A stretch of DNA of 64,000 nt from Streptomyces sp. NBC_00659 (GTDB lineage: Bacteria > Actinomycetota > Actinomycetes > Streptomycetales > Streptomycetaceae), in assembly GCF_036226925.1 (NCBI RefSeq), contig NZ_CP109031.1, positions 1,488,001-1,552,000 on the forward strand, given 5' to 3'. The notes below the pieces were generated by a model. That model saw nothing but the letters and a program-made list of their open reading frames with translations. It did not search any database and was not told the origin of the DNA. Made by a program: the position numbers and the translations under genes. This document shows, piece by piece, positions 1 through 64,000 of the stretch. Position 1 is the first letter of the stretch, and every line of letters begins with the position of its first letter.

Positions 1-748
1 TGCCCTGGATGACCGCGACCGTCGCCGTGCCGTCCTCGGCCTTGTCGCTGACGAGCATCCGCGCGGCGAGCGCTCCGACGACGGGGACGGCGACGCTGAG
101 CAGCGCCACGACGGCCGCGCCGCGGCGCAGGACGCCGGTGTCGCGCCGTTCGACGGCCAGACGGACGATCTCGTACAGCCCGAAGCCGCACAGGACTACG
201 GCGAAGCCGAGCACCGGAGTGCCACCGAGCGCGGCGAGCGGCAGGAACACGCCGTCGGCCTGGCCGAACGCGATCTTCCCCCAGGGGAAGCCGCTGAAGG
301 GCGCACGCGCGCGTGCCGCCTCCCCGGCGATCCACAGGGTCGCCGCCCACAGCGGCCATCCGGGCAGCCGGGAGACGAAGGTGATCCCCGCGCCGACCAG
401 GGCGACGTAGACCGCCTCCATGGCGACGAGGGCGAGCCAGGGACCGGAGCCGACCTCGACGCCGGTCCAGACCAGCAGCGGCAGCAGGAATCCGAGGCCG
501 AACAGATAGCCGAGGCCGAGTCCGGCCTTCCAGGAGCGACCGCGCAGGATCCAGCCGAAGACCGCGAAGGCCGGCAGGGCGAGCCACCACAGGGTCCGTG
601 GCGGGAAGCTGACGTACAGCAGCACTCCGGAGAGCGCCGCGGCGGCGGCCGGGACGAGGCGACGAACCAGGGCTGACCCGCGCGGGGCGGGCACGGCCTG
701 GGGTTCGAGCTGTTCCGGCTCGTCTACGGTGGTTGCGGTGGCGGTCAC
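1..748 (-). CDS. lnt: Apolipoprotein N-acyltransferase, N-terminal part (3' end outside window)
   Basis: Reading the complement from GTG at 748 gives 249 residues open to the window edge. The first ~30 residues are hydrophilic. Several hydrophobic helices follow, including LLYVSFPPRTLWWLALPAFA, and then the conserved Lnt signature FSGFPWGKIAFGQ near residue 150. The sequence runs out at ATVAVIQG, which looks like the start of the nitrilase-like catalytic domain. Lnt transfers an acyl chain to the N-terminal cysteine of lipoproteins at the outer face of the membrane; many actinobacteria have one or more copies. The catalytic Glu-Lys-Cys triad lies beyond the window, so activity cannot be judged. 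The start is the first GTG in frame. Confidence 0.85.
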   Translation of the reverse strand, partial: MTATATTVDEPEQLEPQAVPAPRGSALVRRLVPAAAAALSGVLLYVSFPPRTLWWLALPAFAVFGWILRGRSWKAGLGLGYLFGLGFLLPLLVWTGVEVGSGPWLALVAMEAVYVALVGAGITFVSRLPGWPLWAATLWIAGEAARARAPFSGFPWGKIAFGQADGVFLPLAALGGTPVLGFAVVLCGFGLYEIVRLAVERRDTGVLRRGAAVVALLSVAVPVVGALAARMLVSDKAEDGTATVAVIQG

Positions 749-904
749 TCGGGGAGTGTACGGCGCCTGACCAGGGCGCGGACAGCTCGGCCTGCGCGGT
801 CCCACCCCTCGTCGGGTCGCCTCGCACGGACCTGCCGCAACGTTCCTGCACAACGGGTCCCCAAACCGGCGCATCACCCGTTACGGTGTGGCCGAGCCTC
901 TGAC

Positions 905-2035
905 GTGCGGCCTGATGCGGTGACGGCGCCCAGGGCCGGGCAGAGTCGGGGGGCGACGGGGGTGGGTTCCGCGGGGACGACGTCCACGGCCGAAACGGTG
1001 GCCACGGGCGAAAGACGCAACGCTTCGGACGTCGCCGGCATGATCGTGCTCGCAGCCTGCGCCGCCTGGTCGCTGATCACGGCGGCGGCTCACGAGGGCC
1101 GGCCCGAGGGCATGCTCCTCGCGGTGCTCGCCGTGGCGGCCGGCTACGCCGCGGGACGGATCTCCGGAGCGCTCCTGCCGGTGGCGGCCCCCTGTGCCGC
1201 GGCGGCGGCCGGACTCGGCCTCGCGATCGCCACGCCCGGCCCGCAGATCAGCCTCCAGCTCGGCCACACCGGTGCCACGGCCGCGCTGCTCACCCTCGCC
1301 TGCGGCGCCGCGTGCTGCGCGGCCTGGGCCGCGCGCCCGCCCGCCCTGCGGCTCGCGCTGCGCCTGTCGGGCGCCGGGACCGCGGTGACGGCGGCACTCC
1401 TCGGTTCCACCACCGCGGTCGTCCTGTGCACCGGGGTCCTGCTGTGCTCGCTCGCCACCGCCCGGGTACGCCGCCGGGCCCTCGGCCTGACGGGGTTCGC
1501 GGCCGCCGCGGCCCTGGTGACCGGGGCGGCCTGGGCGATCGGCGAGGACGCGCTGCCGGGCGGACTGACCGCCTCCCTGGAGGGCCAGCTCACCGAGCAC
1601 CGCGTCCTGCTGTGGCACGACGCCCTGCGCATGGCCCGCGCCGACCCCGTGCTGGGGGTCGGGCCCGGCCGCTACGGAGAGCTCAGCCCCACGGTGACCC
1701 AGTCCCTGCTGCCCGACGGCAAACCCCACTCCGCACCCCTCCAGCAGGCCGCCGAACAGGGTCTGACCGGAGTGCTCCTGCTCGCGGTGGCGTTCTGCTG
1801 GGTCCTGTACGCGCTTCTGCGCTCGCCGCGCACCACACCGATCGCGCTGACGGCGGGCGCGGCCCTGACGGCGGTGGCCGCGATCGCGTCGATCGGCAAC
1901 GCGCTGAGCTTCATGACGGTGACCGCGGGTGCGGGACTGCTGGCCGGGTTCGCGACCGCACGACCGCTCACCTCTGGGGAGCCGGACACCGTCCCGGTCC
2001 CGGCCCGGCACCCCGGCGGTCACCTCGGTTCGTGA
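905..2035 (+). CDS. O-antigen-ligase-like multi-pass membrane protein
   Basis: 376 residues from GTG. The protein is very rich in alanine and leucine, with about eight to ten hydrophobic segments from residue ~45 to ~350. A soluble loop near residue 235 has the pattern LLWHDALRMARADPVLGVGPGRY split around DPVLGVGPG, followed by HSAPLQQAAEQGLTG. That loop resembles the C-terminal periplasmic loop of the Wzy/WaaL O-antigen ligase superfamily. The protein is shorter than classical ligases. It is probably a membrane glycan polymerase or ligase-like protein; the substrate is unknown. The last six codons and the stop are repeated just downstream (2016-2066). Confidence 0.75.
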   Translation: MRPDAVTAPRAGQSRGATGVGSAGTTSTAETVATGERRNASDVAGMIVLAACAAWSLITAAAHEGRPEGMLLAVLAVAAGYAAGRISGALLPVAAPCAAAAAGLGLAIATPGPQISLQLGHTGATAALLTLACGAACCAAWAARPPALRLALRLSGAGTAVTAALLGSTTAVVLCTGVLLCSLATARVRRRALGLTGFAAAAALVTGAAWAIGEDALPGGLTASLEGQLTEHRVLLWHDALRMARADPVLGVGPGRYGELSPTVTQSLLPDGKPHSAPLQQAAEQGLTGVLLLAVAFCWVLYALLRSPRTTPIALTAGAALTAVAAIASIGNALSFMTVTAGAGLLAGFATARPLTSGEPDTVPVPARHPGGHLGS

Positions 2036-2066
2036 ACGGCATCCTCGCGGTCACCTCGGTACGTGA
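2016..2066. repeat. 20-bp duplication covering a stop codon
   Basis: The 20 bases at 2016-2035, which encode the last residues and TGA stop of the membrane protein, recur at 2047-2066 with one mismatch (T to A). The period is 31 bp. The second copy also ends in TGA but lies outside the gene. Confidence 0.85.
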
Positions 2067-2088
2067 GCGACGGCCGGGCCGCCGTCCG

Positions 2089-2640
2089 TCAGCGCGGGAC
2101 GCTGGTCGTGTCCGGGCGCAGACGGCCGCGGATGATCCGGACCGCCGCCTCGGCGTTGTCCACGGTGATCGTGAACGTATGGCCGTCGCCCAGGCGCAGC
2201 ACCACGCCCTCGCCCCTCCGGACGACGACGGCGGTTCCCTGCTCGGGCCGCCAGCGATACCCCCAGCCGCCCCACTGGCGCGGGTTGACCTGGGGCGCGA
2301 AGTCGGCACCGACGACCGTGGAGAGCGGGATGCGGCGCCGCGGCACTCCTATGTGGCCGCAGCGCACCTCCAGGCAGTCCTCGTACACCTTCACGGCGAC
2401 GTGTACGAACGCGAGCGTGCCGAAGAGGATGAGCAGTCCGGCGGCGATGCATCCGACGACGGACATGATCAGCGGTGCGGCTCCCGACGTCCAGCCCGAC
2501 GTCACGGCCAGCTCGATCCCGAGAGCCAGGCAGGCCACGCCGCCCAGGGCGGGGAGCCACTGGACGCGGTTCCTCGCACGCCCGGTCCAGATCGCCGGGT
2601 GCGGGGAGGTTTCGCCGTGGGGGTGGTCCCTCATGCCCAT
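2089..2640 (-). CDS. Conserved membrane protein with PH-like cytosolic domain
   Basis: 183 residues if started at the ATG at 2640 (MGMRDHPHGE); an in-frame start upstream at 2688 would add 16 unlikely residues. Two adjacent transmembrane helices (about residues 31-50 and 57-80) are followed by a compact beta-rich domain with VYEDCLEVRCGHIGVPRR and a tryptophan/glycine-rich stretch. The arrangement matches small actinobacterial proteins of unknown role with two membrane spans and a PH-like fold. It is followed on the same strand direction by nothing close, and is convergent with the upstream membrane protein gene. No function is assigned. Confidence 0.7.
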   Translation of the reverse strand: MGMRDHPHGETSPHPAIWTGRARNRVQWLPALGGVACLALGIELAVTSGWTSGAAPLIMSVVGCIAAGLLILFGTLAFVHVAVKVYEDCLEVRCGHIGVPRRRIPLSTVVGADFAPQVNPRQWGGWGYRWRPEQGTAVVVRRGEGVVLRLGDGHTFTITVDNAEAAVRIIRGRLRPDTTSVPR

Positions 2641-2769
2641 GAGACTACTCAGATTCCGCTGCGCGGGCACCGGGTCGCGGAGCGTCACTCCGCCGGGTGG
2701 CCGAGACTCCCACCGAGGGTGTCCCCTTGGTCACCTGACGTCCCCGTGGAGCGGATGCGAGCCCGTCGC

Positions 2770-3555
2770 TCAGCGTGCGGAGCTGACCGCCGACAGAATG
2801 CGGCCTTCCTCATAGGTGAGCGCCGTGGCGGGCAGCGCCCCCTCGCGTCCGCCCAGAAGCACCGTGACCGTGGAGTCGGCGGGGGCTCCGGGGTCCGGAA
2901 GCTCGCCGATCCGGCGCAGCGCCTGGGCGGCGACCGCTTCGGCGGAACCGTGCAGGACGAGCGGCGGGCGGCCCGGACGCTGCACGGCGGCGCGGATGCG
3001 CTCGGCGACGAGCTCGTAGTGGGTGCATCCCAGGACGACGGCCGTGACGTCCTCGGGGGTGTGCGCGGCGGCGGCCTCGATCGCCGCGTCGATGGCCGCC
3101 TGATCGGCGTACTCGACGGCGTCCGCGAGTCCGGGACAGGCCACCTCGGTGACCGCCACTCCGTCGGCGAACTCCTTGATCAGGCCCCGCTGGTACGGGC
3201 TGCCCGTGGTGGCCGGCGTGGCCCAGATCGCGACGGGTCCGCCGCCCGCGGCGGCCGGCTTGATGGCCGGGACGGTGCCGATGACGGGCACCTCCGGCTC
3301 GAGACGGGCGCGCAGGGCCGGCAGGGAACGCACGGAAGCGGTGTTGCAGGCGACGATCAGGGCGTCGGGCCGGTGCAGCGCGGCGGCCTCGGCGACCGCG
3401 AGGGCAAGCGCGGTGACGCCTTCCGGCGTGCGGGGTCCCCAGGGCATGCTGCCGGGGTCGGAGGAGAGGACGAGATCCGCGTCGGGCCGCAGTCGACGTA
3501 CCGCGGCGGCAGCAGCGAGCAGTCCGATTCCGGAGTCCATGAGCGCGATCTTCAC
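2770..3555 (-). CDS. Aspartate/glutamate racemase family protein (MurI-like)
   Basis: 261 residues, the usual length for glutamate racemase. The two catalytic cysteines are in ACNTAS (about residue 73) and LGCTHY (about residue 183), and the N-terminal DSGIGL motif is present. MurI makes D-glutamate for peptidoglycan by cofactor-independent proton exchange. The usual second motif, Asp..Pro-Tyr-Gly, appears here as SDPGSMPWGP, so a conserved tyrosine is replaced by tryptophan and the leading loop differs. Streptomycetes usually have a separate housekeeping murI, so this may be a paralogue with another D-amino acid role. Start ATG (MKIALMDSG) is well placed for the fold. Confidence 0.8.
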   Translation of the reverse strand: MKIALMDSGIGLLAAAAAVRRLRPDADLVLSSDPGSMPWGPRTPEGVTALALAVAEAAALHRPDALIVACNTASVRSLPALRARLEPEVPVIGTVPAIKPAAAGGGPVAIWATPATTGSPYQRGLIKEFADGVAVTEVACPGLADAVEYADQAAIDAAIEAAAAHTPEDVTAVVLGCTHYELVAERIRAAVQRPGRPPLVLHGSAEAVAAQALRRIGELPDPGAPADSTVTVLLGGREGALPATALTYEEGRILSAVSSAR

Positions 3556-3613
3556 CCGGTCACCATAGACGATCCGTCTTTACGGGCGACCCCGGTGGGG
3601 CAGACTGCGGCGG

Positions 3614-4789
3614 GTGAGCGCCCTCGTGTGGATCGCCGTCGGATCACTGGCAGCGTGGCTGTGGCTGCTGCTCTGCCAGGGCTTCTTCTGGCGTACGGAC
3701 GTACGACTGCCCCCCTGCCGTGAGCCGTCGGACTGGCCTGTCGTCTGCGTCGTGGTGCCGGCCCGGGACGAGGCCGCCGTCCTGCCCGAGAGCCTTCCCT
3801 CGCTCCTGGCCCAGGACTATCCGGGGCGGGCCGAGATCTTCCTCGTCGACGACGGCAGTTCGGACGGCACGGGTGAGCTGGCCCGCGAACTGGCGCGCCG
3901 GCACGGCGGGCTGCCGCTCACCGTCAGCTCGCCGGGAGAACCCCCGGCGGGCTGGACGGGCAAGCTCTGGGCCGTACGCCACGGCATCGGCCTCGCCCGC
4001 GCGCGGGAACCCGAATTCCTCCTGCTGACCGACGCGGACATCGCGCACGCCCCGGACAGCCTGCGGCTCCTGGTGGCGGCGGCCCGCACAGGTGGCTTCG
4101 ATCTCGTCTCGCAGATGGCACGGCTGCGGGTGGAGAGCCTCTGGGAACGGCTCGTCGTGCCCGCCTTCGTCTACTTCTTCGCGCAGCTCTACCCGTTCCG
4201 CCGGATCGCCGTGAAGGGCTCACGGACGGCGGCCGCGGCGGGCGGATGCGTCCTGCTGCGCGCGGACACCGCCGAGCGGGCGCGGATCCCGGACGCGATC
4301 CGGGATGCCGTCATCGACGACGTGGCGCTCGCCCGTGCCGTCAAGCGGGGCGGCGGCCACATCTGGCTGGGGCTCGCCGAGCGGGTGGACAGCGTGCGTC
4401 CCTATCCGCGGCTGCGTGACCTGTGGCGCATGGTTTCGCGCAGCGCGTACGCGCAGCTGCGGCACAGTCCGCCGCTGCTCGCCGGGACGGTCGCCGGGCT
4501 CGCCGTGGTGTACCTGGCGCCGCCGGTCGCCCTCGTGGCGGGCCTGGCCGCGGGGAGCACGTGGGCGGCGTCCGCCGGGGGGCTGGCCTGGCTGGTGATG
4601 ACGGCGACCTATGTACCGATGCTCCGCTACTACCGGCAGCCCTTGGCCCTCGCTCCCCTGCTGCCGGTCACCGCGTTCCTCTATCTCCTGATGACGGTCG
4701 ACTCCGCGGTGCAGCACTACAGGGGACGCGGCGCGGCCTGGAAAGGCCGCACCTACGCGCGTCCCGGCGCCGCCCTCGACGAGAGCTGA
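3614..4789 (+). CDS. Family 2 glycosyltransferase, HpnB type
   Basis: 391 residues from GTG. An N-terminal membrane helix (residues 5-25) precedes a GT-A domain with VPARDEA, LVDDGSSDGT and the metal-binding LTDADI (about residue 138). GKLWAVRHG in between is typical of the hopene-associated glycosyltransferase HpnB group. VIDDVALARAVKRGGG (about residue 236) fits the acceptor-side acidic motif. Two or three membrane helices close the protein (about residues 300-370). It probably transfers a sugar from a nucleotide donor to a lipid or isoprenoid acceptor at the membrane. No hopanoid genes are next to it, so the hopanoid link is only by family name. Confidence 0.8.
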   Translation: MSALVWIAVGSLAAWLWLLLCQGFFWRTDVRLPPCREPSDWPVVCVVVPARDEAAVLPESLPSLLAQDYPGRAEIFLVDDGSSDGTGELARELARRHGGLPLTVSSPGEPPAGWTGKLWAVRHGIGLARAREPEFLLLTDADIAHAPDSLRLLVAAARTGGFDLVSQMARLRVESLWERLVVPAFVYFFAQLYPFRRIAVKGSRTAAAAGGCVLLRADTAERARIPDAIRDAVIDDVALARAVKRGGGHIWLGLAERVDSVRPYPRLRDLWRMVSRSAYAQLRHSPPLLAGTVAGLAVVYLAPPVALVAGLAAGSTWAASAGGLAWLVMTATYVPMLRYYRQPLALAPLLPVTAFLYLLMTVDSAVQHYRGRGAAWKGRTYARPGAALDES

Positions 4790-4831
4790 GAGACGGGGCG
4801 TGCGGATGGCCGGTGCTTCCGTTTCGGTCTC

Positions 4832-4865
4832 CCGCCGGGCGGGAGGGACCTCTCCCGCCCGGCGG
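4832..4865. terminator. Bidirectional hairpin terminator
   Basis: Perfect 14-bp inverted repeat (left arm 4832-4845, right arm 4852-4865) with a 6-base loop. It lies between the convergent glycosyltransferase and TerD-family genes. No U-tract follows, as is common in Streptomyces. Confidence 0.75.
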
Positions 4866-4868
4866 ACA

Positions 4869-4910
4869 CGTCATTTCCTTCCGGGCGGACGCGTCATTTC
4901 CTTCCGGGCG
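4869..4910. repeat. 19-bp duplication spanning the stop of the TerD-family gene
   Basis: The 19 bases at 4892-4910 include the last codons (Pro-Gly-Arg-Lys) and TGA of the TerD-family gene. They are repeated exactly at 4869-4887, a period of 23 bp, immediately downstream of that gene. Confidence 0.85.
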
Positions 4911-6222
4911 TCCAGTTCATGCCCCAGCCGTAGACCTGGTCGACGGTGCGCTGCGGACTCACGCCGCGCGCGGGGATCAGGTACCGGGCCTCGCGCTGGA
5001 TGAGCAGGTCGGCGCCGTTGCCGGTGATGAGGGCGAGCGCGCAGACCGTGGAGGGCACTGTGCACTCGTCGAGCGAGAAGTCGATGGGCGCGCCGTTCTG
5101 CGGCTGCAGGGTGACCGTGGCATGGAGATCGGCGAAGGAGCGCGCGCCTTCGTAGATGGTCACGAAGATGAGGATGCGCCGGAAACTCTGCTTGTGATCG
5201 AGGTTGATGGTGAGGTTCTCTCCACTGGCCAGGGCCCCGGTGCGGTCGTCCCCGTCGAGATGGATGAACGGCGGCTGGTGCAGTGCCCCGAAGGCGTTGC
5301 CGAGTGCCTGTACGACTCCCTTGCGGCCGTCGGACAGTTCGTACAGCGCGCACAGGTCGAGGTCGAGGTCCGCGTGCATGGCGACGGCCCGGCCGCGTTT
5401 GCTGCCCCACCCCGAGAACTGCTTGCGCACTTCCCAGTTGAGGTTCACGCGCATGGAACCGGTCGTACCCCCCTGTTTGGAGAGCGAGACGGAGGGCGCC
5501 TCCTTGGTCAGCGTCACCTTGGAGAGACGGACGGGCGCCGGAGGGGCCGCGGGCGGCTGCGGGGCTATGGGTGGCGGCACGGTGACCGGCGGGGCGACCG
5601 GTGGTGGCGCGGTGACCGGCGGGGCCACGGGGGGCGGGGGCCCCTGCACGAGGGTGGCGGGTCCCTGGGGCGCGGCGGCGGGCGCCGCCGCCTGCTGCGG
5701 CTCGTCCACGGTGATCCCGTAGTCGGTGGCCAGCCCTTCGAGGCCGCTTCCGTAGCCCTGGCCGACGGCACGGAACTTCCAGGCGCCCTGGCGCCGGTAG
5801 AACTCGCCCAGGACGAAGGCGGTCTCCACGGTCGCGTCGGTGCTGTCGAAGCGGGCGATCTCGGTGCCCTGCCGTGCGTCGAGCACCCGGATGGACAGGC
5901 CGGGAACGCGCCCGAAGGAGCCGCCGTCCGCGGACGCGGCCAGGACCACGGTCTCGACGACGGGTTCCACGCGCGTGAGGTCGACGAGCAGCGCGTCGGT
6001 CACCTGGCCGCCGTCGTTCCGCTTGCCCTCGTGGCGCACGGCGCCGGAGGAGTGCGCCGGCTGGTTGTAGAAGACGAAGTCGCCGTCCGAACGAACCTTT
6101 CCGGCCACCAGCAGAAGGGCGGACGCATCGACGTCGGGCACCCCCTGTCCTGACCCCCACCCCAATTCCACCCTGAGTGCGCTCGTCGGGACAGGAACAT
6201 TAGATCCCTTAGGCATTGACAT
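4894..6222 (-). CDS. TerD-family protein with TerA-like C-terminal domain
   Basis: 442 residues from the ATG at 6222 ([11 protein letters not shown]), preceded by a GGGGGCG ribosome site. Residues 1-180 are a TerD domain: [19 protein letters not shown] and [20 protein letters not shown], with acidic loops typical of calcium binding. Residues ~180-235 are a Pro/Ala/Val linker with repeated PPPVAPPVT units. Residues ~240-442 resemble the TerA-like second domain ([31 protein letters not shown]). Such proteins are linked to tellurite and stress responses and to intracellular signalling, though the exact role in streptomycetes is unclear. It is divergent from the DUF6643-like gene. Confidence 0.85.
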
Positions 6223-6513
6223 GTACGCCCCCATCACGTGTCTCCGCGCCGGTGCGAGTCCCGAACGGACCGCCGGCTCCGTTCCCGCCAAACCTAATCC
6301 CCAGGTCCACCCACACCCATGACCTGCGCAGGAAGATCCTGGTCAACCGCCGGTAACCCGTCCGAAGCTCGGCCTTTACACGATCTCAACCATCTTTGAC
6401 GTCCTTTTTTGCCAAGTTCGCTCGCATTGGGGATCCCGCGTCACCCCGCACACGGAAAACAACCCTCTTATCGGTCTCCCCAACCAGCACATCGTGGGCT
6501 TAACTTATGTGCC

Positions 6514-6939
6514 ATGACCTCCCCCCGCTCCACCTATGGCGGCGGTTACTACTCCGCCTTCCAGGACACCCCGATCTACGACTCCCTCGTCGCCGAGCGG
6601 GGTACCCCTCAGATCGCCCCGATCCGGGTCCCTTCCGCCTACGACCCGGGCATGAGCAACAACCTCCCGGCACTGCCGTCCGCGCTCCCCGCGCTGCCGG
6701 CCGGCCCGTCCTCCTACGGCTACCAGCCCGCCCAGCAGCCCTCTCCGCTGCAGCAGGCTCCCGCGCCGTACATCCCGCAGCAGGTCGGCGCGCCTCGGGG
6801 CTATCCCAGCCCCCAGCCGCAGCAGCCCCGCCCGATGGCGGCCGGCACGGGCTTCGAGGCGATGCGCCCCGCGGCTCCCCGCCCCGCCCCCGCTCCGTAC
6901 CAGGACCCGTACAACGGTCAGCAGTACCGCGGGTACTGA
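6514..6939 (+). CDS. DUF6643-like proline-rich Streptomyces protein
   Basis: 141 residues from the ATG at 6514. The N-terminal 50 residues are conserved-looking (TSPRSTYGGGYYSAF, TPIYDSLVAERGTPQIAPI). The remainder is a low-complexity tail of Pro, Gln, Ala and Tyr ending in NGQQYRGY. There is no signal peptide or membrane helix. From memory the N-terminus matches a family found in nearly all streptomycetes (DUF6643) with no known function. The tail suggests a disordered protein-interaction segment. The upstream 222-bp spacer, shared with the divergent TerD-family gene, is AT-richer than its surroundings and should hold both promoters. Confidence 0.8.
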   Translation: MTSPRSTYGGGYYSAFQDTPIYDSLVAERGTPQIAPIRVPSAYDPGMSNNLPALPSALPALPAGPSSYGYQPAQQPSPLQQAPAPYIPQQVGAPRGYPSPQPQQPRPMAAGTGFEAMRPAAPRPAPAPYQDPYNGQQYRGY

Positions 6940-6984
6940 CACCCTCGAACCGCATTGTCGGTACTCCCTGGCACCATGGCGGTC

Positions 6985-7809
6985 ATGGGGAACGCGGTGC
7001 TGCACTCGATTCACGTCCATCCGGTCAAAGCCTTCCGGAGCACAACACTCCAGGAGGCCGAGGTCGAGCCCTGGGGGCTGGCCGGAGATCGACGCTGGAT
7101 CCTGATCGACGACGGGGGAAAGGTCGTCACGCAACGCGAGCAGCCGCGTCTGGCGCTGGCCGCCGCCGAGATACTCTCCGGCGGCGGCCTCCGTCTGTCC
7201 GCCGAGAACCGCGAGCCCGTGACGGTTCCCGTGCCCGAACCCATCGGTACGACCACGGTGGAGATCTTCGGCGACAAGGTGCAAGCCGTCCTCGCCGACA
7301 GGGCCGCGCACGACTGGTGCAGCGCGTACCTGGGCACCGACGTGCGCCTCGCCCACATGGACGATCCGGCCGCCCGCCGGCCCGTCGACCCTGAATTCGC
7401 GCTGCCGGGCGAGACCGTCAGCTTCGCCGACGGCTATCCGCTGCTGGTCACCACGCTCGGATCGCTGGACGCGCTCAACTCCCTGATCGCGCGGGGCGAC
7501 CGGGCCGAGGAGGGCCCGTTGCCGATGAGCCGATTCCGGCCGAACGTCGTCGTCTCCGGAACCGAGGCCTGGGCCGAGGACGACTGGTCGAGGATCGCCA
7601 TCGGCGAGGTCACCTTCCGGGTCACCAAGATGTGCGGCCGTTGCGTCGTCACCACGACCGACCAGGACACCGCCCGACGCGGCAAGGAGCCCCTGCGGAC
7701 CCTCGCCCGGCACCGGCGCTTCGCCGGAAAGCCGGTGTTCGGGCAGAACCTGGTGCCCGAGACCCGCGGCTCGCTGCGGGTCGGCGACCCGGTCACGGTG
7801 CTCGCGTAG
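6985..7809 (+). CDS. MOSC-domain protein, YcbX-like
   Basis: 274 residues from the ATG at 6985 (MGNAVLHSIHVHPVK); an upstream in-frame GTG at 6955 or ATG at 6976 would add a short tail. The N-terminal beta-barrel domain has VHPVKAFRS and GLAGDRRWILID, followed by the MOSC core with FRPNVVVSG and the cysteine motif TKMCGRCVVTTTDQ (about residue 217). MOSC proteins bind the molybdenum cofactor; YcbX relatives reduce N-hydroxylated compounds. No redox partner is adjacent. The gene follows the DUF6643-like gene by 45 bases on the same strand. Confidence 0.85.
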   Translation: MGNAVLHSIHVHPVKAFRSTTLQEAEVEPWGLAGDRRWILIDDGGKVVTQREQPRLALAAAEILSGGGLRLSAENREPVTVPVPEPIGTTTVEIFGDKVQAVLADRAAHDWCSAYLGTDVRLAHMDDPAARRPVDPEFALPGETVSFADGYPLLVTTLGSLDALNSLIARGDRAEEGPLPMSRFRPNVVVSGTEAWAEDDWSRIAIGEVTFRVTKMCGRCVVTTTDQDTARRGKEPLRTLARHRRFAGKPVFGQNLVPETRGSLRVGDPVTVLA

Positions 7810-7993
7810 CCCGCCCGATGACATTCCGCCAGAGCCGGGCCACCGGGAACCCTACGGCCGGGCGGGATCGTTGAGTCTGCGTGAGATGTACCTGAAGGGC
7901 CCTGGGGGAGGGTGAGGTCGGCCTCTCTTCCGGGCATCGTGCGTGAACGGCTCCGCTGCTGGTAATGACGGAGGCGGAAGGGGGTGCTGGACG

Positions 7994-8599
7994 GTGCGCG
8001 CGATCATCGGTCTCTGGCGCTGGCGGCGCAATCCGCTGCGCCGTACGACAGATCTCGTGGAGGCCTGGCTGGCCCTGGCCGCGCTCCTGCTCGTCCTGTT
8101 CGCGGCACCCCTGGCCGGAGCGGCCGTCGGGGTCTCGGTGCAGGAGACACTGCAGAAGGCCGTACGGGACCAGCGCAAGGACCGGCACCATGTGGCGGCC
8201 GTCGTCGTCAGGAAACTGTCCCGGGGCCCGCTGGCCCCCGACCCCGAGACCCCGTCGGGGCGGGACGCGCGCAGCCGGGTCGTGGCCGACTGGACCGCGC
8301 CCGACGGCACCCCACGGCGCGGCACCGTGATCGCCGACCTGAAGTCGCCGCTCCCGGGAGACCGGTTCTCGATCTGGACCGACCGGCACGGCCGAATAAT
8401 GGGCCGCCCGCTGAACGCCGCCACCGCGACCGCGCACTCGGCTCTGGCCGGCTTCGGTGCGGCGGTGCTGTCGGCCGGACTCCTGGAGGGCGGCAGACGG
8501 TTGATCCTGTGGCACATGATCCGCCGGCGTCACGCCCGATGGGACCGGGCCTGGGCCAAGGCGGGTCCTGACTGGGGCAAGGCAGACACCGGCAGCTGA
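7994..8599 (+). CDS. Rv1733c-like two-helix membrane protein
   Basis: 201 residues from GTG at 7994 (VRAIIGLWRWRRNPLRR). A basic N-terminus is followed by a transmembrane helix (about residues 24-46), an extracellular domain of ~90 residues with VVADWTAPDG and GDRFSIWTDRHG, and a second helix near residue 150, ending in a basic tail. The layout matches the Rv1733c family, which is common in actinobacteria and of unknown function. An earlier in-frame start at 7943 would add a Gly/Asn-rich stretch that looks non-coding. Confidence 0.75.
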   Translation: MRAIIGLWRWRRNPLRRTTDLVEAWLALAALLLVLFAAPLAGAAVGVSVQETLQKAVRDQRKDRHHVAAVVVRKLSRGPLAPDPETPSGRDARSRVVADWTAPDGTPRRGTVIADLKSPLPGDRFSIWTDRHGRIMGRPLNAATATAHSALAGFGAAVLSAGLLEGGRRLILWHMIRRRHARWDRAWAKAGPDWGKADTGS

Positions 8600-8771
8600 C
8601 GGCCTTCCCGCTCCGGTCAACCGGGTACCCCCGCGCACGCTACGGTGGACCGGCCGAACCGATCGGCATCGTCGTGAGAGGCTGTCCGGCAGGGGCCGGG
8701 ATCCCGACCGACGGGGCATCAGCACGACCTCGCAGGACCCGCGTACGACGAGGTGGGGGCACAACAGCGCC

Positions 8772-11201
8772 ATGGCACAGGGCACGGTCCAGGTGACGCA
8801 CACCGGAACCTCGCGGTGGCGGCGCCGCACGGGTGAGTACGCATCGCTGGCCGCCGCCCTGGAAGCCGCGGCCGACGGTGATGTGCTGACCGTCGCTCCC
8901 GGCACCTACCGGGAGAACCTCGTGGTGGAGCGCGCGGTGACACTGCGCGGCCCCGAGGGTTCCCCCGGCTCCGTGCGCATCGCGCCGGTCGACGGCGTGG
9001 CCCTGACCGTACGCGCCTCGGCCGTCGTCCAGGACCTGCACGTCGAGGGCCAGGACTCGGCCTCGCCCGCGCTGCTCGTCGAGGACGGCACACCGGAACT
9101 GCTGGACATACGGGTCGTCACGCGCTCCGCGGCCGGGATCGAGGTCCGCGGGGGCGCCCGGCCCACCGTGCGCCGTTGCACCGTCGACAACCCGGCGGGC
9201 GTCGGCATCGCCGTACTGGACGGCGGCGGCGGGGTGTTCGAGGAGTGCGAGGTCGTGGCGGCCGGTCAGTCGGGGGTCGTGGTCCGCGGGGGCGCGCGTC
9301 CACGTCTCGAGCGCTGCCGGGTGCACCACACTTCCGGTCCTGGGCTGTCGGCGACCGGCGAGAACTCCTCGCTGGAGGCGGTGGGTTGCGAGGTGTACGA
9401 GGTCAAGGGCTCCGGGGTGCAGATCACCGCCCGGGCCACGGCCCACCTCACCGACTGCGATGTGCACCGGACGACTGCGGACGGCGTCACCCTCGACACC
9501 GACGCCGTGCTCACGCTCGCCGACTGCCGCATCCACGACATCCCGGAGAACGCGGTCGATCTCCGCTCGCGCTCGGTACTCACCCTGACCCGTACGAGCG
9601 TGCGGCAGTTCGGGCGCAACGGCCTGTCGGTCTGGGACCCGGGCACCCGCGTGGACGCCAACCAGTGCGAGATCTTCGACAGCACGGGCGACTACCCCGC
9701 GGTGTGGGTGAGCGACGGCGCGACCGCCATACTGGACTCGTGCCGGGTGCACGACGTGCCGGACGCGCTGTTCGTCCTCGACCGCGGTTCACGCGCGGAC
9801 GTCGTCGACTGCGACATCTCCCAGGTGCGCAACACCGCGGTGTCGGTGAGCGACGGCGCGACCGCGCAGCTCGACGACTGCCGCATCCGGGACGCCGCCA
9901 CCGGAGCCTGGTTCCGCGACCACGGCAGCGGCGGCACGCTGTCCAGCTGCATCATCGACAGCACCCAGACCGGCGTGATCGTCACCAAGGGCGCCGATCC
10001 GGCCTTCGAGCGCTGCACGGTCACCTCCCCCGCCGAGGCGGGCTTCTATGTCTCGGCGGACGGCCGGGGCAGCTTCACGAACTGCCGGGTGGCGGACAGC
10101 GGGGGCTACGGCTTCCACGTGATCGACGGCTGCCGGTCGACCCTGCGCAAGTGCCGTACGGAGCGATGCGCACGCGGGGGCTACGAATTCGCCGACGCGG
10201 GCTCGGCTCCCGGCTCGGGTCCCGTCGTCGAGGACTGCACGAGTGATGAGAGCGCGTCGCTGCGCACCCCGGCGCACGAGGCGGCCGTCGAGACCTCGGC
10301 CTCGTCCGTGAGTCTGCTGGGGACGATCCCCGGTCAGCGCAGCACCGAACGGGAACCGGTCGTCACCGGCGCGGAGCCCGCCCAGCCGGCTCGCGGACCG
10401 AAGATCGTCCTCGGTGAACTCGACACGCTGGTGGGCCTGGACAACGTCAAACGCGAGGTGCGGGCCCTCACCGACATGATCGAGGTGGGCCGCCGCCGGC
10501 AGCAGGCGGGCCTCAAGGCTGCGTCCGCACGGCGCCATCTCGTCTTCACCGGCTCCCCCGGCACCGGCAAGACGACCGTCGCCCGGCTGTACGGCGAGAT
10601 CCTGGCCTCTCTGGGTGTACTGGAGAAGGGGCATCTCGTCGAGGTGTCCCGGGTGGACCTGGTCGGTGAGCACATCGGGTCGACCGCGATCCGCACCCAG
10701 GAGGCGTTCGACCGGGCGCGCGGCGGTGTGCTGTTCATCGACGAGGCGTACGCGCTGTCCCCGGAGGACTCGGGCCGCGACTTCGGGCGCGAGGCCATCG
10801 ACACGCTGGTGAAGCTGATGGAGGACCACCGGGAGGCAGTGGTGGTGATCGTCGCCGGGTACACCGCGGAGATGGAGCGGTTTCTGTCGGTCAACCCCGG
10901 GGTGGCGTCCCGCTTCTCACGGACGATCACCTTCAACGACTACATCCCCACCGAATTGCTGCGAATCGTCGAGCAACAGGCCGAGGAGCACGAGTACCGG
11001 CTGGGTCCGGGCGCGCCCGAGGCGGTCCTGAAGTACTTCACCGCCGTCCCGAGAGGGCCCGCCTTCGGCAACGGCCGCACGGCGCGGCAGACGTTCGAGG
11101 CGATGGTGGAACGGCATGCGGGCCGGGTCGCCAAGCTGACCGAGCCGAGCACGGACGACTTGACCCTGCTCTACGCGGAGGACCTGCCGGAGCTGCCCTG
11201 A
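8772..11201 (+). CDS. Right-handed beta-helix repeat protein fused to CbxX/CfqX-type AAA+ ATPase
   Basis: 809 residues from ATG. Residues ~20-510 are about 20 imperfect repeats of ~23 residues with recurring patterns such as GARPTVRRCTVDN and DGATAILDSCRVHD, typical of a right-handed parallel beta-helix (carbohydrate-binding or sugar-hydrolase fold, CASH). Residues ~540-809 are an AAA+ module: Walker A GSPGTGKT (about 595), Walker B GVLFIDEAYAL (about 655), and ASRFSRTITF for the arginine-finger region. Relatives of the AAA part are CbxX rubisco activases and EccA of type VII secretion. No secretion genes are nearby. The ATPase probably remodels a partner that the helix domain recognises. The 3' end overlaps the convergent gene by 31 bases. 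Confidence 0.85.
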   Translation: MAQGTVQVTHTGTSRWRRRTGEYASLAAALEAAADGDVLTVAPGTYRENLVVERAVTLRGPEGSPGSVRIAPVDGVALTVRASAVVQDLHVEGQDSASPALLVEDGTPELLDIRVVTRSAAGIEVRGGARPTVRRCTVDNPAGVGIAVLDGGGGVFEECEVVAAGQSGVVVRGGARPRLERCRVHHTSGPGLSATGENSSLEAVGCEVYEVKGSGVQITARATAHLTDCDVHRTTADGVTLDTDAVLTLADCRIHDIPENAVDLRSRSVLTLTRTSVRQFGRNGLSVWDPGTRVDANQCEIFDSTGDYPAVWVSDGATAILDSCRVHDVPDALFVLDRGSRADVVDCDISQVRNTAVSVSDGATAQLDDCRIRDAATGAWFRDHGSGGTLSSCIIDSTQTGVIVTKGADPAFERCTVTSPAEAGFYVSADGRGSFTNCRVADSGGYGFHVIDGCRSTLRKCRTERCARGGYEFADAGSAPGSGPVVEDCTSDESASLRTPAHEAAVETSASSVSLLGTIPGQRSTEREPVVTGAEPAQPARGPKIVLGELDTLVGLDNVKREVRALTDMIEVGRRRQQAGLKAASARRHLVFTGSPGTGKTTVARLYGEILASLGVLEKGHLVEVSRVDLVGEHIGSTAIRTQEAFDRARGGVLFIDEAYALSPEDSGRDFGREAIDTLVKLMEDHREAVVVIVAGYTAEMERFLSVNPGVASRFSRTITFNDYIPTELLRIVEQQAEEHEYRLGPGAPEAVLKYFTAVPRGPAFGNGRTARQTFEAMVERHAGRVAKLTEPSTDDLTLLYAEDLPELP

Positions 11202-13570
11202 GCGTCCTCCCGGGGTCGCTGGCCCGGCACCTCGGGCAGCAACCGCTCCAGCAGGAGTTCACGCTCGACGGCGAAGACCGGGTCCGCCTGGTAGTCGGAG
11301 TGGCCGAGAACCGGCGCGGGCAGCGGCTGCCGGTCGGTGCGCCCGTAGGCGAGCGGGTCCTTCAAGGGCTCGTGGTCGACTTCGGGACCGCAGCCGCCGG
11401 GCAGCCTGACGGGTCCGCCGATCGGGTCGCTGCGACGGTACAGATTGCGCCAGCAGGCGACCTCGCGGTGCAGCGACGCCAGCGCGGAGGGGCCGAAGTG
11501 AGCCGGGAACCAGCGTCCGTACAGGCGCTCCAGCGGTGAGCCGTAGGTAAGGAGCGCGATCTTCCCGCGCACCGAGGGCTTGAGCTGCCAGGCCGCGGCG
11601 GCCGCCAGCACACTGCCCTGGGAGTGTCCGGAGAGCACGAGCCGCCCGCCGGTCGCCCGGGTCCAGGTGGCCATCCGCCAGGTGAGGTCCGGCACCGCGC
11701 GCTCGGCGTAGCAGGGCGGCGCGAAGGGGTGGGCCGCGCGCGGCCAGAAGGTGCCGACGTCCCAGAGAATGCCGATGGTGCGCCGCGCGGCGGGGTCCTT
11801 GTAGGCGCGGCGGCCCCAGGTGACGAACAGGATGAAGCCGAGGCCGATCAGCCAGGAGCCCAGCGCCTGCGCGGTCTCGGCCGCGCCGTGGACGAACCCG
11901 TTCGCCCCGCGCGCCGCCTCGCTGGGTGCGTCACCGGTGGCGAGGGCCCCGGCGAGGGCACAGGCTCCGAGCAGCAGGGTCACGGACGAGAGGGCGCCGA
12001 CGATGAGCGGCGCGCGGTCGGTGAGCGCGGCCATCGCGCGGGTGCTCGCGATACGACGGGTGCGGGCGGAGTCCTTGGGCTCGCCCGCGTACTCGCGCTC
12101 GACGGCGGTCATCTCACGGCGGCGAAGCTGCCAGGTGCGGCGGGCGAGCCAGCCGGTGAGGGCGAGCAGGACGAGGAGCAGCGGCGGGATCACGGAGGCC
12201 TGCCAGGTCAGCAGGACGGGCGGGCCGGGGATCGAGTGACGGGTGCCGTCGAGCCAGTCGGCGACCCGCTGAGCCACTCCCCCGGACATCACGCCGCCGA
12301 GCGCGCAGCCGAGCATGGCGACGGCGGGTCCCGCGAAGCCGCGCATCGCGGTCCGCGGGCCGGGGGTACCGTTCGCCGTCCCGGGCGCGTCGAGGACCTG
12401 AGGGGTGGTGCCGTACAGAATGCGGGCGACCACGCACAGTGCGATCACGAGCAGGCCCTGTACGAGGGCGAGGCCGCCGAACGTGGCGTCGCCCGGCAGA
12501 CGCCCCGCCGAGTGCCAGTGGGGCCGCGACCAGCCGGCGTACACCAGCGTGAGGGCGAGGAGGGCGACCGCTCCGAGCGGCAGCCGGCGCACGAGCGCCA
12601 GGTCGCGTCCGTGGTCGATCCGGTTCTCGCTGCGGCCGCGACGGCAGACCACCCACAGCACAACAACCCCGCCCGCAACGAGCGTTGCGTTCACGAGCAC
12701 GCCCAGCGTTTCCAGCACGGCGGACCCGCCCGGCGCGCGGTCGTGACGGGCGGCCGGAGAGCCCACGGCGGCGGCGACGGTCAGGAATCCCGCGGCGGTG
12801 TGCGCGGCGCGCAGCCGGGCCACCAGCCGGCGCCCGTACCAGAAGCCGGGGCGGCCGAGTCCGGTGCCGTCGGTCTCCTCGTCGGTCTCGGCCGCGCGGG
12901 CCATCGGCTGCTGCGACTCGTACGCGCTCCAGGTGCGGTGGGACAGGTACCACAGGAGTGTGGTGAGCGCCGCGGGCACCAGTCCGGCCAGGGCGAGGCG
13001 GCGGCCCGGCAGGCTCCACCAGCCGGCGTCGGTCCCGTCCGGGGAGAGGAAGCCGAGCCAGGAGTGGTTGCGCACGCACGCACGGGTGCCCGCGCACTGC
13101 CAGGCGGCCAGGTCGAGGGCGACCTCGCAGGCGGCGGCGACCAGCAGGACCGTGAGCGTGAGACCGGCGAGACGGACGAGCAGCCCGTACAGGCGCACCG
13201 TCCGCCCGTGACCGTGCGAGGCCGGGCGCATCCAGTGCGCGAGGTTGACCACCATGAAGGGCAGGAGGAGGAGCCACAGGGCGCGGGCCCCGTTGCCGGA
13301 CGTGAGGTTGCACCATACGTACGCCTCGCGCACCGGCCCGCCGCGGTGGTCACCGGGGCGCTCCTCGGCGTCGGTGTCGTCGGCACGCCGGAAGACGGCC
13401 GCCGTCGCGTCGCCGGTGATCCGGACCGTCCGCGGATCGTTCAGCATCTCCTCCGGCGTGGTGCCGCCGACTCCGTGGACCAGGAGTTCCAGGGCGCTGC
13501 CTGCTGCTTCGAGCCGTTGTACGGGGCTGCCGGGCTCCCCGTCGACGGCATGTTCCCGTGCACGTTCCAC
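11171..13570 (-). CDS. Polytopic membrane protein with alpha/beta-hydrolase domain
   Basis: 799 residues. The N-terminal ~30 residues include ALELLVHGVGGTTPEEML, a first hydrolase strand (HGVGG oxyanion-type motif). About ten transmembrane helices follow between residues 95 and 570. The C-terminal region returns to the hydrolase fold with the nucleophile elbow LSGHSQGSVLAAAA near residue 650. The hydrolase core is therefore split by a long membrane insertion. This is probably a membrane lipase or esterase-like protein; the substrate is unknown. It ends inside the convergent AAA+ fusion gene. Confidence 0.75.
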   Translation of the reverse strand: MERAREHAVDGEPGSPVQRLEAAGSALELLVHGVGGTTPEEMLNDPRTVRITGDATAAVFRRADDTDAEERPGDHRGGPVREAYVWCNLTSGNGARALWLLLLPFMVVNLAHWMRPASHGHGRTVRLYGLLVRLAGLTLTVLLVAAACEVALDLAAWQCAGTRACVRNHSWLGFLSPDGTDAGWWSLPGRRLALAGLVPAALTTLLWYLSHRTWSAYESQQPMARAAETDEETDGTGLGRPGFWYGRRLVARLRAAHTAAGFLTVAAAVGSPAARHDRAPGGSAVLETLGVLVNATLVAGGVVVLWVVCRRGRSENRIDHGRDLALVRRLPLGAVALLALTLVYAGWSRPHWHSAGRLPGDATFGGLALVQGLLVIALCVVARILYGTTPQVLDAPGTANGTPGPRTAMRGFAGPAVAMLGCALGGVMSGGVAQRVADWLDGTRHSIPGPPVLLTWQASVIPPLLLVLLALTGWLARRTWQLRRREMTAVEREYAGEPKDSARTRRIASTRAMAALTDRAPLIVGALSSVTLLLGACALAGALATGDAPSEAARGANGFVHGAAETAQALGSWLIGLGFILFVTWGRRAYKDPAARRTIGILWDVGTFWPRAAHPFAPPCYAERAVPDLTWRMATWTRATGGRLVLSGHSQGSVLAAAAAWQLKPSVRGKIALLTYGSPLERLYGRWFPAHFGPSALASLHREVACWRNLYRRSDPIGGPVRLPGGCGPEVDHEPLKDPLAYGRTDRQPLPAPVLGHSDYQADPVFAVERELLLERLLPEVPGQRPREDAQGSSGRSSA

Positions 13571-13851
13571 TGTTCCGCACTTCCCCGTGCCACGCGTGTC
13601 TCAGGTGTCATGTGCAGGCACAAGGGTCTCGTGCTCCGGGCCTCCTGCGCACCCGAAGGCACGGAATCTCCCCGATACGTGTGAATACGGCGGCACAGGA
13701 GGGGCACAGCGGGCGCACGGGCAGTGGCGCGACCGAGGGTGTCCCGTGCGAGGATGGGTCGTCCTCCAGACCTCGGGCAAGGAGAATGTCCACGTGGGAG
13801 CGGGTTCGGGCGGAGTGTCGGGCAGGCAGCGACGAAAGGACCGGAGCGGTC

Positions 13852-14679
13852 GTGAGTGAGAATCAGAACCTCCTCGCGGAGCAGCGTCGCGCTCTGATCC
13901 TCGACGAGGTGCGCCGCCGCGGTGGCGTCCGCGTGAACGAGCTGACGCGAAGACTCGGTGTCTCCGACATGACGGTCCGCCGTGACCTCGACGCGCTGGC
14001 CCGTCAGGGTGTCGTCGAGAAGGTGCACGGCGGCGCGGTGCCGGTGGTCGAGGCGAGCACGCACGAACCGGGTTTCGAGGCCAAGTCGGGTCTGGAACTG
14101 ACCGCCAAGGAGGACATCGCGCGCACCGCGGCCGAGTTGGTCGCACCGGGCTCGGCGATCGCCCTCTCCGGCGGTACGACGACGTACGCCCTGGCTCATC
14201 ACCTGGTGGACGTCCCGGACCTGACCGTGGTCACCAACTCGGTACGTGTGGCTGACGTGTTCCACTCGGCGCAGCGCACCTCGGGTCAGCGTCAGGGCGC
14301 CGCGACCGTCGTTCTCACCGGTGGGGTGCGCACGCCGTCCGACTCGCTCGTCGGACCGGTGGCCGATCAGGCCATCGCGGCCCTGCACTTCGACGTCCTC
14401 TTCCTCGGTGTGCACGGCATATCGGCCGAGGCCGGGCTGTCGACGCCGAACCTCGCGGAGGCGGAGACCAACCGGCGGCTCGTGCAGTCCGCGCGACGCG
14501 TCGTCGTGGTGGCGGACCACACCAAGTGGGGCACGGTGGGCCTCAGTTCGTTCGCCACGCTCGACCAGGTCGACACGCTGGTGACCGACGCCGGGATGCC
14601 CGCCGCGGCCCGCGCGGAGATCTCGGACCATCTGCGCCTGGTGGTGGCCGGTGAACCCGAGGACGATACAGACATCTGA
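13852..14679 (+). CDS. DeoR-family transcriptional regulator
   Basis: 275 residues from GTG at 13852 (VSENQNLLAEQRR). The N-terminal winged helix carries VNELTRRLGVSDMTVRRDLD (residues ~23-42), the DeoR signature. The C-terminal sugar-phosphate sensing domain has ALSGGTTTYALA, VVTNSVRVAD, LTGGVRTPSDSLVGP and VVADHTKWG. Family members usually repress sugar catabolism genes until a phosphorylated sugar binds. No obvious target operon is adjacent, as the next genes encode an SRPBCC protein and a GH15 enzyme. The AAAGGA/GGAG region upstream can serve as ribosome site. Confidence 0.85.
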   Translation: MSENQNLLAEQRRALILDEVRRRGGVRVNELTRRLGVSDMTVRRDLDALARQGVVEKVHGGAVPVVEASTHEPGFEAKSGLELTAKEDIARTAAELVAPGSAIALSGGTTTYALAHHLVDVPDLTVVTNSVRVADVFHSAQRTSGQRQGAATVVLTGGVRTPSDSLVGPVADQAIAALHFDVLFLGVHGISAEAGLSTPNLAEAETNRRLVQSARRVVVVADHTKWGTVGLSSFATLDQVDTLVTDAGMPAAARAEISDHLRLVVAGEPEDDTDI

Positions 14680-14950
14680 CGGTCCGCCAGCTATGGTGAC
14701 GCTGCCCGCGCCGCCGGTCACGCCGTCGGCGCCGTCCTGGAGCGGGTGCGCCCGGCCGACGCTCGCGGCCGGTCGGCCGGTTCCGACTGACGGCCTGTCG
14801 AGTCCGGTTCAATGAGACCGCCGCCGAGTCCGGTGCCGTGAGCGAGTCGGACCGGATTCGCGGGGGGGGCGGCCGAGCGGGCTGTGACAGGTGTTTTCCG
14901 CGCACATGGAGACCGAGACCGGAACCTTGTTCCGGTGAGGGGGTTCGTTC

Positions 14951-15430
14951 ATGGCACGTCGACTGCGTCCGGTGGGACCCGACTTCGTCGAGACCGCTCC
15001 GCTGCGTCTGGTGTTCGCGCGGGAAATCGCCGCCCCTCCCGAGGCCGTCTTCTCCGCGCTCGCCGACGATGTGTCCGGATGGAGCGAGTGGTTCTCGGCG
15101 GTGACCCTCGTCCGGCCCACCGCCGACGGCACCGGGCGCGAGGTACGACTCCGCGGCGGAACGCGCTTCGAGGAGACCGTCCTGGTCAGCCAGGGTCCCG
15201 AGGTGTACACGTACCGGGCGGACGTCACGAACGCGCCGGGGCTCCGCGCTCTGGCCGAGGAGTGGCGGCTGACGCCCGCGGGCACGGGGACGCGCGTGCA
15301 ATGGACCTTCGCCGCCGACGGAACGGCCTTGTTCCGGGCGGCACTCACCGTGGGGCGCAGCGGCCTGGGGCGTGCCTTCCGCGGCGCGGTGACGGCGCTG
15401 GACCGGCGACTGGCGTCGGCACCGGCCTGA
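14951..15430 (+). CDS. SRPBCC-family (polyketide cyclase-like) protein
   Basis: 159 residues from ATG, with a GAGGGGG ribosome site 6-10 bases before it. The single START/Bet v1-like domain shows FAREIAAPPEAVFSALADD near the N-terminus, GWSEWFSAV, and the C-terminal helix FRAALTVGRSGLGRAFRGAV. Such proteins bind hydrophobic ligands in a deep cavity; some are cyclases or hydratases. There are no biosynthetic genes nearby, so only the fold can be assigned. It is convergent with the GH15 gene, 37 bases apart. Confidence 0.8.
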   Translation: MARRLRPVGPDFVETAPLRLVFAREIAAPPEAVFSALADDVSGWSEWFSAVTLVRPTADGTGREVRLRGGTRFEETVLVSQGPEVYTYRADVTNAPGLRALAEEWRLTPAGTGTRVQWTFAADGTALFRAALTVGRSGLGRAFRGAVTALDRRLASAPA

Positions 15431-15467
15431 ACCGCCGGGGTCCGAGACGTCGGGCTCGAGGCCCGGA

Positions 15468-17306
15468 CTACCGCCCGTCGAGCGCCTTGTCGAGGGTGAG
15501 GGTCGCGTCGATGAGGGCGAGGTGGGTGAACGCCTGCGGGAAATTGCCGAGTTGGCGGCCCGTCAGGTCGACCTCCTCCGAGTACAGGCCCAGATGGTTG
15601 GCGTACCCCGTCATCTTCTCGTACACCAGTCGTGCCTGGTCCGTCCGCCCCGCCCGGACGAGGGCGTCGACGTACATGAACGTGCACAGCGAGAAGGTGC
15701 CCTCCGAGCCGCGCAGGCCGTCGGGCGACGCCTCCGGGTCGTAGCGGTAGACGAGGCTGTCGCTGACCAGTTTCCGCTCGATGGCATCCAGGCTCGAGGC
15801 CCAGATCGGGTCCTCGGGGCTGACGAACCCGACCGTGGACATGCGCAGCAGCGAGGAGTCCAGTACGTCGCTGCCGTAGTGCTGGACGAAGGCCTGCTGT
15901 TCCTCGCTCCATCCCTTGGCCATGACCTGGTCGTAGGCGGCGTCCCGCTCGGTCTGCCACCGTCCGTACGCGGACGGCCAGCCCTTCGCCTCGGCGAGGC
16001 GCAGGGCGCGGTCGAACGCCACCCATGACATGACCCGGCCGTAGGTGAAGTCCTGGCGGCCTCCGCGGGTCTCCCAGATCCCCTCCTCCGGCTGGTCCCA
16101 GTGGTCGGCCAGCCAGTCCAGGTTCTCCCGCATGGAGGTCCATCCCGCGTGCCCGATCTGGAATCCGCGCTGGTGCGCGAAGTACATGCTGTCCAGCGCC
16201 TCGCCGTAGATGTCCAGTTGGAGCTGCGTCGCGGCGCCGTTGCCGATCCGTACCGGTGCGGAGCCCGCATAGCCCTCCCAGTGACCGAGGATCTGCTCCT
16301 CCAGGTCGGACGAGCCGTCGACCTTGTACATGACGTTGAGCGGGCCCGTGGTCCCGCTCTCGCCGGCCCGCTCCTTGACCCGGTCGCTCAGCCAGGCGAT
16401 GAACGCCCGGGCCTCTTCGGTGAAGCCCAGCCCCAGCAGGGCGTACACGGAGAAGGAGGCGTCGCGGATCCAGGTGAAGCGGTAGTCCCAGTTGCGTTCG
16501 CCGCCCAGTTGCTCCGGGAGAGCCGTGGTCGGGGCGGCCACCAGGGCGCCGCTCGGTGCGAAGGTCATGAGCTTGAGCGTGATCGCGGAACGCTCCACCG
16601 TCTCGCGCCAGCGCCCGGTGTAGCGGGACTGCGCCAGCCAAGAGCGCCAGAACGCCACGGTCTGGTCGAAGAGCCGTTGGTACGCGTCCAGGCGGATCTC
16701 GGTCGGCGGCCCCTCGGCGCCCATCTCCAGCACCAGCCCGCGCTGTTGACCGGCCTGCAGCGTCACCGACAGGCGCAGGGCGCCGTCCTGGTCCGTGAGA
16801 ACGTCGAGGAGCCGCTCGTCCTCCGGTTCACGGATGGGGTGCATGGTGAGTTCGGTGCCGTCCTCCGCGGCGAAGACCGCTCCGTGCCCGGTGATGTGCG
16901 CCTCGTGCTTCGCGCGTCCGTAGTCGAACCGCGGGGCGATCTCCACCTCGAACGTCATGCTGCCGCGCACACAGCGGATCAGACGCACCAGACGGTGGCG
17001 GGAGGTGACCGTCGTACCGGTCACGGGCATGAAGTCGACCACCTCGCCGGCGCCCGCCTCGGTCATGAACCGTGTCACCAGGATCGCCGTGCCGGGCAGG
17101 TACAACTGCTTGGTCGCATGGGTCGGCTGCACCGGCCGGACCGTGCAGTGACCACCCTTCTCCTGGTCCAGCAGCGCCCCGAAGACACTGGGCGAGTCGA
17201 ACCGCGGGGAGCAGAACCAGTCGACCGTGCCCTCGGTGGTCACCAGCGCCGCGGTCTGCAGATCGCCGATGAGACCGTGGTTCTCGATCAGTGGATAGCC
17301 GTCCAT
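15468..17306 (-). CDS. Glycoside hydrolase family 15 protein (trehalase/glucoamylase-like)
   Basis: 612 residues from the ATG at 17306, after an AAAGGGG ribosome site. The N-terminus MDGYPLIENHGLIGD is the typical start of actinobacterial GH15 enzymes. GERNWDYRFTWIRDASFS (about residue 270) and PEEGIWETRGG (about residue 405) carry the substrate pocket and the likely general acid glutamate. LGNFPQAFTHLALI lies near the C-terminus, with a candidate base glutamate in YSEEVD just before. There is no signal peptide, so it is cytosolic. Characterised relatives hydrolyse trehalose or alpha-glucans. It starts 20 bases after the stop of the upstream NACHT gene and may be co-transcribed with it. Confidence 0.88.
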   Translation of the reverse strand: MDGYPLIENHGLIGDLQTAALVTTEGTVDWFCSPRFDSPSVFGALLDQEKGGHCTVRPVQPTHATKQLYLPGTAILVTRFMTEAGAGEVVDFMPVTGTTVTSRHRLVRLIRCVRGSMTFEVEIAPRFDYGRAKHEAHITGHGAVFAAEDGTELTMHPIREPEDERLLDVLTDQDGALRLSVTLQAGQQRGLVLEMGAEGPPTEIRLDAYQRLFDQTVAFWRSWLAQSRYTGRWRETVERSAITLKLMTFAPSGALVAAPTTALPEQLGGERNWDYRFTWIRDASFSVYALLGLGFTEEARAFIAWLSDRVKERAGESGTTGPLNVMYKVDGSSDLEEQILGHWEGYAGSAPVRIGNGAATQLQLDIYGEALDSMYFAHQRGFQIGHAGWTSMRENLDWLADHWDQPEEGIWETRGGRQDFTYGRVMSWVAFDRALRLAEAKGWPSAYGRWQTERDAAYDQVMAKGWSEEQQAFVQHYGSDVLDSSLLRMSTVGFVSPEDPIWASSLDAIERKLVSDSLVYRYDPEASPDGLRGSEGTFSLCTFMYVDALVRAGRTDQARLVYEKMTGYANHLGLYSEEVDLTGRQLGNFPQAFTHLALIDATLTLDKALDGR

Positions 17307-17326
17307 CACAGCGCCCCTTTCGGTTG

Positions 17327-20300
17327 TCAAAGAAGGTGTTCGTCGTCGTCGGTGGCCTTGCGGTTCCGGTTGGCCATTTCCTCCCAGAAGGCGTGCAACT
17401 CCCTGACGGGGACGCTGACCCATGGCGCGGTGTGCCGGCTGACGGCCGGCAGATGCCAGCGGAAGCGGCTGTGCAGAAGTGCCTGTTGCTGCCGGCAGAA
17501 CAGCTCCGCCACCTCCGCCTGCGCGTTTCCCGCTTGAGGGGGATAGGGGCACAGACGGAACTCGCACGGGGACGTGCAGGTAGTGCGGGATTCGCCCTTC
17601 TCGGCCCGGCCGATACTGCGTTCGGGGTGGAGCAGACTGCGGTCGTGGGTGAGACAGTGCGGGAGGCCGGCCTTGTTCGAGAGCTTCAGACGTTCCTCGA
17701 CGTCGTCCGGGCTCCCGTTGCCCTCGGTGAGGTGGAGCAGGACCATGACGTCGGCGAGAAGGCGCTGCGCCCGAGGGTGCAGGCTGCTCCAGCCGACGGA
17801 CGGGGAGATCCACAGGTTGTGCTTGCGGTAGCGGTCCGGATCGGCCGGGGTGGAACCGACGCTGTCGCTGACTTCGTTCTCGTCGATCCAGATGAACCGC
17901 TCGGGGTGTCCCGTCTCCAGGGCCAGGGTCACCAGATCGCCGGCTTCGGCGATGAACGGGTGGAGGACCCTTTCGCCGTGGTGCTGGTACGCGGCGCCGA
18001 TGTGGGCCGGGGTCTTCTCGTGTGCGCTGCCGGCCATGGCGAGCCACCGGGTGACCGCCTTGATGGGCTCCACGGGGCCACCGGATGCCACGTCGTCGTC
18101 CTTCGTGAGGCTGCCGGCCGGTGGCGCGGAACGGCTCCGCCGGTTCGTCGCGCCGGACCCGGGGGTGCGTCCGATCGCGTCGGGAAGCTCCCACAGGCAC
18201 AGCGACTGAAGCAGACTCAGTTGCGCGTACCAGTAGCGACTACAGGTGAGCATCTTCTCCGCCTGCTCCACCAGGTAGGCCCGGGTCTCCTCGTAGGCCT
18301 CCGGGTGCCGTCTCCTGCGGTTCGCCGCGTTCTTGAAGCCCTGGGCCAGAGCGTTCTCCAGAGAGAGCGGCATGAGCGGACTCTGCTGTCCGGTCTGGGC
18401 GGTCAGGTTGCGCAACCAGAGACTCAGCCGCTCCTTGGTCTCGTCACGGTACTTCTCGGAGACGGACCCGACGGCCATGGGAACGAGCCAGGCCCGGAGG
18501 GTGAAGTGGCGCCACCATGTGGTCCGGCACTGCTCGTACTCCCTCACGATCCAGTCGTGCTCCCGCTGCCTCTTTTCCGCCGCCTCCGGGCCGGCGGCAG
18601 GGTCCGGATCTTCTTCGTTGAGCCAGGCGGTGTAGTCGCGGTCGCGCTTCTTCTTGGCGTCTCGGATCTTTCCCAGGTATTGGGATATGGGATCGGATCC
18701 GAGGGGGAATTCCGTGCGCAGTTCCTGGAAGGCCGCGTCTCCACCGGCGGCGATCTGATGGGCGATCGCGATCCGGACCGTATGAGAGGGCTCGTGCGTG
18801 CCGATCTGGAAGAGGTGCTTGTAGGGAAGAGTCGGGCGCGCGGGATCCTGTCCCGGACATCCCGAGAGGGGACGACTCGCCTTGCTGCGACGGTCCCGTT
18901 CCCGCAGTGCGGATCCGAAGTTCCGCACCAGCCTCAGTTTCGCACTCTCGATGGTCCGCTGATCGCCTCTGATATCCAGGCCCGCCCATTGTTCATCGAG
19001 TTCATGGGCCAGCTTGTCCTGTATCGGCACCGGATCCACACAGTCTATTTCCAGGGCTGCGGCATACAGGTCGAAGTACTTCGCGTCGTGCCGGGCCGCA
19101 GCGGCATTGCTGAGCAGCTCGGCCAGTTTCGGCGACGTTCCATGACGGTTCCGGACAAGAGAAGTGGTGCGCTGCACGGCGCCCGACCGGGAAGCGAGAG
19201 GGGCTGCCCGGTGACGTGAGAGCAGCACCAGAGCGATGAGGAGTTCCCGCGACGGACCCGGGCTGTGAAGCGCCGGTTCGACGACTGCGGCGATCTTGTC
19301 GTCCGGCATTTCCCTCAGCACGCGATAACCCATATACGCCTGGAGGATGCTGTGCGGGAACCGAACCTTGTTCTTGCGGCCGTACACCAGTCCGAGGAGT
19401 TGTCCATTGGCAGTGTGTCTCGCCAACTCGGTCCGGCATTCGTTGGGGTAGTCCAAGGTGTTGAGCCAGTGCGCCGACCCGCCGATCTTTCGGCACATCA
19501 CACCCCAGATCGCGTCACGTTGCGCCGGGGAAATGGCGAGGCGGGTTCCATACTGATGGGCTTCCGGCGATTCCTGCTGATCTCCCTGAGATTGCGACGC
19601 GCGGTTGCGAAGATCGTTCGCGTGCGCGCTGACGAAATCGTCGAACGTGACCTCGATACTGTCCTGCAGAAGTCCCAGGCAGGCCATGGCCGACACGACC
19701 CACATGGTCTCCCGGCGTTCCTCGTGGCCCATCACCAGATCGTCGAATATGCGACCGTCTTCAATGGCCTGACGATAGGTGTTGAGGAATCCGAGCCGGA
19801 GAGTGGAGCAGTCGTTGCTCCGGGTGTCCAGGCGATCCTTTTCGTCGCGGAGGGTGAGGTGATCCAGCAGCCCGCACTGCTGCAGCAGGCGGGCGATCCG
19901 CAGATAGATCGGTGATTCCACGACCTTGGCGGTCTCCACCACCCAGTCGAGGCGGCGCTCGTCCAGCTCGCCCGGTTCCCGTACCAGATATTCCAGGGCC
20001 GCTTCCTCGCTCAGCGGCTCCATGTCGGCGATGGCCGCCCGGGTGCCCTCCAGGGGCGTGTGCGGGCGCGAGGCGATGACCAGGGGCAGCTTCTGACGGT
20101 CCGCTCGCTCTATCGCCCGTCGGATGATGTTGTCGCGGTCCTCCTGGTACTTCTCGTCGAGAAGGGCCTCTTCCAGGCCGTCGGCGATGACGACGACCTT
20201 GCCGTCGAGTCTCAGCTGCCGCCATGTCTTGTCGATGTTGCTGCCGGCGAGCACTCCCTGGTCCGCTTCTTCCTGGAAGCGGCGCCGTGCCATTTCCTCG

Positions 20301-20989
20301 AAGTCGAGCTCACCGTCGCCCTTCATGTCGCGCAGACTTATGGGCACGGGAACGGCGGACTGCTGTGCCAGCATCCGGGTGAGTTCCACCAGTACGGCCG
20401 TTTTGCCGACGCCCACACCACCGACGAGCAGATAGGGCTTTCGGGTTTTCCGGTTGCGGAGTGTCTGCGCTATCACCTGGGACAGTTCGTGGCGCCCGAC
20501 GATCCGGTTGCCGAACGTCCCGGCCGTGGAGACCAGCTCGTGCGGACGCGTACGCGCCTTGTCGATGAGTGGCTTCTTGGTCTTGTGATACCAGTAGAGA
20601 AGGAAGAATGTCAGTATCAGGGAGCCGGTAAGGACCGGGCCCGCGATATGGTTCACGGCGTCGAACCAATCGGATCCCAGCACCTTATGGAACGGCGATT
20701 TTTCGTCCTTCACAAAATCATAAACAGCCGCTGTCACCCAAAGGAAAAGCAGCATCGTCCCGACGAGAGCGTACGCGCGCAGCAGGGGTCCGAGGGAGAA
20801 CATCCCGGGCCGCCAACTGCGTGCCGCGGCAATGCTCTTGTGAGCCTCCCTCTTCGTCCTGAACGTGCGCCATTCCTTGCGCGTCGCCCCTGAGAGCCGC
20901 GACCACCACCGTCTCGGGTACAACGTGTACCAGGGTGCGTTGTGCGGCCGTTCCTTGCCTTCCGGACGGCGGATCACCTTGGTGGACAT
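17327..20989 (-). CDS. Membrane-anchored NACHT-type STAND NTPase
   Basis: 1,220 residues from the ATG at 20989, preceded by a GGAGGG ribosome site. Two transmembrane helices sit at about residues 68-92 and 115-134, separated by a short loop. The P-loop NTPase follows: Walker A VGGVGVGKTA (189-198), Walker B VVVIADGLEEA (265-275) and a LVIASRP sensor (303-309), the pattern of NACHT domains. Roughly 850 residues of helical sequence follow, without clear repeats. Near the C-terminus is a cysteine group, TCTSPCEFRLCP. STAND NTPases are ligand-triggered oligomerising switches and several bacterial NACHT proteins defend against phage. No separate effector is fused, so the membrane helices or the unknown C-terminus could be output. 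Base composition is less GC-rich than in the neighbours, suggesting transfer. Confidence 0.8.
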   Translation of the reverse strand: MSTKVIRRPEGKERPHNAPWYTLYPRRWWSRLSGATRKEWRTFRTKREAHKSIAAARSWRPGMFSLGPLLRAYALVGTMLLFLWVTAAVYDFVKDEKSPFHKVLGSDWFDAVNHIAGPVLTGSLILTFFLLYWYHKTKKPLIDKARTRPHELVSTAGTFGNRIVGRHELSQVIAQTLRNRKTRKPYLLVGGVGVGKTAVLVELTRMLAQQSAVPVPISLRDMKGDGELDFEEMARRRFQEEADQGVLAGSNIDKTWRQLRLDGKVVVIADGLEEALLDEKYQEDRDNIIRRAIERADRQKLPLVIASRPHTPLEGTRAAIADMEPLSEEAALEYLVREPGELDERRLDWVVETAKVVESPIYLRIARLLQQCGLLDHLTLRDEKDRLDTRSNDCSTLRLGFLNTYRQAIEDGRIFDDLVMGHEERRETMWVVSAMACLGLLQDSIEVTFDDFVSAHANDLRNRASQSQGDQQESPEAHQYGTRLAISPAQRDAIWGVMCRKIGGSAHWLNTLDYPNECRTELARHTANGQLLGLVYGRKNKVRFPHSILQAYMGYRVLREMPDDKIAAVVEPALHSPGPSRELLIALVLLSRHRAAPLASRSGAVQRTTSLVRNRHGTSPKLAELLSNAAAARHDAKYFDLYAAALEIDCVDPVPIQDKLAHELDEQWAGLDIRGDQRTIESAKLRLVRNFGSALRERDRRSKASRPLSGCPGQDPARPTLPYKHLFQIGTHEPSHTVRIAIAHQIAAGGDAAFQELRTEFPLGSDPISQYLGKIRDAKKKRDRDYTAWLNEEDPDPAAGPEAAEKRQREHDWIVREYEQCRTTWWRHFTLRAWLVPMAVGSVSEKYRDETKERLSLWLRNLTAQTGQQSPLMPLSLENALAQGFKNAANRRRRHPEAYEETRAYLVEQAEKMLTCSRYWYAQLSLLQSLCLWELPDAIGRTPGSGATNRRSRSAPPAGSLTKDDDVASGGPVEPIKAVTRWLAMAGSAHEKTPAHIGAAYQHHGERVLHPFIAEAGDLVTLALETGHPERFIWIDENEVSDSVGSTPADPDRYRKHNLWISPSVGWSSLHPRAQRLLADVMVLLHLTEGNGSPDDVEERLKLSNKAGLPHCLTHDRSLLHPERSIGRAEKGESRTTCTSPCEFRLCPYPPQAGNAQAEVAELFCRQQQALLHSRFRWHLPAVSRHTAPWVSVPVRELHAFWEEMANRNRKATDDDEHLL

Positions 20990-21018
20990 GAGGACGTTCC
21001 CTCCGTGCTGCACTTCAT

Positions 21019-21031
21019 TGACGGGACGTCA
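21019..21031. promoter_or_regulatory. Short inverted repeat upstream of the NACHT gene
   Basis: TGACG-GGA-CGTCA lies 30-42 bases before the NACHT start codon, inside a wider CACTTC...GAAGTG imperfect palindrome. It could be an operator or a 5'-leader hairpin; there is no other support. Confidence 0.3.
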
Positions 21032-21145
21032 TACGAGCGCGAAGTGTGGACACACAGGGAAACCGGCGAGCTGTACTCGTGGCACCACGCATCACCAGCG
21101 TGTTCTCCGCCCACACCGCCACAGCGCGATATCGCCGCCCCGCGT

Positions 21146-21190
21146 CGAGGTCGTCTGCCCCGCGAACGCCGAGGTCGTCTGCCCCGCGAA
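21146..21190. repeat. 21-bp direct repeat, period 24
   Basis: Two exact copies of a 21-base unit beginning CGAGGTCGTCTGCCCC at 21146-21166 and 21170-21190, separated by 3 bases. Confidence 0.85.
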
Positions 21191-21557
21191 TATTCCGCTG
21201 GCACGCAGGCCTTCATTTCCATGAAAGCACTGGTGGGGAAGATCGCAACACGACCGCCGGTCGGCCGCGGGCGCAACCGGGGAAACAGTCGGGGACCATC
21301 CCCGGACCGGAGTGCGACCGACCAGTGGACCGGCAGCGCCCGGCTCTCGCCGTGATGCTGCGCGAGGAGGCCCTTTTCCAGGGCAGGACGCGCAGTTGGG
21401 TCGCGAGAGCCGGCCGATCGCCCTTGATCGTCTGCCGGGTGGCGAATGCGGCGGACATCCACCAGGCGGGCAGAACAGGCGTGTTGGGCGTGCCGACCGT
21501 GCGGCCGCCTATGGTGACCCATCGCGGCGTTCAGGAAATTGTGCGCGGAAAAGGTTT

Positions 21558-21579
21558 CCTGAGGCTCCTTCAGGTTTTT
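21558..21579 (+). terminator. Intrinsic terminator-like hairpin with T-tract
   Basis: CCTGAGG-CTC-CTTCAGG forms a 7-bp stem with one G-T pair, followed by TTTTT at 21575-21579. The T-tract is unusual for this GC-rich genome. On the plus strand it precedes the possible peptide gene, so it could be an attenuator in a long leader, or end an unseen transcript. Confidence 0.45.
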
Positions 21580-21725
21580 CTCGCCCGGGGCGCGGCGTGA
21601 GGCAGGGGCCCGCGGCACATGCAGCGATCTTGTGGGTTCGCGCGTATCGTTGCTGACGCGACAGTGGCTTGTGCGCCCCGTCAGCAGCAGCGACACCAAC
21701 GCGCAGCTTGACCATCGAAGTTGCC

Positions 21726-21893
21726 ATGAACACTCTGCGCTCTCTTGCGCCGTTCATCGGCTCGCTCGCGCAGAGTCCCCACACCTACCCGCGGCGGCAG
21801 CCCATGGACGCACTCGGCGTCCACAGCGATCCTCGGTCGTCGGCGACGTTCCCCATGTGTCCCGCCACGCACGTTCGGGCCGAGGCCGTGTGA
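21726..21893 (+). CDS. Possible 55-residue peptide upstream of the flavoprotein cluster
   Basis: ATG at 21726 to TGA at 21893. The peptide begins MNTLRSLAPFIGSLAQSP and ends CPATHVRAEAV, with one cysteine (residue 45), two tyrosine/histidine-rich spots (HTYPRR) and no signal peptide. By my count, third codon positions are about 84% G/C, which supports coding. Against it, the ribosome site is weak (only GAAG at a suitable distance) and I recognise no family. It stands 75 bases upstream of the GMC flavoprotein gene on the same strand. It could be a biosynthetic precursor peptide, a regulatory upstream frame, or chance. Confidence 0.35.
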   Translation: MNTLRSLAPFIGSLAQSPHTYPRRQPMDALGVHSDPRSSATFPMCPATHVRAEAV

Positions 21894-21968
21894 CCGCGGC
21901 CGACCGACTCGAACCCAGGCCGCCACGCCGGTCCCGGCTGCACCTGGCAGTGGAGGAGTGACTGTCCC

Positions 21969-23897
21969 ATGTACGCGAAGTTTCCCAAAGGGGCGGCGAA
22001 CCGCACCGACCCCGGGGCGGCTGCCGAGGTTCTCTACGACGCCGTCGTCGTCGGTGGCGGGATCTCCGGCGCTCTTGTCGCCCTGCGGCTGAGCGAAGCC
22101 GGCAGGAGAGTGCTGCTGCTCGAAGCGGGCCCGGCCGAAGACCTCACCCTGAGGGGCTACGAGAGCTACCTCGACCGGTTCTACTCAGCCGTCGGCAAGG
22201 ACAACCAGGCCCCCTATCCGGCCGTCGCCAATGCCCCGATGCCACGCGGCACCGACGTACGGCGCATCACCCCGGGCGCGCCCGACGCCTCGGCCTACCT
22301 GGTCCAGAGCGGGCCCTTCGCCACCGACACCACCTATACGCGGGTCCTCGGCGGCACCACCATGCACTGGGAGGGCAAGGCGCTGCGGATGCTGCCCGAG
22401 GACTTCCGGATGCGGACGCTCTACGGCGAGGGGGCGGACTGGCCGCTCACCTACGAGGACCTCGCCCCCTTCTACAACGAGGCCGAACGCGAGATCGGCG
22501 TCTCCGCCGACGTGGAGGACCAGGCCTACCTCGGGATCGCCTTCGACAAGGACTACGTCTTCCCCATGAAAGGACTGCCCCTGTCCTACCTGGACCGGAC
22601 GGTCGCCAGGGACCTGGACGGGATGCCGGTCGAACTCGACGGGGAGCGGAGAGAGTTGCGGGTCCGTCCGTTCCCGCAGGGCCGCAACGGGATACCGAAC
22701 CCGGCCTACGACGGCGGGCAGGGGTATGTACCGCGAGGGGCGGTGAGCGCGTACCAGGTCGAGGTCGGCGAGCGGTGCCAGGGCAACAACAACTGCGTGC
22801 CCATCTGCCCGGTGCAGGCCAAGTACAACGCCGGCAAGACCCTGGCTCTGGCTCTCCAGAGCGGCCGGGTCGACCTGGTGGCCCAGGCGGTGGCCCACAA
22901 GGTGCACGTCGACGAGCAGACGCACCGGGTGACCGAGATCGAGTACCGCCGCTACGACCGGCCCGACAGTCCCGGCTTCACGACGATGAGAGCCCGCGGC
23001 AGGCTGTTCGTCCTGGCCGCCAACGCGGTGGAGAACCCCCGGCTGATGCTGGCCTCCGGTCTGCGTGGTTCGAGCGGCCTGATGGGGCGGAATTTCATGG
23101 ACCACGCCTACCTGCTCGCGTGGAGCCTGCTGCCGGAGGTGGCGGGCACCTTCCGCGGCACGATCTGCACGGGCGGCATCGCCGACCTGCGCGGGGGCCG
23201 CTTCCGCAGCCGTCAGGCGGCGTTCACCGTCGACATCCACAACGACGGCTGGGGCTGGGCCCGGGGCGCGCCGATGACCGACCTGATCGGTCTGGTGGAC
23301 TCCGGTGGCCGCTACGGCGAATCCCTCCGCCAGGGCCTGGTGGACCGGGTGTCCCGTCAGCTGCAGCTCGCGTTCATGGTCGAAGTCCCCGCCGACCCGA
23401 GCAACCGGGTCACCGTGAGCCCGGACTACACGGACAAGCTGGGCAACATGCGTCCCGTTCTCACCTACAACATCCCCGAGTACACGATGCGGGGGGTGGC
23501 GTACGCCCGGCAGCTGTCGAGGCGGATCTTCGCCCGGCTGGGGGCCGAGGACCATACCGCGTACGACCCGAACTTCTGGGGCTACGCGGTCCACGACGGC
23601 GAGGGGTACGAGATCCGCGGCGGCAACCACCTCGCCGGCACCCACGTGATGGGCCGCGAGCCGTCGACCTCGGTGGTCGACGCGGATCAGCGGTGCTGGG
23701 ATCACGAGAACCTCTACATGGTCGGCGGGGGAAGCATGCCCACCGTGGGCACCTCGAACGTGACGCTCACCCTCGCCGCCCTGTGCCTGCGCAGCGTCCG
23801 GGCCATGCTGGCCCAGCTCGACGCCGAGACCGCACCGATCAACCTGACCTTCGACCGGCGCCAGGCGGCGCCGACCTCCGGGGAGGCGGCCTCATGA
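21969..23897 (+). CDS. GMC-family FAD oxidoreductase
   Basis: 642 residues from ATG with GGAGGAG upstream. The FAD-binding motif VVVGGGISGALVALRLSEAG is at residues ~26-45. A cysteine cluster, CQGNNNCVPICPVQAKYN, sits near residue 270, as in gluconate/sorbitol-dehydrogenase and pyranose-oxidase-like GMC proteins. The C-terminal active-site pair is His559 (GTHVMG) and Asn597 (VGTSNVTLT). The expected role is FAD-dependent oxidation of a sugar or polyol hydroxyl. No Tat or Sec signal is visible, so it should act in the cytosol unless a partner exports it. Its stop overlaps the next start as ATGA, and a FAD-SLDH-type small subunit follows two genes later. Confidence 0.88.
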   Translation: MYAKFPKGAANRTDPGAAAEVLYDAVVVGGGISGALVALRLSEAGRRVLLLEAGPAEDLTLRGYESYLDRFYSAVGKDNQAPYPAVANAPMPRGTDVRRITPGAPDASAYLVQSGPFATDTTYTRVLGGTTMHWEGKALRMLPEDFRMRTLYGEGADWPLTYEDLAPFYNEAEREIGVSADVEDQAYLGIAFDKDYVFPMKGLPLSYLDRTVARDLDGMPVELDGERRELRVRPFPQGRNGIPNPAYDGGQGYVPRGAVSAYQVEVGERCQGNNNCVPICPVQAKYNAGKTLALALQSGRVDLVAQAVAHKVHVDEQTHRVTEIEYRRYDRPDSPGFTTMRARGRLFVLAANAVENPRLMLASGLRGSSGLMGRNFMDHAYLLAWSLLPEVAGTFRGTICTGGIADLRGGRFRSRQAAFTVDIHNDGWGWARGAPMTDLIGLVDSGGRYGESLRQGLVDRVSRQLQLAFMVEVPADPSNRVTVSPDYTDKLGNMRPVLTYNIPEYTMRGVAYARQLSRRIFARLGAEDHTAYDPNFWGYAVHDGEGYEIRGGNHLAGTHVMGREPSTSVVDADQRCWDHENLYMVGGGSMPTVGTSNVTLTLAALCLRSVRAMLAQLDAETAPINLTFDRRQAAPTSGEAAS

Positions 23898-25006
23898 TCG
23901 CGTCCACCATCGAGAACCGTGACGACCTGCTCAGCTATCTGAACGCGGCGATGTCGCTCGAGCACGCGACCATCCCGCCCTACCTGACCGCTTACTACTC
24001 CATACACTCCAGCACCAACTCCGACGCCGCCCACATCATCCGGGTGACCGCGGTGGAGGAGATGCTGCACCTGACCCTCGCCGCCAACGTCCTGAACGCC
24101 ATCGGCGGGAAGCCCGACCTGACCCGCCCCGGCTTCGTGCCGTCCTATCCGGCCTACCTGCCGGACGGGGAGGACGACTTCACCGTCGACCTGCGGCCCT
24201 TCTCCCCCGAGGCGGTGGAGACGTTCTGCAAGATCGAACGGCCGGGCAAGGCCCCCAGCGCCGACTCGCGGCTGGTGAGGTCACCGGAGCGCAAGATCCA
24301 TTTCCTGGTCTCCAGCCCCACGGCGGAGCAGATGCGCTTCTACAGCATCGGCGAGTTCTACGAGGAGATCGCCGAAGGGCTCGAGAAGGTGGCGGCCAAC
24401 GATCCCACGCTCTTCCGCGGGGACCCGGCCCGTCAGGTGGGGCCCGAGTCCTTCTACTCCGGCGGCGGAGAGGTGACCGTCGTCTCCGACCTGGAATCGG
24501 CGCAGCAGGCGCTCCGCTTCATCGCCGGCCAGGGCGAGGGCCTCGACTCCGGCATCTACGACGCGGAAGGGGAGCTGGCCCACTACTACCGGTTCCGGCA
24601 ACTGCAGCTCGGGCGCTACTACCAGGTGGGCGACCACCCCGACACGCCCACGGGGCCGTCGCTGAGCATCTCCTGGGACGACGTGTACAAGGTGAAGGTG
24701 AGCGTCCGGCTGGCCGACTACCCGCCGGGATCGGAACTCGCCCGTGTCGCCCGGGACTTCAACGCCGACTACGGGGCCTTTCTCGCCCTGCTCACGGAGG
24801 CGTTCAACGGGCGGCCTGACCTCTTGCAGGAGGGCGTCTGCGAGATGTTCCGCCTGCGCGACGGGTTCAACCGGCTGGTGTGCAACCCCCTGCCGGGCAG
24901 CGGCGGGCTGCACGCCGGTCCCACCTTCGAGATTCCGGCCGCGGTCGGACCCGGCCCGCAGGCCCTGCCCGGTGCCGGCGGGACAACCCGGACGGTGACG
25001 CGATGA
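23894..25006 (+). CDS. Ferritin-like protein with VioB-type domain
   Basis: 370 residues. The N-terminal half has LLSYLNAAMSLEHATIPPYL (about residues 12-31) and IRVTAVEEMLHLTLAANVL (about 50-68), the helix pair with Glu and ExxH metal ligands of the ferritin-like domain named after violacein VioB and rebeccamycin RebD. The second half (PTAEQMRFYSIGEFYEEI and HYYRFRQLQLG) is also typical. VioB/RebD dimerise imine intermediates from amino acids, but many stand-alone family members have unknown jobs and often lie beside GMC oxidoreductases, as here. It overlaps both neighbours by ATGA junctions, so it should be made in fixed ratio with them. Confidence 0.82.
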   Translation: MIASTIENRDDLLSYLNAAMSLEHATIPPYLTAYYSIHSSTNSDAAHIIRVTAVEEMLHLTLAANVLNAIGGKPDLTRPGFVPSYPAYLPDGEDDFTVDLRPFSPEAVETFCKIERPGKAPSADSRLVRSPERKIHFLVSSPTAEQMRFYSIGEFYEEIAEGLEKVAANDPTLFRGDPARQVGPESFYSGGGEVTVVSDLESAQQALRFIAGQGEGLDSGIYDAEGELAHYYRFRQLQLGRYYQVGDHPDTPTGPSLSISWDDVYKVKVSVRLADYPPGSELARVARDFNADYGAFLALLTEAFNGRPDLLQEGVCEMFRLRDGFNRLVCNPLPGSGGLHAGPTFEIPAAVGPGPQALPGAGGTTRTVTR

Positions 25007-25527
25007 CTGCCCCGTCGTTCGAGAAGTTCCTCTTCCTGTCGGTCGACCTCACCGCCTTCGATGAGACCGATCTGCTCGGCACCGGCATGGCCCACAGGTA
25101 CCTGGCGAAAGTGCGGGCCGCTTGCGGCGACGAGGTCGTCACCGCCCTTCTGGAGGCCCACAGGGCGGCCCGGGACGACGCGGCCGGCGACGCCGGAAGC
25201 CATGCCCGGAGCCCGCTCGACCGGGATCTGTTCGACCGGGCCCTGCGCCACCGGATCTTCGGCGACGAACGGCTCGGCCCGGTGGCCCGCAACGTGATCA
25301 AGCTCTGGTACGCCGGGACGTGGTACGCGCTGCCCGCCGAGTGGACCGACCGCTACGGGGCCCAGCCGGCGGCGGAGACCTCCACGGTCACCGCCGCGGC
25401 GTACCAGGAGGGGCTGCTGTGGCGGGCCATCGGGGCCAATCCCCCAGGTGCCAAGGCCCCCGGATACGGCTCCTGGGCTCAGCCGCCCCGCATCGCGGAC
25501 CGCTACCTGAAAGGGGCGACGAGATGA
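25003..25527 (+). CDS. FAD-SLDH-type small subunit of the flavoprotein dehydrogenase
   Basis: 174 residues from the ATG at 25003. FLFLSVDLTAFDETDLLGTG at the start and the C-terminal region with IKLWYAGTWYALP and AYQEGLLWRAIGANPPGAK match the small subunit family of membrane-bound sorbitol/fructose/gluconate dehydrogenases (FAD-SLDH, gluconate dehydrogenase subunit 3). Those subunits pair with a GMC flavoprotein. Here the flavoprotein is encoded two genes upstream, but no cytochrome c subunit is present, so the electron acceptor is unknown. No Tat signal is evident. It overlaps the preceding and following genes by ATGA. Confidence 0.8.
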   Translation: MTAPSFEKFLFLSVDLTAFDETDLLGTGMAHRYLAKVRAACGDEVVTALLEAHRAARDDAAGDAGSHARSPLDRDLFDRALRHRIFGDERLGPVARNVIKLWYAGTWYALPAEWTDRYGAQPAAETSTVTAAAYQEGLLWRAIGANPPGAKAPGYGSWAQPPRIADRYLKGATR

Positions 25528-26438
25528 CGGACACACTTCACCGTCTCAGCCCGGACAAGGTGAAGCTCGGCGTCTGCTGCACCCTGTGGTGGAACGACGA
25601 CTTTCCCGCCATCGACGCCGGCATCTCCTTCGGCCAGGCCGTGAGCGACATGGCGCTCGCCGGCTTCCAGGGCTGCAGCATCGGGCACAAGTACCCCTCG
25701 GACGCCGACGAGCTCAAGGCCGCCCTCGATCTCCGCGGTCTGAGTGTGTCCGAGCCCTGGACGAGCACGTACTTCACGATCGGCAGGATGCGGGAGAAGA
25801 CGGTCGCCGCCTTCGAGGAGACACTGGCCCATATCAAGGCTCTGGACGGGACCGAGCTGGTCGTGGCCGAGTTCGGCGCCTCGTCGCACCTGCTTCCCGT
25901 GGACGTGTTCGCCAACCGCCCCGTCTTCACCGACTCCCAGTGGGACGCCTTGACTTCGGGCCTGGACGAGCTCGGCAGGATCGCCGCCTCGGCCGGGCTG
26001 AAGCTCAGCTATCACCATCACATGGGCACCGGCGTCATGACCCGGGCCGACGTCGACCGGCTGATGGCCTCGACCGATCCGGAGCTGGTCCATCTGCTGC
26101 TCGACACCGGCCACATGGCCTTCGCCGGCGATGATCCGCTGGACCTGGCCCGGACCTACGCCGACCGCATCGGCCACGTCCACCTGAAGAGCGTCCGGCC
26201 CGAGGTCGTGAGCCTGGTGCGGGAGGAAGGCCTGTCGTTCCAGGAGGCCATCCAGCGCGGCGTCTTCACCGTGCCCGGAGACGGCGGGATCGACTTCCGG
26301 CCCATCCTCGAAGCGCTGGCCGCCGCCCACTACCAGGGGTGGCTGGTCGTGGAGGCGGAGCAGGATCCGAACAAGGCCGTGCCGCTGGAGTACGCCAAGA
26401 AGGCCCGTGCCTACCTCGCCGACATCCTGGGCTGGTGA
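25524..26438 (+). CDS. IolE-like xylose-isomerase-fold TIM-barrel protein
   Basis: 304 residues. KLGVCCTLWWNDDFP opens the barrel. The four metal-ligand positions of the fold can be picked out: Glu in LVVAEFGASS, Asp in LLLDTGHMAF, His in IGHVHLKSV and Glu in WLVVEAEQD. KSVRPEVVSLVREEGLSFQEAI is characteristic of myo-inosose-2 dehydratase (IolE) relatives. Such enzymes perform metal-dependent isomerisation, epimerisation or dehydration of keto-sugars and inososes. The rest of the iol pathway is absent, so another keto-sugar is more likely. Translation is coupled to the upstream subunit gene. Confidence 0.82.
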   Translation: MTDTLHRLSPDKVKLGVCCTLWWNDDFPAIDAGISFGQAVSDMALAGFQGCSIGHKYPSDADELKAALDLRGLSVSEPWTSTYFTIGRMREKTVAAFEETLAHIKALDGTELVVAEFGASSHLLPVDVFANRPVFTDSQWDALTSGLDELGRIAASAGLKLSYHHHMGTGVMTRADVDRLMASTDPELVHLLLDTGHMAFAGDDPLDLARTYADRIGHVHLKSVRPEVVSLVREEGLSFQEAIQRGVFTVPGDGGIDFRPILEALAAAHYQGWLVVEAEQDPNKAVPLEYAKKARAYLADILGW

Positions 26439-26440
26439 CC

Positions 26441-27436
26441 ATGAACGCGAAACTCGGACGAGACGTCTTCTTCAGCTTCTTCATGTTCACGGCTGATCTG
26501 CGGCCACAGGACACGGGGTACAGCCGGGTACTGATCGATCACCTGAAGGTCCTGACCGACATGGGCTACGACGGCTTCGACGTGCATATCGCTGCTCAGC
26601 CCACGAGTGTCGATCACAAGCTCGAGGTCGACCGTTACGCCGGCCTCAAGAAGGCGTTCGAGCGGGCAGGGCTGGGGGAGGTGAAGTTCACCACCAACGT
26701 CGGGACCACGCGCACCTTCGACCCGACCTCTCCCTACGAGGAACAGCGCGGGCAGGCCCTGTCCTACCTCAAGTCACGCGTCGACATCACACGCATCCTG
26801 GGCGGCGACTCGATCATGTCCGGGCCGTTCATCTACCCCTACGGGGTCTTTCCGGTCACGGACACCGATGAGCCGATCTGGAGCGACGCCCTGCAGGACT
26901 GGATGAAGCCGCGTTATGACGCGGCGCGTTCCGTCTTCGAAGAGCTGCTGGAGTACGCCGCGGCGCGCGAGGTGAGGCTCGCCGTCGAGCCCGTCAAGAG
27001 CTGGGAGACGCCACCGCCCAACATGGTCTCGGAGGTGCTGGACTTCCTCGAGGGCCTCGACCACCCGGGGGGTGGCGTGACGATCGACACGGCGCAGGTC
27101 GTGATGGAGAGCCAGGGGCCGTCGGTCCTCAAGGAGAACGTCGCGAGAGCGACACGGCAGGACCGGCTCTACTACGTCCACATCTCCGCACCCGACCGGG
27201 GAGCGGTGAAGGACAGCTGGGTCCCGTGGGACGTCCTCTCGCGCGAGATCGAGCCGGTGTACCGCGGGCCGTACCTGATCGAGGTGTTCAACGCGATTCC
27301 GCCCTTCGACAGCTCCATGCGCATGGCACGCCGGCGTTTCTGGCGGCCCGGCGAGGACGACCCGGTGCCCGGCAGGGACAGCGCCTACGACGTCGCGCGG
27401 GCCGCGTTGGAGGAGCTGCGAGAGAAGACCGCCTAA
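26441..27436 (+). CDS. Second xylose-isomerase-like TIM-barrel protein
   Basis: 331 residues from ATG, 2 bases after the previous stop. The barrel ligands appear as Glu in RLAVEPVKSW, Asp in GVTIDTAQV, His in YYVHISAPDRG and Glu in YLIEVFNAIP. DGFDVHIAAQP and KFTTNVGTTRTFDP are early-barrel motifs. It is only distantly similar to the preceding TIM barrel, so it is not a simple duplication. Family members include sugar epimerases and the catalytic subunits that cleave 3-keto-glycosides. Sitting beside a sugar-oxidising flavoprotein supports a keto-sugar substrate, but this is inference. Confidence 0.8.
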   Translation: MNAKLGRDVFFSFFMFTADLRPQDTGYSRVLIDHLKVLTDMGYDGFDVHIAAQPTSVDHKLEVDRYAGLKKAFERAGLGEVKFTTNVGTTRTFDPTSPYEEQRGQALSYLKSRVDITRILGGDSIMSGPFIYPYGVFPVTDTDEPIWSDALQDWMKPRYDAARSVFEELLEYAAAREVRLAVEPVKSWETPPPNMVSEVLDFLEGLDHPGGGVTIDTAQVVMESQGPSVLKENVARATRQDRLYYVHISAPDRGAVKDSWVPWDVLSREIEPVYRGPYLIEVFNAIPPFDSSMRMARRRFWRPGEDDPVPGRDSAYDVARAALEELREKTA

Positions 27437-27455
27437 TCAAGGAAAGGGGACTCCC

Positions 27456-28283
27456 GTGCCGGCTCAGGTGTCGGATCCCATCACCATGGTCGTGAAGCAG
27501 ACGGGCGACGTCCGTATTCACACCTTCGTCGCGTCCTTCACGGGCAGCAACATCGCGAACGCCACGCATGTCGTCGAGACCAGGAACCAGCTCGTCCTCG
27601 TCGACTCGCAGTTCCTCTCCCCCTACGCGAGAGCCTTCAGGGACTACGCGGACAGCCTGGGCAAGCCGATCGAAAGGCTGTACATCTCCCACCGGCACCC
27701 CGACCACTGGTTCGGCCTCGGGACCGCGTTCACCGACGTCACGGTCCACGCGCTGTCCGAGACCATGACGTTCATCCGCGATCATGGTGAGGACTCGCGA
27801 AGCGACCACTGGAAACTCGGTGACCTCGCCCCGGAGCGCATAGTCGTTCCCGAACAGGTCGCCGGTGCCGGCGAAGACAAGATCGACGGGGTCAGGTACG
27901 TCTTCGACCGGGTGACGGACACCGAGATCGACTACCACCTCACCATCAGGCTTCCTGATCTGGGCGTGTATTTCACTCAGGATCTGCTCTACAGCGGCAC
28001 CCATCTGTACCTGACGAAACACATGGACCACTGGATCCGGGTGCTGCGCGACATGCTGCTGTCGGACTACGAGTTGTTCCTGCCGGGCCACGGTCTCCCG
28101 GCCGACAAGAACGAAGTCGCCCGCAACATCGAGTACCTTTCCGCCGCTCGGCAGGCAATCGGTGACGGGCTGACAGGCGACGCCTTCAAGAGCTTCATGC
28201 TGCAGCGGTATCCGGAGCGCAAGTGCCCCGGGATCTTCGACATTTACCTGCCCCGACTGTTCGGCGGCGCGAGCGACTACTGA
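27456..28283 (+). CDS. Metallo-beta-lactamase-fold hydrolase
   Basis: 275 residues from GTG at 27456, with AAAGGGGAC upstream. ISHRHPDHWFGLG (about residues 77-89) is the HxHxDH zinc motif, and later ligands are likely in YFTQDLLYSGTH and FLPGHG. ETRNQLVLVDSQFL near the start is the usual first strand. The fold hydrolyses esters, thioesters, lactones or amides. Placed between the TIM barrels and the decarboxylase, a lactonase or thioesterase role in the same pathway is plausible but unproved. The GC content drops slightly from here to the end of the cluster. Confidence 0.83.
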   Translation: MPAQVSDPITMVVKQTGDVRIHTFVASFTGSNIANATHVVETRNQLVLVDSQFLSPYARAFRDYADSLGKPIERLYISHRHPDHWFGLGTAFTDVTVHALSETMTFIRDHGEDSRSDHWKLGDLAPERIVVPEQVAGAGEDKIDGVRYVFDRVTDTEIDYHLTIRLPDLGVYFTQDLLYSGTHLYLTKHMDHWIRVLRDMLLSDYELFLPGHGLPADKNEVARNIEYLSAARQAIGDGLTGDAFKSFMLQRYPERKCPGIFDIYLPRLFGGASDY

Positions 28284-28302
28284 CCACGGAGGTGCCTCGA
28301 CC

Positions 28303-29958
28303 ATGACCGAGAGCTGCACTGTAGGACAGTACTTGGTGGACCGGCTCCGCCAACTGGGGCTGGAGCACCTGTTCGCCATCGCGGGAGACTACTCGATCGA
28401 ATGGCTGAACCGGTACGTCGCGCCGAGCGGTACGAAAATCATCGAGGAAGTCAATGAGGTGAACGCCGGTTACGCGGCGGACGGATATGCGAGGCTGAGG
28501 GGAATCGGCGCACTCTGTGTCACCTACTCCGCAGGCGCGCTGTGCGCCGTGAACGCGGTCGCCGGCGCCTACGTCGAGAGGGTGCCACTCGTACTGATCA
28601 ACGGCACACCGAGCGTCAAGAAGACCATCACCTTCGAACAGACCGGCTTCAGCGCGCATCACTTCATCAGCGGACGGGAAACGGATCTCCAGTCGTTCGA
28701 GCACCTGACGGTGGCGGCCATACGGATCGACAATCCGGACCTCGCGCCGACGCTGATCGACTACGCACTGACCCGGTGCATCAGCGAACGGCGCCCGATC
28801 TACATCGAACTGCTCCAGGACATGGTCGACTTGGAGTGCGCGCCGCCGGAGGGCGTTCTGAAGCCGGTCAGGGTTCTGTCCGACGAGACCAGCCTGGAAC
28901 AGTCGGTCGCCCAGATCTGCGCACAGCTCGAGAACGCCGAGAATCCTCTCGTCTGGCTCGGCGTGGAGATCGACCGTCTCGGCCTTCAGGACAAGGCCAT
29001 GCGTCTGATCCAGCAGCTGAACGTCCCGTTCGTCACGGAACTTCTCAGCAAGGCCGTCCTCTCCGAAGACGACGCGCTGTTCGTCGGCGTGCTCGACGGC
29101 CAGGCGTCATCGAAGGTCGTGACGGATCTGGCCGACACCTCCGACTTCGTCCTGGCGCTCGGGGTGTGGCTGACGGACATCAACTCGTTGGGATGGGACC
29201 CGGACTACGACAAGACCGCGTTCGCGTCGTTCGACGCGGTCAAGTTCGGAACCTATTTCGGCGGGCAGGTCGCGCTGGAGCACCTGATCGACGGCATCCT
29301 GGCGGAGAAGATCGCGCCCAAAGAACGGAAACTGCCGGAAATCCCGGCTCGCAGCGCGCCGACCATGGAAAAGGCCGAGGTCATCACGTACCAGGGGTTC
29401 TACGACTACATCCAGCAGTACGTCGACAGGAACACCATCGTCGGTGCCGACGCGAGCATGAACTACTTCGGGAGCCTGCTGCTCGATGTGCCCAGCCCGG
29501 GAGGGTTCATCGTCCAGTCGTCCTACTCCTCGATCGGCTACAGCGCGCCGGCCGCGACGGGTATCTGCCTGGCGAAGGGTCCCGAGCAGAGGGTCATGGT
29601 CTTCTCGGGTGACGGCGGCTTCCAGATGACGGCCCAGTGCCTCTCGACCCAGACCCGGTTGGGGCTCGATCCGATCATCTTCGTCATCGACAACGGCGTC
29701 TACGCCGTGGAGCAGTGGCTCGCCGACGCGGCGGTGTTCCACTCCGACGAACCGTTCTACAAGCCCTGCGAGCTGCACCGGTGGAACTACAGCAGGCTGG
29801 CAGAGGTCTTCGGTTGCCGGGGCTGGGAGGTCGGCACGTACGGCGAGCTGGAGGATGCCGTGACGGATGCGCTGGGGAACTCGACCGGTCCGTCCATCGT
29901 CCAGGTACGCGTGCCGGAGAAGACGATCCCCGACAATGCGAACTGGAAGGCCCGGTAG
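28303..29958 (+). CDS. Thiamine-diphosphate-dependent decarboxylase, pyruvate/indolepyruvate decarboxylase type
   Basis: 551 residues from ATG with GGAGGTG upstream. The N-terminal domain has IAGDYSIEWLNRY and EEVNEVNAGYAADGYAR, which holds the cofactor-activating glutamate (about residue 50). The cofactor and magnesium motif starts at GDGGFQMTAQ (about residue 435) and ends at VIDNGVYAVEQ. Domain order and size fit 2-keto acid decarboxylases. The double-His motif seen in classical pyruvate decarboxylase is not obvious; SAHHFIS may take that place. It is the last gene of the run and is convergent with the PLP enzyme gene. Substrate probably a 2-keto acid formed in the pathway. Confidence 0.85.
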   Translation: MTESCTVGQYLVDRLRQLGLEHLFAIAGDYSIEWLNRYVAPSGTKIIEEVNEVNAGYAADGYARLRGIGALCVTYSAGALCAVNAVAGAYVERVPLVLINGTPSVKKTITFEQTGFSAHHFISGRETDLQSFEHLTVAAIRIDNPDLAPTLIDYALTRCISERRPIYIELLQDMVDLECAPPEGVLKPVRVLSDETSLEQSVAQICAQLENAENPLVWLGVEIDRLGLQDKAMRLIQQLNVPFVTELLSKAVLSEDDALFVGVLDGQASSKVVTDLADTSDFVLALGVWLTDINSLGWDPDYDKTAFASFDAVKFGTYFGGQVALEHLIDGILAEKIAPKERKLPEIPARSAPTMEKAEVITYQGFYDYIQQYVDRNTIVGADASMNYFGSLLLDVPSPGGFIVQSSYSSIGYSAPAATGICLAKGPEQRVMVFSGDGGFQMTAQCLSTQTRLGLDPIIFVIDNGVYAVEQWLADAAVFHSDEPFYKPCELHRWNYSRLAEVFGCRGWEVGTYGELEDAVTDALGNSTGPSIVQVRVPEKTIPDNANWKAR

Positions 29959-30032
29959 CGGGACGGGTGCTCCTTGCTCCGGAGCGCGACGCGGGCACAT
30001 GAGACCAGGGCACATGAGGGACCCGTCCGGGG

Positions 30033-31157
30033 TCAGGCCGGCCAGACGCCCGTCTCCAGCAGGGAGTTGATCGCCGTCATGTACGGCGCGATGTCCAGGC
30101 CCTGTTCGGCCAGCCACGCGTCCGAGTAGTACTTGTCGAGATAGCGGTCGCCGTGGTCGCACAGCAGCGTGACGACGCTTCCGTTGCGCCCCTCGGCCAC
30201 CATCTCGGCGACGATCTTCAGGGCGCTCCACAGGCCGGTGCCGGTCGAGCCGCCCGCCTTGCGGCCGATGACCTGCTCCAGGGCGCGGACGGCGGCGACG
30301 CTCGCCGCGTCCGGCACCTTCATCATGCGGTCGATCGCCCCGGGCACGAAGCTCGGCTCGACGCGCGGTCTGCCGATGCCCTCGATGCGCGAGCCGCGGT
30401 CGCAGGTGACGTCCGGATCGCCGGTGGTCCAGCCCTCGAAGAAACAGGAGTTGTCCGGGTCGGCGACACAGATGCGGGTGTCCGCCTGCATGTAGTGGAC
30501 GTAGCGGGCGAGGGTCGCCGAGGTGCCGCCGGTGCCGGCCGTGGCGACGATCCAGGCGGGTTCCGGGAATCGCTCGAGGGCCAGTTGGCGGAAAATGGAT
30601 TCGGCGATGTTGTTGTTCCCGCGCCAGTCTGTGGCCCTTTCCGCATAGGTGAACTGGTCCATGTAGTGGCCGCCGGTCTCGGCCGCGAGGGCGACGGACT
30701 CCGCGTAGATCTTGCGCGAGTCGTCCACGAAGTGGCACTGCCCGCCGTGGAATTCGATCAGCCGGCACTTCTCGGCACTCGTCGTGCGCGGCATGACCGC
30801 GATGAAGGGCACACCGACGAGGCCCGCGAAATAGGCCTCGGACACGGCTGTCGAGCCGCTGGACGCCTCGATCACCGGGCGGCCGGGCCGGATCCAGCCG
30901 TTGCACAGGCCGTACAGGAAGAGCGAGCGGGCCAGCCGGTGCTTGAGGCTGCCCGTGGGGTGGGTCGACTCGTCCTTCAGATACAGGTCGACACCCCACT
31001 CCTCGGGGAGCGGGAAGCGCAGCAGATGAGTGTCCGCCGAGCGATTCGCATCCGCCTGGACTTTGCGCACGGCCTCTTTGAGCCAGCTCCGGTACTCCGG
31101 GTCGCTGCGGTCGACATCGAGGGTCTCACCGGTCCGGATCGGCTGGGGAGTGCTCAC
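30033..31157 (-). CDS. PLP-dependent cysteine synthase/desulfhydrase family enzyme
   Basis: 374 residues from the GTG at 31157, preceded by AGGAG. The PLP lysine is in [11 protein letters not shown] (Lys72), the substrate loop in [13 protein letters not shown] (about residue 100) and a phosphate-binding loop in [11 protein letters not shown]. The family covers cysteine synthases and Cds1-type L-cysteine desulfhydrases that release hydrogen sulfide. Sequence features such as [12 protein letters not shown] and [10 protein letters not shown] are closer to the Cds1 group. It lies on the opposite strand to the flavoprotein cluster and is probably separate from it. Confidence 0.82.
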
Positions 31158-31497
31158 GGGAAGGCTCCTAACGCGTGGCGCCGACACCGCTTCGACTGGT
31201 CGGACACCTCGATCATAAGCACCTTCCGTACGCCCCTCACCTGCATAAACACACCTTTGAGCGGCCCAAAGCCGTCCCTGGGGGGACGCCGGGAATCCGC
31301 ATCCGGGGATCAGGGAATCCCGCTCCAGGGGGGCGCATCCCGGCCTTTGCTCCCGTCACCGCCACCACCTCGCCATACGCACTGGTGCTCGGCGCGACCT
31401 GCGGGCAGACTGCACCGCGCGGGGCGGTCGCCCCCGACGTGGATGCACACTGGGTCACGACAGGGCACAGCCGGAGCGCACAAGGGGGCGGAGCATC
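31158..31497. other. Divergent promoter region of ~340 bases
   Basis: No gene is seen. For the leftward PLP enzyme gene, TATGAT on the minus strand at 31217-31212 is a plausible -10, but the -35 is poor. A region of G/C runs at 31275-31345 can fold imperfectly. The rightward hypothetical gene has a good ribosome site (GGGGCGGAG) at the end of this stretch. Confidence 0.4.
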
Positions 31498-31821
31498 ATG
31501 GCGGAGCCGGAGTTCACAGCCACGGGCGTGCGGATCGGGAAGAGGCTGCGTTCGCTCACCCGGGCCGGACAGGTCCGGATCAGCGACGGCAGGCTGGAAC
31601 TGCTCACCAGCTACGGCAGCGAGATCGACAGCGCGCCGGTGCAGGCGGTGCGCGCCTCGAAACCCTGGTTCGCTCACGAGGACCGGGCGTTGGCGGATGT
31701 CAACGGCACGCGTTACTCGCTCACGCTCGGCGAGCACGATCCGGCACCCGGACGGCCGGGACCCCCGTCGGCGCGCCGCTTCATCGAGGCGGTCCGCAAG
31801 GCGGCGGGACGCAGCCGCTGA
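31498..31821 (+). CDS. Small conserved hypothetical protein
   Basis: 107 residues from ATG with a strong ribosome site. It is a soluble, basic protein with RIGKRLRSLTRAGQVRISDGRLELLTSYG and VRASKPWFAHEDRALADVNGTRY split across the middle. It has no membrane helix, signal peptide or catalytic motif that I recognise. Composition and codon use are fully streptomycete. It could be a PH-like or nucleic-acid-associated small protein, but nothing here decides that. Confidence 0.65.
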   Translation: MAEPEFTATGVRIGKRLRSLTRAGQVRISDGRLELLTSYGSEIDSAPVQAVRASKPWFAHEDRALADVNGTRYSLTLGEHDPAPGRPGPPSARRFIEAVRKAAGRSR

Positions 31822-32035
31822 GGTGCGCCGACCACGCCGGCCCCACGTCCTGAAGCACCGCGAGTTGCGGGACCGTGGCCCCTGAGTCACTCTGATGTCA
31901 CATCACTCTGGGTTCACCGGCGATAACGCTGCGAACCAGCCCGCCGGTCGTCACAGCAGGCGGCCGCTCAACTCAGCCACTCTGCTGGATCCGATCTCCG
32001 CCTTCTTCCGGACCTCAATTCGGGGAGTCGCAGCC

Positions 32036-32551
32036 GTGATCAGCCAGCCAAGCAGGCATTGCACGGTGGAGCTCCAAGCCCTGCCGTCGCGGATCGGCCA
32101 GGTCCGCAGAATCGTCTCTGCACAGTTGCGTTACTGGCATCTGGACCCCTTGATAGACCGGGCCGCGCTCGGGGTGACCGAGCTGTTGTCGAATGTCCAC
32201 CGGCACGCCCAGCCGGACAAACTCTGCACCGTGGAGATCGAGCTGCTGCTCGACCGGCTCACGGTCTCGGTGCACGACCACGACCCCCGGCTTCCCGTGA
32301 TACGCGAAGCCGACCCCGGCTCCACCTGCGGACGCGGCCTCGCCATGGTCGCGGCGGTCAGCGAGAGCTGGGGTGTGCGCCCCGACGGCGAGTCGGGCAA
32401 GGTCGTATGGTTCACGCTTCCGGCGTCCACCCCCGTGGTGGCGGCTTCGCTGCGTCCGCCGTACGAGACCGCGAGCGAGGTCACGCTCCGGCACACCGTC
32501 GACGTACTCAGGCCGGAACACGCTCCCGCCCGGTCGGCCGTTGCCGGCTGA
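32036..32551 (+). CDS. ATP-binding anti-sigma-type serine kinase (HATPase_c_2)
   Basis: 171 residues from the GTG at 32036, with GGGGAG 9-14 bases upstream. The GHKL fold is visible: DRAALGVTELLSNVHRHAQ (N-box, about residues 42-60), LLDRLTVSVHDHDPRLP (G1 region) and STCGRGLAMVAAVSESWGV (G2 box). Members are single-domain RsbW/SpoIIAB relatives that bind ATP, phosphorylate anti-sigma-factor antagonists and sequester sigma factors. Streptomycetes have dozens. No sigma factor or antagonist is adjacent. A longer in-frame start at 31895 would add residues without domain character. Confidence 0.8.
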   Translation: MISQPSRHCTVELQALPSRIGQVRRIVSAQLRYWHLDPLIDRAALGVTELLSNVHRHAQPDKLCTVEIELLLDRLTVSVHDHDPRLPVIREADPGSTCGRGLAMVAAVSESWGVRPDGESGKVVWFTLPASTPVVAASLRPPYETASEVTLRHTVDVLRPEHAPARSAVAG

Positions 32552-32613
32552 CCGGGCGGTGACCCCCCTCTCGTACGCCGCTCGCTCACGGGCGCCGTAC
32601 GGCATCGGGTGGC

Positions 32614-35175
32614 TCACTCCGTGGCGATGGCCCGCAACACGTCGAGGCGGGCCGCCCGCCGTGCCGGACGCAGTCCCGCGAGGGCCCCGGCCGCGAGACC
32701 CACCAGCGCCACCACCGCGAGACGCAGCGGCGGGACCGCGAAGGCGAAGGCGCTGTCCGACGCTCCGTCGGAGGCCTCGACCAGCACCCAGCCGAGGAAG
32801 GCACCGAGGGCGAGTCCGCCCGCCGTGCCGAACGCGGCGACGAGGACCGACTCCCAGCGGACCATGGCGCGCAGTTGCGCCCGGGTCTGTCCGACGGCCC
32901 GCAGCAGACCGAGTTCCCGAGTGCGCTCGTGGACCGCGAGCGTGAGGGTGTTGGCGATGCCGAGCAGCGCGATGAGCACCGCGAGGGCCAGCAGCGCGTA
33001 GACCAGGGTCAGCATCATGTCGATGCCGGCCGCCGAGGACTGCGCGTACTCGTCCCGGGTCTGCACCTCGGGGTTGCCGTACCGCTCGGCGACCTTCTCC
33101 ACCGCGGACTTGCCCTCCGCCGTGCTCACACCGTCCTTGAAGGAGACGGCGACGACCGTGTCGGCGTCCTGGGTGCGGTGCGGGGCCCAGGCGGCGCGGG
33201 TGATGACGTAGTCGCCCGCGAGTTCCGACCGGCCGTAGACGGCACGGACGGTGAAGTCGGCCTTCCGCCCGTCGGTGAAGGCGAGCCGGGCCGTGTCGCC
33301 GGTCACCAGGTGCTGCTTGTCGGCCTCCGTACGGGTGATGGCGATGCCGTCGGTGCCGAGGCCGCTCAGGGAGCCCTGTACGTGGCCGAGGTCGAAGACC
33401 TTGCCGAGTGTGACCGGGTCGGTGACCGTCAGCGCACGGCCCTGACCGTTGACCTCGGCGACCCCCTTGCCCAGTCCCACGGCGTACTCGACCGAGGGCT
33501 GACGCGCGAGGGCCGGGGCCAGTTTCGGGCTGAGACCGCTGCCGCCCGCTCCGAACGACGGTGTGCTGACGGCGACGTCACCGGCGAAGGAGCGCGAGAC
33601 CGTCTGGTCCATGGTGGCCTTGAGCGAGGCGCCGAAGACCGTGAACAGCGAGACGACGGCGACGCCGATCATCAGGGCGCCCGCGGTGGCGGCGGTCCGC
33701 CTGGGGCTGCGCAGCGCGTTGCGCCGGGCGAGTCCGCCGGTGACACCGCGCAGCCTGTCGAGGGGCGCGCCGAGGACCCGTACGGCGGCCGAGGACGCGA
33801 CCGGACCGAGGACGACGAAGGCGGCGAGGGCCAGTACGGCGCCGAGTCCGGCGAGCCACAGCGACGGGGTCAGCAGGACTCCGGTCAGGGTGACGCCCAC
33901 CGCCAGGGCGGCCAGTCCCCCGCCCGCCGTCGCCCGTACCCGCGAGGCACCGGACTCGTCGACCGCGGTCTCCCGCAGGGCGGCGAGCGGAGCGGTGCGT
34001 CCCGCGCGGGCGGCGGGCAGCAGGGCGGAGCCGAGACAGACGACGACGCCGACACCCAAGGGCAGCAGCATGGACAGGCCGCTGATCACCAGGCCCCCTT
34101 CGGGGAAGGGGAATCCGATGGCCGGGAAGAGGGCCTGGAGTCCGGCCGCGATCCCGATGCCACCGGCGATCCCCACCGCCGAGGCGGCCACGGCGACGAC
34201 GATCGCCTCGGCCAGGGTCGACGCGGTGACCTGCCTGCGCGAGGCGCCGAGGGCGCGCAGCAGTGCGTTCTCACGGGTGCGCTGGGCGACGACGATCGCG
34301 AAGGTGTTGTGGATGGAGAAGGTCGCCACCAGGAGCGCGATGCCGGAGAAGACGAGCAGGAGCGTGGTGAAGAGGGTGAGGAACTGGCTGGAGATCATGT
34401 CGGTGTTCTCCCGCGCGGACTGCTGTCCCGTGATGGCCTCGACGCCCTTCGGGAGTACGGGAGTCAGCGCGGAGACGAGCTCGTCCTGACCGACCCCGGG
34501 ACCGGCCCGGACCCGGATGCCGGCGGCCTCGCCGGGCCTCGCGGTCAGGTACTTCTCCGCGTCGGCCTGGGTCATCCCGGTAAAGGTCACCTGGGCCATG
34601 CCGTCCTCGCCGCCGAAGGTCGCGAGGCCCACGATCGTCACCCGGACGGGGTCGGGCGTGCGCAGGACCGTCGTGTCGCCGATCTTCAGGTGGCCCTTCT
34701 CGGCGGCCCCCCGGTTGACGACGACCTCGCCGGACCTGGAGGGGGCGCGGCCTTCGGCGAGCCGGTACGCGTTGAGCTTCGGGTCGTCGATCCAGTTGCC
34801 CGCGAGGGTGGGCGGGCCCTGTCCGCCGACGGGTTTGCGGTCGGAGCCGACGAGCTGGCCCGCGCCCTGGATGTCGGGCGCCGCGGCCGCGACTCCTGGG
34901 ACGCGCTCGATCGTCCCGACCAGATCGGTGCCGACGGGCGCGCGGACGCCCTGGCTCTCCCCCGGGGTGGTGATGACGCCGGCGCTGCGGACGACGGCGT
35001 CGGTGCCCTGGGTCGCGTTGCCGAACATCGTGTCGAACCCGGCGCGCAGGGTGTCGCCCATGACGAGGGTGCCGGCCAGGAAGGCGACGCCGAGGAACAC
35101 GGCGAAGAACGTCCCGGCGAAGCGGCGTCCGTGGCCGCGCAGCGACGAGAGGCTGAGGCGCAGTGCGGCGTTCAT
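32614..35175 (-). CDS. ABC transporter permease, MacB/FtsX type
   Basis: 853 residues from the ATG at 35175. An N-terminal helix (residues ~17-40) is followed by a large extracellular domain (MacB-PCD type). A helix set around residues 255-400 carries IHNTFAIVVAQRTRENALLRALG-like FtsX sequence, then comes a second extracellular domain, and a final set of helices ends in HERTRELGLLRAVG and ARLDVLRAIATE. The duplicated FtsX architecture is typical of large actinobacterial permeases for lipids or peptides or of mechanotransmission systems. The start overlaps the ATPase stop (ATGA), so the two subunits are coupled. Confidence 0.87.
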   Translation of the reverse strand: MNAALRLSLSSLRGHGRRFAGTFFAVFLGVAFLAGTLVMGDTLRAGFDTMFGNATQGTDAVVRSAGVITTPGESQGVRAPVGTDLVGTIERVPGVAAAAPDIQGAGQLVGSDRKPVGGQGPPTLAGNWIDDPKLNAYRLAEGRAPSRSGEVVVNRGAAEKGHLKIGDTTVLRTPDPVRVTIVGLATFGGEDGMAQVTFTGMTQADAEKYLTARPGEAAGIRVRAGPGVGQDELVSALTPVLPKGVEAITGQQSARENTDMISSQFLTLFTTLLLVFSGIALLVATFSIHNTFAIVVAQRTRENALLRALGASRRQVTASTLAEAIVVAVAASAVGIAGGIGIAAGLQALFPAIGFPFPEGGLVISGLSMLLPLGVGVVVCLGSALLPAARAGRTAPLAALRETAVDESGASRVRATAGGGLAALAVGVTLTGVLLTPSLWLAGLGAVLALAAFVVLGPVASSAAVRVLGAPLDRLRGVTGGLARRNALRSPRRTAATAGALMIGVAVVSLFTVFGASLKATMDQTVSRSFAGDVAVSTPSFGAGGSGLSPKLAPALARQPSVEYAVGLGKGVAEVNGQGRALTVTDPVTLGKVFDLGHVQGSLSGLGTDGIAITRTEADKQHLVTGDTARLAFTDGRKADFTVRAVYGRSELAGDYVITRAAWAPHRTQDADTVVAVSFKDGVSTAEGKSAVEKVAERYGNPEVQTRDEYAQSSAAGIDMMLTLVYALLALAVLIALLGIANTLTLAVHERTRELGLLRAVGQTRAQLRAMVRWESVLVAAFGTAGGLALGAFLGWVLVEASDGASDSAFAFAVPPLRLAVVALVGLAAGALAGLRPARRAARLDVLRAIATE

Positions 35176-35930
35176 ACCGGTGCCCCCTTGCTGTCGAAGG
35201 CCTTCATGCGGTCGAGGACCTTGTCGGCCGTCGGGTTCTCCATCCGGTCCACGAGGCGTCCGTCGGCGAGGAAGACCACCTCGTCGGCGTGCGCGGCGGC
35301 GACCGGGTCGTGGGTGACCATGACGACCGTACGGTCCATCCGGCGCACCGCCCGGCCGAGGAGGCCGAGGACTTCCTGGCCGGAGCGGGAGTCGAGGTTG
35401 CCGGTGGGTTCGTCGGCGAAGACGACGTCGGGTTCTCCGGCGAACGCCCGTGCCACGGCGACGCGTTGCTGCTGTCCGCCGGACAGTTCGCTCGGCCGGT
35501 GGTGGAGCCGGTCGCGCAGACCGACGACGTCGACGAGGGCGTCGGTCCAGGCGCGGGAGCCCTTGGTCCCGGCGAGGTCCATGGGCAGGGCGATGTTCTC
35601 GGCGACCGTGAGCGTCGGAATCAGGTTGAACGCCTGGAAGACGAAGCCGATGCGGTCCCGGCGCAGCAGGGTCAGACGGCGGTCGTCGAGGGTGCCGAGG
35701 TCGGTGTCGCCGATGTACGCGGCTCCCGAGGTGAGGGTGTCGAGACCGGCGGCGCAGTGCATGAGGGTGGACTTGCCCGAGCCCGAGGGTCCCATGATCG
35801 CGGTGAAACGGCCGGCCGGAAAGCCCACACTCACCCCGTCGAGGGCCCGGACGGCGGTGTCGCCGCTGCCGTAGATCTTCACGGCGTCGACGACACGTGC
35901 CGCGTCCGGGCGGGCGGTCGCGGTGGTCAT
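35172..35930 (-). CDS. ABC transporter ATP-binding protein, MacB type
   Basis: 252 residues. Walker A is GPSGSGKST (about residues 47-55), the Q-loop FVFQAFNLIPTLT, the signature LSGGQQQRVAVARAF, and Walker B VVFADEPTGNLD, with the H-loop in MVTHDPVAAAHAD. It pairs with the 853-residue permease encoded immediately downstream. The gene overlaps the SHOCT-domain gene upstream by four bases, so all three form one operon read leftward. Confidence 0.9.
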   Translation of the reverse strand: MTTATARPDAARVVDAVKIYGSGDTAVRALDGVSVGFPAGRFTAIMGPSGSGKSTLMHCAAGLDTLTSGAAYIGDTDLGTLDDRRLTLLRRDRIGFVFQAFNLIPTLTVAENIALPMDLAGTKGSRAWTDALVDVVGLRDRLHHRPSELSGGQQQRVAVARAFAGEPDVVFADEPTGNLDSRSGQEVLGLLGRAVRRMDRTVVMVTHDPVAAAHADEVVFLADGRLVDRMENPTADKVLDRMKAFDSKGAPV

Positions 35931-36232
35931 GCCGCACCGCCCTTGCCCGTACGTCCGAACTGCTCGTCCAGGACGGACAGCCGGCGCCAGTACTCGTCCT
36001 CGTCGATCTCTCCGGAGGCGAAGCGGCGGCCGAGCACGGCGATCGGCGAGTCACCCACCGGCAGGGACCCGCCGGGGCCGAAGCCGCCCGTCGCCCGCCA
36101 GGGGCCACGGCGTCCGCGCCAGGCGGTGCGCCGCAGCACGGTGACGACGCCGATCACGACGGCCGCCCAGATCAGCGGGAAGAACAGGATCCACGGGCCG
36201 GGGCCGCCGTCCCAGTGCGCCAGGGTCTGCAT
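35927..36232 (-). CDS. SHOCT-domain membrane protein
   Basis: 101 residues from ATG with GAGGAG upstream. One transmembrane helix (WILFFPLIWAAVVIGVVTVL) is followed by a basic, Gly/Pro-rich linker and the C-terminal SHOCT motif, LGRRFASGEIDEDEYWRRLSVL split here at FASGEID. SHOCT domains are short helical units thought to mediate oligomerisation. It is the first gene of the ABC transporter operon and may help assemble the transporter; that role is inferred from position. Confidence 0.82.
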   Translation of the reverse strand: MQTLAHWDGGPGPWILFFPLIWAAVVIGVVTVLRRTAWRGRRGPWRATGGFGPGGSLPVGDSPIAVLGRRFASGEIDEDEYWRRLSVLDEQFGRTGKGGAA

Positions 36233-36323
36233 CTCGAGTCATCTCCTCGGTGGAACCACGCGTCTGCGCGGGATCTCTTGGTGATGTCTCGAGACTCGCC
36301 CCGGCAGGGGGGTCAAGTCGTCG

Positions 36324-36344
36324 TACGGCCAGCGGCCGTACGCC
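36324..36344. promoter_or_regulatory. Perfect 9+9 palindrome upstream of the SHOCT-ABC operon
   Basis: Arms CGTACGGCC and GGCCGTACG flank AGC. It lies 92 bases before the SHOCT start codon and about 120 bases after the ROK gene stop, so it is either an operator for the transporter operon or the terminator of the ROK gene. There is no T-tract. Confidence 0.45.
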
Positions 36345-36466
36345 TACCTCCGCGGGAGTACGCCGGGCGCCCCGGGCTGCTTCCCGCGGCGGCTCGCTCG
36401 TTCGACGGCGGCACGGGGATGCCGTGTCGCGGCCGCGGCTTCGCCGTCCCCTGGTGCTCCCGAGGG

Positions 36467-37705
36467 TCAGACGGGCAGCGCCTTCAGCGGATCGTCCAGG
36501 ACCGGCTGCCAGGCCAACTCCGCCGCTCCGACCAGGCTGTTGTGGTCCAGGGTGCAGGCGAGGATCGGTACCCCGCCACTGCGCCCCCACAGGCTGCGGT
36601 CGGCGACGACGGCACGCAGCCGGTCCGGGTCGGCGTCCAGCAGGGCGCGGTGCAGTCCGCCGAGGATGATGCGGTCCGGGTTGAGAATGCTGATGAGACC
36701 GGCCAGGCCGAGGCCGAGGCGGTCGATCAGCTCCTCGATGGCCGTGCGGACGGACGGATCGTGGCTCTCGTCGCGGATCAGCTCGTTGGACTGCTGGAGC
36801 AGCGACACCTCGGGCCCGGGGGCCCGGCCGGCCGCGGTGAGGAAGGCCAGCGGGTCGGCCTCGACGTCGAGACAGCCGCGGCTTCCGCAGTGGCAGGGGC
36901 GGCCCTCGGGATTGACGGTGAGGTGGCCGACTTCGAGGGCGAGCCCCGAACTGCCGGTGTGCAGACGCCCGTCGAGCACCAGGGCACCGCCGACGCCGCG
37001 GTGTCCGGTGGCCACGCACAGCAGGTCGCGGGCGCCTCGCCCCGCTCCGTGCCGGTGCTCGGCGAGGGCGGCGAGGTTGACGTCGTTGGCGGCGAACGCC
37101 GGTCCCTCGATCCCGGCCGCGCGCACCCGCTCCGCGAAGATCTCCCGGACGGGGGCCCCGGCGGGCCAGGCGAGGTGCAGTGGATTGAGCGCGAGCCCTT
37201 CGGGTTCGGTGACGGCCGACGGTACGGCGAGCCCGGCGCCCACACAGCGGCGCCCGGTCTCGCGGAGCAGTTCGGCGCCCGCGTCGACGACCGAGCCGAG
37301 CACCTTCGCCGGATCGGCGTCGACGGTCTCGCAACCGGGCGCGGTCGCGACGATCCGGCCGCCGAGGCCGACCAGGGCGGCCCGGAACCCGTCGGCGTGC
37401 ACCTGCGCGGCCAGCGCGACGGGCCCGTCGTCGGCGACCTCCAGCCGGTGCGAGGGCCGCCCCTGCGAACCTGCGGCGGCACCGGGCCGCGCGTCGACGC
37501 GGATCAGCCCCAGCGCCTCCAGCTCCGCGGCCACCGCGCCCGCGGTCGCCCGGGTGACTCCCAGTTCGGCGGTGAGCACGGCACGCGTCGGCGCGCGCCC
37601 GGTGTGCACAAGTTCCAGCGCCGGTCCGAGCGCTCCGCGCCCCCGGTCGAGCCGTGTCCGCGTGCTGCCATCCCCCGCCGTCCGGGGGCCCGCCTTGCCG
37701 TTCAT
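36467..37705 (-). CDS. ROK-family transcriptional regulator
   Basis: 412 residues. The N-terminal winged helix includes AVLTAELGVTRATAGAVAAELEALGL (residues ~42-67, split by the turn at GVTRAT). The ROK fold follows, with the zinc site EVGHLTVNPEGRPCHCGSRGC (about 235-255) read as CHCGSRGCLD. An ATP-binding DIGGT-type motif is absent, so it is a regulator and not a kinase, in line with XylR/NagC repressors. The neighbouring genes do not reveal its sugar ligand. Confidence 0.87.
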   Translation of the reverse strand: MNGKAGPRTAGDGSTRTRLDRGRGALGPALELVHTGRAPTRAVLTAELGVTRATAGAVAAELEALGLIRVDARPGAAAGSQGRPSHRLEVADDGPVALAAQVHADGFRAALVGLGGRIVATAPGCETVDADPAKVLGSVVDAGAELLRETGRRCVGAGLAVPSAVTEPEGLALNPLHLAWPAGAPVREIFAERVRAAGIEGPAFAANDVNLAALAEHRHGAGRGARDLLCVATGHRGVGGALVLDGRLHTGSSGLALEVGHLTVNPEGRPCHCGSRGCLDVEADPLAFLTAAGRAPGPEVSLLQQSNELIRDESHDPSVRTAIEELIDRLGLGLAGLISILNPDRIILGGLHRALLDADPDRLRAVVADRSLWGRSGGVPILACTLDHNSLVGAAELAWQPVLDDPLKALPV

Positions 37706-37791
37706 GAGGGCGAGTCTCCCATGATCCGCTCCCGCGGGGCCCGTCCGGTCGCGGCCGCCGCCGCGCGACCGTGACGGCGTCCGCCGCCCGG

Positions 37792-37852
37792 GGCCGTCCG
37801 ACGATTCGCGTCGTCGCCCGCCGCACGGCGGACGGGAATCGCCGGACAGGCC
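37792..37852. repeat. Long imperfect palindrome after the AlkB gene (copy B)
   Basis: Left arm 37792-37812 and right arm 37831-37852 pair with a few mismatches around an 18-base loop. The right arm begins GACGGGAATCGCCGGACAGG and abuts the AlkB stop codon. A related element is at 57287-57371. Confidence 0.75.
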
Positions 37853-38536
37853 CTATGGCGCGGGCTCCGGCGGGAAGCCGCCGGCGCGGAGCGTGAGGTT
37901 CAGCCGCCCGGTCAGTCCCAACTCGGTGGGCGCCGTGCCCGCGTACACCTTCGGGACTCCGTGGTACGCGAGCCGTGACGGGCCGCCGAACACGAAGAGG
38001 TCGCCGCTGCGCAGCTCGATGTCGGTGTACGGCCGTGTCCGGGACTCCGTGTTGCCGAACCGGAAGACACAGGTGTCGCCCAGGCTCAGCGACACGACCG
38101 GGGCGTCGCACGATTCGTCGCTGTCGCGGTGCATGCCCATACGGGCCTCGGCGTCGTAGAAATTGATCAGCGCGATGTCGTACACGGCGGACGGATCCGA
38201 GCCGAGGGCGTCGGCGCCCAGGGTGTCCGTGACCGCCTCGCGGGCCAGGTCGCCGAGCCGGTCGGGAAAGGGCTTCACCGGCGAACCGTCACCGTCGACC
38301 ACCGTCCGCGCGTAGCCGTACGGGTACCAGTGCCGGCCCAGACAGACCTGGCGTGCGGTCATCGTGCCTCCGCCGGGCGTACGGACCGTGCGCAGGCCCG
38401 CAGGGGGCCGGGCCCAGCCGCGGCAGGCTTCCACCATCAGGCGCTGGCCTCGGGCGTCCAGCCAGTCCGGAAGGTGCACGGCGCCCGGCGCGATCTCCGT
38501 CCTGCCGCGCGGGAACAGCTCCGCGTCCATCGACAT
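37853..38536 (-). CDS. AlkB-like 2-oxoglutarate/Fe(II) dioxygenase
   Basis: 227 residues from the ATG at 38536 (MSMDAELFPRG), after GGGGGC. Iron ligands are His and Asp in GMHRDSDE (about residue 137) and His in RLAYHGVPK (about 187); the 2-oxoglutarate arginine is in GRLNLTLR near the C-terminus. ALINFYDAEARMG is the family's substrate-side strand. AlkB enzymes repair methylated bases by oxidative demethylation. The gene is divergent from an RlmG-like methyltransferase with a 53-base spacer. Length fits the actinobacterial form. Confidence 0.88.
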   Translation of the reverse strand: MSMDAELFPRGRTEIAPGAVHLPDWLDARGQRLMVEACRGWARPPAGLRTVRTPGGGTMTARQVCLGRHWYPYGYARTVVDGDGSPVKPFPDRLGDLAREAVTDTLGADALGSDPSAVYDIALINFYDAEARMGMHRDSDESCDAPVVSLSLGDTCVFRFGNTESRTRPYTDIELRSGDLFVFGGPSRLAYHGVPKVYAGTAPTELGLTGRLNLTLRAGGFPPEPAP

Positions 38537-38589
38537 GCCCCCATCCTCGCGCACCTCGGGCACCCCGGGTCGCATAGCCTTGCCCCACG

Positions 38590-39744
38590 ATGAACGACCG
38601 GATGACGACACCCTGGGGCGAGTACGAACTCGCCCGCTTCCCCGAGGACCCGCGCGACCGGCTGCGTGCCTGGGACGCCGCCGACACCTATCTGCTGCGG
38701 CACCTCGCTGAGAGCGGCACCCCGCTGACGGGTTCGGTCGTGATCGTCGGCGACCGCTGGGGCGCCCTCACCACGGCGTTGTCCGAGCGGCGGCCGACGC
38801 TGGTCACCGACTCCCACCTGGCGCGGGAGGCGGCCCGCTCCAATCTGGCGCGGGCCGGTGCCGAGGAGTCCGCGGTCCGGCTCCTCACGACGCAGGACCC
38901 GCCTCCCGGGCGGATCGACGTGCTGCTCGTACGGGTGCCGAAGAGCCTCGCCCTGCTGGAGGACCAGCTGCACCGGCTGGCACCCGGCGTGCACGAGGGA
39001 ACGGTCGTCATCGGCACCGGGATGGTCAAGGAGATCCACACCTCGACGCTGCACCTCTTCGAGCGGATCCTCGGCCCGACCCGCACGTCGCTGGCCGAGA
39101 AGAAGGCCCGCCTGATCTTCTGCACCCCGCTCCAGGGGATCGCCCGGAGGGCCAACCCCTGGCCGTACAGCTATCTGCTGCCCGACGACGTCGGCCCGGT
39201 CTCCGGCCGCACGGTCGTCAACCACGCGGGGGTCTTCTGCGCCGACCGGCTCGACATCGGCACCCGCTTCTTCCTCGGGCATCTGCCGGGCAGCCGGGGC
39301 GCCGAGCGGATCGTGGACCTGGGCTGCGGCAACGGCGTGGTCGGTACGGCCATGGCGCTCGCCAATCCCGAGGCCGAGGTGCTGTTCACCGACGAGTCGT
39401 TCCAGGCGGTGGCCTCGGCGGAGGCGACGTACCGGGCGAACGCCGACGGAAAGGCCGAATTCCTCGTCGCCGACGGGCTGGAGGGAGTGCCTTCCGGGAG
39501 CGTCGACCTCGTCCTGAACAATCCCCCGTTCCACTCCCATCAGGCGATGACGGACACGACCGCCTGGCGGATGTTCTCGGACGCCCGGCGCGCGCTGCGG
39601 CCGGGTGGCGAGCTGTGGGTGATCGGCAATCGCCATCTCGGCTACCACCTGAAGCTGCGCCGCCTCTTCGGCAACAGTGAACTGGTCGCGGGTGACGCCA
39701 AGTTCGTGATTCTCCGGGCCGTGAGGAAGGACGCCGGGCGGTAG
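38590..39744 (+). CDS. RlmG/RsmC-like class I methyltransferase
   Basis: 384 residues from ATG. The first half is a degenerate methyltransferase-like domain (TGSVVIVGDRWGALTTAL), and the second half is catalytic: IVDLGCGNGVVGTAM (about residue 240) binds S-adenosylmethionine and LVLNNPPFHSH (about 310) is the N-P-P-F/Y motif for amino-group methylation. This two-domain plan matches RlmG, which methylates a guanine of 23S rRNA, and RsmC for 16S rRNA. The RNA target cannot be fixed from sequence alone. A short in-frame alternative start (MTTPWGEYEL) lies five codons in. Confidence 0.82.
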   Translation: MNDRMTTPWGEYELARFPEDPRDRLRAWDAADTYLLRHLAESGTPLTGSVVIVGDRWGALTTALSERRPTLVTDSHLAREAARSNLARAGAEESAVRLLTTQDPPPGRIDVLLVRVPKSLALLEDQLHRLAPGVHEGTVVIGTGMVKEIHTSTLHLFERILGPTRTSLAEKKARLIFCTPLQGIARRANPWPYSYLLPDDVGPVSGRTVVNHAGVFCADRLDIGTRFFLGHLPGSRGAERIVDLGCGNGVVGTAMALANPEAEVLFTDESFQAVASAEATYRANADGKAEFLVADGLEGVPSGSVDLVLNNPPFHSHQAMTDTTAWRMFSDARRALRPGGELWVIGNRHLGYHLKLRRLFGNSELVAGDAKFVILRAVRKDAGR

Positions 39745-39755
39745 GGCCCGTCCGA

Positions 39756-39775
39756 CCGGGGCGGGGCTGCCCCGG
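39756..39775 (+). terminator. Hairpin after the RlmG-like gene
   Basis: CCGGGGC and GCCCCGG arms around a 6-base loop begin 11 bases after the stop codon. No T-tract. Confidence 0.5.
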
Positions 39776-39889
39776 GGGACGCCCGCGCTCGACCCCGCGG
39801 ACAGAATCCGCTCACTTTTTGATCACCCCTGGACACGTGCGCCCACAACCGTAAAGTGATGCCGATCACCAATGACAACTGGGGGAATC

Positions 39890-41287
39890 ATGTCGCGCCG
39901 CGCTGTCGTCATCGGCGGGAGCGTGGCCGGCATGCTCGCCGCCGCGGCCCTCTTCCGGTCCATGGACGAAGTGATCGTCCTGGAGCGCGACGAGCTGCCC
40001 GACAGACCGTCCCCGCGCAAGCGGATCCCGCAGGCACGGCACGCCCACGTCCTGCTGCCCAGCGGACGCGACGCCATCCAGGAACTGCTTCCGGTGGCGA
40101 ACGTGCACCGGCGCCTGCTCGCCGCGGGTGCGCGCGAACAGTCCATGACCGACATGCTGGGTTTCGGCCCGCAGGGCTGGCAGCGACGCTGGCCGACCGT
40201 GACCGACGACCTCCTGCTCACCTGCTGCAGCCGTGACCTGCTCGACTGGACCCTGCGTGACGCGGTCCTGAGCACCACTCCCGTCGTCGTCCGCCGTGCC
40301 GAGGCACTGTCCCTGGTGGGAACGGCGGAACGCGTCACCGGTGTACGGGTCCTCTCCGAAGGCCTCGAGGAGGAACTGCGCGCCGATCTCGTCGTCGACG
40401 CGAGCGGACGGGGTTCCCGTGTCGAGCACTGGCTCGAGGGGCTCGGCGTGACGGACATACCCACCGACGAGGTCGACTCGGGGCTCGTCTGCGCCAGCCG
40501 GGTCTTCCGCGTCCCGTGGGGCGCGGAGGACTTCCCGCTGACCCAGGTCGAGGCGGACCCGACGGATTCCCGGCCGGGGCGCTCGGGGACTCTGGTGCCG
40601 ATCGAGGACGGCCGCTGGCTGGTCACGCTCGCGGGCACCCGCGGCGGTGAACCCACCGCCGACCCCGAGTACTTCACCGACTTCGCCCTCCGCCTGCGCC
40701 ACCCGCTGATCGGCCGGCTCGTCTCCGTCGCCGAGCCGCTCGGTGAGGTGTTCCTCAGCCGCAGCACCCGCAACAGGCGCCGTGACTTCGAGAAGGCCGT
40801 GATGCCCGAGGGCCTGGTGGTGCTCGGTGACGCCGTCGCCACCTTCAACCCCGTGTACGCGCAGGGCATGTCCGTCGCGGCCCTGGGTGCCCAGGCGCTG
40901 AGCCGGCAGCTGCGGCAGACCGATGTCACCGCCCCGGGCTTCGCCCGCGACGTCCAGCGGGCGGCCGCCAAGTCCGTCTCGGCCGCCTACACGACGAGCA
41001 CGTCCCAGGATCAGTGGTTCCCGGAGGTCGTCGGCAGGGCTCCGAGCCTCGCGGACCGGCTTCTCAGCCAGTACATGGGCCGGATGGCACGTGTGGCGAC
41101 CACCTCGTACTCCGTGTCCGCGGCCAAGTGCAAGGTCGCGACGCTCCAGGCCGACACGAGCAGTCTGCTGCACACCGAGCTGCTGGTGGCCACGTTGAAG
41201 GGCCCCGTCATGGAGCCGTTGACCGGGCCTCCGCTGACCGCCGAGGAGAGCGCCTTCCTCGACTCCGTGGGCCCGCTCGCCGTGTGA
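39890..41287 (+). CDS. FAD-dependent monooxygenase-like protein
   Basis: 465 residues from the ATG at 39890, after GGGGGAA. RAVVIGGSVAGMLAAAALF (residues 3-22) is the FAD dinucleotide motif, and VVLGDAVATFNPVYAQGMSVA (about residue 320) is the second FAD motif, GDAxxxxxP. The conserved FLSRSTRNRRRDFEK and the lysine-free active region resemble flavin hydroxylases and epoxidases of the squalene epoxidase/geranylgeranyl reductase side of the superfamily. The C-terminal ~100 residues extend beyond the core and have little hydrophobicity. It stands alone, so no substrate is proposed. Confidence 0.8.
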   Translation: MSRRAVVIGGSVAGMLAAAALFRSMDEVIVLERDELPDRPSPRKRIPQARHAHVLLPSGRDAIQELLPVANVHRRLLAAGAREQSMTDMLGFGPQGWQRRWPTVTDDLLLTCCSRDLLDWTLRDAVLSTTPVVVRRAEALSLVGTAERVTGVRVLSEGLEEELRADLVVDASGRGSRVEHWLEGLGVTDIPTDEVDSGLVCASRVFRVPWGAEDFPLTQVEADPTDSRPGRSGTLVPIEDGRWLVTLAGTRGGEPTADPEYFTDFALRLRHPLIGRLVSVAEPLGEVFLSRSTRNRRRDFEKAVMPEGLVVLGDAVATFNPVYAQGMSVAALGAQALSRQLRQTDVTAPGFARDVQRAAAKSVSAAYTTSTSQDQWFPEVVGRAPSLADRLLSQYMGRMARVATTSYSVSAAKCKVATLQADTSSLLHTELLVATLKGPVMEPLTGPPLTAEESAFLDSVGPLAV

Positions 41288-41313
41288 CGGCGCGTGCCGT
41301 ACGGGCGTGCGTC

Positions 41314-41359
41314 CGACCGGACGCACGCTCCCGGCCCGACCGGACGCACGCTCCCGGCC
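41314..41359. repeat. Exact 23-bp tandem duplication
   Basis: Two adjoining identical 23-base units starting CGACCGGACGCACGCTCCCG at 41314 and 41337, in the 134-base spacer between two convergent genes. Confidence 0.9.
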
Positions 41360-41422
41360 TCCGCCCTGCCTTCGTACGAGCGCCCGCAGTGCCCGCTGCG
41401 GGCGCCGCCGCGTCGGCCGCGG

Positions 41423-42655
41423 TCAGGACAGCTGTCGCACCGCGGTCCTCCGGGACTGGATCGCGGCGTCGACGATCGGCGTGCGCACCGCCTTGGACAG
41501 GCTCAGCAAGGACGGCTGCCCCGTGTCCAGCGACCGCGAACCGCCCGCCGGGCGTCGTACGCGCGCGCTGACCGAGACCACCACATCGACGTCGCCGACC
41601 GAGATGCCGATGGTGCCGGTCTCCGCCATGGGTGTCGGCGTCTCGGCCAGAGCGGCCACGGCGACCATCGCGGCCATCCCGATCACCTCGGCCTCCGCCG
41701 CCGAGAACCCGGCGGCCAGCGCGTCCCGGCAGGCACGGCTGCGTACCTGGTCGTCGAGCTGCCCGTCGAGCCGTTTGAGGCCGTCCCGGATGGCGGTTTC
41801 CCGTGTGGTGAGCCGCAGTTCGACGTCGCCGATCATCCGCCACGACAGCGCGGTGACGCAGCGCCGGCGGCCGGTCGGTCCCGCCAGCAGACGGAACAGC
41901 GGACGCAGCCGCACGAACGCGACGGCCGAGTCGATGCGCGGACCGACAAGGGGAAGGATGTAGCCGGCCGAGGCCAGACAGGAACCGACGGCCACCAGCG
42001 GTGCGACGCTGGTGCTGAGGCTGTCCCAGCGGTGTCCGAGCCAATGAGCGCTCAGCGCCACGGACTTGACGATGCCGTAGGCGCTGGTGAACAGCCAGCC
42101 CAGCACGAGCAGGGCCAGCGAGCCCCGGGTCCAGCGTTTCACCTTCCGTATCCAGCTCCAGCACAGCAGGGTCGTCGTCACCGCGGCCACCATGTGCGCC
42201 ACCAGATACAGCACGATCATCTCCCGGATGAACGGCGTCGAGGCGTAGTAGGTGTCGAAGTCGGCCCGGCGTTCGACCGGCGCGTCGCCCAGCGAGAACA
42301 GCACGCCCTCGGCGGCGATCACTCCCAGATAGCTGAACAGCCAGGCCCGGGCGGTGCGCCGTACCTGGGCGGGGTCGTTGCCCCGCCAGTGCACGATGAG
42401 GATGAGGGAGGCCGCGCCGAAGGCGGTCACCGCGCCGTAGGTCAGCGGCGCCGCGATGTTCGGAATGCCCGTGAGGCTGTTGACGAGAATGACGGTGGGC
42501 GGCGCACCGAGCACGAAACAGAGTCCCGACAGCAGGATGACGGCGCAGAACGACCGCTTGAGCGGGTCTCTGCGGTGGCGGCGCAGGTCGGGCAACTGGG
42601 CGGCGAGGCCCATCCAGAGGACGGCCGCGGCCAGGTAGTAGATCAGTCCGTTCAC
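41423..42655 (-). CDS. MAB_1171c-like integral membrane protein
   Basis: 410 residues from the GTG at 42655. Six to seven transmembrane helices occupy residues 1-235 (LIYYLAAAVLWMGLAAQL; SFCAVILLSGLCFVLG; AAPLTYGAVTAFGAASLILI and so on). A cytosolic C-terminal helical domain follows, with DVELRLTTRETAIRDGLKRL (about 275-295). This matches the MAB_1171c-type putative transporters, which in streptomycetes usually sit next to an XRE regulator and an ImmA/IrrE-like protease. Neither is recognisable here. The GTG start overlaps the stop of an upstream 86-codon frame as GTGA. Confidence 0.8.
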   Translation of the reverse strand: MNGLIYYLAAAVLWMGLAAQLPDLRRHRRDPLKRSFCAVILLSGLCFVLGAPPTVILVNSLTGIPNIAAPLTYGAVTAFGAASLILIVHWRGNDPAQVRRTARAWLFSYLGVIAAEGVLFSLGDAPVERRADFDTYYASTPFIREMIVLYLVAHMVAAVTTTLLCWSWIRKVKRWTRGSLALLVLGWLFTSAYGIVKSVALSAHWLGHRWDSLSTSVAPLVAVGSCLASAGYILPLVGPRIDSAVAFVRLRPLFRLLAGPTGRRRCVTALSWRMIGDVELRLTTRETAIRDGLKRLDGQLDDQVRSRACRDALAAGFSAAEAEVIGMAAMVAVAALAETPTPMAETGTIGISVGDVDVVVSVSARVRRPAGGSRSLDTGQPSLLSLSKAVRTPIVDAAIQSRRTAVRQLS

Positions 42656-42912
42656 ATCGGGCCCAGAGGTACGCGTGGGCCGAGTTCCCGGTGCGCGCCG
42701 GGGGACGGGCACAGTCCCCGACGCACGCTGGAGTGCCGGCCGGTTCCGGGCAGCGCCTCGTTCACGTGGGCGTACACCCCGTCGTCGCGCGCCGACACAC
42801 GGATACCAGCCAGAAGTTGACCGCTCAAGGCCTTCTCCGTCCTGCGCCCGGCCCGGTGCCGGCCCTGCCCCGAAAACACCGCAAACCCCTGCTCCCCGCG
42901 TCCATGGGGCAT
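42652..42912 (-). CDS. Doubtful 86-residue frame coupled to the MAB_1171c-like gene
   Basis: The frame opens with ATG at 42912 and closes with TGA overlapping the next GTG. The product is Arg/Gly-rich with LLAGIRVSARDDGVYAHVN in the centre and shows no HExxH metalloprotease or helix-turn-helix motif. No ribosome site is visible. Its position is where the usual partner of MAB_1171c-like proteins would be, so a decayed remnant is possible. It could equally be chance. Confidence 0.2.
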   Translation of the reverse strand: MPHGRGEQGFAVFSGQGRHRAGRRTEKALSGQLLAGIRVSARDDGVYAHVNEALPGTGRHSSVRRGLCPSPGAHRELGPRVPLGPM

Positions 42913-43134
42913 AGGGACGCGTACCCGAGTGACCTCCGGGGCGAAGCTTCACCCGCGAGCGTACCGTGCCCTTTCGGCCTCCTCATGGTGGTTCACCCTA
43001 GCCACCTTGTCACCCGCTCGAACTGCCGTCGATGCAAAAGCACATACGTGGAAACCGGCTTCCACGCGACCCGGTATCCGCCGAGCGGCCGCTTTGGGGG
43101 CGCATATCCGGCTGTAGCGGCACCTGGACGGCGC
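42656..43134. other. Spacer of ~480 bases without a confident gene
   Basis: Apart from the doubtful frame at 42652-42912, nothing is recognised. Around 42960-43080 the sequence is less GC-rich (for example GATGCAAAAGCACATACGTGG), which fits a promoter for the leftward membrane protein gene. Confidence 0.4.
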
Positions 43135-43986
43135 TCACCCCCGCAGCACACCGATGAGCCCCGCCACCGTCCGCGCCATCGCCTCCCGTCCCACGCCCAG
43201 GTACGTGCGGGAGTCCACGGCGTCGGGGCTGGCCGTGAGGAACCCCCGGATGGCGCCCGTCATCGCGATGTTCAGCGCGGTGCCGATGTTGACCTTGGCG
43301 ATACCGCCTTGGACGGCCGCGCGGAGCTCCGCGTCGGGTACCCCGGAGGAACCGTGCAGGACGAGAGGGACGCCGAGCGCGGCCGCCAGGCGCTTGAGCA
43401 GGTCGTGGTCGAGTGCCGCGGTCCGGGTGGTCATCGCGTGCGAGCTGCCGATCGCCACGGCCAGCGCGTCCACACCGGAGTCGGCCACGAAGGCGCGGGC
43501 CTCCCCCGGGTCGGTACGGGCACCGGGCGCGTGCGCGTCCCGCGGGGGCTCACCGTTCTTGCCGCCGATCTCCCCCAACTCCGCCTCGATCCACAGGCCT
43601 TGGGCGTGTGCCCAGTCTGCGGCGGCCCGGGTCGCGGCGAGGTTCTCCTCGTAGGGCAGGTGCGAGGCGTCGTACATGACGGAGCTGAACCCGGCTTCGG
43701 GCGCCTGGCGCAGCAGCTCGTCGCTCTGCACGTGGTCGAGGTGCAACGCGACGGGCACGGAAGCCCGTTCCGCGGCGGCGGTCGCGGCACGGGCCAGCGG
43801 GAGCAGTCGTCCCTGGCGGAACTTGACCGCGTTCTCGCTGACTTGGAGGACGACGGGCGCGCCGGCCGATTCCGCCCCCGCTATGACGGCCTCTATGTGT
43901 TCCAGCGTGATGACGTTGAACGCGGCGACGGCGGTCCGGGCCTCGGCGGTCCGGACGACCAGCTCACCGGTTGCGGCGAGGGGCAC
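43135..43986 (-). CDS. Class II fructose/tagatose-bisphosphate aldolase family protein
   Basis: 283 residues from the GTG at 43986, behind a strong AGGAGGAG. AFNVITLEHIEAVIAGAE opens the barrel. Zinc ligands are in LHLDHVQSDE (catalytic Asp and His, about residue 82), VMYDASHLPYEEN, AIGSSHAMT and LHGSSGVPD. GIAKVNIGTALN binds phosphate. It matches GatY/KbaY/AgaY-type aldolases of 282-290 residues. It follows a sugar isomerase gene on the same strand, which supports cleavage of tagatose-1,6-bisphosphate in amino-sugar or galactitol breakdown. No kinase is found next to it. Confidence 0.85.
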   Translation of the reverse strand: MPLAATGELVVRTAEARTAVAAFNVITLEHIEAVIAGAESAGAPVVLQVSENAVKFRQGRLLPLARAATAAAERASVPVALHLDHVQSDELLRQAPEAGFSSVMYDASHLPYEENLAATRAAADWAHAQGLWIEAELGEIGGKNGEPPRDAHAPGARTDPGEARAFVADSGVDALAVAIGSSHAMTTRTAALDHDLLKRLAAALGVPLVLHGSSGVPDAELRAAVQGGIAKVNIGTALNIAMTGAIRGFLTASPDAVDSRTYLGVGREAMARTVAGLIGVLRG

Positions 43987-44016
43987 AACTCCTCCTGCTC
44001 CATGGGGGATCGAGCC

Positions 44017-44043
44017 GGTTCGGCGGCTTCGGCGGCTTCGGCG
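44017..44043. repeat. 9-bp tandem array, three copies
   Basis: GGTTCGGCG followed by two copies of GCTTCGGCG, just upstream of the aldolase ribosome site. Confidence 0.85.
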
Positions 44044-44050
44044 GTGTCAA

Positions 44051-44101
44051 CGGGTTCAGGGGTGTAGCGGGTTCAGGGGTGTAGCGGGTTCAGGGGTGCA
44101 G
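44051..44101. repeat. 17-bp tandem array, three copies
   Basis: Unit CGGGTTCAGGGGTGTAG at 44051, 44068 and 44085, the last with one change. Confidence 0.9.
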
Positions 44102-44160
44102 TGGCTTCAGTGGCCTCAGTGGCCTCAGTGGCCTCAGTGGCCTCAGTGGCCTCAGTGGCC
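44102..44160. repeat. 9-bp tandem array with the stop codon inside the unit
   Basis: Unit TGGCCTCAG repeated about 6.5 times, the copy at 44102-44110 having one change. On the minus strand the unit at the 3' end of the isomerase gene reads GGC CAC TGA, i.e. its last two codons plus stop. Confidence 0.9.
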
Positions 44161-45033
44161 GAGAATCACCGAGCGGGTGAGGTGGCGGGGCCGGTCGGGG
44201 TCGAGGCCGCGCGCCGCGGCGACGGCGACGGCGAGGCGCTGGGCGCGGACGAGTTCGGCGAGCGGGTCGAGGCCGCCGTCCACCCAGAGCCCGCCGGTCT
44301 CCCGGACCTGTTCGGCCAACCCCTCGGGTGCTTCGCCGAGCATCCAGGTGGCGGTGCCGTGGGTCGTGATGCTGATGGGGCCGTGCCGGTACTCCATCGC
44401 GGGGTAGGCCTCGGTCCAGGCGAGGGAGGCCTCCCGCATCTTGAGCCCGGCCTCGTTGGCGAGCCCGACGGTCCAGCCACGGCCGAGGAAGGTGAACTGC
44501 GAGCAGTCGACGAGCCCTTCGGGCAGCGGGGTACCGAGCGCGGTGCGCGCGTCCGCGACGGCGTTCTCGCCATGCAGGCCGAGGTGGGCGCGGAGCAGGG
44601 TGAGCGCGGTCGTCGCGAATCGCGTCTGCACGACGGAGCGCTCGTCGGCGAAGTCGAGCACGACGACGTCGTCCGCGCACTTCATCACGGGCGTGTGCGG
44701 ATCGGCGGTGACCGCGGTCGTACGCGTGTGTCCGCGCAGCCGTCCGAGAAGGTCGAGCACTTCGGTGGTCGTCCCGGAGCGTGTCAGGGCGACGACGCGA
44801 TCGTACGAGCGGCCCGCGGGGAATTCCGAAGCGGCGAAGGCGTCCGTCTCCCCCTGCCCGGACTCTTCGCGGAGCACTGCCGCCGCCTGTGCCATGAAGA
44901 ACGAGGTGCCGCACCCCACGATCGCGACGCGTTCCCCCACCGTCGGCAGCGCGGCTTCGTGCGTTGCCGCCTCGTCGGCGGCGCGGATCCAGCACTCGGG
45001 CTGGCTGCTCAGCTCTTCCTCGACATGCGTCAT
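44152..45033 (-). CDS. SIS-domain sugar isomerase/deaminase (AgaS-like)
   Basis: 293 residues from the ATG at 45033, after GGGAGGGG. Two SIS domains are visible: RVAIVGCGTSFFMAQAAA (about residues 34-51) with ALTRSGTTTEVLDLL, and CSQFTFLGRGWTVGLANEAGLKMRE (about 180-204, split at GRGW) with AMEYRHGPIS. This matches AgaS/GlmS-type isomerases that deaminate amino-sugar phosphates. With the downstream tagatose-type aldolase and the divergent DeoR regulator, a galactosamine- or related amino-sugar pathway is likely. The gene ends Gly-His-stop inside a 9-bp tandem array. Confidence 0.85.
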   Translation of the reverse strand: MTHVEEELSSQPECWIRAADEAATHEAALPTVGERVAIVGCGTSFFMAQAAAVLREESGQGETDAFAASEFPAGRSYDRVVALTRSGTTTEVLDLLGRLRGHTRTTAVTADPHTPVMKCADDVVVLDFADERSVVQTRFATTALTLLRAHLGLHGENAVADARTALGTPLPEGLVDCSQFTFLGRGWTVGLANEAGLKMREASLAWTEAYPAMEYRHGPISITTHGTATWMLGEAPEGLAEQVRETGGLWVDGGLDPLAELVRAQRLAVAVAAARGLDPDRPRHLTRSVILGH

Positions 45034-45052
45034 GCCGTACCCCTCCCACTGA

Positions 45053-45088
45053 TGCTCGTTTCTGCAAGATATAGCGAGGTTTCGAGCA
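45053..45088. promoter_or_regulatory. Candidate AgaR-type operator between the divergent genes
   Basis: TGCTCG (45053-45058) and CGAGCA (45083-45088) form an inverted repeat. GTTTC occurs at 45058 and 45079, a 21-base helical-phase spacing; DeoR/AgaR sites often contain repeated TTTC. The region overlaps the leftward promoter. Confidence 0.45.
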
Positions 45089-45095
45089 CAATCAA
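45068..45095 (-). promoter_or_regulatory. Promoter of the isomerase-aldolase operon
   Basis: On the minus strand, TTGATT (45095-45090) as -35 and TATATC (45073-45068) as -10 are 16 bases apart, 35 bases before the isomerase start codon. It fits a vegetative sigma factor promoter. Confidence 0.5.
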
Positions 45096-45155
45096 GCATT
45101 TGAACGCACTGGGGGTGCGTTAAGGTCGCGAAGGACCGAGGAATGGAGGGCGCTG

Positions 45156-45935
45156 ATGTCGCGGGACGCCCGGTGGAAGGCACTGCTGGAACTGCTCGTG
45201 GAGCGGGGCCGCCTGGACGTCGAGGAGGCCGCGGCACGACTGGAGGTCTCGGCGGCGACGATCCGGCGCGACTTCGACCAGCTCGCCGAGCAGCAGATGC
45301 TCGTGCGCACCCGGGGCGGAGCGGTCGTGCACGGCGTCTCCTACGAACTCCCCCTGCGCTACAAGACCGCCCGGCGCGCCTCGGAGAAGCAGCGCATCGC
45401 GAAGGCGGTGGCGGACCTCATCGCCCCCGGCGAAGCGGTGGGCCTCACCGGCGGCACCACGACGACCGAAGTGGCCCGCGCTCTCGCCGTACGCCCGGAC
45501 CTGGCGTCGGGCTCCCCCGCGCTGACCGTGGTCACGAACGCGCTGAACATCGCGAACGAGCTCACCGTGCGTCCCCAGTTCAAGATCGTGGTGACCGGCG
45601 GGGTCGCCCGACCGCAGTCGTACGAGCTGATCGGGCCGCTGGCGGACGGCGTCCTCAAGCAGATCACCCTGGACGTCGCCGTGCTCGGCGTGGTCGCGTT
45701 CGACGCCACGCACGGCGCCGCCGCCCACGACGAGGCGGAGGCGGCGATCAACCGCCTCCTGTGCGAGCGGGCCGAACGCGTGATCGTCGCCGCCGACTCC
45801 AGCAAACTGGGGCAGCGCGCGTTCGCCCGTATCTGCGCGGCCGAGTTGGTGGACACACTCGTCACGGACGCGGCGGCGGGACCCGAGATGATCGGACGGT
45901 TCGAGGACGCCGGGCTCGAGGTCCGGGCCGTATGA
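45156..45935 (+). CDS. DeoR/AgaR-family regulator of the divergent sugar operon
   Basis: 259 residues from ATG with GGAGGG upstream. VEEAAARLEVSAATIRRDFDQL (residues ~21-42, with the turn at LEVSAAT) is the DeoR winged helix. The sensor domain has GLTGGTTTTEVARAL, VVTNALNIANEL, VTGGVARPQSYELIGP and ADSSKLGQ. It is divergent from the isomerase-aldolase genes across a 122-base spacer with operator-like repeats, so it most likely represses that operon and responds to its sugar phosphate. Confidence 0.88.
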   Translation: MSRDARWKALLELLVERGRLDVEEAAARLEVSAATIRRDFDQLAEQQMLVRTRGGAVVHGVSYELPLRYKTARRASEKQRIAKAVADLIAPGEAVGLTGGTTTTEVARALAVRPDLASGSPALTVVTNALNIANELTVRPQFKIVVTGGVARPQSYELIGPLADGVLKQITLDVAVLGVVAFDATHGAAAHDEAEAAINRLLCERAERVIVAADSSKLGQRAFARICAAELVDTLVTDAAAGPEMIGRFEDAGLEVRAV

Positions 45936-46133
45936 CCCTCCGGCACCCCTTCCGGCCGGTCACCCGCGCCTGAACCGACGGCGCACGCGTCTCCCGAAGA
46001 GCCGGAAGGGCCGGAACCCCCCTGCCCTGGAAGCCTGGCGGGCGCCTACCTCCCCACAAGTGGACACCGCATGAACATCAAAAAGAGGGTCCGGTTACCA
46101 TATGAGCGCCACCTAGCTCGAAAGATGATTCCT

Positions 46134-47579
46134 GTGACTGTCAACGACGACGCGTTCACCAACTGGAAGACCCGCGAAGAGATCGCGGAGTCGATGATCC
46201 CCATCATCGGGAGGCTGCACCGGGAGCAGGACGTCACCGTCCTCCTGCACAGCCGCTCCCTGGTGAACAAGTCGGTGGTGAGCATCCTCAAGACCCACCG
46301 CTTCGCCCGGCAGATCGCCGGCGAGGAGCTCTCGGTCACCGACACGCTGCCGTTCCTCCAGACGCTCACCACGCTCGACCTCGGCCCGTCCCAGATCGAC
46401 ATCGGCATGCTGGCCGCGACGTACCGGGCCGACGACCGCGGCCTGTCCGTCGAGGAGTTCACCGCCGAGGCGGTCTCCGGCGCCACCGGCGAGAACAAGA
46501 TCGAGCGCCGCGAGGGACGCGATGTCGTCCTCTACGGCTTCGGCCGCATCGGCCGCCTCATCGCCCGCCTGCTGATCGAGAAGACCGGCTCCGGCAACGG
46601 CCTTCGCCTGCGCGCCATCGTCGTGCGCCAGGGCGGCGACCAGGACATCGTCAAGCGTGCCTCGCTGCTGCGCCGCGACTCCATCCACGGCCAGTTCCAG
46701 GGCACGATCACCGTCGACGAGGCGAACAGCACGATCATCGCCAACGGCAACGAGATCAAGGTCATCTACGCCGGCAACCCGTCCGAGATCGACTACACGA
46801 CGTACGGCATCAAGGACGCCATCCTCGTCGACAACACCGGCAAGTGGCGTGACCGCGAGGGCCTCTCGAACCACCTGCGCCCCGGGATCGACAAGGTCGT
46901 CCTCACGGCTCCGGGCAAGGGCGACGTCCCCAACATCGTGCACGGCGTCAACCACGACACGATCAAGCCGGACGAGCAGATCCTGTCCTGCGCCTCCTGC
47001 ACCACCAACGCGATCGTGCCGCCGCTGAAGGCGATGGCCGAGGAGTACGGCGTTCTGCGCGGCCACGTGGAGACCGTCCACTCGTTCACCAACGACCAGA
47101 ACCTGCTGGACAATTACCACAGCTCAGACCGCCGGGGCCGCTCCGCGCCGCTGAACATGGTCATCACCGAGACGGGTGCCGCCTCCGCGGTCGCCAAGGC
47201 GCTGCCCGACCTCAAGGCGCCCATCACCGGAAGCTCGATCCGTGTTCCGGTGCCGGACGTCTCGATCGCGATCCTCAGCCTGCGCCTGGGCCGCGCGACC
47301 ACCCGCGAGGAAGTCCTCGACTACCTCCGCAACGTCTCGCTGACCTCCCCGCTCAAGCGACAGATCGACTTCATCAGCGCCCCCGACGCGGTGTCCAGCG
47401 ACTTCATCGGCTCGCGCCACGCCTCGATCGTCGACGCCGGCGCCACCAAGGTCGAGGACGACAACGCGATCCTCTACCTCTGGTACGACAACGAGTTCGG
47501 CTACTCCTGCCAGGTCATCCGTGTCGTCCAGCACGTCTCCGGCGTGGAGTACCCGACGTTCCCGGCCCCGGCGGTCTGA
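46134..47579 (+). CDS. gap: Glyceraldehyde-3-phosphate dehydrogenase, long actinobacterial form
   Basis: 481 residues from the GTG at 46134 (VTVNDDAFTNWKTREE); an ATG three codons earlier (46125) is an alternative. An N-terminal extension of ~130 helical residues, absent from ordinary GAPDH of ~335 residues, precedes the Rossmann motif VVLYGFGRIGR (about residue 128). The catalytic cysteine is in SCASCTTNAIVPPLK (about residue 286), followed by the His-containing VETVHSFTNDQN and the NAD-site region YDNEFGYSCQV. This form exists alongside the glycolytic enzyme in streptomycetes; its special role and the function of the extension are not known to me. Confidence 0.92.
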   Translation: MTVNDDAFTNWKTREEIAESMIPIIGRLHREQDVTVLLHSRSLVNKSVVSILKTHRFARQIAGEELSVTDTLPFLQTLTTLDLGPSQIDIGMLAATYRADDRGLSVEEFTAEAVSGATGENKIERREGRDVVLYGFGRIGRLIARLLIEKTGSGNGLRLRAIVVRQGGDQDIVKRASLLRRDSIHGQFQGTITVDEANSTIIANGNEIKVIYAGNPSEIDYTTYGIKDAILVDNTGKWRDREGLSNHLRPGIDKVVLTAPGKGDVPNIVHGVNHDTIKPDEQILSCASCTTNAIVPPLKAMAEEYGVLRGHVETVHSFTNDQNLLDNYHSSDRRGRSAPLNMVITETGAASAVAKALPDLKAPITGSSIRVPVPDVSIAILSLRLGRATTREEVLDYLRNVSLTSPLKRQIDFISAPDAVSSDFIGSRHASIVDAGATKVEDDNAILYLWYDNEFGYSCQVIRVVQHVSGVEYPTFPAPAV

Positions 47580-47676
47580 ACCGCCGGTCTGCCCAACGGT
47601 TCCCCTCGGGTCGGCGAGGGAGTACCCGGGCTTTCACGGCTCGCGCCTGACCAGCGCAATCCATAGGGCCGCGACA

Positions 47677-47719
47677 CACTGAGGGCCGCCATCCGTGTTC
47701 CGGGTGGCGGCCCTCAGTG
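47677..47719 (+). terminator. Perfect 15-bp hairpin after gap
   Basis: Arms 47677-47691 and 47705-47719 are exact complements around a 13-base loop, about 100 bases past the gap stop. It also lies downstream of the convergent gene at 47799, so may serve both. Confidence 0.75.
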
Positions 47720-47798
47720 ATCACTCGAACGGCGAGGGAGTCCTCGGGGCTCAGGTGACCTGGGTTTCACTCACGGGCCTGTCGGCGCGGCGACGGGA

Positions 47799-48251
47799 TC
47801 AGGGACAGATCCAGCAGTAGAGGCGGGCATCCCGCGAGACCGCTCGGCCGGCGAGTTCGGACAGCCGTTCCAGGAAGCCGACGAGATCCTCTGGATCAGC
47901 CGGGTGGTAGAAGGTCCCCTCGGTGCTCGACCAGTCGGAGGCGACGTCGCGCAAAGAGGTGGCTTCGCAGGTCGCGAGCGCGTCCCGGAAGGTGTCCGTC
48001 AGCGACACCACGACCAGTTCGCCGTCCCCCAGCATCCCGATGAGGCTCCCATGTCGGGGGTCGCACCGGACATCGGCGGCGGACCGTCCTGTCATGAGCG
48101 CCTCGGCGGGCGCCAGCTCCACCACTGGATCGATGCCCTTGATCACCAGTTGGTCATAGCCGGTCCCGCTGGGCTCACCGTCGTCCCGGACGACGGCTCG
48201 AACAGCGTCGTCGTCATCAGCGGCGGCGAAGTAGCCGTAGAGAACACCCAT
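47799..48251 (-). CDS. Small acidic hypothetical protein
   Basis: 150 residues, beginning MGVLYGYFAAADDDDAVRAV and ending RLYCWICP. It is soluble and acidic, with GTGYDQLVIKGIDPVVELAPAE-like sequence near the middle and a final helix DLVGFLERLSELAGRAV. The opening resembles small DUF1877-like proteins that begin with a YF/YGY strand, but the match is weak. The next gene on the same strand is also a small acidic protein; such pairs are common among polymorphic-toxin immunity genes. Function unknown. Confidence 0.6.
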   Translation of the reverse strand: MGVLYGYFAAADDDDAVRAVVRDDGEPSGTGYDQLVIKGIDPVVELAPAEALMTGRSAADVRCDPRHGSLIGMLGDGELVVVSLTDTFRDALATCEATSLRDVASDWSSTEGTFYHPADPEDLVGFLERLSELAGRAVSRDARLYCWICP

Positions 48252-48332
48252 GGGCAGATCGTCGCATCCGCCACTGACAGCGCCGAAGGCCGATGGAGCC
48301 TTCTACGAACCCCAGCCCGTCCCCCAACAGAC

Positions 48333-48701
48333 CTAGACCATGGTCAAGAGGTGATCCGTGGGGCTGTAGTCGATCTTCCAGTCTGCGTAGACCCCGCAGA
48401 ATCCGTCTTCGGTGCACCGCAAGCCCACAGTCACCCAGCGGACCGATCCGTCGCCGCCGAGTGAGAACGCGACCGCGGCCTCGAACTCCTCGCTCCCGCA
48501 GGGGCAGCCGGCGGCACCAGGCTCGTCGTCCTCCCAGGACTCCTCGTTCCAGTACTCCTCGCTGTCCGCGATGAACGCACGGCCGCCGCAGCCCCGGCAG
48601 ACGGACGGAGCGATCTTCACCGGGCGGCCGTCAACCGCCTCCCGCAAGAACGTCGCGAGCTCGGCGGGGACACCCTCGCCAACCTGATCATCAGCATGCA
48701 C
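48333..48701 (-). CDS. Small zinc-ribbon-like hypothetical protein
   Basis: 122 residues from GTG. Four cysteines are arranged as CRGCGGRAF (about residues 35-43) and CPCGSEEFE (about 67-75), a likely zinc ribbon. A beta-rich C-terminus follows, with GSVRWVTVGLRCTEDGFCGVYADWKIDY broken by two more cysteines. It is strongly acidic between the ribbons (EEYWNEESWEDDEPG). It lies 81 bases upstream of the other small acidic gene on the same strand. It may be an immunity-type or regulatory protein; nothing confirms either. Confidence 0.6.
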   Translation of the reverse strand: MHADDQVGEGVPAELATFLREAVDGRPVKIAPSVCRGCGGRAFIADSEEYWNEESWEDDEPGAAGCPCGSEEFEAAVAFSLGGDGSVRWVTVGLRCTEDGFCGVYADWKIDYSPTDHLLTMV

Positions 48702-49092
48702 GGACGCATCGTTCCAGACGCCCCGAACTCACACCCGACCAGCCGACCAGCCGACCAAAGAGCGACGGGGAATCCCGTCCCACCGGGATCCCGGTCGCCC
48801 CTCGTTCTCGTGACATCCAACCTGCGCGACGCCGGCCACTGAGCTCCGGCCGCCGCGGGGGCGCCCCACCCGCCCCTCGCCCGACCCGCGCCCGCCGCCC
48901 CGGTCCACGCCTGCCCGACCAGGGCCCGACCAAGGCTCGACCGGGCCTCGACCGGGGCCGGAGCAGGGCTCGACGGAGGCCCGAGCAGGGCTCCACCCCG
49001 CTCCCACCAGCGCGTTCGTACGGCGGCGCCTCTCGCGTCCCGCCCCCCGACGCCCCCTTGCCCCGAGCGTGGCAGCCGTCTAACGTGAGTTT
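48702..49092. other. Repeat-rich spacer of ~390 bases
   Basis: Three copies of CCGACCAG (48735-48758, last copy with one change) and a run of degenerate repeats of GCTCGACC/GGGCCCGACC type at 48910-48995. Reading frames through it are Arg/Pro/Gly-rich with no gene character. It ends at the GTG start of the MFS gene, which has only a weak ribosome site. Confidence 0.5.
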
Positions 49093-50298
49093 GTGCCGCA
49101 AATAAACAAAATGGTTCCGCACAGCGTCGTGCCGGATCGCTCCCTCACCCGACTCCGCGTGATCATCACCGCCTTCTTCGCCCTCGACGGTTTCGTCTTC
49201 GCCGGCTGGGTCGTCCGGATCCCCGCCATCAAGCACCAGACCGGCGCCTCCGCCGGCGCTCTCGGCCTCGCGCTTCTCGGCGTCTCCGCCGGTGCCGTGA
49301 TCACCATGATGCTCACGGGGCGGCTGTGCCGACGGTTCGGCAGTCACCAGGTGACCGTGGTCTGCGGGGTGCTGCTGTCCCTGAGCATCGTCCTGCCCCC
49401 GCTCGCCGGCTCGGTACCGGTTCTCGGACTGTTCCTGCTGGTCTTCGGCGTCGGCTACGGCGGTATCAACGTCGCCATGAACAGCGCGGCCGTCGATCTC
49501 GTGGCAGCGCTGCGACGCCCCGTGATGCCCAGTTTCCACGCGGCCTACAGCCTGGGCGGCATGCTCGGAGCGGGTCTCGGCGGGCTGGTCGCCGGGTATC
49601 TGTCACCGACACGCCACCTGCTCGGCATCGCCGTCATCGGCCTGCTCGTGACCGTCATCGCGGGACGCGCGCTGCTTCGCGAGGACGCCCCGGTGTCACC
49701 GGATCGCCCACGGGGTGACGCCCCCGAGGGTCGACGCCCCCTTGTCGGATCCCGCACCCGTGGCCTGGTGGTGGTCTTCGGGCTGATCGCCCTGTGCACC
49801 TCGTACGGCGAGGGCGCGCTCGCGGACTGGGGCGCGCTCCATCTCCAGCAGGACCTGGACACACACCCGGGGACAGCCGCCGCCGGATACTCGTGCTTCG
49901 CCCTCGCCATGACGATCGGCCGGCTGAGCGGGACGGCACTGCTCGAACGGCTGGGCCGGACCCGCACCTTGGTCATGGGCGGCACGATGGCCGCGCTCGG
50001 CATGCTGCTCGGTTCCCTCGCGCCCTCCGTCTGGCTGGCTCTCGTCGGCTTCGCCGTCACCGGGCTCGGCCTCGCCAACAACTTCCCCGTGGCGGTCGAC
50101 AGGGCCGGCGCGCTCGCCGGAGCGAGCGGGGTCGCGGTCGCGTCCACCCTCGGGTACGGGGGCCTGCTCATCGGGCCGCCCGCGATCGGGTTCATGGCCG
50201 ACTGGTACTCCCTGCCGACGGCACTCACGAGCGTGGCGGCGCTGGCGGCCGTGGCCGCCCTGATCGGATTCGCGACGCGCCGGGCCGCGGTGGGCTGA
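49093..50298 (+). CDS. Major facilitator superfamily transporter
   Basis: 401 residues, 12 predicted helices. After the first helix (RVIITAFFALDGFVFAGWVV) comes the loop RIPAIKHQTGASAGALGLAL, then the cytosolic TGRLCRRFGSH motif between helices 2 and 3. The central loop at residues ~195-220 is Pro/Arg-rich. The second half begins LVVVFGLIALCTSYGEGALADWGALHL. This WxxRIPxIK pattern is typical of a bacterial MFS group related to fucose-type permeases (YbjJ-like). The cargo cannot be assigned. The gene is monocistronic by spacing. Confidence 0.85.
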   Translation: MPQINKMVPHSVVPDRSLTRLRVIITAFFALDGFVFAGWVVRIPAIKHQTGASAGALGLALLGVSAGAVITMMLTGRLCRRFGSHQVTVVCGVLLSLSIVLPPLAGSVPVLGLFLLVFGVGYGGINVAMNSAAVDLVAALRRPVMPSFHAAYSLGGMLGAGLGGLVAGYLSPTRHLLGIAVIGLLVTVIAGRALLREDAPVSPDRPRGDAPEGRRPLVGSRTRGLVVVFGLIALCTSYGEGALADWGALHLQQDLDTHPGTAAAGYSCFALAMTIGRLSGTALLERLGRTRTLVMGGTMAALGMLLGSLAPSVWLALVGFAVTGLGLANNFPVAVDRAGALAGASGVAVASTLGYGGLLIGPPAIGFMADWYSLPTALTSVAALAAVAALIGFATRRAAVG

Positions 50299-50415
50299 CG
50301 GGGGACAACGGCGGGGGCTAGGAGCGAGGAGCGGCAAGCCCGAACTCGGCCCGCCTCCCCCGCACTTCGGCCTCCTACTCCGCGTGCCCGGCCCGCGTCG
50401 GGCACAATTCCCGGC

Positions 50416-51180
50416 ATGGAGATTCGGGAGTTCGTGGAAACCCTGGACCGGGAGGGCCGGTCGCTGGCCGCTGCAGCGGAGAAGGCGGGCGTCGACGCCG
50501 AGGTCGCGACCTGCGCGGGCTGGCAGGTAAGGGATCTGGTGCGGCACACGGGCATGGTCCACCGCTGGGCCACAGCGTTCGTCGCCGAGGGGCACACCTC
50601 GTACCACCCCGACGGCGGTCTGCCGGATCTGGACCACGACGAGCTGCTCGCCTGGTTCCGCGACGGGCACGCCCGGCTCGTGGACACCCTGGCCGGCGCC
50701 TCGCCGGACGTGCGGTGCTGGAGCTTCCTGCCGGCACCCTCACCGCTGGCCTTCTGGGCGCGCCGGCAGGCGCACGAGACCACCGTGCACCGGGTCGACG
50801 CCGAGTCGGCGCTCGGCGTCGAACCCACCGCCGTCCCGCCGGACTTCGCGGTCGACGGGATCGACGAATTGCTGCTCGGATTCCACGCGCGGGACAGGAG
50901 CAAGGTCCGGACCGAGGAACCCCGTGTACTGCGCGTACGCGCCACGGACCGCCCGGACGCCGTGTGGACCGTACGCCTGTCGTCCGGAGCTCCGCTCGGT
51001 GAACGCGGCGGTGACGCAGGTCCGGGCACCGACGAGAACGTGGACGTGGACTGCGAGTTGGCGGGACCGGCCGCGGGCCTCTACCTGGCCCTGTGGAACC
51101 GCGCGCCTTTCCCGGGCGTGACGGGCGACGCCTCGCTCGCCACGCTGTGGCGGGAGAAGTCCGCCATCACCTGGAGCTGA
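50416..51180 (+). CDS. Maleylpyruvate isomerase family mycothiol-dependent enzyme
   Basis: 254 residues from ATG. The N-terminal DinB-like four-helix bundle has CAGWQVRDLVRHTGMVHRWA (about residues 35-54), with the first histidine of the metal site, and FWARRQAHETTVHRVDAESALG (about 114-135, split at RRQAHET) with the other two. The C-terminal domain is the small MDMPI_C type. The family uses mycothiol, the actinobacterial thiol, for isomerisation or detoxification; most members have no known substrate. Spacing suggests a single-gene transcript. Confidence 0.83.
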   Translation: MEIREFVETLDREGRSLAAAAEKAGVDAEVATCAGWQVRDLVRHTGMVHRWATAFVAEGHTSYHPDGGLPDLDHDELLAWFRDGHARLVDTLAGASPDVRCWSFLPAPSPLAFWARRQAHETTVHRVDAESALGVEPTAVPPDFAVDGIDELLLGFHARDRSKVRTEEPRVLRVRATDRPDAVWTVRLSSGAPLGERGGDAGPGTDENVDVDCELAGPAAGLYLALWNRAPFPGVTGDASLATLWREKSAITWS

Positions 51181-51271
51181 GGAAGAAACCGGCCGGCCAC
51201 CCCAAGGGGCGTCCGGCTCCAGGCACATGGACCCCGTGAACGCGGCAGCGGGCAAGGCGACCGGGCAGTCC

Positions 51272-51315
51272 GGTCGACCCGGTCGACCCGGTCGACCCGG
51301 TCGACCCGGTCAACC
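51272..51315. repeat. 9-bp tandem array that supplies the MarR stop codon
   Basis: GGTCGACCC repeated four times (51272-51307), followed by a fifth unit GGTCAACCG. On the minus strand the unit reads CCG GGT CGA; in the unit nearest the gene CGA has become TGA, which is the MarR-gene stop (51312-51310). Confidence 0.9.
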
Positions 51316-51723
51316 GCAGGACGGCGCCGGGCCGCCCGCCAGCATCCGGGACAGGACCGCGCGCTGCAACGGCAGTACCTCGCCGTGCAGTTCGCGCCCC
51401 TTCGGCGTGAGGCACACGCGTACACCCCGCCGGTCCTCGGCGCACATCCCGCGCGTCACGAGGCCGTCCTTCTCCAGGCGTCCGATCAGCCGGGACAGGG
51501 CGCTCTGGCTGAGATGGACGCGCTCGGAGATCTCCTGGACCCGGAAGCTGGGGCCGCCGTCCGCCGCGGTACCCGCCACCAGCAGGTCCAGGACCTCGAA
51601 GTCACTGGCTCCCAGGCCGTGGGGATGCAGCTCACGGTCGAGCTCACACAGGGTACGGGCGTGCACCGTCAGGATGTCGCGCCACTGGTCCACGAGCCCT
51701 TGCTCGGCATTCTCGGCCGCCAT
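51310..51723 (-). CDS. MarR-family transcriptional regulator
   Basis: 137 residues from the ATG at 51723. LGASDFEVLDLLVAG, RVQEISERVHLSQSALSRLIGRLEKDGLV (residues ~65-93, recognition helix SQSALSRLIGRL) and the wing CAEDRRGVRVCLTPKG are all typical. A final dimerisation helix ends at SRMLAGG. It is divergent from a DHA2 drug exporter gene with 85 bases between, so it most likely represses the exporter and is released by a drug-like ligand. The stop codon is formed by a tandem-repeat unit. Confidence 0.88.
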   Translation of the reverse strand: MAAENAEQGLVDQWRDILTVHARTLCELDRELHPHGLGASDFEVLDLLVAGTAADGGPSFRVQEISERVHLSQSALSRLIGRLEKDGLVTRGMCAEDRRGVRVCLTPKGRELHGEVLPLQRAVLSRMLAGGPAPSCG

Positions 51724-51736
51724 GCACGCACCGTAG

Positions 51737-51752
51737 CAAAGAATCAACTTTG
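51737..51752. promoter_or_regulatory. Candidate MarR operator
   Basis: Inverted repeat CAAAG-N6-CTTTG in the AT-rich 85-base spacer shared by the MarR and exporter genes. GCAA and TTGC extend the symmetry imperfectly. Confidence 0.5.
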
Positions 51753-51808
51753 TTGCATCGGAATTAAATGCGCCCGCAATCAATGTATGTGCATGTACTG
51801 TCGGCGGC

Positions 51809-53368
51809 ATGACCTCTCCGCTCACCCACCCCGTGCCGGGACGCTGGACCCCCCGGCTGTGGGGCACCTTGCTCGTGCTCTGCGCCGCGATGTTCCTGGA
51901 CGCGCTGGACGTGTCGATGGTCGGCGTGGCACTGCCGTCCATCGGCTCCGAACTCGACCTCTCCACCTCGACCCTCCAATGGGTCGTCAGCGGCTACATC
52001 CTGGGTTACGGCGGGCTGCTGCTCCTCGGCGGACGCGCCGCCGACCTGCTGGGCCGCCGCCAGGTCTTCCTGGTGGCCCTCGCGGTGTTCGCGCTCGCCT
52101 CGGTGCTCGGCGGACTCGTCGACTCGGGTCCGCTGCTGATCGCCAGCCGTTTCGTCAAGGGGCTGAGCGCCGCGTTCACCGCACCCGCCGGCCTGTCGAT
52201 CATCACCACGACGTTCGCCGAGGGTCCGCTGCGCAATCGCGCGCTCTCGATCTACACCACCTGCGCGGCCACCGGGTTCTCCATGGGCCTGGTCCTGTCC
52301 GGTCTGCTCACCGAGGCGAGCTGGCGGCTGACCATGCTGCTGCCCGCGCCCATCGCCGTCGTCGCCCTGTTCGCGGGCCTGAAGCTCATCCCGCGCAGCG
52401 AGCGCGAGAAGAACCACGGTGGTTACGACATCCCCGGCGCCGTCGTCGGTACCACCTCGATGCTCCTGCTCGTCTTCACCGTCGTCCAGGCACCCCAAGC
52501 CGGCTGGGGATCGGCCCGGACCCTGCTGTCCTTCCTCGCCGTCGCCGTGCTGCTCAGCGTCTTCACCGCCATCGAGCGACGGAGCCCGAGCCCGCTGATC
52601 CGGCTCGGTGTGCTGCGCTCCGGCAGCCAGATCCGGGCCCAGCTCGGCGCGATGGCGTTCTTCGGCTCGTACGTCGGCTTCCAGTTCCTGGTCACGCTGT
52701 ACATGCAGTCGCTGCTCGGCTGGTCGGCCCTGCACACCGCGCTCGCCTTCCTGCCGGCCGGCGCGCTGGTGGCGCTGTCCTCGACCAAGGTCGGGGCCGT
52801 CGTCGACCGGTTCGGCACACCGCGGCTCATCGCGGCGGGCTTCGCCCTGATGGTCACCGGGTACGCGCTCTTCCTGCGCGTCGACCTCGACCCGGTCTAC
52901 GCGACGCTCATCCTGCCGACCATGCTGCTGATCGGCGCCGCGTGCGCCCTCGTCTTCCCGTCCCTCAACATCCAGGCGACCAACGGCGTCGACGACCACG
53001 AGCAGGGCATGGTCTCGGGCCTGCTCAACACCTCCGTACAGGTCGGCGGCGCGATCTTCCTCGCGGTCGTGACGGCCGTCGTCACCGCGAACTCCTCCGA
53101 GGGGTCCTCGCCCCAGGACGTCCTCGACAGCTACCGGACCGGCCTGATGGTGGTGACCGGCATCGCCCTGGCGGGACTGCTGATCACACTGCCCGGCCTG
53201 CGCGCCAGGCGGCCGCGGGAGTCCGTCGTCGTCGCCCGGTCCGAACAGATCGACCAGGTCGGCCCGTCCGACCCGACGAGCCTGTCCAGCCAGTCCGTTC
53301 GCTCCGGCCGGTCCGGCCGGACGGTTGGCGAGCCGGGGGCGGAGAGGATCGGCGTCCACGATCGATGA
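51809..53368 (+). CDS. DHA2-family multidrug exporter (EmrB/QacA type)
   Basis: 519 residues from ATG, 14 predicted helices. MFLDALDVSMVGVALPSIG in the first helix is the DHA2 motif D1, WVVSGYILGYGGLLLLGGRAADLLGRR carries motif A (GGRAADLLGRR, about residues 72-82), and GFSMGLVLSGLLTE fits the exporter motif C. The 14-helix family uses the proton gradient to expel drugs or antibiotics. The C-terminal ~45 residues form a Ser/Arg/Gly-rich tail. Control by the divergent MarR regulator is likely. Confidence 0.88.
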   Translation: MTSPLTHPVPGRWTPRLWGTLLVLCAAMFLDALDVSMVGVALPSIGSELDLSTSTLQWVVSGYILGYGGLLLLGGRAADLLGRRQVFLVALAVFALASVLGGLVDSGPLLIASRFVKGLSAAFTAPAGLSIITTTFAEGPLRNRALSIYTTCAATGFSMGLVLSGLLTEASWRLTMLLPAPIAVVALFAGLKLIPRSEREKNHGGYDIPGAVVGTTSMLLLVFTVVQAPQAGWGSARTLLSFLAVAVLLSVFTAIERRSPSPLIRLGVLRSGSQIRAQLGAMAFFGSYVGFQFLVTLYMQSLLGWSALHTALAFLPAGALVALSSTKVGAVVDRFGTPRLIAAGFALMVTGYALFLRVDLDPVYATLILPTMLLIGAACALVFPSLNIQATNGVDDHEQGMVSGLLNTSVQVGGAIFLAVVTAVVTANSSEGSSPQDVLDSYRTGLMVVTGIALAGLLITLPGLRARRPRESVVVARSEQIDQVGPSDPTSLSSQSVRSGRSGRTVGEPGAERIGVHDR

Positions 53369-53443
53369 TCGGTGAACACCTCCGACGCCCGCCCGCCCGG
53401 CGGGGTCCTTGCCCCGCCGGGCACACGGCTGTTGACTTGGCCC

Positions 53444-53779
53444 ATGAGCAACAACGGTGGACGCCAAGGCAGTTACGGCGGCAGTACGGAAGAAACGCAC
53501 GCGCGGCGCACCCAGGCGCAGCGCGACGCCGTCACCGTCGAGATCGGATACGCCCTGGCCAGCGCGGCGTTCGTCGCGGCGGTCGCCTTCGGGGTGGTGA
53601 CCGGGCCCGCCCTCTTCCTGGACCTGTCGGCCGGCGCGGTGCACGCGCTCGTGACCACGGGCGGCGCCCTGGCCACCGCCCTCTTCGCGCTACGGGTCGC
53701 CACCGTGCTGTTCCGGTTCCGCCAGGAGTCTGCCGCGCCTCAGCCCAGCCAGCCGGGCCGCACCAGCCCCGACTCGTAG
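53444..53779 (+). CDS. DUF6332-like small membrane protein
   Basis: 111 residues from the ATG at 53444. A polar start (MSNNGGRQGSYGGSTEE) and RTQAQRDAVTVEIGYALASAAFVAAVAFG lead into two transmembrane helices (about residues 35-57 and 66-90), and the tail is Gln/Pro-rich. From memory this matches a small streptomycete family, DUF6332, of unknown function. Its last 40 bases overlap the 3' end of the convergent response regulator gene. Confidence 0.72.
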   Translation: MSNNGGRQGSYGGSTEETHARRTQAQRDAVTVEIGYALASAAFVAAVAFGVVTGPALFLDLSAGAVHALVTTGGALATALFALRVATVLFRFRQESAAPQPSQPGRTSPDS

Positions 53780-54405
53780 GCGAGCACCACCAGTTGGGCG
53801 CGGTCGCGGGCCCCGAGTTTCACCATCGTCCGGCTGACATGGGTCTTGGCCGTGAGCGGGCTGACGACCAGGCGGCGGGCGATCTCGTCGTTCGAGAGCC
53901 CGATGCCGACCAGCGCCATCACCTCCCTCTCCCGCTCGGTGAGTTCGGCCAGGGTCGCGGCCGACTCCGGCTCCTTCGAGCGCGCCGCGAACTCGGAGAT
54001 CAGCCGGCGCGTCACCCCGGGCGAGAGCAGGGCGTCGCCCTCGACCACCGCCCTTACCGCGCGCAGCAGTTCATCGGGCTCGGTGTCCTTGACCAGAAAG
54101 CCGGAAGCACCGGAGCGGATGGCCTCGAAGACGTACTCGTCCAGCTCGAAGGTGGTGAGCATGACCACCTTCACGTCCCCGAGAGCCGCGTCGCCGGTGA
54201 TCCGGCGCGTGGCGGCGAGGCCGTCCAGCACGGGCATCCGGATGTCCATCAGGACGACGTCCGGGCGCAGTTCACGCACCGCGCGCACCGCCGCCTCGCC
54301 GTCGGCGGCCTCCCCGGCCACCTCGATGTCCGGCTGCGCGTCGAGCAGCGCCTTGAAACCGGCTCTGACCAACGACTGATCGTCGGCGAGCAGTACGCGG
54401 ATCAC
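53740..54405 (-). CDS. NarL/LuxR-type response regulator
   Basis: 221 residues from the GTG at 54405, with GGAGGAG upstream. The receiver domain has LLADDQSLVRAG and the phosphorylation aspartate in VVLMDIRMPVLDG (about residue 54), with the conserved Lys in FLVKDTEPDE. The output domain is LuxR type, LTEREREVMALVGIGLSNDEIARRL followed by VSPLTAKTHVSRTMVKL (broken here between helices). It is translated from a GTGA overlap with the sensor kinase gene, so the pair is one two-component system. Confidence 0.92.
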   Translation of the reverse strand: MIRVLLADDQSLVRAGFKALLDAQPDIEVAGEAADGEAAVRAVRELRPDVVLMDIRMPVLDGLAATRRITGDAALGDVKVVMLTTFELDEYVFEAIRSGASGFLVKDTEPDELLRAVRAVVEGDALLSPGVTRRLISEFAARSKEPESAATLAELTEREREVMALVGIGLSNDEIARRLVVSPLTAKTHVSRTMVKLGARDRAQLVVLAYESGLVRPGWLG

Positions 54406-55640
54406 CGGTTCTCCTCCTTGGCCTTCCACGGCAGTACGGCCAGCACCCGGAACCCTCCGTCGTCACGCGGACCGGCCTCGATCGTGCCACCCAGCGCGGC
54501 CGCCCGCTCGCGCATGCCCGCGAGCCCGTTTCCGCTTCCGCCCGCGTCCGCGCCGGTGGCCGGACCCTCGTCGTCGATCCGCAGCCGCAGCACACCCCGC
54601 TCGTGATCGAACCGCACCCGTGCCCGGCGCGACCCCGAATGCCGTACGACATTGGTGAGCGCTTCCTGGACGATGCGGAACGCGGCGAGGTCCGTTCCGG
54701 GCGCCGGTGCCGGGACCTCACCCTCGATCTCGACCGTGAGACCGGCGCTCGCCGCCTGCTCGACCAGTTCGGGAAGCCGGTCGAGCCCGGGAGCGGGCGC
54801 GCGCGGTGCCTCCCCCGGGGTCCTCAGGGTGTCGAGCACTTGCCGGACCTCGCCGAGCGCCTCCTTGCTGGCCGCCTTGATGGTGGTGAGCGCCGTGCGC
54901 GCCTGTTCCGGGTCGGAGTCGAGGAGCGCCAGGCCGACGCCCGCCTGGACGTTGATCACCGAGATGCTGTGCGCCAGCACGTCGTGCAGTTCGCGGGCGA
55001 TCCGCAGCCGTTCCTCGTCGGCGCGCCGCCGGGCGGCCTGCGCGCGCTCGGCCCGCTCACGGCTCCACTGCTCACGGCGCACGCGCACCAGTTCCGACAA
55101 TGCCACCACCGCCACGACCCAGGTGGCGATGCCGGCCTCCTGCATCCAGGACGGAGGGTGGTCGCCCGTCGGGGGCAGCCGGCGGTACAGCCAGTGGGCG
55201 ACCAGGAGGTGCCCCGCCCACAGCAGGCCGAGCGCCGTCCAGGCCGCTCTGCGGTGCCCTGCGACCACGGCGCTGAAGCAGCCCACCGCGACGGGCAGGA
55301 AGACCGGCCCGTAGGGATAGCCCGCGGCCACATAGACCAGGGCCACCGCGGCCGTGCCGAACACGACGAACACGGGGTGGCGCTGTCGCCAGAGCAGCAG
55401 GCCGGAGCCCACCAGAAGAAGCGCCCGGGAGAAGACGTCCAGCGCGAGCCGGTCGCCGTGCTGGGCGTGAGCAGCGAAGTTGGAGCCGATGAGCACGAAG
55501 GCGGTCAGCAGCAGCGTGGAACGCCACGGCCATCGCGCGCGGCGTCCCTCGTCGTCCCAGCGGTCCCGCCCGTGCGGCCCGTGCCACCATCGCGACGGAC
55601 CGCCCCACGCCGGTGCCGCGGGTGTGCGCTGCTCTTCCAT
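54402..55640 (-). CDS. NarL-partner sensor histidine kinase (HisKA_3)
   Basis: 412 residues from the ATG at 55640. Five or six transmembrane helices fill residues ~40-190. The dimerisation/phosphoacceptor region is RIARELHDVLAHSISVINVQ, His about residue 223. The ATPase domain has FRIVQEALTNVVRHSG and GGSGNGLAGMRERAAALGG. There is no extracellular sensor domain, so it probably senses membrane or intramembrane signals. It is co-transcribed with the response regulator. The N-terminal 40 residues are Trp/Gly/Arg-rich and cytosolic. Confidence 0.9.
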   Translation of the reverse strand: MEEQRTPAAPAWGGPSRWWHGPHGRDRWDDEGRRARWPWRSTLLLTAFVLIGSNFAAHAQHGDRLALDVFSRALLLVGSGLLLWRQRHPVFVVFGTAAVALVYVAAGYPYGPVFLPVAVGCFSAVVAGHRRAAWTALGLLWAGHLLVAHWLYRRLPPTGDHPPSWMQEAGIATWVVAVVALSELVRVRREQWSRERAERAQAARRRADEERLRIARELHDVLAHSISVINVQAGVGLALLDSDPEQARTALTTIKAASKEALGEVRQVLDTLRTPGEAPRAPAPGLDRLPELVEQAASAGLTVEIEGEVPAPAPGTDLAAFRIVQEALTNVVRHSGSRRARVRFDHERGVLRLRIDDEGPATGADAGGSGNGLAGMRERAAALGGTIEAGPRDDGGFRVLAVLPWKAKEENR

Positions 55641-55727
55641 GGCCGTCACGCTAGACGGCCGACCCCGGCGGCGGCGTCCGCCGGGCGAGGTGATCACCCG
55701 TACTCCCCACGGAGTACGACACCGTCG

Positions 55728-55790
55728 CGGCCCGGGCCACACCGAGGACGGCTTGCTACGCCGAAGGCGACGGCCCGGGCCACACCGAGG
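55728..55790. repeat. 20-bp direct repeat, period 43
   Basis: CGGCCCGGGCCACACCGAGG at 55728-55747 and again at 55771-55790, in the spacer between the kinase and TetR genes. Confidence 0.9.
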
Positions 55791-55877
55791 GCGACCGGGT
55801 CTCCGTCGCGGGCGGCCCGGTCAGCGCCTATGACGGCCCTGGCAACGCCGAAGAGGCCCCTCTACGCCGAAGGCGAC
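55756..55877. repeat. Duplicated terminal codons and stop of the TetR gene
   Basis: CTACGCCGAAGGCGAC at 55862-55877 is the end of the TetR gene (Ser-Pro-Ser-Ala-stop on the minus strand). The same 16 bases occur at 55756-55771, and a partial copy lies near 55844-55854. Confidence 0.85.
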
Positions 55878-56590
55878 CCGGCAGCGGTCCCGCCCGGCTC
55901 CGGGTACACCAGCCCCACCTCGTGAGCGAGCCGGCCCGCGGCGTGCCGGAAGAACGGCTCGCGGTCCTCCACGACCCGGTTGAACTGGCCGAACAGTTCG
56001 AACCCGATCAGCCCGTAGAGCTGCGCCCACGAGGCCACCAGCGCCACCACCACCTCGGCCGGCAGATCGGGCGCGAGATCGGCGGCCATCCGCTGCGCCT
56101 CGGCCTTCAGTCCGACGGGCAGCGGCGTACGGGCCACACCCTTGCCCCGGTATGCGTCCCGGACGACTCCGATCAGGAGCAGGCCGACCCGGGAGGCGGA
56201 CGGAACGGTCTCCTGCGGCGCGACGTAGCCGGGGACGGGCGAACCGTAGATGAGCGCGTACTCGTGCGGATGCTCCAGCGCCCAGCGTCGCGCCGCCGTG
56301 CACACGGCGATCCAGCGCTCCCGGGGGCCGGCGGCGGCCACCTCGGCGTGCGCCGACTCGGCCGCCTCGCCCAGGGAGTCGTAGGCGTCGATGATGAGCG
56401 CGGTCAACAGGTCGTCCCGGCTGGGGAAGTAGCGGTAGAGCGCGGAGGAGACCATCCCCAGCTCGCGGGCGACGGCCCGCAGGGAGAGTTTGGCGGCGCC
56501 CTCCGCGGCGAGCTGTCTGCGCGCCTCGTCCTTGATGGCCGCCGTGACCTCGATCCTGGCTCGGGCACGTGCCCCTCGCGCGGTACTCAT
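55862..56590 (-). CDS. TetR-family transcriptional regulator
   Basis: 242 residues from ATG. The helix-turn-helix is LSLRAVARELGMVSSALYRYF (residues ~36-56), followed by PSRDDLLTALIIDAYDSLG, the standard fourth helix. The C-terminal ligand domain resembles the WHG group, with ERWIAVCTAARRWALEHPHEYALIYG split at ALEHPHEY. The divergent neighbour is a deazaflavin oxidoreductase, and the 227-base spacer holds several copies of a GAGAGC palindrome, so autoregulation plus control of the reductase is likely. Confidence 0.9.
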   Translation of the reverse strand: MSTARGARARARIEVTAAIKDEARRQLAAEGAAKLSLRAVARELGMVSSALYRYFPSRDDLLTALIIDAYDSLGEAAESAHAEVAAAGPRERWIAVCTAARRWALEHPHEYALIYGSPVPGYVAPQETVPSASRVGLLLIGVVRDAYRGKGVARTPLPVGLKAEAQRMAADLAPDLPAEVVVALVASWAQLYGLIGFELFGQFNRVVEDREPFFRHAAGRLAHEVGLVYPEPGGTAAGSPSA

Positions 56591-56611
56591 ACGGTGCAGT
56601 GTCCCACGTTT

Positions 56612-56795
56612 TCAGAGCAGTGCACACAAACGAGAGCAGCGATCTGAAAGTGGATCGATGCTCCACTTCATGATCGGCGGCAACAAACGAGAGCGGCGAA
56701 CAAAAACGAGAGCACTGCTCTTGCATTGGATCACCCATCCGGTGCAGACTCTTCTCAAGCGAGAGCGGTGCTCACAAAACAGATCGGCGCTCTCA
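56612..56795. promoter_or_regulatory. Array of TetR operator-like palindromes and half-sites
   Basis: The clearest sites are GAGAGC-ACT-GCTCTT (56708-56722), GAGAGC-GG-TGCTC (56761-56773) and GATCGGCGCTCTC (56782-56794). Weaker half-sites follow AAACGAGAGC near 56627-56646 and 56686-56699, and AGAGCAGTGCAC near 56614. They share GAGAGC and its complement. The spacer is unusually AT-rich. Confidence 0.6.
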
Positions 56796-56817
56796 ACACA
56801 CGCCCCGAGAGGTAACC

Positions 56818-57267
56818 GTGTCCACACACGTCCAGAAGCCCGGCTGGTTCACCGTCAACGTCTTCAACCGTGCCGTGGCCTGGATCACCAGGCGCGGACT
56901 CAGTGTCTGGGGCTCACGCGTCCTGGCCGTCCGGGGCCGCAAGAGCGGCGAGTGGCGGACGACCCCGGTCAATCTGCTCATCGTGGACGGTGAGCAGTAC
57001 CTCGTCGCACCCCGCGGTCATGTCCAGTGGACGCACAACATGCGGGCGGCCGGCGGAGGCGAGCTGCGCCTGGGCAAGAAGGTCGACACCTTCACCGCCG
57101 TGGAGGTGACCGACGACGACAAGGTGTCGCTGCTGCGCGCCTATCTCAAGCGCTGGAAGGCCGAGGTCGGCGTGTTCTTCGGCGGCGTCGGCCCCGACTC
57201 GTCGGACGAGGAGCTGCGGCGCATCGCCCCCGACCACCCGGTCTTCCGGATCACGGTCACGAGCTGA
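56818..57267 (+). CDS. DDN-type deazaflavin (F420)-dependent nitroreductase family protein
   Basis: 149 residues from GTG, after GAGAGG. RVLAVRGRKSGEWRTTPVNLLIVDGEQYLVAP (about residues 36-67, with the RKSGxxRTTPV turn) and NMRAAGGGELRLG are the split-barrel signature of Ddn-like reductases that use cofactor F420. PDHPVFRITV closes the barrel. Members reduce quinones, nitro compounds or other electrophiles. Regulation by the divergent TetR protein is suggested by the operator array. Confidence 0.88.
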   Translation: MSTHVQKPGWFTVNVFNRAVAWITRRGLSVWGSRVLAVRGRKSGEWRTTPVNLLIVDGEQYLVAPRGHVQWTHNMRAAGGGELRLGKKVDTFTAVEVTDDDKVSLLRAYLKRWKAEVGVFFGGVGPDSSDEELRRIAPDHPVFRITVTS

Positions 57268-57286
57268 CACCGGCCACGCCCCCAGT

Positions 57287-57371
57287 GCCTGTCCGACGAT
57301 CCCCGTCCGTTTCGCAACGCCGTTCGGGTTCGCGACGCCCTTCGGGCGACGACGGGAATCGTCGGACAGGC
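57287..57371. repeat. Long palindrome after a gene end (copy A)
   Basis: 21-base arms at 57287-57307 and 57351-57371 pair with a single mismatch around a 43-base loop that itself contains GCCCTTCGGGC. The right arm begins GACGGGAATCGTCGGACAGG, almost identical to the element at 37831. It lies between convergent genes and could terminate both. Confidence 0.8.
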
Positions 57372-57387
57372 CCCTGGGCCAGTCCTC

Positions 57388-58644
57388 CTAGTCCTTGGCT
57401 CCTTCGGCCACCTGGGGCCGGCGGTCGAGGGCGGTCAGGGCCCGCCCGACCGTCGGGTGGTTCCGGATGATCTCCCCGAGCGTGGTGGAGCCGCGGGTGA
57501 TCCCGGTGAAGGCCTTCCACACCGGGCGCAGGCCGGTGAGCCCGGCGTGGAACATGCCGGGGCGGCGCTCGAAGGCGCCGAGCAGGCGCTTGCCGACGCT
57601 CATCTCGACACCGAGCCCCGCCTTGATCGCGAAGGCGTAGTTCAGTGCCTGCCGCCGTGCGTCCACGGCGTCGTGCGACTCGGCGATCCGTACCGCCCAC
57701 TCGCCCGCGAGCCGCCCGGAGCGCAGCGCGAACGAGATGCCCTCACGGGTCCAGGGTTCGAGCAGCCCCGCCGCGTCACCGCAGACGAGCACCCGTCCCC
57801 GCGACAGCGGCGAGTCGTCGGCGCGGCACCGGGTCAAGTGGCCCGAGGAGATGGACGGTTCGAAGCCGGCCAGGCCGAGACGGGCGATGAAGTCCTCCAA
57901 GTACCTCTTGGTGGCGGCGCCTTCACCGCGCGCGGAGATCACGCCGACGGTGAGCGTGTCTCCCTTGGGGAAGACCCATCCGTAACTCCCGGGCATGGGG
58001 CCCCAGTCGATCAGGACGCGCCCCCGCCAGTCCTCGGCGACCGTCTCCGGCACCGGGATCTCGGCCTCCAGGCCGAGATCGACCTGGTCGAGCTTCACGC
58101 CGACGTGCGCTCCTATCCGGCTGGCACTGCCGTCGGCACCGACCACCGCCCGCGCCAGGACGGTCTCGCCGCCCTGAAGGACCACGGCCACGGTGCGCCG
58201 GTCCGGCACCGCCGAACCGTGCTGCTCGACGCGCGAGACCGTGGCACCCGTCCGCAGCTCGGCGCCCGCCTTCTGCGCGAACTCGACGAGTTGCTGGTCG
58301 AACTCCGGACGGTTGATCAGCCCGAACAGCATGTGCCGGGACCGCCTGGTGCGGACGAACTTGCCGTCCATCGAGAAGGTGACCGCGTGCACCCGGTCCC
58401 TGAACGGTAGCTCGAAGCCGGGAGGCAGCGCGTCGCGCGAGGGGCCGATGATGCCGCCGCCGCATGTTTTGTAGCGGGGCAGTTCGGCTTTCTCCAGCAG
58501 CAGGACGCTGCGTCCCGCGACCGCTGCCGCGTATGCGGCCGAGGCACCCGCCGGCCCTCCACCGACGACCACGACGTCCCACACCCGCTGTTCGTCGTCC
58601 GCCGTACGCCGCTCGTCGTCCGCCGAAGAGTTCTCGCTGCTCAC
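57388..58644 (-). CDS. Geranylgeranyl reductase family flavoprotein
   Basis: 418 residues. VWDVVVVGGGPAGASAAYAA (about residues 21-40) binds FAD. KAELPRYKTCGGGI (about 55-68) is the PxxKxCGG signature of geranylgeranyl reductases. VVGADGSASRIG and VLVCGDAAGLLEPWTREGIS are the remaining FAD motifs. Family members saturate isoprenoid double bonds, for example in menaquinone or lipid side chains. No isoprenoid gene is next to it. A polar ~20-residue tail precedes the core. Confidence 0.87.
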   Translation of the reverse strand: MSSENSSADDERRTADDEQRVWDVVVVGGGPAGASAAYAAAVAGRSVLLLEKAELPRYKTCGGGIIGPSRDALPPGFELPFRDRVHAVTFSMDGKFVRTRRSRHMLFGLINRPEFDQQLVEFAQKAGAELRTGATVSRVEQHGSAVPDRRTVAVVLQGGETVLARAVVGADGSASRIGAHVGVKLDQVDLGLEAEIPVPETVAEDWRGRVLIDWGPMPGSYGWVFPKGDTLTVGVISARGEGAATKRYLEDFIARLGLAGFEPSISSGHLTRCRADDSPLSRGRVLVCGDAAGLLEPWTREGISFALRSGRLAGEWAVRIAESHDAVDARRQALNYAFAIKAGLGVEMSVGKRLLGAFERRPGMFHAGLTGLRPVWKAFTGITRGSTTLGEIIRNHPTVGRALTALDRRPQVAEGAKD

Positions 58645-58819
58645 GTTGGTCTACTGCTCCCAGTCCAGCCGTTGCCGCACCTGTCCCCCGCATCCTACGG
58701 CGGGCGTCACCGCAGGCCGCTGTGGGAGGATCTGCAACGGATGCGTCCCGTACACCAGTCCGCATCACTCGATCATCTGTACACAGAAGTACAACGTCGC
58801 ACCTACAAGGAGCGTGCCC

Positions 58820-60175
58820 ATGTCGTCGAATCCGGTCGCCGAGACCGTCGCCTCGCTCATGCCCCGGGCGAAGGCGGAACTCACCGAGCTGGTGGCTTTC
58901 AAGTCGGTGGCGGACTTCGACCAGTATCCGAGGAGCGAGAGCGAGGGCGCCGCGAACTGGATCGTCGACGCACTGCGCTCCGAGGGCTTCCAGGACGTGG
59001 CACTGCTCGACACCCCGGACGGCACGCAGTCGGTGTACGGCTACCTGCCGGGCCCCGAGGGCGCGAAGACGGTCCTGCTGTACGCGCACTACGACGTGCA
59101 GCCGCCGCTGGACGAAGCGGCCTGGACGACGCCTCCGTTCGAGCTGGTGGAGCGCGACGGCCGCTGGTACGGACGCGGCAGCGCCGACTGCAAGGGCGGT
59201 GTCGTCATGCATCTGCTGGCGCTGCGTGCCCTGAAGGCGAACGGCGGCGTTCCGGTGCACGTCAAGGTCATCGTCGAGGGTTCGGAGGAGCAGGGCACCG
59301 GCGGTCTGGAGCGGTACGCCGAGGAGCACCCGGAGCTGCTGACCGCCGACACCATCGTCATCGGCGACGCCGGCAACTTCCGGGCGGGCCTGCCGACGGT
59401 CACCGCGACCCTGCGCGGCATGACCCTCGTGCGGGTGCAGGTGGACACCCTCGAAGGGAACCTGCACTCGGGTCAGTTCGGGGGTGCGGCGCCCGACGCG
59501 CTGGCGGCGCTGATCCGCCTCCTGGACTCGCTGCGGGCGAAGGACGGTTCGACGACCGTGGACGGCCTGGCGGGCGAGGCCGCGTGGGACGGGCTGCAGT
59601 ACGAGGAGCAGGCGTTCCGTGAGGACGCCAAGGTCCTCGACGGGGTGGAGCTCATCGGCTCCGGCACGGTCGCCGACCGGGTCTGGGCGCGTCCGGCCGT
59701 CACGGTGCTCGGGATCGACTGCCCGCCGGTCGTCGGCGCGACGCCGTCGGTGCAGGCGGGTGCCCGTGCGCTGATCAGCCTGCGGGTGCCGCCGGGCGTG
59801 GACGCGGTCGAGGCGACGAAGCTGCTGGAGGCGCACATCGAGGCCCACACGCCGTGGGGCGCGCGGGTGAGCACCGAGCGGATCGGACAGGGCCAGGCGT
59901 TCCGCGCCGACACGTCCAGCCCCGCGTACGCGTCGATGGCCGAGGCCATGGCGGTCGCCTACCCGGGCCAGGAGATGCAGTCGTCGGGCATGGGCGGATC
60001 GATCCCGCTGTGCAACACGCTGGCCTCGCTGTACCCGGAGACGGAGATCCTGCTCATCGGCCTGAGCGAGCCGGAGGCGCAGATCCACGCGGTGAACGAG
60101 AGCGTCTCGCCGGACGAGCTGGAGCGTCTGTCCGTCGCCGAGGCGCTGTTCCTGCGCAACTACGCGGCGAGCTGA
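58820..60175 (+). CDS. M20-family dipeptidase/peptidase
   Basis: 451 residues from ATG, with AAGGAG seven bases upstream. Metal and catalytic sites: YAHYDVQPP (His and Asp, about residue 93), GRGSADCKGG (bridging Asp, about 126), VEGSEEQGTGG (base and ligand Glu, about 157), IVIGDAG (Asp) and the C-terminal SGMGGSIPLCN. The lid domain between residues ~190 and 340 contains the His of LEGNLHSGQFGG. The family cleaves dipeptides and small peptides in the cytosol with two zinc or manganese ions. Confidence 0.92.
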   Translation: MSSNPVAETVASLMPRAKAELTELVAFKSVADFDQYPRSESEGAANWIVDALRSEGFQDVALLDTPDGTQSVYGYLPGPEGAKTVLLYAHYDVQPPLDEAAWTTPPFELVERDGRWYGRGSADCKGGVVMHLLALRALKANGGVPVHVKVIVEGSEEQGTGGLERYAEEHPELLTADTIVIGDAGNFRAGLPTVTATLRGMTLVRVQVDTLEGNLHSGQFGGAAPDALAALIRLLDSLRAKDGSTTVDGLAGEAAWDGLQYEEQAFREDAKVLDGVELIGSGTVADRVWARPAVTVLGIDCPPVVGATPSVQAGARALISLRVPPGVDAVEATKLLEAHIEAHTPWGARVSTERIGQGQAFRADTSSPAYASMAEAMAVAYPGQEMQSSGMGGSIPLCNTLASLYPETEILLIGLSEPEAQIHAVNESVSPDELERLSVAEALFLRNYAAS

Positions 60176-60189
60176 TCGTCCCGGGACGC

Positions 60190-60225
60190 GGCAAGGGCCC
60201 TCGTCGGCGCGCGAGGGCCCTTGCC
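60190..60225 (+). terminator. Strong hairpin after the M20 peptidase gene
   Basis: Perfect 14-bp stem (60190-60203 with 60212-60225) and an 8-base loop, 14 bases past the stop codon. Confidence 0.85.
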
Positions 60226-60274
60226 CTGTCCGGTCGTTCACCGCGAGGGATCCCGCGAAGGACTCATGGGTCAC

Positions 60275-60320
60275 CTCGGCGGAAGTCGACCCCCGGTGGA
60301 GGTCGGCTCGGCGGAAGTCG
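60275..60320. repeat. 14-bp direct repeat, period 32
   Basis: CTCGGCGGAAGTCG at 60275 and 60307 in the convergent spacer between the peptidase and kinase-NUDIX genes. Confidence 0.8.
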
Positions 60321-60439
60321 GCTCGGCGCCCGCGGATGGGGCGATGTGCCCGATGAGGCCGATGAGGTCACGCCGATGAGAGCCGCGGTACGGAAGCGAC
60401 GGGTGCGGGAAGCCCTCGCACCGGCGGTACGGGCCGGTG

Positions 60440-61477
60440 TCAGCCGAGCGGCACTCCGGCCTCCAGGTACAGCGCCGCGCCGCGCTCACGGGCCCGCAGA
60501 GCCCAGCGGAGCCGTTCGTAGCGCACGGGCGGCAGCAGGTCGGCCGCCTCCTGCTCGGTGACGAAGCGCCAGCCACGGAGTTCCGGTCCCGGTAGCAGGA
60601 GCCCCCGGACGGCCTGTTCGTCGAGGTGTCCGCCGTCGAAGAGGAGCCGCAGACCGCCGTAGCCGGGCGGTGCGGGCGATTCCCAGTCGACGACGAGCAG
60701 CGTGGGCACCTCGTCGAGGGTGATGCCGGTCTCCTCGGTGACCTCGCGCATGCCCGCGCGGGCGGGGGCCTCCCCGGCCTCGACGACCCCGCCGGGGAAC
60801 TCCCATCCCGCCTTGTAGGTGGGGTCGACGAGCAGGACCCGGTCGTTCTCGTCGAAGAGGAGCACTCCGGCGGCGACCGTCTCGGCGGCGGGTTCGGGAG
60901 TCTGCACGATGTCGCACACGGGTGCCTGCCCGGTGCGTACGGCCTCGGCGACGCGCAGGGCGGTGTCGTACGGGGTGAGCGTGCTGGTGTCGACGGGGTG
61001 GGCGTCGGCCGTCAGCCAGGGGAGCGCGGCCCGGTAGGACTCGATGTGGTCGTAGGACCACTGGCGCACGCGCATCTCGCCGTCGGGCAGGTCCGGGGGC
61101 ACCTCCCGCCCGGCTATTCGCTCCCGCAGGATCGTTTCCGCCGGGGCGAGAAGCACATGGCGTACGGGAATCCGGCGCGCGGCGAGCCCGCCGAAGATCT
61201 CGTCGCGGTACTCCTGGCGCAGCAGGGTCATGGGGACGACGAGGACGCCGCCGAGCTCGGCGAGCAGGGCGGCCGCGGTGTCGACCACGAGCCGGCGCCA
61301 CATCGGCAGGTCCTGGTGGTCGCCGACCTCGGCGAGGTGCTTGGCCGGGAGCAACTGCGTGAGCGTGCCCCCAATGACCTCGGGATCGAAGAGCGTGCTG
61401 TTCGGGATCAGCTCGATCAGTTCCCGTGCGGTGGCGGTCTTCCCCGCACCGAACGCACCGTTGATCCAGACGATCAC
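60440..61477 (-). CDS. P-loop kinase-like domain fused to a NUDIX hydrolase
   Basis: 345 residues from the GTG at 61477, after AGAGGGGGAA. The N-terminal ~185 residues are an AAA-17/kinase-like P-loop domain: WINGAFGAGKTATAREL (Walker A at 7-16) and LLAPAETILRERIAGRE for the lid region. The C-terminal ~150 residues are a NUDIX domain with the box GGVVEAGEAPARAGM-REVTEETGI (about residues 240-262), matching GX5EX7REUXEEXGU. NUDIX enzymes hydrolyse nucleoside diphosphates linked to another group. The fusion suggests phosphorylation and clean-up of related metabolites, but substrates are unknown. Confidence 0.85.
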   Translation of the reverse strand: MIVWINGAFGAGKTATARELIELIPNSTLFDPEVIGGTLTQLLPAKHLAEVGDHQDLPMWRRLVVDTAAALLAELGGVLVVPMTLLRQEYRDEIFGGLAARRIPVRHVLLAPAETILRERIAGREVPPDLPDGEMRVRQWSYDHIESYRAALPWLTADAHPVDTSTLTPYDTALRVAEAVRTGQAPVCDIVQTPEPAAETVAAGVLLFDENDRVLLVDPTYKAGWEFPGGVVEAGEAPARAGMREVTEETGITLDEVPTLLVVDWESPAPPGYGGLRLLFDGGHLDEQAVRGLLLPGPELRGWRFVTEQEAADLLPPVRYERLRWALRARERGAALYLEAGVPLG

Positions 61478-61565
61478 GATTCCCCCTCTTCTGCTGGACC
61501 CCTGAGGCTTGCCCGCTCCACCCTGCCACGGAAACCAGCCGCTGATGAGGGCGCCTGCAAGACGA

Positions 61566-61596
61566 CGCCGGTGCCCCCGTGGCGGGGACACCGGCG
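61566..61596 (-). terminator. Hairpin downstream of the small secreted protein gene
   Basis: Thirteen-base arms (61566-61578 with 61584-61596) containing one mismatch, with a 5-base loop, 16 bases past the stop at 61612. Confidence 0.7.
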
Positions 61597-61611
61597 TGAC
61601 GTGGCGGTCCT

Positions 61612-61809
61612 TCAGCCGTTCTGGTCGCCGAGGGCGCCCTCGGCGACCGCCAGGCCGTCGGTACCGGCGGTGTGATCGACCGAGCTGAGCGTGTCGTTGG
61701 CGTTCAGATCGCTCAGGGCATCCCCGCTCAGGGCGTGGGACGGGGTGATCGCCGCGACGACGAACCCGGTGGCGAGGGAGGCGATGGCGAGCATGCTGCG
61801 CTTCTTCAT
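61612..61809 (-). CDS. Small secreted protein
   Basis: 65 residues from ATG. MKKRSMLAIASLATGFVVAA is a clear Sec signal peptide, with likely cleavage after SHA (residue 26). The mature ~39 residues (LSGDALSDLNANDTLSSVDH onward) are small, acidic and lack cysteine, so it is not a chaplin. The start has no strong ribosome site. Streptomycetes make many such exported peptides of unknown function. Flanked downstream by a hairpin terminator and upstream by a repeat-rich spacer. Confidence 0.7.
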   Translation of the reverse strand: MKKRSMLAIASLATGFVVAAITPSHALSGDALSDLNANDTLSSVDHTAGTDGLAVAEGALGDQNG

Positions 61810-61980
61810 GCCCGGTTCAACTACGAAGGCCGGACGGAGTCACGGTGCACGAGTCACGTTTCATCCGGACACCCCGCCGCGGGCCGTGCCCGGACACCAC
61901 CAGGTCGGACCCGGGCCCAACCCGACACCTCCCGCTCACGCCCGAGCCCAACCCGACACCACCAGGTCACGCCCCACCCC

Positions 61981-62091
61981 ACCGATCAGACGCGTGCCCA
62001 GCCCGAGACCACCGCACCACACCCACGCGTGACGAGCTCAAGGCCACCGAATCAGACGCGTGACAGGCTCGACGTCACCGGATCAGACGCG
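61981..62091. repeat. Three near-copies of a 15-17-base unit in a C/A-rich spacer
   Basis: ACCGATCAGACGCGTG at 61981, ACCGAATCAGACGCGTG at 62046 and ACCGGATCAGACGCG at 62077. The third reaches into the last codons of the ROK kinase gene (stop at 62083). Other imperfect repeats (CCCAACCCGACACC twice) occupy 61917-61965. Confidence 0.75.
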
Positions 62092-63036
62092 GGCCGCAGC
62101 CGAGCGCGACCTGCGGGTGAGTGCCGCCGCGGCCGCGCCGACCAGCCCGGCGTCGGTGCCCATCAGGGCGGGCGTCACGGTCAGCCGCTGGACGAAGGAC
62201 AGCGTCGCGTAGTCGGCCAGGGCCCGGCGCAGCGGTGCGAGGAGCACGTCGCCCGCCTTGCCCACTCCCCCGCCGATCACGGCGATGTCGATCTCGACCA
62301 GGGTCGCGGTCGCCGCGATGCCCGCCGCGAGAGCCTGGGCGGCCCGCTCGAAGGAGGCCACGGCGACCGGGTCACCGGCGCGGGCCGCTTCGGCGACCGC
62401 CGCGGCCGAGGTGTCGCCGTCGAGGCCGGGCTGCCAGCCTGCCTCCAGCGCACGGCGGGCGATGTTCGGGCCGCTGGCGATGCGCTCGACGCAGCCCCGG
62501 GAGCCGCAGGGGCACGGATCACCGTCCAGGTCGACGCTGATGTGCCCGATGTGGCCCGCGTTTCCTGTGGGACCCGCGTGCAGCTGCCCGTTCAGGACGA
62601 GCCCGCCGCCCACGCCGGTGGACACCACCATGCACAGCGCGTTGTCGTGGCCCCGGGCGGCGCCCTGCCAGTGTTCGGCCGCGGTGATCGCCACACCGTC
62701 GCCGATCAGCTCGACGGGCAGCCCGCCCGCGGCCTCGGAGGCCCGCTCGACCAGCGGGTAGCCCCGCCAGCCGGGGACGTTCACCGGGCTCACCGTGCCC
62801 GCGGAGGCGTCCACCGGCCCGGCACTGCCGATGCCCAGGGCCCCGGCCCTGCTCCACAGCGGGGAGACCGCGAGCTCACCGATGACGTCCTCGACGGCGC
62901 GCATCACGGTGTCGCCGTCCTCCTTGGCCGGCGTCGGGCGCTGCGCGCGCAGGAGAATCCGGCCGTGGCCGTCCACCAGCGCTCCGGCGATCTTGGTGCC
63001 GCCGATGTCGAGCGCGGCCACGAGGTCGGTGTGCAT
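62083..63036 (-). CDS. ROK-family sugar kinase
   Basis: 317 residues from the ATG at 63036 (MHTDLVAALDIGG), preceded by GGGAGA; an upstream ATG at 63054 would add six residues. AALDIGGTKIAGALVDGHG (residues ~7-25) is the ATP-binding ROK signature. GNAGHIGHISVD with GDPCPCGSRGCVE (about 150-185) gives the zinc site, and the catalytic Asp is probably in VELIGDGVAI, where IGDGVAITA replaces the usual NDxNxxA. It likely phosphorylates glucose or a related hexose. It is divergent from a LacI-family regulator. Confidence 0.85.
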   Translation of the reverse strand: MHTDLVAALDIGGTKIAGALVDGHGRILLRAQRPTPAKEDGDTVMRAVEDVIGELAVSPLWSRAGALGIGSAGPVDASAGTVSPVNVPGWRGYPLVERASEAAGGLPVELIGDGVAITAAEHWQGAARGHDNALCMVVSTGVGGGLVLNGQLHAGPTGNAGHIGHISVDLDGDPCPCGSRGCVERIASGPNIARRALEAGWQPGLDGDTSAAAVAEAARAGDPVAVASFERAAQALAAGIAATATLVEIDIAVIGGGVGKAGDVLLAPLRRALADYATLSFVQRLTVTPALMGTDAGLVGAAAAALTRRSRSAAARV

Positions 63037-63224
63037 CAGTTTCAGGTCTCCCATGGGGTGTCGTGACGGGCCCGCCGCGCCGCGGGTCCGGGGTCTCCGG
63101 CCGGGAAAGGTTCAGGATCGGGCCCCGTCGTACGCCGCGCGGGGTGCGCCGACGGACCACGGGGACCGTGCGCCCTGGGGAAGACGCAGGCCGGAGATTG
63201 CGGTGGACAGTGTCTCCCGCATCT

Positions 63225-63236
63225 GACAACGTTGTC
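63225..63236. promoter_or_regulatory. LacI-type operator palindrome
   Basis: GACAACGTTGTC is a perfect 12-bp palindrome with a central CG, as in LacI/GalR-family sites. It lies between the divergent ROK kinase and LacI genes, 39 bases before the first possible LacI start (ATG 63275). Confidence 0.6.
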
Positions 63237-63319
63237 CAGGCTCTATGCTCGACGCCACATCCTCATACAACCCCATGGACCTACGCATCCCCGTGGACGA
63301 CAGGACAGGACAGCACATC

Positions 63320-64000
63320 GTGGCCGAGACCACCCGCCGATCCGAGAACCGCTACGGAAACCGTCCGACCATGAAGGACGTGGCGGCGCGTGCCGGAGTC
63401 GGTCTCAAGACGGTCTCCCGCGTGGTCAACAGCGAGCCCGGGGTCACCCCGGACACGGAGCGGCGCGTCCAGGAGGCCATCGAGGCGCTGGGCTTCCGCC
63501 GCAACGACAGCGCCCGGGTGCTGCGCAAGGGCCGTACCGCGAGCATCGGGCTGGTCCTGGAGGACCTCGCGGACCCGTTCTACGGGCCGCTGAGCCGCGC
63601 GGTCGAGGAGGTGGCCCGAGCGCACGGAGCCCTGCTGATCAACGGTTCCAGCGCGGAGGACCCGGACCGGGAGCAGGAACTGGTCCTCGCGCTGTGCGCG
63701 CGCCGTGTGGACGGGCTGGTCGTGATCCCGGCCGGCGACGACCACCGCTATCTGGAGCCGGAGATAAAGGCGGGCGTGGCCACGGTCTTCGTGGACCGCC
63801 CGGCCGGGCGGATCGACGCCGACGTCGTCCTGTCGGACAGCTTCGGCGGCGCCCGGGACGGTGTCGCCCACCTGATCGCCCACGGCCACCGCCGGATCGG
63901 CTTCATCGGTGACATGCCCCGCATCCACACCGCCGCCGAGCGGCTGCGCGGTTACCGGGCCGCGATGGAGGACGCCGGGATACCGGTCGAGGACGACTGG
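63320..64000 (+). CDS. LacI-family regulator, N-terminal part (3' end outside window)
   Basis: 227 residues are visible from the GTG at 63320 (VAETTRRSENRYGNRPT), which follows repeated AGGAC; an in-frame ATG at 63275 could add 15 residues. TMKDVAARAGVGLKTVSRVVN (residues ~17-37) is the LacI helix-turn-helix with the hinge RKGRTASIGLVLEDL after it. The sugar-binding domain has DPFYGPLSRAVEEVA and RRVDGLVVIP, and runs off the edge. With the operator upstream and the divergent ROK kinase, it likely controls sugar uptake and phosphorylation as well as itself. Confidence 0.88.
   Translation, partial: MAETTRRSENRYGNRPTMKDVAARAGVGLKTVSRVVNSEPGVTPDTERRVQEAIEALGFRRNDSARVLRKGRTASIGLVLEDLADPFYGPLSRAVEEVARAHGALLINGSSAEDPDREQELVLALCARRVDGLVVIPAGDDHRYLEPEIKAGVATVFVDRPAGRIDADVVLSDSFGGARDGVAHLIAHGHRRIGFIGDMPRIHTAAERLRGYRAAMEDAGIPVEDDW

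Follow-up and report, generated by a model that had tools for sequence, protein, structure and literature searches.

A conserved seven-gene module in Streptomyces sp. NBC_00659 that may encode a cytosolic sugar oxidase with flavin, [3Fe-4S], and diiron centers, and a glucosone pathway

Seven adjacent genes in Streptomyces sp. NBC_00659 bring together a flavoprotein, a ferritin-like protein, two TIM barrels, a hydrolase, and a decarboxylase, raising the question of whether they form a single pathway and, if so, on which sugar it acts. The genes lie within a window of 64,000 nucleotides (contig NZ_CP109031.1, positions 1,488,001 to 1,552,000), which is the whole stretch of DNA that we analyzed. 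They are co-directional on the plus strand at window positions 21969-29958. The ATGA overlaps and short gaps reported in a preliminary description of this DNA are all present, with overlaps at A/B, B/C, and C/D and gaps of 2 bases (D-E), 19 bases (E-F), and 19 bases (F-G). The seven genes are as follows.

A, 21969..23897, plus strand: GMC flavoprotein of the FAD-GDH/FDH large-subunit type
B, 23894..25006, plus strand: ferritin-like PF12902 protein with diiron-type ligands, 370 aa
C, 25003..25527, plus strand: small subunit, predicted to fold like the hitchhiker subunit of FDH/GDH
D, 25524..26438, plus strand: IolE-type AP_endonuc_2 barrel, predicted keto-sugar dehydratase
E, 26441..27436, plus strand: AP_endonuc_2 barrel near 2qw5, predicted isomerase
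F, 27456..28283, plus strand: metallo-beta-lactamase-fold hydrolase, predicted lactonase
G, 28303..29958, plus strand: pyruvate/indolepyruvate-decarboxylase-type ThDP enzyme

Family scans matched A to GMC, B to PF12902 (218 bits), D and E to AP_endonuc_2, F to metallo-beta-lactamase, and G to ThDP enzymes, while C had no Pfam or NCBIfam match. As previously described, these scans identified no cytochrome, permease, or regulator among the seven. A PLP gene on the minus strand (30033-31187), which scores 601.8 as L-cysteine desulfhydrase (cut-off 600), was considered as an eighth member and rejected, as it is unlabelled in every other locus examined.

Searching with the ferritin-like gene B, we identified 71 genome loci, 53 of which also hold the GMC gene A. 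Within these 53 loci – which span Actinomycetota, Alphaproteobacteria, and Bacteroidota – the small subunit C is present in all 53, the IolE-like D in 52, and the last three genes in 31; the full set of seven, in any order, is likewise found in 31. The order A-B-C-D-E-F-G is unbroken in 23 of the 71 loci. Recurrence of the intact order and of the full set to this extent is beyond chance and marks the seven as a conserved module. The preliminary description had called for a check of gene-order conservation, and recurrence across phyla rules out an order that is specific to this strain or fortuitous.

Genes in the fetched loci were called with our own codon-usage script, which overlooked B in L063. 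The 18 loci without A include L057, whose contig ends just before B (several other contigs are also cut), as well as L106 and L107, whose weak GMC matches (24-25%) fall under the threshold used. Within Streptomyces the module is rare: E was found in 8 of the 199 genomes of a genus sample, in which G105, whose 50% match covers just a section of B, was scored as <50%. A model of the c12 protein, from loci without F and G, has a nitrobindin-like predicted structure.

We found that A is similar over its full length to BcGDH, an FAD glucose dehydrogenase (5e-109), and to fructose dehydrogenase (6.7e-94). Cys270, Cys276, and Cys280 form a Cx5Cx3C motif conserved in 68/68 rows of an alignment from which two GMC rows of <40% identity were left out, and we take His559 and Asn597 to be the active-site pair. 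PMC6719666 gives Cys212, Cys218, and Cys222 as the [3Fe-4S] ligands of the solved enzyme, with which the three cysteines of A align, and His133 of A aligns with its FAD-contacting His105. A is closest to FAD-GDH, which, according to PMC6719666, oxidizes the first hydroxyl of glucose. By sequence, A belongs to the GDH/FDH-type flavoproteins and carries a [3Fe-4S] motif. Of the earlier GMC/pyranose-oxidase-type assignment, the GMC half stands but the pyranose-oxidase half fails, given this full-length similarity and a TIGR02462 score of 51.9 bits (cut-off 544.9), with the best stretch confined to the C-terminal 65 residues.

Diiron-type ligands are conserved in B at Glu23 (72/73 rows), Glu56 (73/73), His59 (73/73), Glu227 (72/73), and His230 (73/73). 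This set comprises ExxH pairs plus a bridging Glu, with a sixth ligand that varies among rows, and the first part of the protein was aligned to bacterioferritin 1nf4. Judged from these residues, B carries a ferritin-type diiron ligand set (five ligands). B is likely the iron-based electron partner of A and, putatively, its O2-reducing partner. The preliminary description had called B a VioB-like ferritin-fold protein; it is indeed ferritin-like, but a VioB-type function was rejected (TIGR04492, 18 bits versus a cut-off of 1250).

Among the matches listed, 17 of 120 relatives have B and C fused into one protein. The predicted fold of C matches the small (gamma or hitchhiker) subunit of the FDH/GDH family, and a profile search against solved structures returned one chance-level match. 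The name ‘FAD-SLDH small subunit’ previously given to C thus holds by predicted fold, but not by any sequence-family match; as modeled, C has an FDH/GDH-family small-subunit fold. No export signal was seen in the residues of C from the window, which lacks both a twin Arg among its first 35 residues and a strongly hydrophobic stretch at its N terminus; RR occurs within that span in 5 of 63 C rows. No multiheme or triheme cytochrome c gene was found near the module in the 53 loci, where only two called genes have a CxxCH motif, a single one in each. We infer that A, B, and C would form one complex, and that this complex would work in the cytosol as a sugar oxidase with flavin, [3Fe-4S], and diiron centers.

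The downstream genes encode enzymes that could process an oxidized sugar. D scores 350 bits as IolE (TIGR04379, cut-off 290) and matches the IolE structure 3cny at 1.2e-75, with weak matches to the 3-keto-D-glucoside 4-epimerase 6wn6 (E 4.5e-6) and the 2-hydroxy-3-keto-glucal hydratase 8ro4 (E 2.5e-5). E is close to 2qw5 and distantly like ketose 3-epimerase; a structure exists for the 2qw5 barrel family, and its title names no function. In F the HxHxDH metal motif (His79, His81, Asp83, His84) is intact in 33 of 34 rows, the other row being gapped, and P0122 and P0124 each combine F with an E-like barrel in one fused protein. G conserves D29, E52, H119, H120, and E470 in 33/33 rows, which we take to correspond to the catalytic set D27, E50, H113, H114, and E473 of ZmPDC. 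G falls below the NCBIfam cut-offs for indolepyruvate/phenylpyruvate decarboxylase (244 versus 554.5 and 243 versus 946), and scores 84.5 bits as IolD (cut-off 715).

The preliminary description noted no cytochrome, permease, or regulator that would name the substrate; the genes around the module hint at one. Glycosidase genes adjoin the module in 50/53 loci with A versus 0/18 loci without it, and the neighborhood suggests that the substrate is glucose from alpha-glucans. The three exceptions are L072, L075, and L078, although L075 has a c7-type GH15 by the gene-call script, with no tblastn hit; for the neighbor families of fetched loci, Pfam was run on one to three representatives each. A divergent pair of genes lies upstream of A.

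15468..17306, minus strand: alpha-glucosidase/trehalase-type gene of family GH15 (TREH_N + GH15), the second of the pair and an associated neighbor
17327..21013, minus strand: 1228-aa protein whose NACHT match is sub-threshold, encoded between A and the GH15 gene

A GH15-type gene also lies near the module in L039, L040, L041, L043, L054, and L090, and the 1228-aa protein gene is kept in five other Streptomyces loci. Relatives of the aldos-2-ulose dehydratase (AUDH) propeller adjoin the module in 5/53 loci; of the window's own proteins, ten were scanned and none has an AUDH domain. An acetolactate decarboxylase gene is present in four loci, in three of which it overlaps or is joined to a TIM-barrel gene, and this supports a decarboxylation; one such homologue is from Nocardioides (L069).

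Our preferred reading, to which we assign a probability of a little under 40%, is that the module encodes one cytosolic pathway in which a glucose-like sugar is oxidized, then dehydrated, rearranged, and decarboxylated – where regiochemistry, product, and the sequence of steps beyond D are all predictions. Neighboring glycosidases would release glucose from alpha-glucan, and the FAD of A would oxidize it at C2 to glucosone. Electrons would pass from this FAD to the [3Fe-4S] cluster and on to the diiron site of B, with O2 as the terminal acceptor where this enzyme family normally uses a cytochrome c subunit. Since pyranose-form glucosone resembles scyllo-inosose, the substrate of IolE, D would likely act on it, removing water to yield a 4-deoxy-2,3-dicarbonyl sugar; aldos-2-ulose dehydratase performs this kind of dehydration in fungi. 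E would then likely shift a hydride from C1 to C2, yielding a 2-hydroxy-3-oxo lactone that F probably opens, and G would likely decarboxylate the oxo-acid so formed, leaving a deoxy sugar of five carbons.

The preliminary description had envisaged an undescribed route for oxidation and breakdown of a sugar, cyclitol, or glycoside. The conserved gene set, its one-pathway look, and the lack of a match to standard iol or glycoside pathways agree with this, but the cyclitol option is disfavored by a separate iol locus (see below). The ferritin-fold partner and the decarboxylase, previously said to fit no standard iol or glycoside pathway, now have proposed roles as electron partner and in oxo-acid decarboxylation. 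We found no published description of this gene set among the listed titles of open-licence PubMed Central papers, which is weak evidence. The fullest version of our proposal is more doubtful: an undescribed cytosolic sugar oxidase (FAD to [3Fe-4S] to diiron to O2, replacing the cytochrome c subunit) feeding a glucosone pathway that would be the first in bacteria, leading from alpha-glucan by way of glucosone and the 4-deoxy-2,3-dicarbonyl to a C5 sugar after decarboxylation, and common to several phyla.

The alternative that survives best, though rather unlikely, is that A-B-C oxidizes C3 of glucose or a glucoside, that the two AP_endonuc_2 barrels eliminate or epimerize the 3-keto sugar, and that F and G process the fragment. 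Glucoside 3-dehydrogenases oxidize C3, paired barrels are typical of 3-keto-glucoside pathways, and GH15 neighbors fit glucosides. The weak matches of D to 6wn6 and 8ro4 point the same way; however, its IolE matches are far stronger, AUDH in five loci indicates a 2-keto sugar, and 3-keto-glucoside pathways are not known to include a decarboxylase.

It is improbable that the module instead serves to produce a small metabolite or antibiotic of the pyranone type (compare fungal cortalcerone from glucosone), a reading that overlaps with the preferred one and differs in purpose. The adjoining AUDH relatives and the rarity of E in the genus are consistent with such a product, as is a paper cited in PMC11650716 whose title concerns cortalcerone synthesis from glucose via pyranose 2-oxidase and AUDH, but the terminal decarboxylase and hydrolase point to breakdown, and occurrence in several phyla with glycosidases would be unusual for one specialized metabolite.

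We give little credence to a cyclitol pathway, in which A-B-C would oxidize inositol to inosose, D would dehydrate it as IolE, and E, F, and G would replace IolD and IolB. D is the sole one of the genome's three IolE matches above cut-off. Inositol catabolism is nevertheless disfavored because the genome has a separate iol locus at 3.706-3.712 Mb, where iolD (869 bits) and iolB (273 bits) sit with an IolE-like gene (132 bits), distant from the module at 1.51 Mb; moreover, the seven genes include no IolB and no above-cut-off IolD, and alpha-glucosidases and AUDH flank the module in other phyla. Least probable is oxidation of glucose at C1 to gluconolactone, as by BcGDH, with F opening the lactone and D and G taking gluconate via a 2-keto-3-deoxy acid to 2-deoxyribose-like products: the kinship of A to FAD-GDH and a lactonase role for F would fit, but IolE chemistry requires a ketone adjacent to the abstracted proton, and the acetolactate decarboxylase and AUDH neighbors misfit a 2-keto-3-deoxy acid.

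If correct, the glucosone reading would add a soluble, cytochrome-free electron path to the widely used FAD-GDH enzyme family, which is under study for glucose sensors (PMC6719666). It would also give roles to orphan families – PF12902 proteins unconnected with violacein synthesis, IolE homologues away from iol loci, and 2qw5 barrels – and it offers a concrete proposal for bacterial use of oxidized glucose from alpha-glucans.

The module resembles several known systems in part. With the BcGDH (Burkholderia cepacia) and Gluconobacter fructose dehydrogenase complexes it shares full-length A similarity, the Cx5Cx3C motif, the FAD-contacting His, and the predicted fold of the small subunit; those complexes, however, have a triheme cytochrome and a TAT-exported small subunit, whereas the module has a gene for a ferritin-like diiron-type protein instead. 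VioB, the iminophenyl-pyruvate dimer synthase of violacein synthesis, shares with B a ferritin-like domain, with a weak match over 107 residues, but its model has 1003 positions against the 370 aa of B. The fungal pyranose oxidase/AUDH route to cortalcerone parallels the predicted C2 oxidation of glucose and subsequent dehydration, yet the module has another type of oxidase, an IolE-type dehydratase, and an additional isomerase, hydrolase, and decarboxylase. Like myo-inositol catabolism, the module has an IolE-level D and a ThDP enzyme after the IolE step, but G is of the PDC type and far from IolD. Finally, 3-keto-glucoside pathways likewise follow oxidation with TIM-barrel elimination or isomerization, and differ in that the similarity of D is weak and the module includes a decarboxylase.

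The window occupies positions 1,488,001-1,552,000 of a 9.66 Mb single-contig Streptomyces genome and contains the module and an upstream glycoside hydrolase gene:

15468-17306, upstream of the module in a divergent pair: gene with TREH_N and GH15 domains
21969-29958, + strand: genes A (GMC flavoprotein, GDH/FDH large-subunit type), B (ferritin-like, PF12902), C (small subunit by predicted fold), D (IolE-type barrel), E (AP_endonuc_2 barrel), F (metallo-beta-lactamase-fold hydrolase) and G (ThDP decarboxylase-type enzyme)

An ATGA overlap joins A to B, B to C and C to D; 2 bases separate D from E, and the E-F and F-G spacings are 19 bases each. The seven-gene cluster proposed in the preliminary description is borne out as real, with support beyond what its author could know; the module's parts are identified from sequence or from predicted fold, and the family names given there agree with Pfam or NCBIfam for all genes except C, which has no family match. 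An L-cysteine desulfhydrase Cds1-type PLP gene (30033-31187, - strand; score just above the NCBIfam cut-off) faces G, and this label was found beside the module in no other compared locus.

Searching GTDB genomes with a profile from 14 B sequences, with mostly 10 kb fetched on each side, recovered 71 loci. By our own thresholds, A and B occur together in 53 of these, accompanied by C (53), D (52), E (43), F (32) and G (32), with the complete set in 31. The A-B-C-D-E-F-G order is intact in 23 of the 71 loci; other orders include D-E-F-G-A-B-C (four loci), E-F-G-D-A-B-C (one locus) and a divergent g-f-e/A-B-C-D in Aquimarina. Genera with full sets include Streptomyces, Kitasatospora, Lentzea, Saccharothrix, Actinoplanes, Sinomonas, Promicromonospora, Rhizobium, Neorhizobium, Jiella and Aquimarina. 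Singulisphaera, Azospirillum, a Polyangiaceae MAG and a Nitrospira MAG are among those whose sets lack F and G and carry a second GMC and small-subunit copy (A' and C').

Few genomes have the module, but its genes travel together. In a sample of 199 genomes from the genus, E was present in 8 (E-value of 1e-30 or lower), B at 50% identity or more (a cut set after hits were viewed) in 9, and both in 7 (Fisher 1.3e-10; 2.5e-9 once the window's genome is removed). At E-values of 1e-3 or lower, 64 of the 199 have some relative of B. In a class-wide sample of 296 genomes, E and F were found in the same 2 genomes, one being the window's own, and B in both; B at E up to 1e-40 was found in 9.

Glycoside hydrolases are recurrent neighbours. 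A GH15-type gene lies near the module in 40 of the 53 A+B loci, and any GH15, GH63-like, GH133-like or GH13-type gene in 50, versus 0 of 18 loci without A (Fisher 4e-14). The commonest neighbour family, c7, is GH15 (105.6 bits, L044 copy), occurs in 33 loci and stands directly 5' of A in 26 of them; a c7 search of the window's genome, run with no positive control, gave no match. The window's TREH_N and GH15 gene adjoins the module in six other loci. A propeller protein of the aldos-2-ulose dehydratase family, an enzyme type whose substrates are 2-keto sugars, is encoded in L071, L077, L079, L080 and L082 (PF22301, 148 bits for L077). We propose that A-B-C would oxidise glucose at C2; the alternatives are oxidation at C3 or at C1 instead, and a cyclitol as substrate. 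D scores 350 bits against the IolE model (cut-off 290), and the same genome has separate iolD, iolB and IolE-like genes grouped at 3.706-3.712 Mb, so D is probably not the inositol enzyme.

Other neighbours were also observed. A 1228-aa protein (17327-21013, - strand) with a sub-threshold NACHT match is encoded just before the GH15 gene, in the same orientation, and five other Streptomyces loci (L039, L040, L041, L043 and L054) also have it close to the module. In Methylovulum (L086:14421-17855), the module is followed by genes for a DyP-type peroxidase and a galactose/glyoxal-oxidase-like protein, and then by a GH15 gene. Two channel genes, with relatives in L070, flank D-A-B-C in Promicromonospora:

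L090:6422-7132 and L090:11578-12426: TMEM175-type and major-intrinsic-protein (aquaporin/glycerol channel) genes

Aligned rows of B retain Glu23 (72/73), Glu56 (73/73), His59 (73/73), Glu227 (72/73) and His230 (73/73), with a variable sixth ligand, and bacterioferritin 1nf4 aligns at Glu23, Glu56 and His59. B and C form a single reading frame in Jiella flava (L074), and 17 of the 120 relatives listed, Sorangium included, are B-C fusions. In the known enzyme the small subunit grips the large one near the cluster, and the fusion of B to this subunit makes B a likely part of the complex with A and C, where it would carry electrons to O2. Directly ahead of A-B-C, a C'/A' pair is found in L062, L063, L064, L065, L067, L076, L078, L081 and L083, with A' ~45-49% identical to A; in these loci a single ferritin-like partner may serve both flavoproteins, and L064 has two ferritin-like genes. 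The same loci, as modules without F and G, carry a gene (c12) whose L065 copy has no Pfam match and whose predicted structure is similar to that of nitrobindin (Foldseek probability 1.00). In L093-L103, more distant ferritin-like relatives adjoin another conserved protein, c9, of ~630 aa (its L094 copy matched no Pfam family), which suggests that PF12902 proteins pair with other uncharacterised enzymes.

Following C2 oxidation, D would dehydrate the product, E would rearrange it to a lactone, F would open the lactone and G would decarboxylate the opened product. E closely resembles 2qw5, a barrel of known structure with no function in its title. The HxHxDH motif of F is intact in 33 of 34 rows, the remaining row being gapped, and in two proteins (one from Tepidisphaeraceae) a part 69-73% identical to F is fused with a barrel resembling E (24% identity). 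G retains the catalytic residues of pyruvate decarboxylase in 33 of 33 rows. Directly 3' of G, a conserved 102-aa gene (c10) is found in L042, L044-L048, L058, L061 and L087; two copies gave no Pfam match, and we presume a resemblance to EthD-type proteins.

Acetolactate decarboxylase recurs in the same context. It is joined to an E-like barrel in Schlesneria (L085; 194.7 bits), where neither F nor G was found at the locus, and its gene overlaps a barrel gene beside D in Nocardioides (L069 and L073; 208.6 bits, L069). L070 has acetolactate decarboxylase together with F and G. The occurrence of two unrelated decarboxylases in one context supports a decarboxylation step in the pathway, but the two are not strictly swapped. 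Among the titles listed by searches of the open-licence PubMed Central literature, none describes this gene set; every enzyme of the module falls in a known fold or family.
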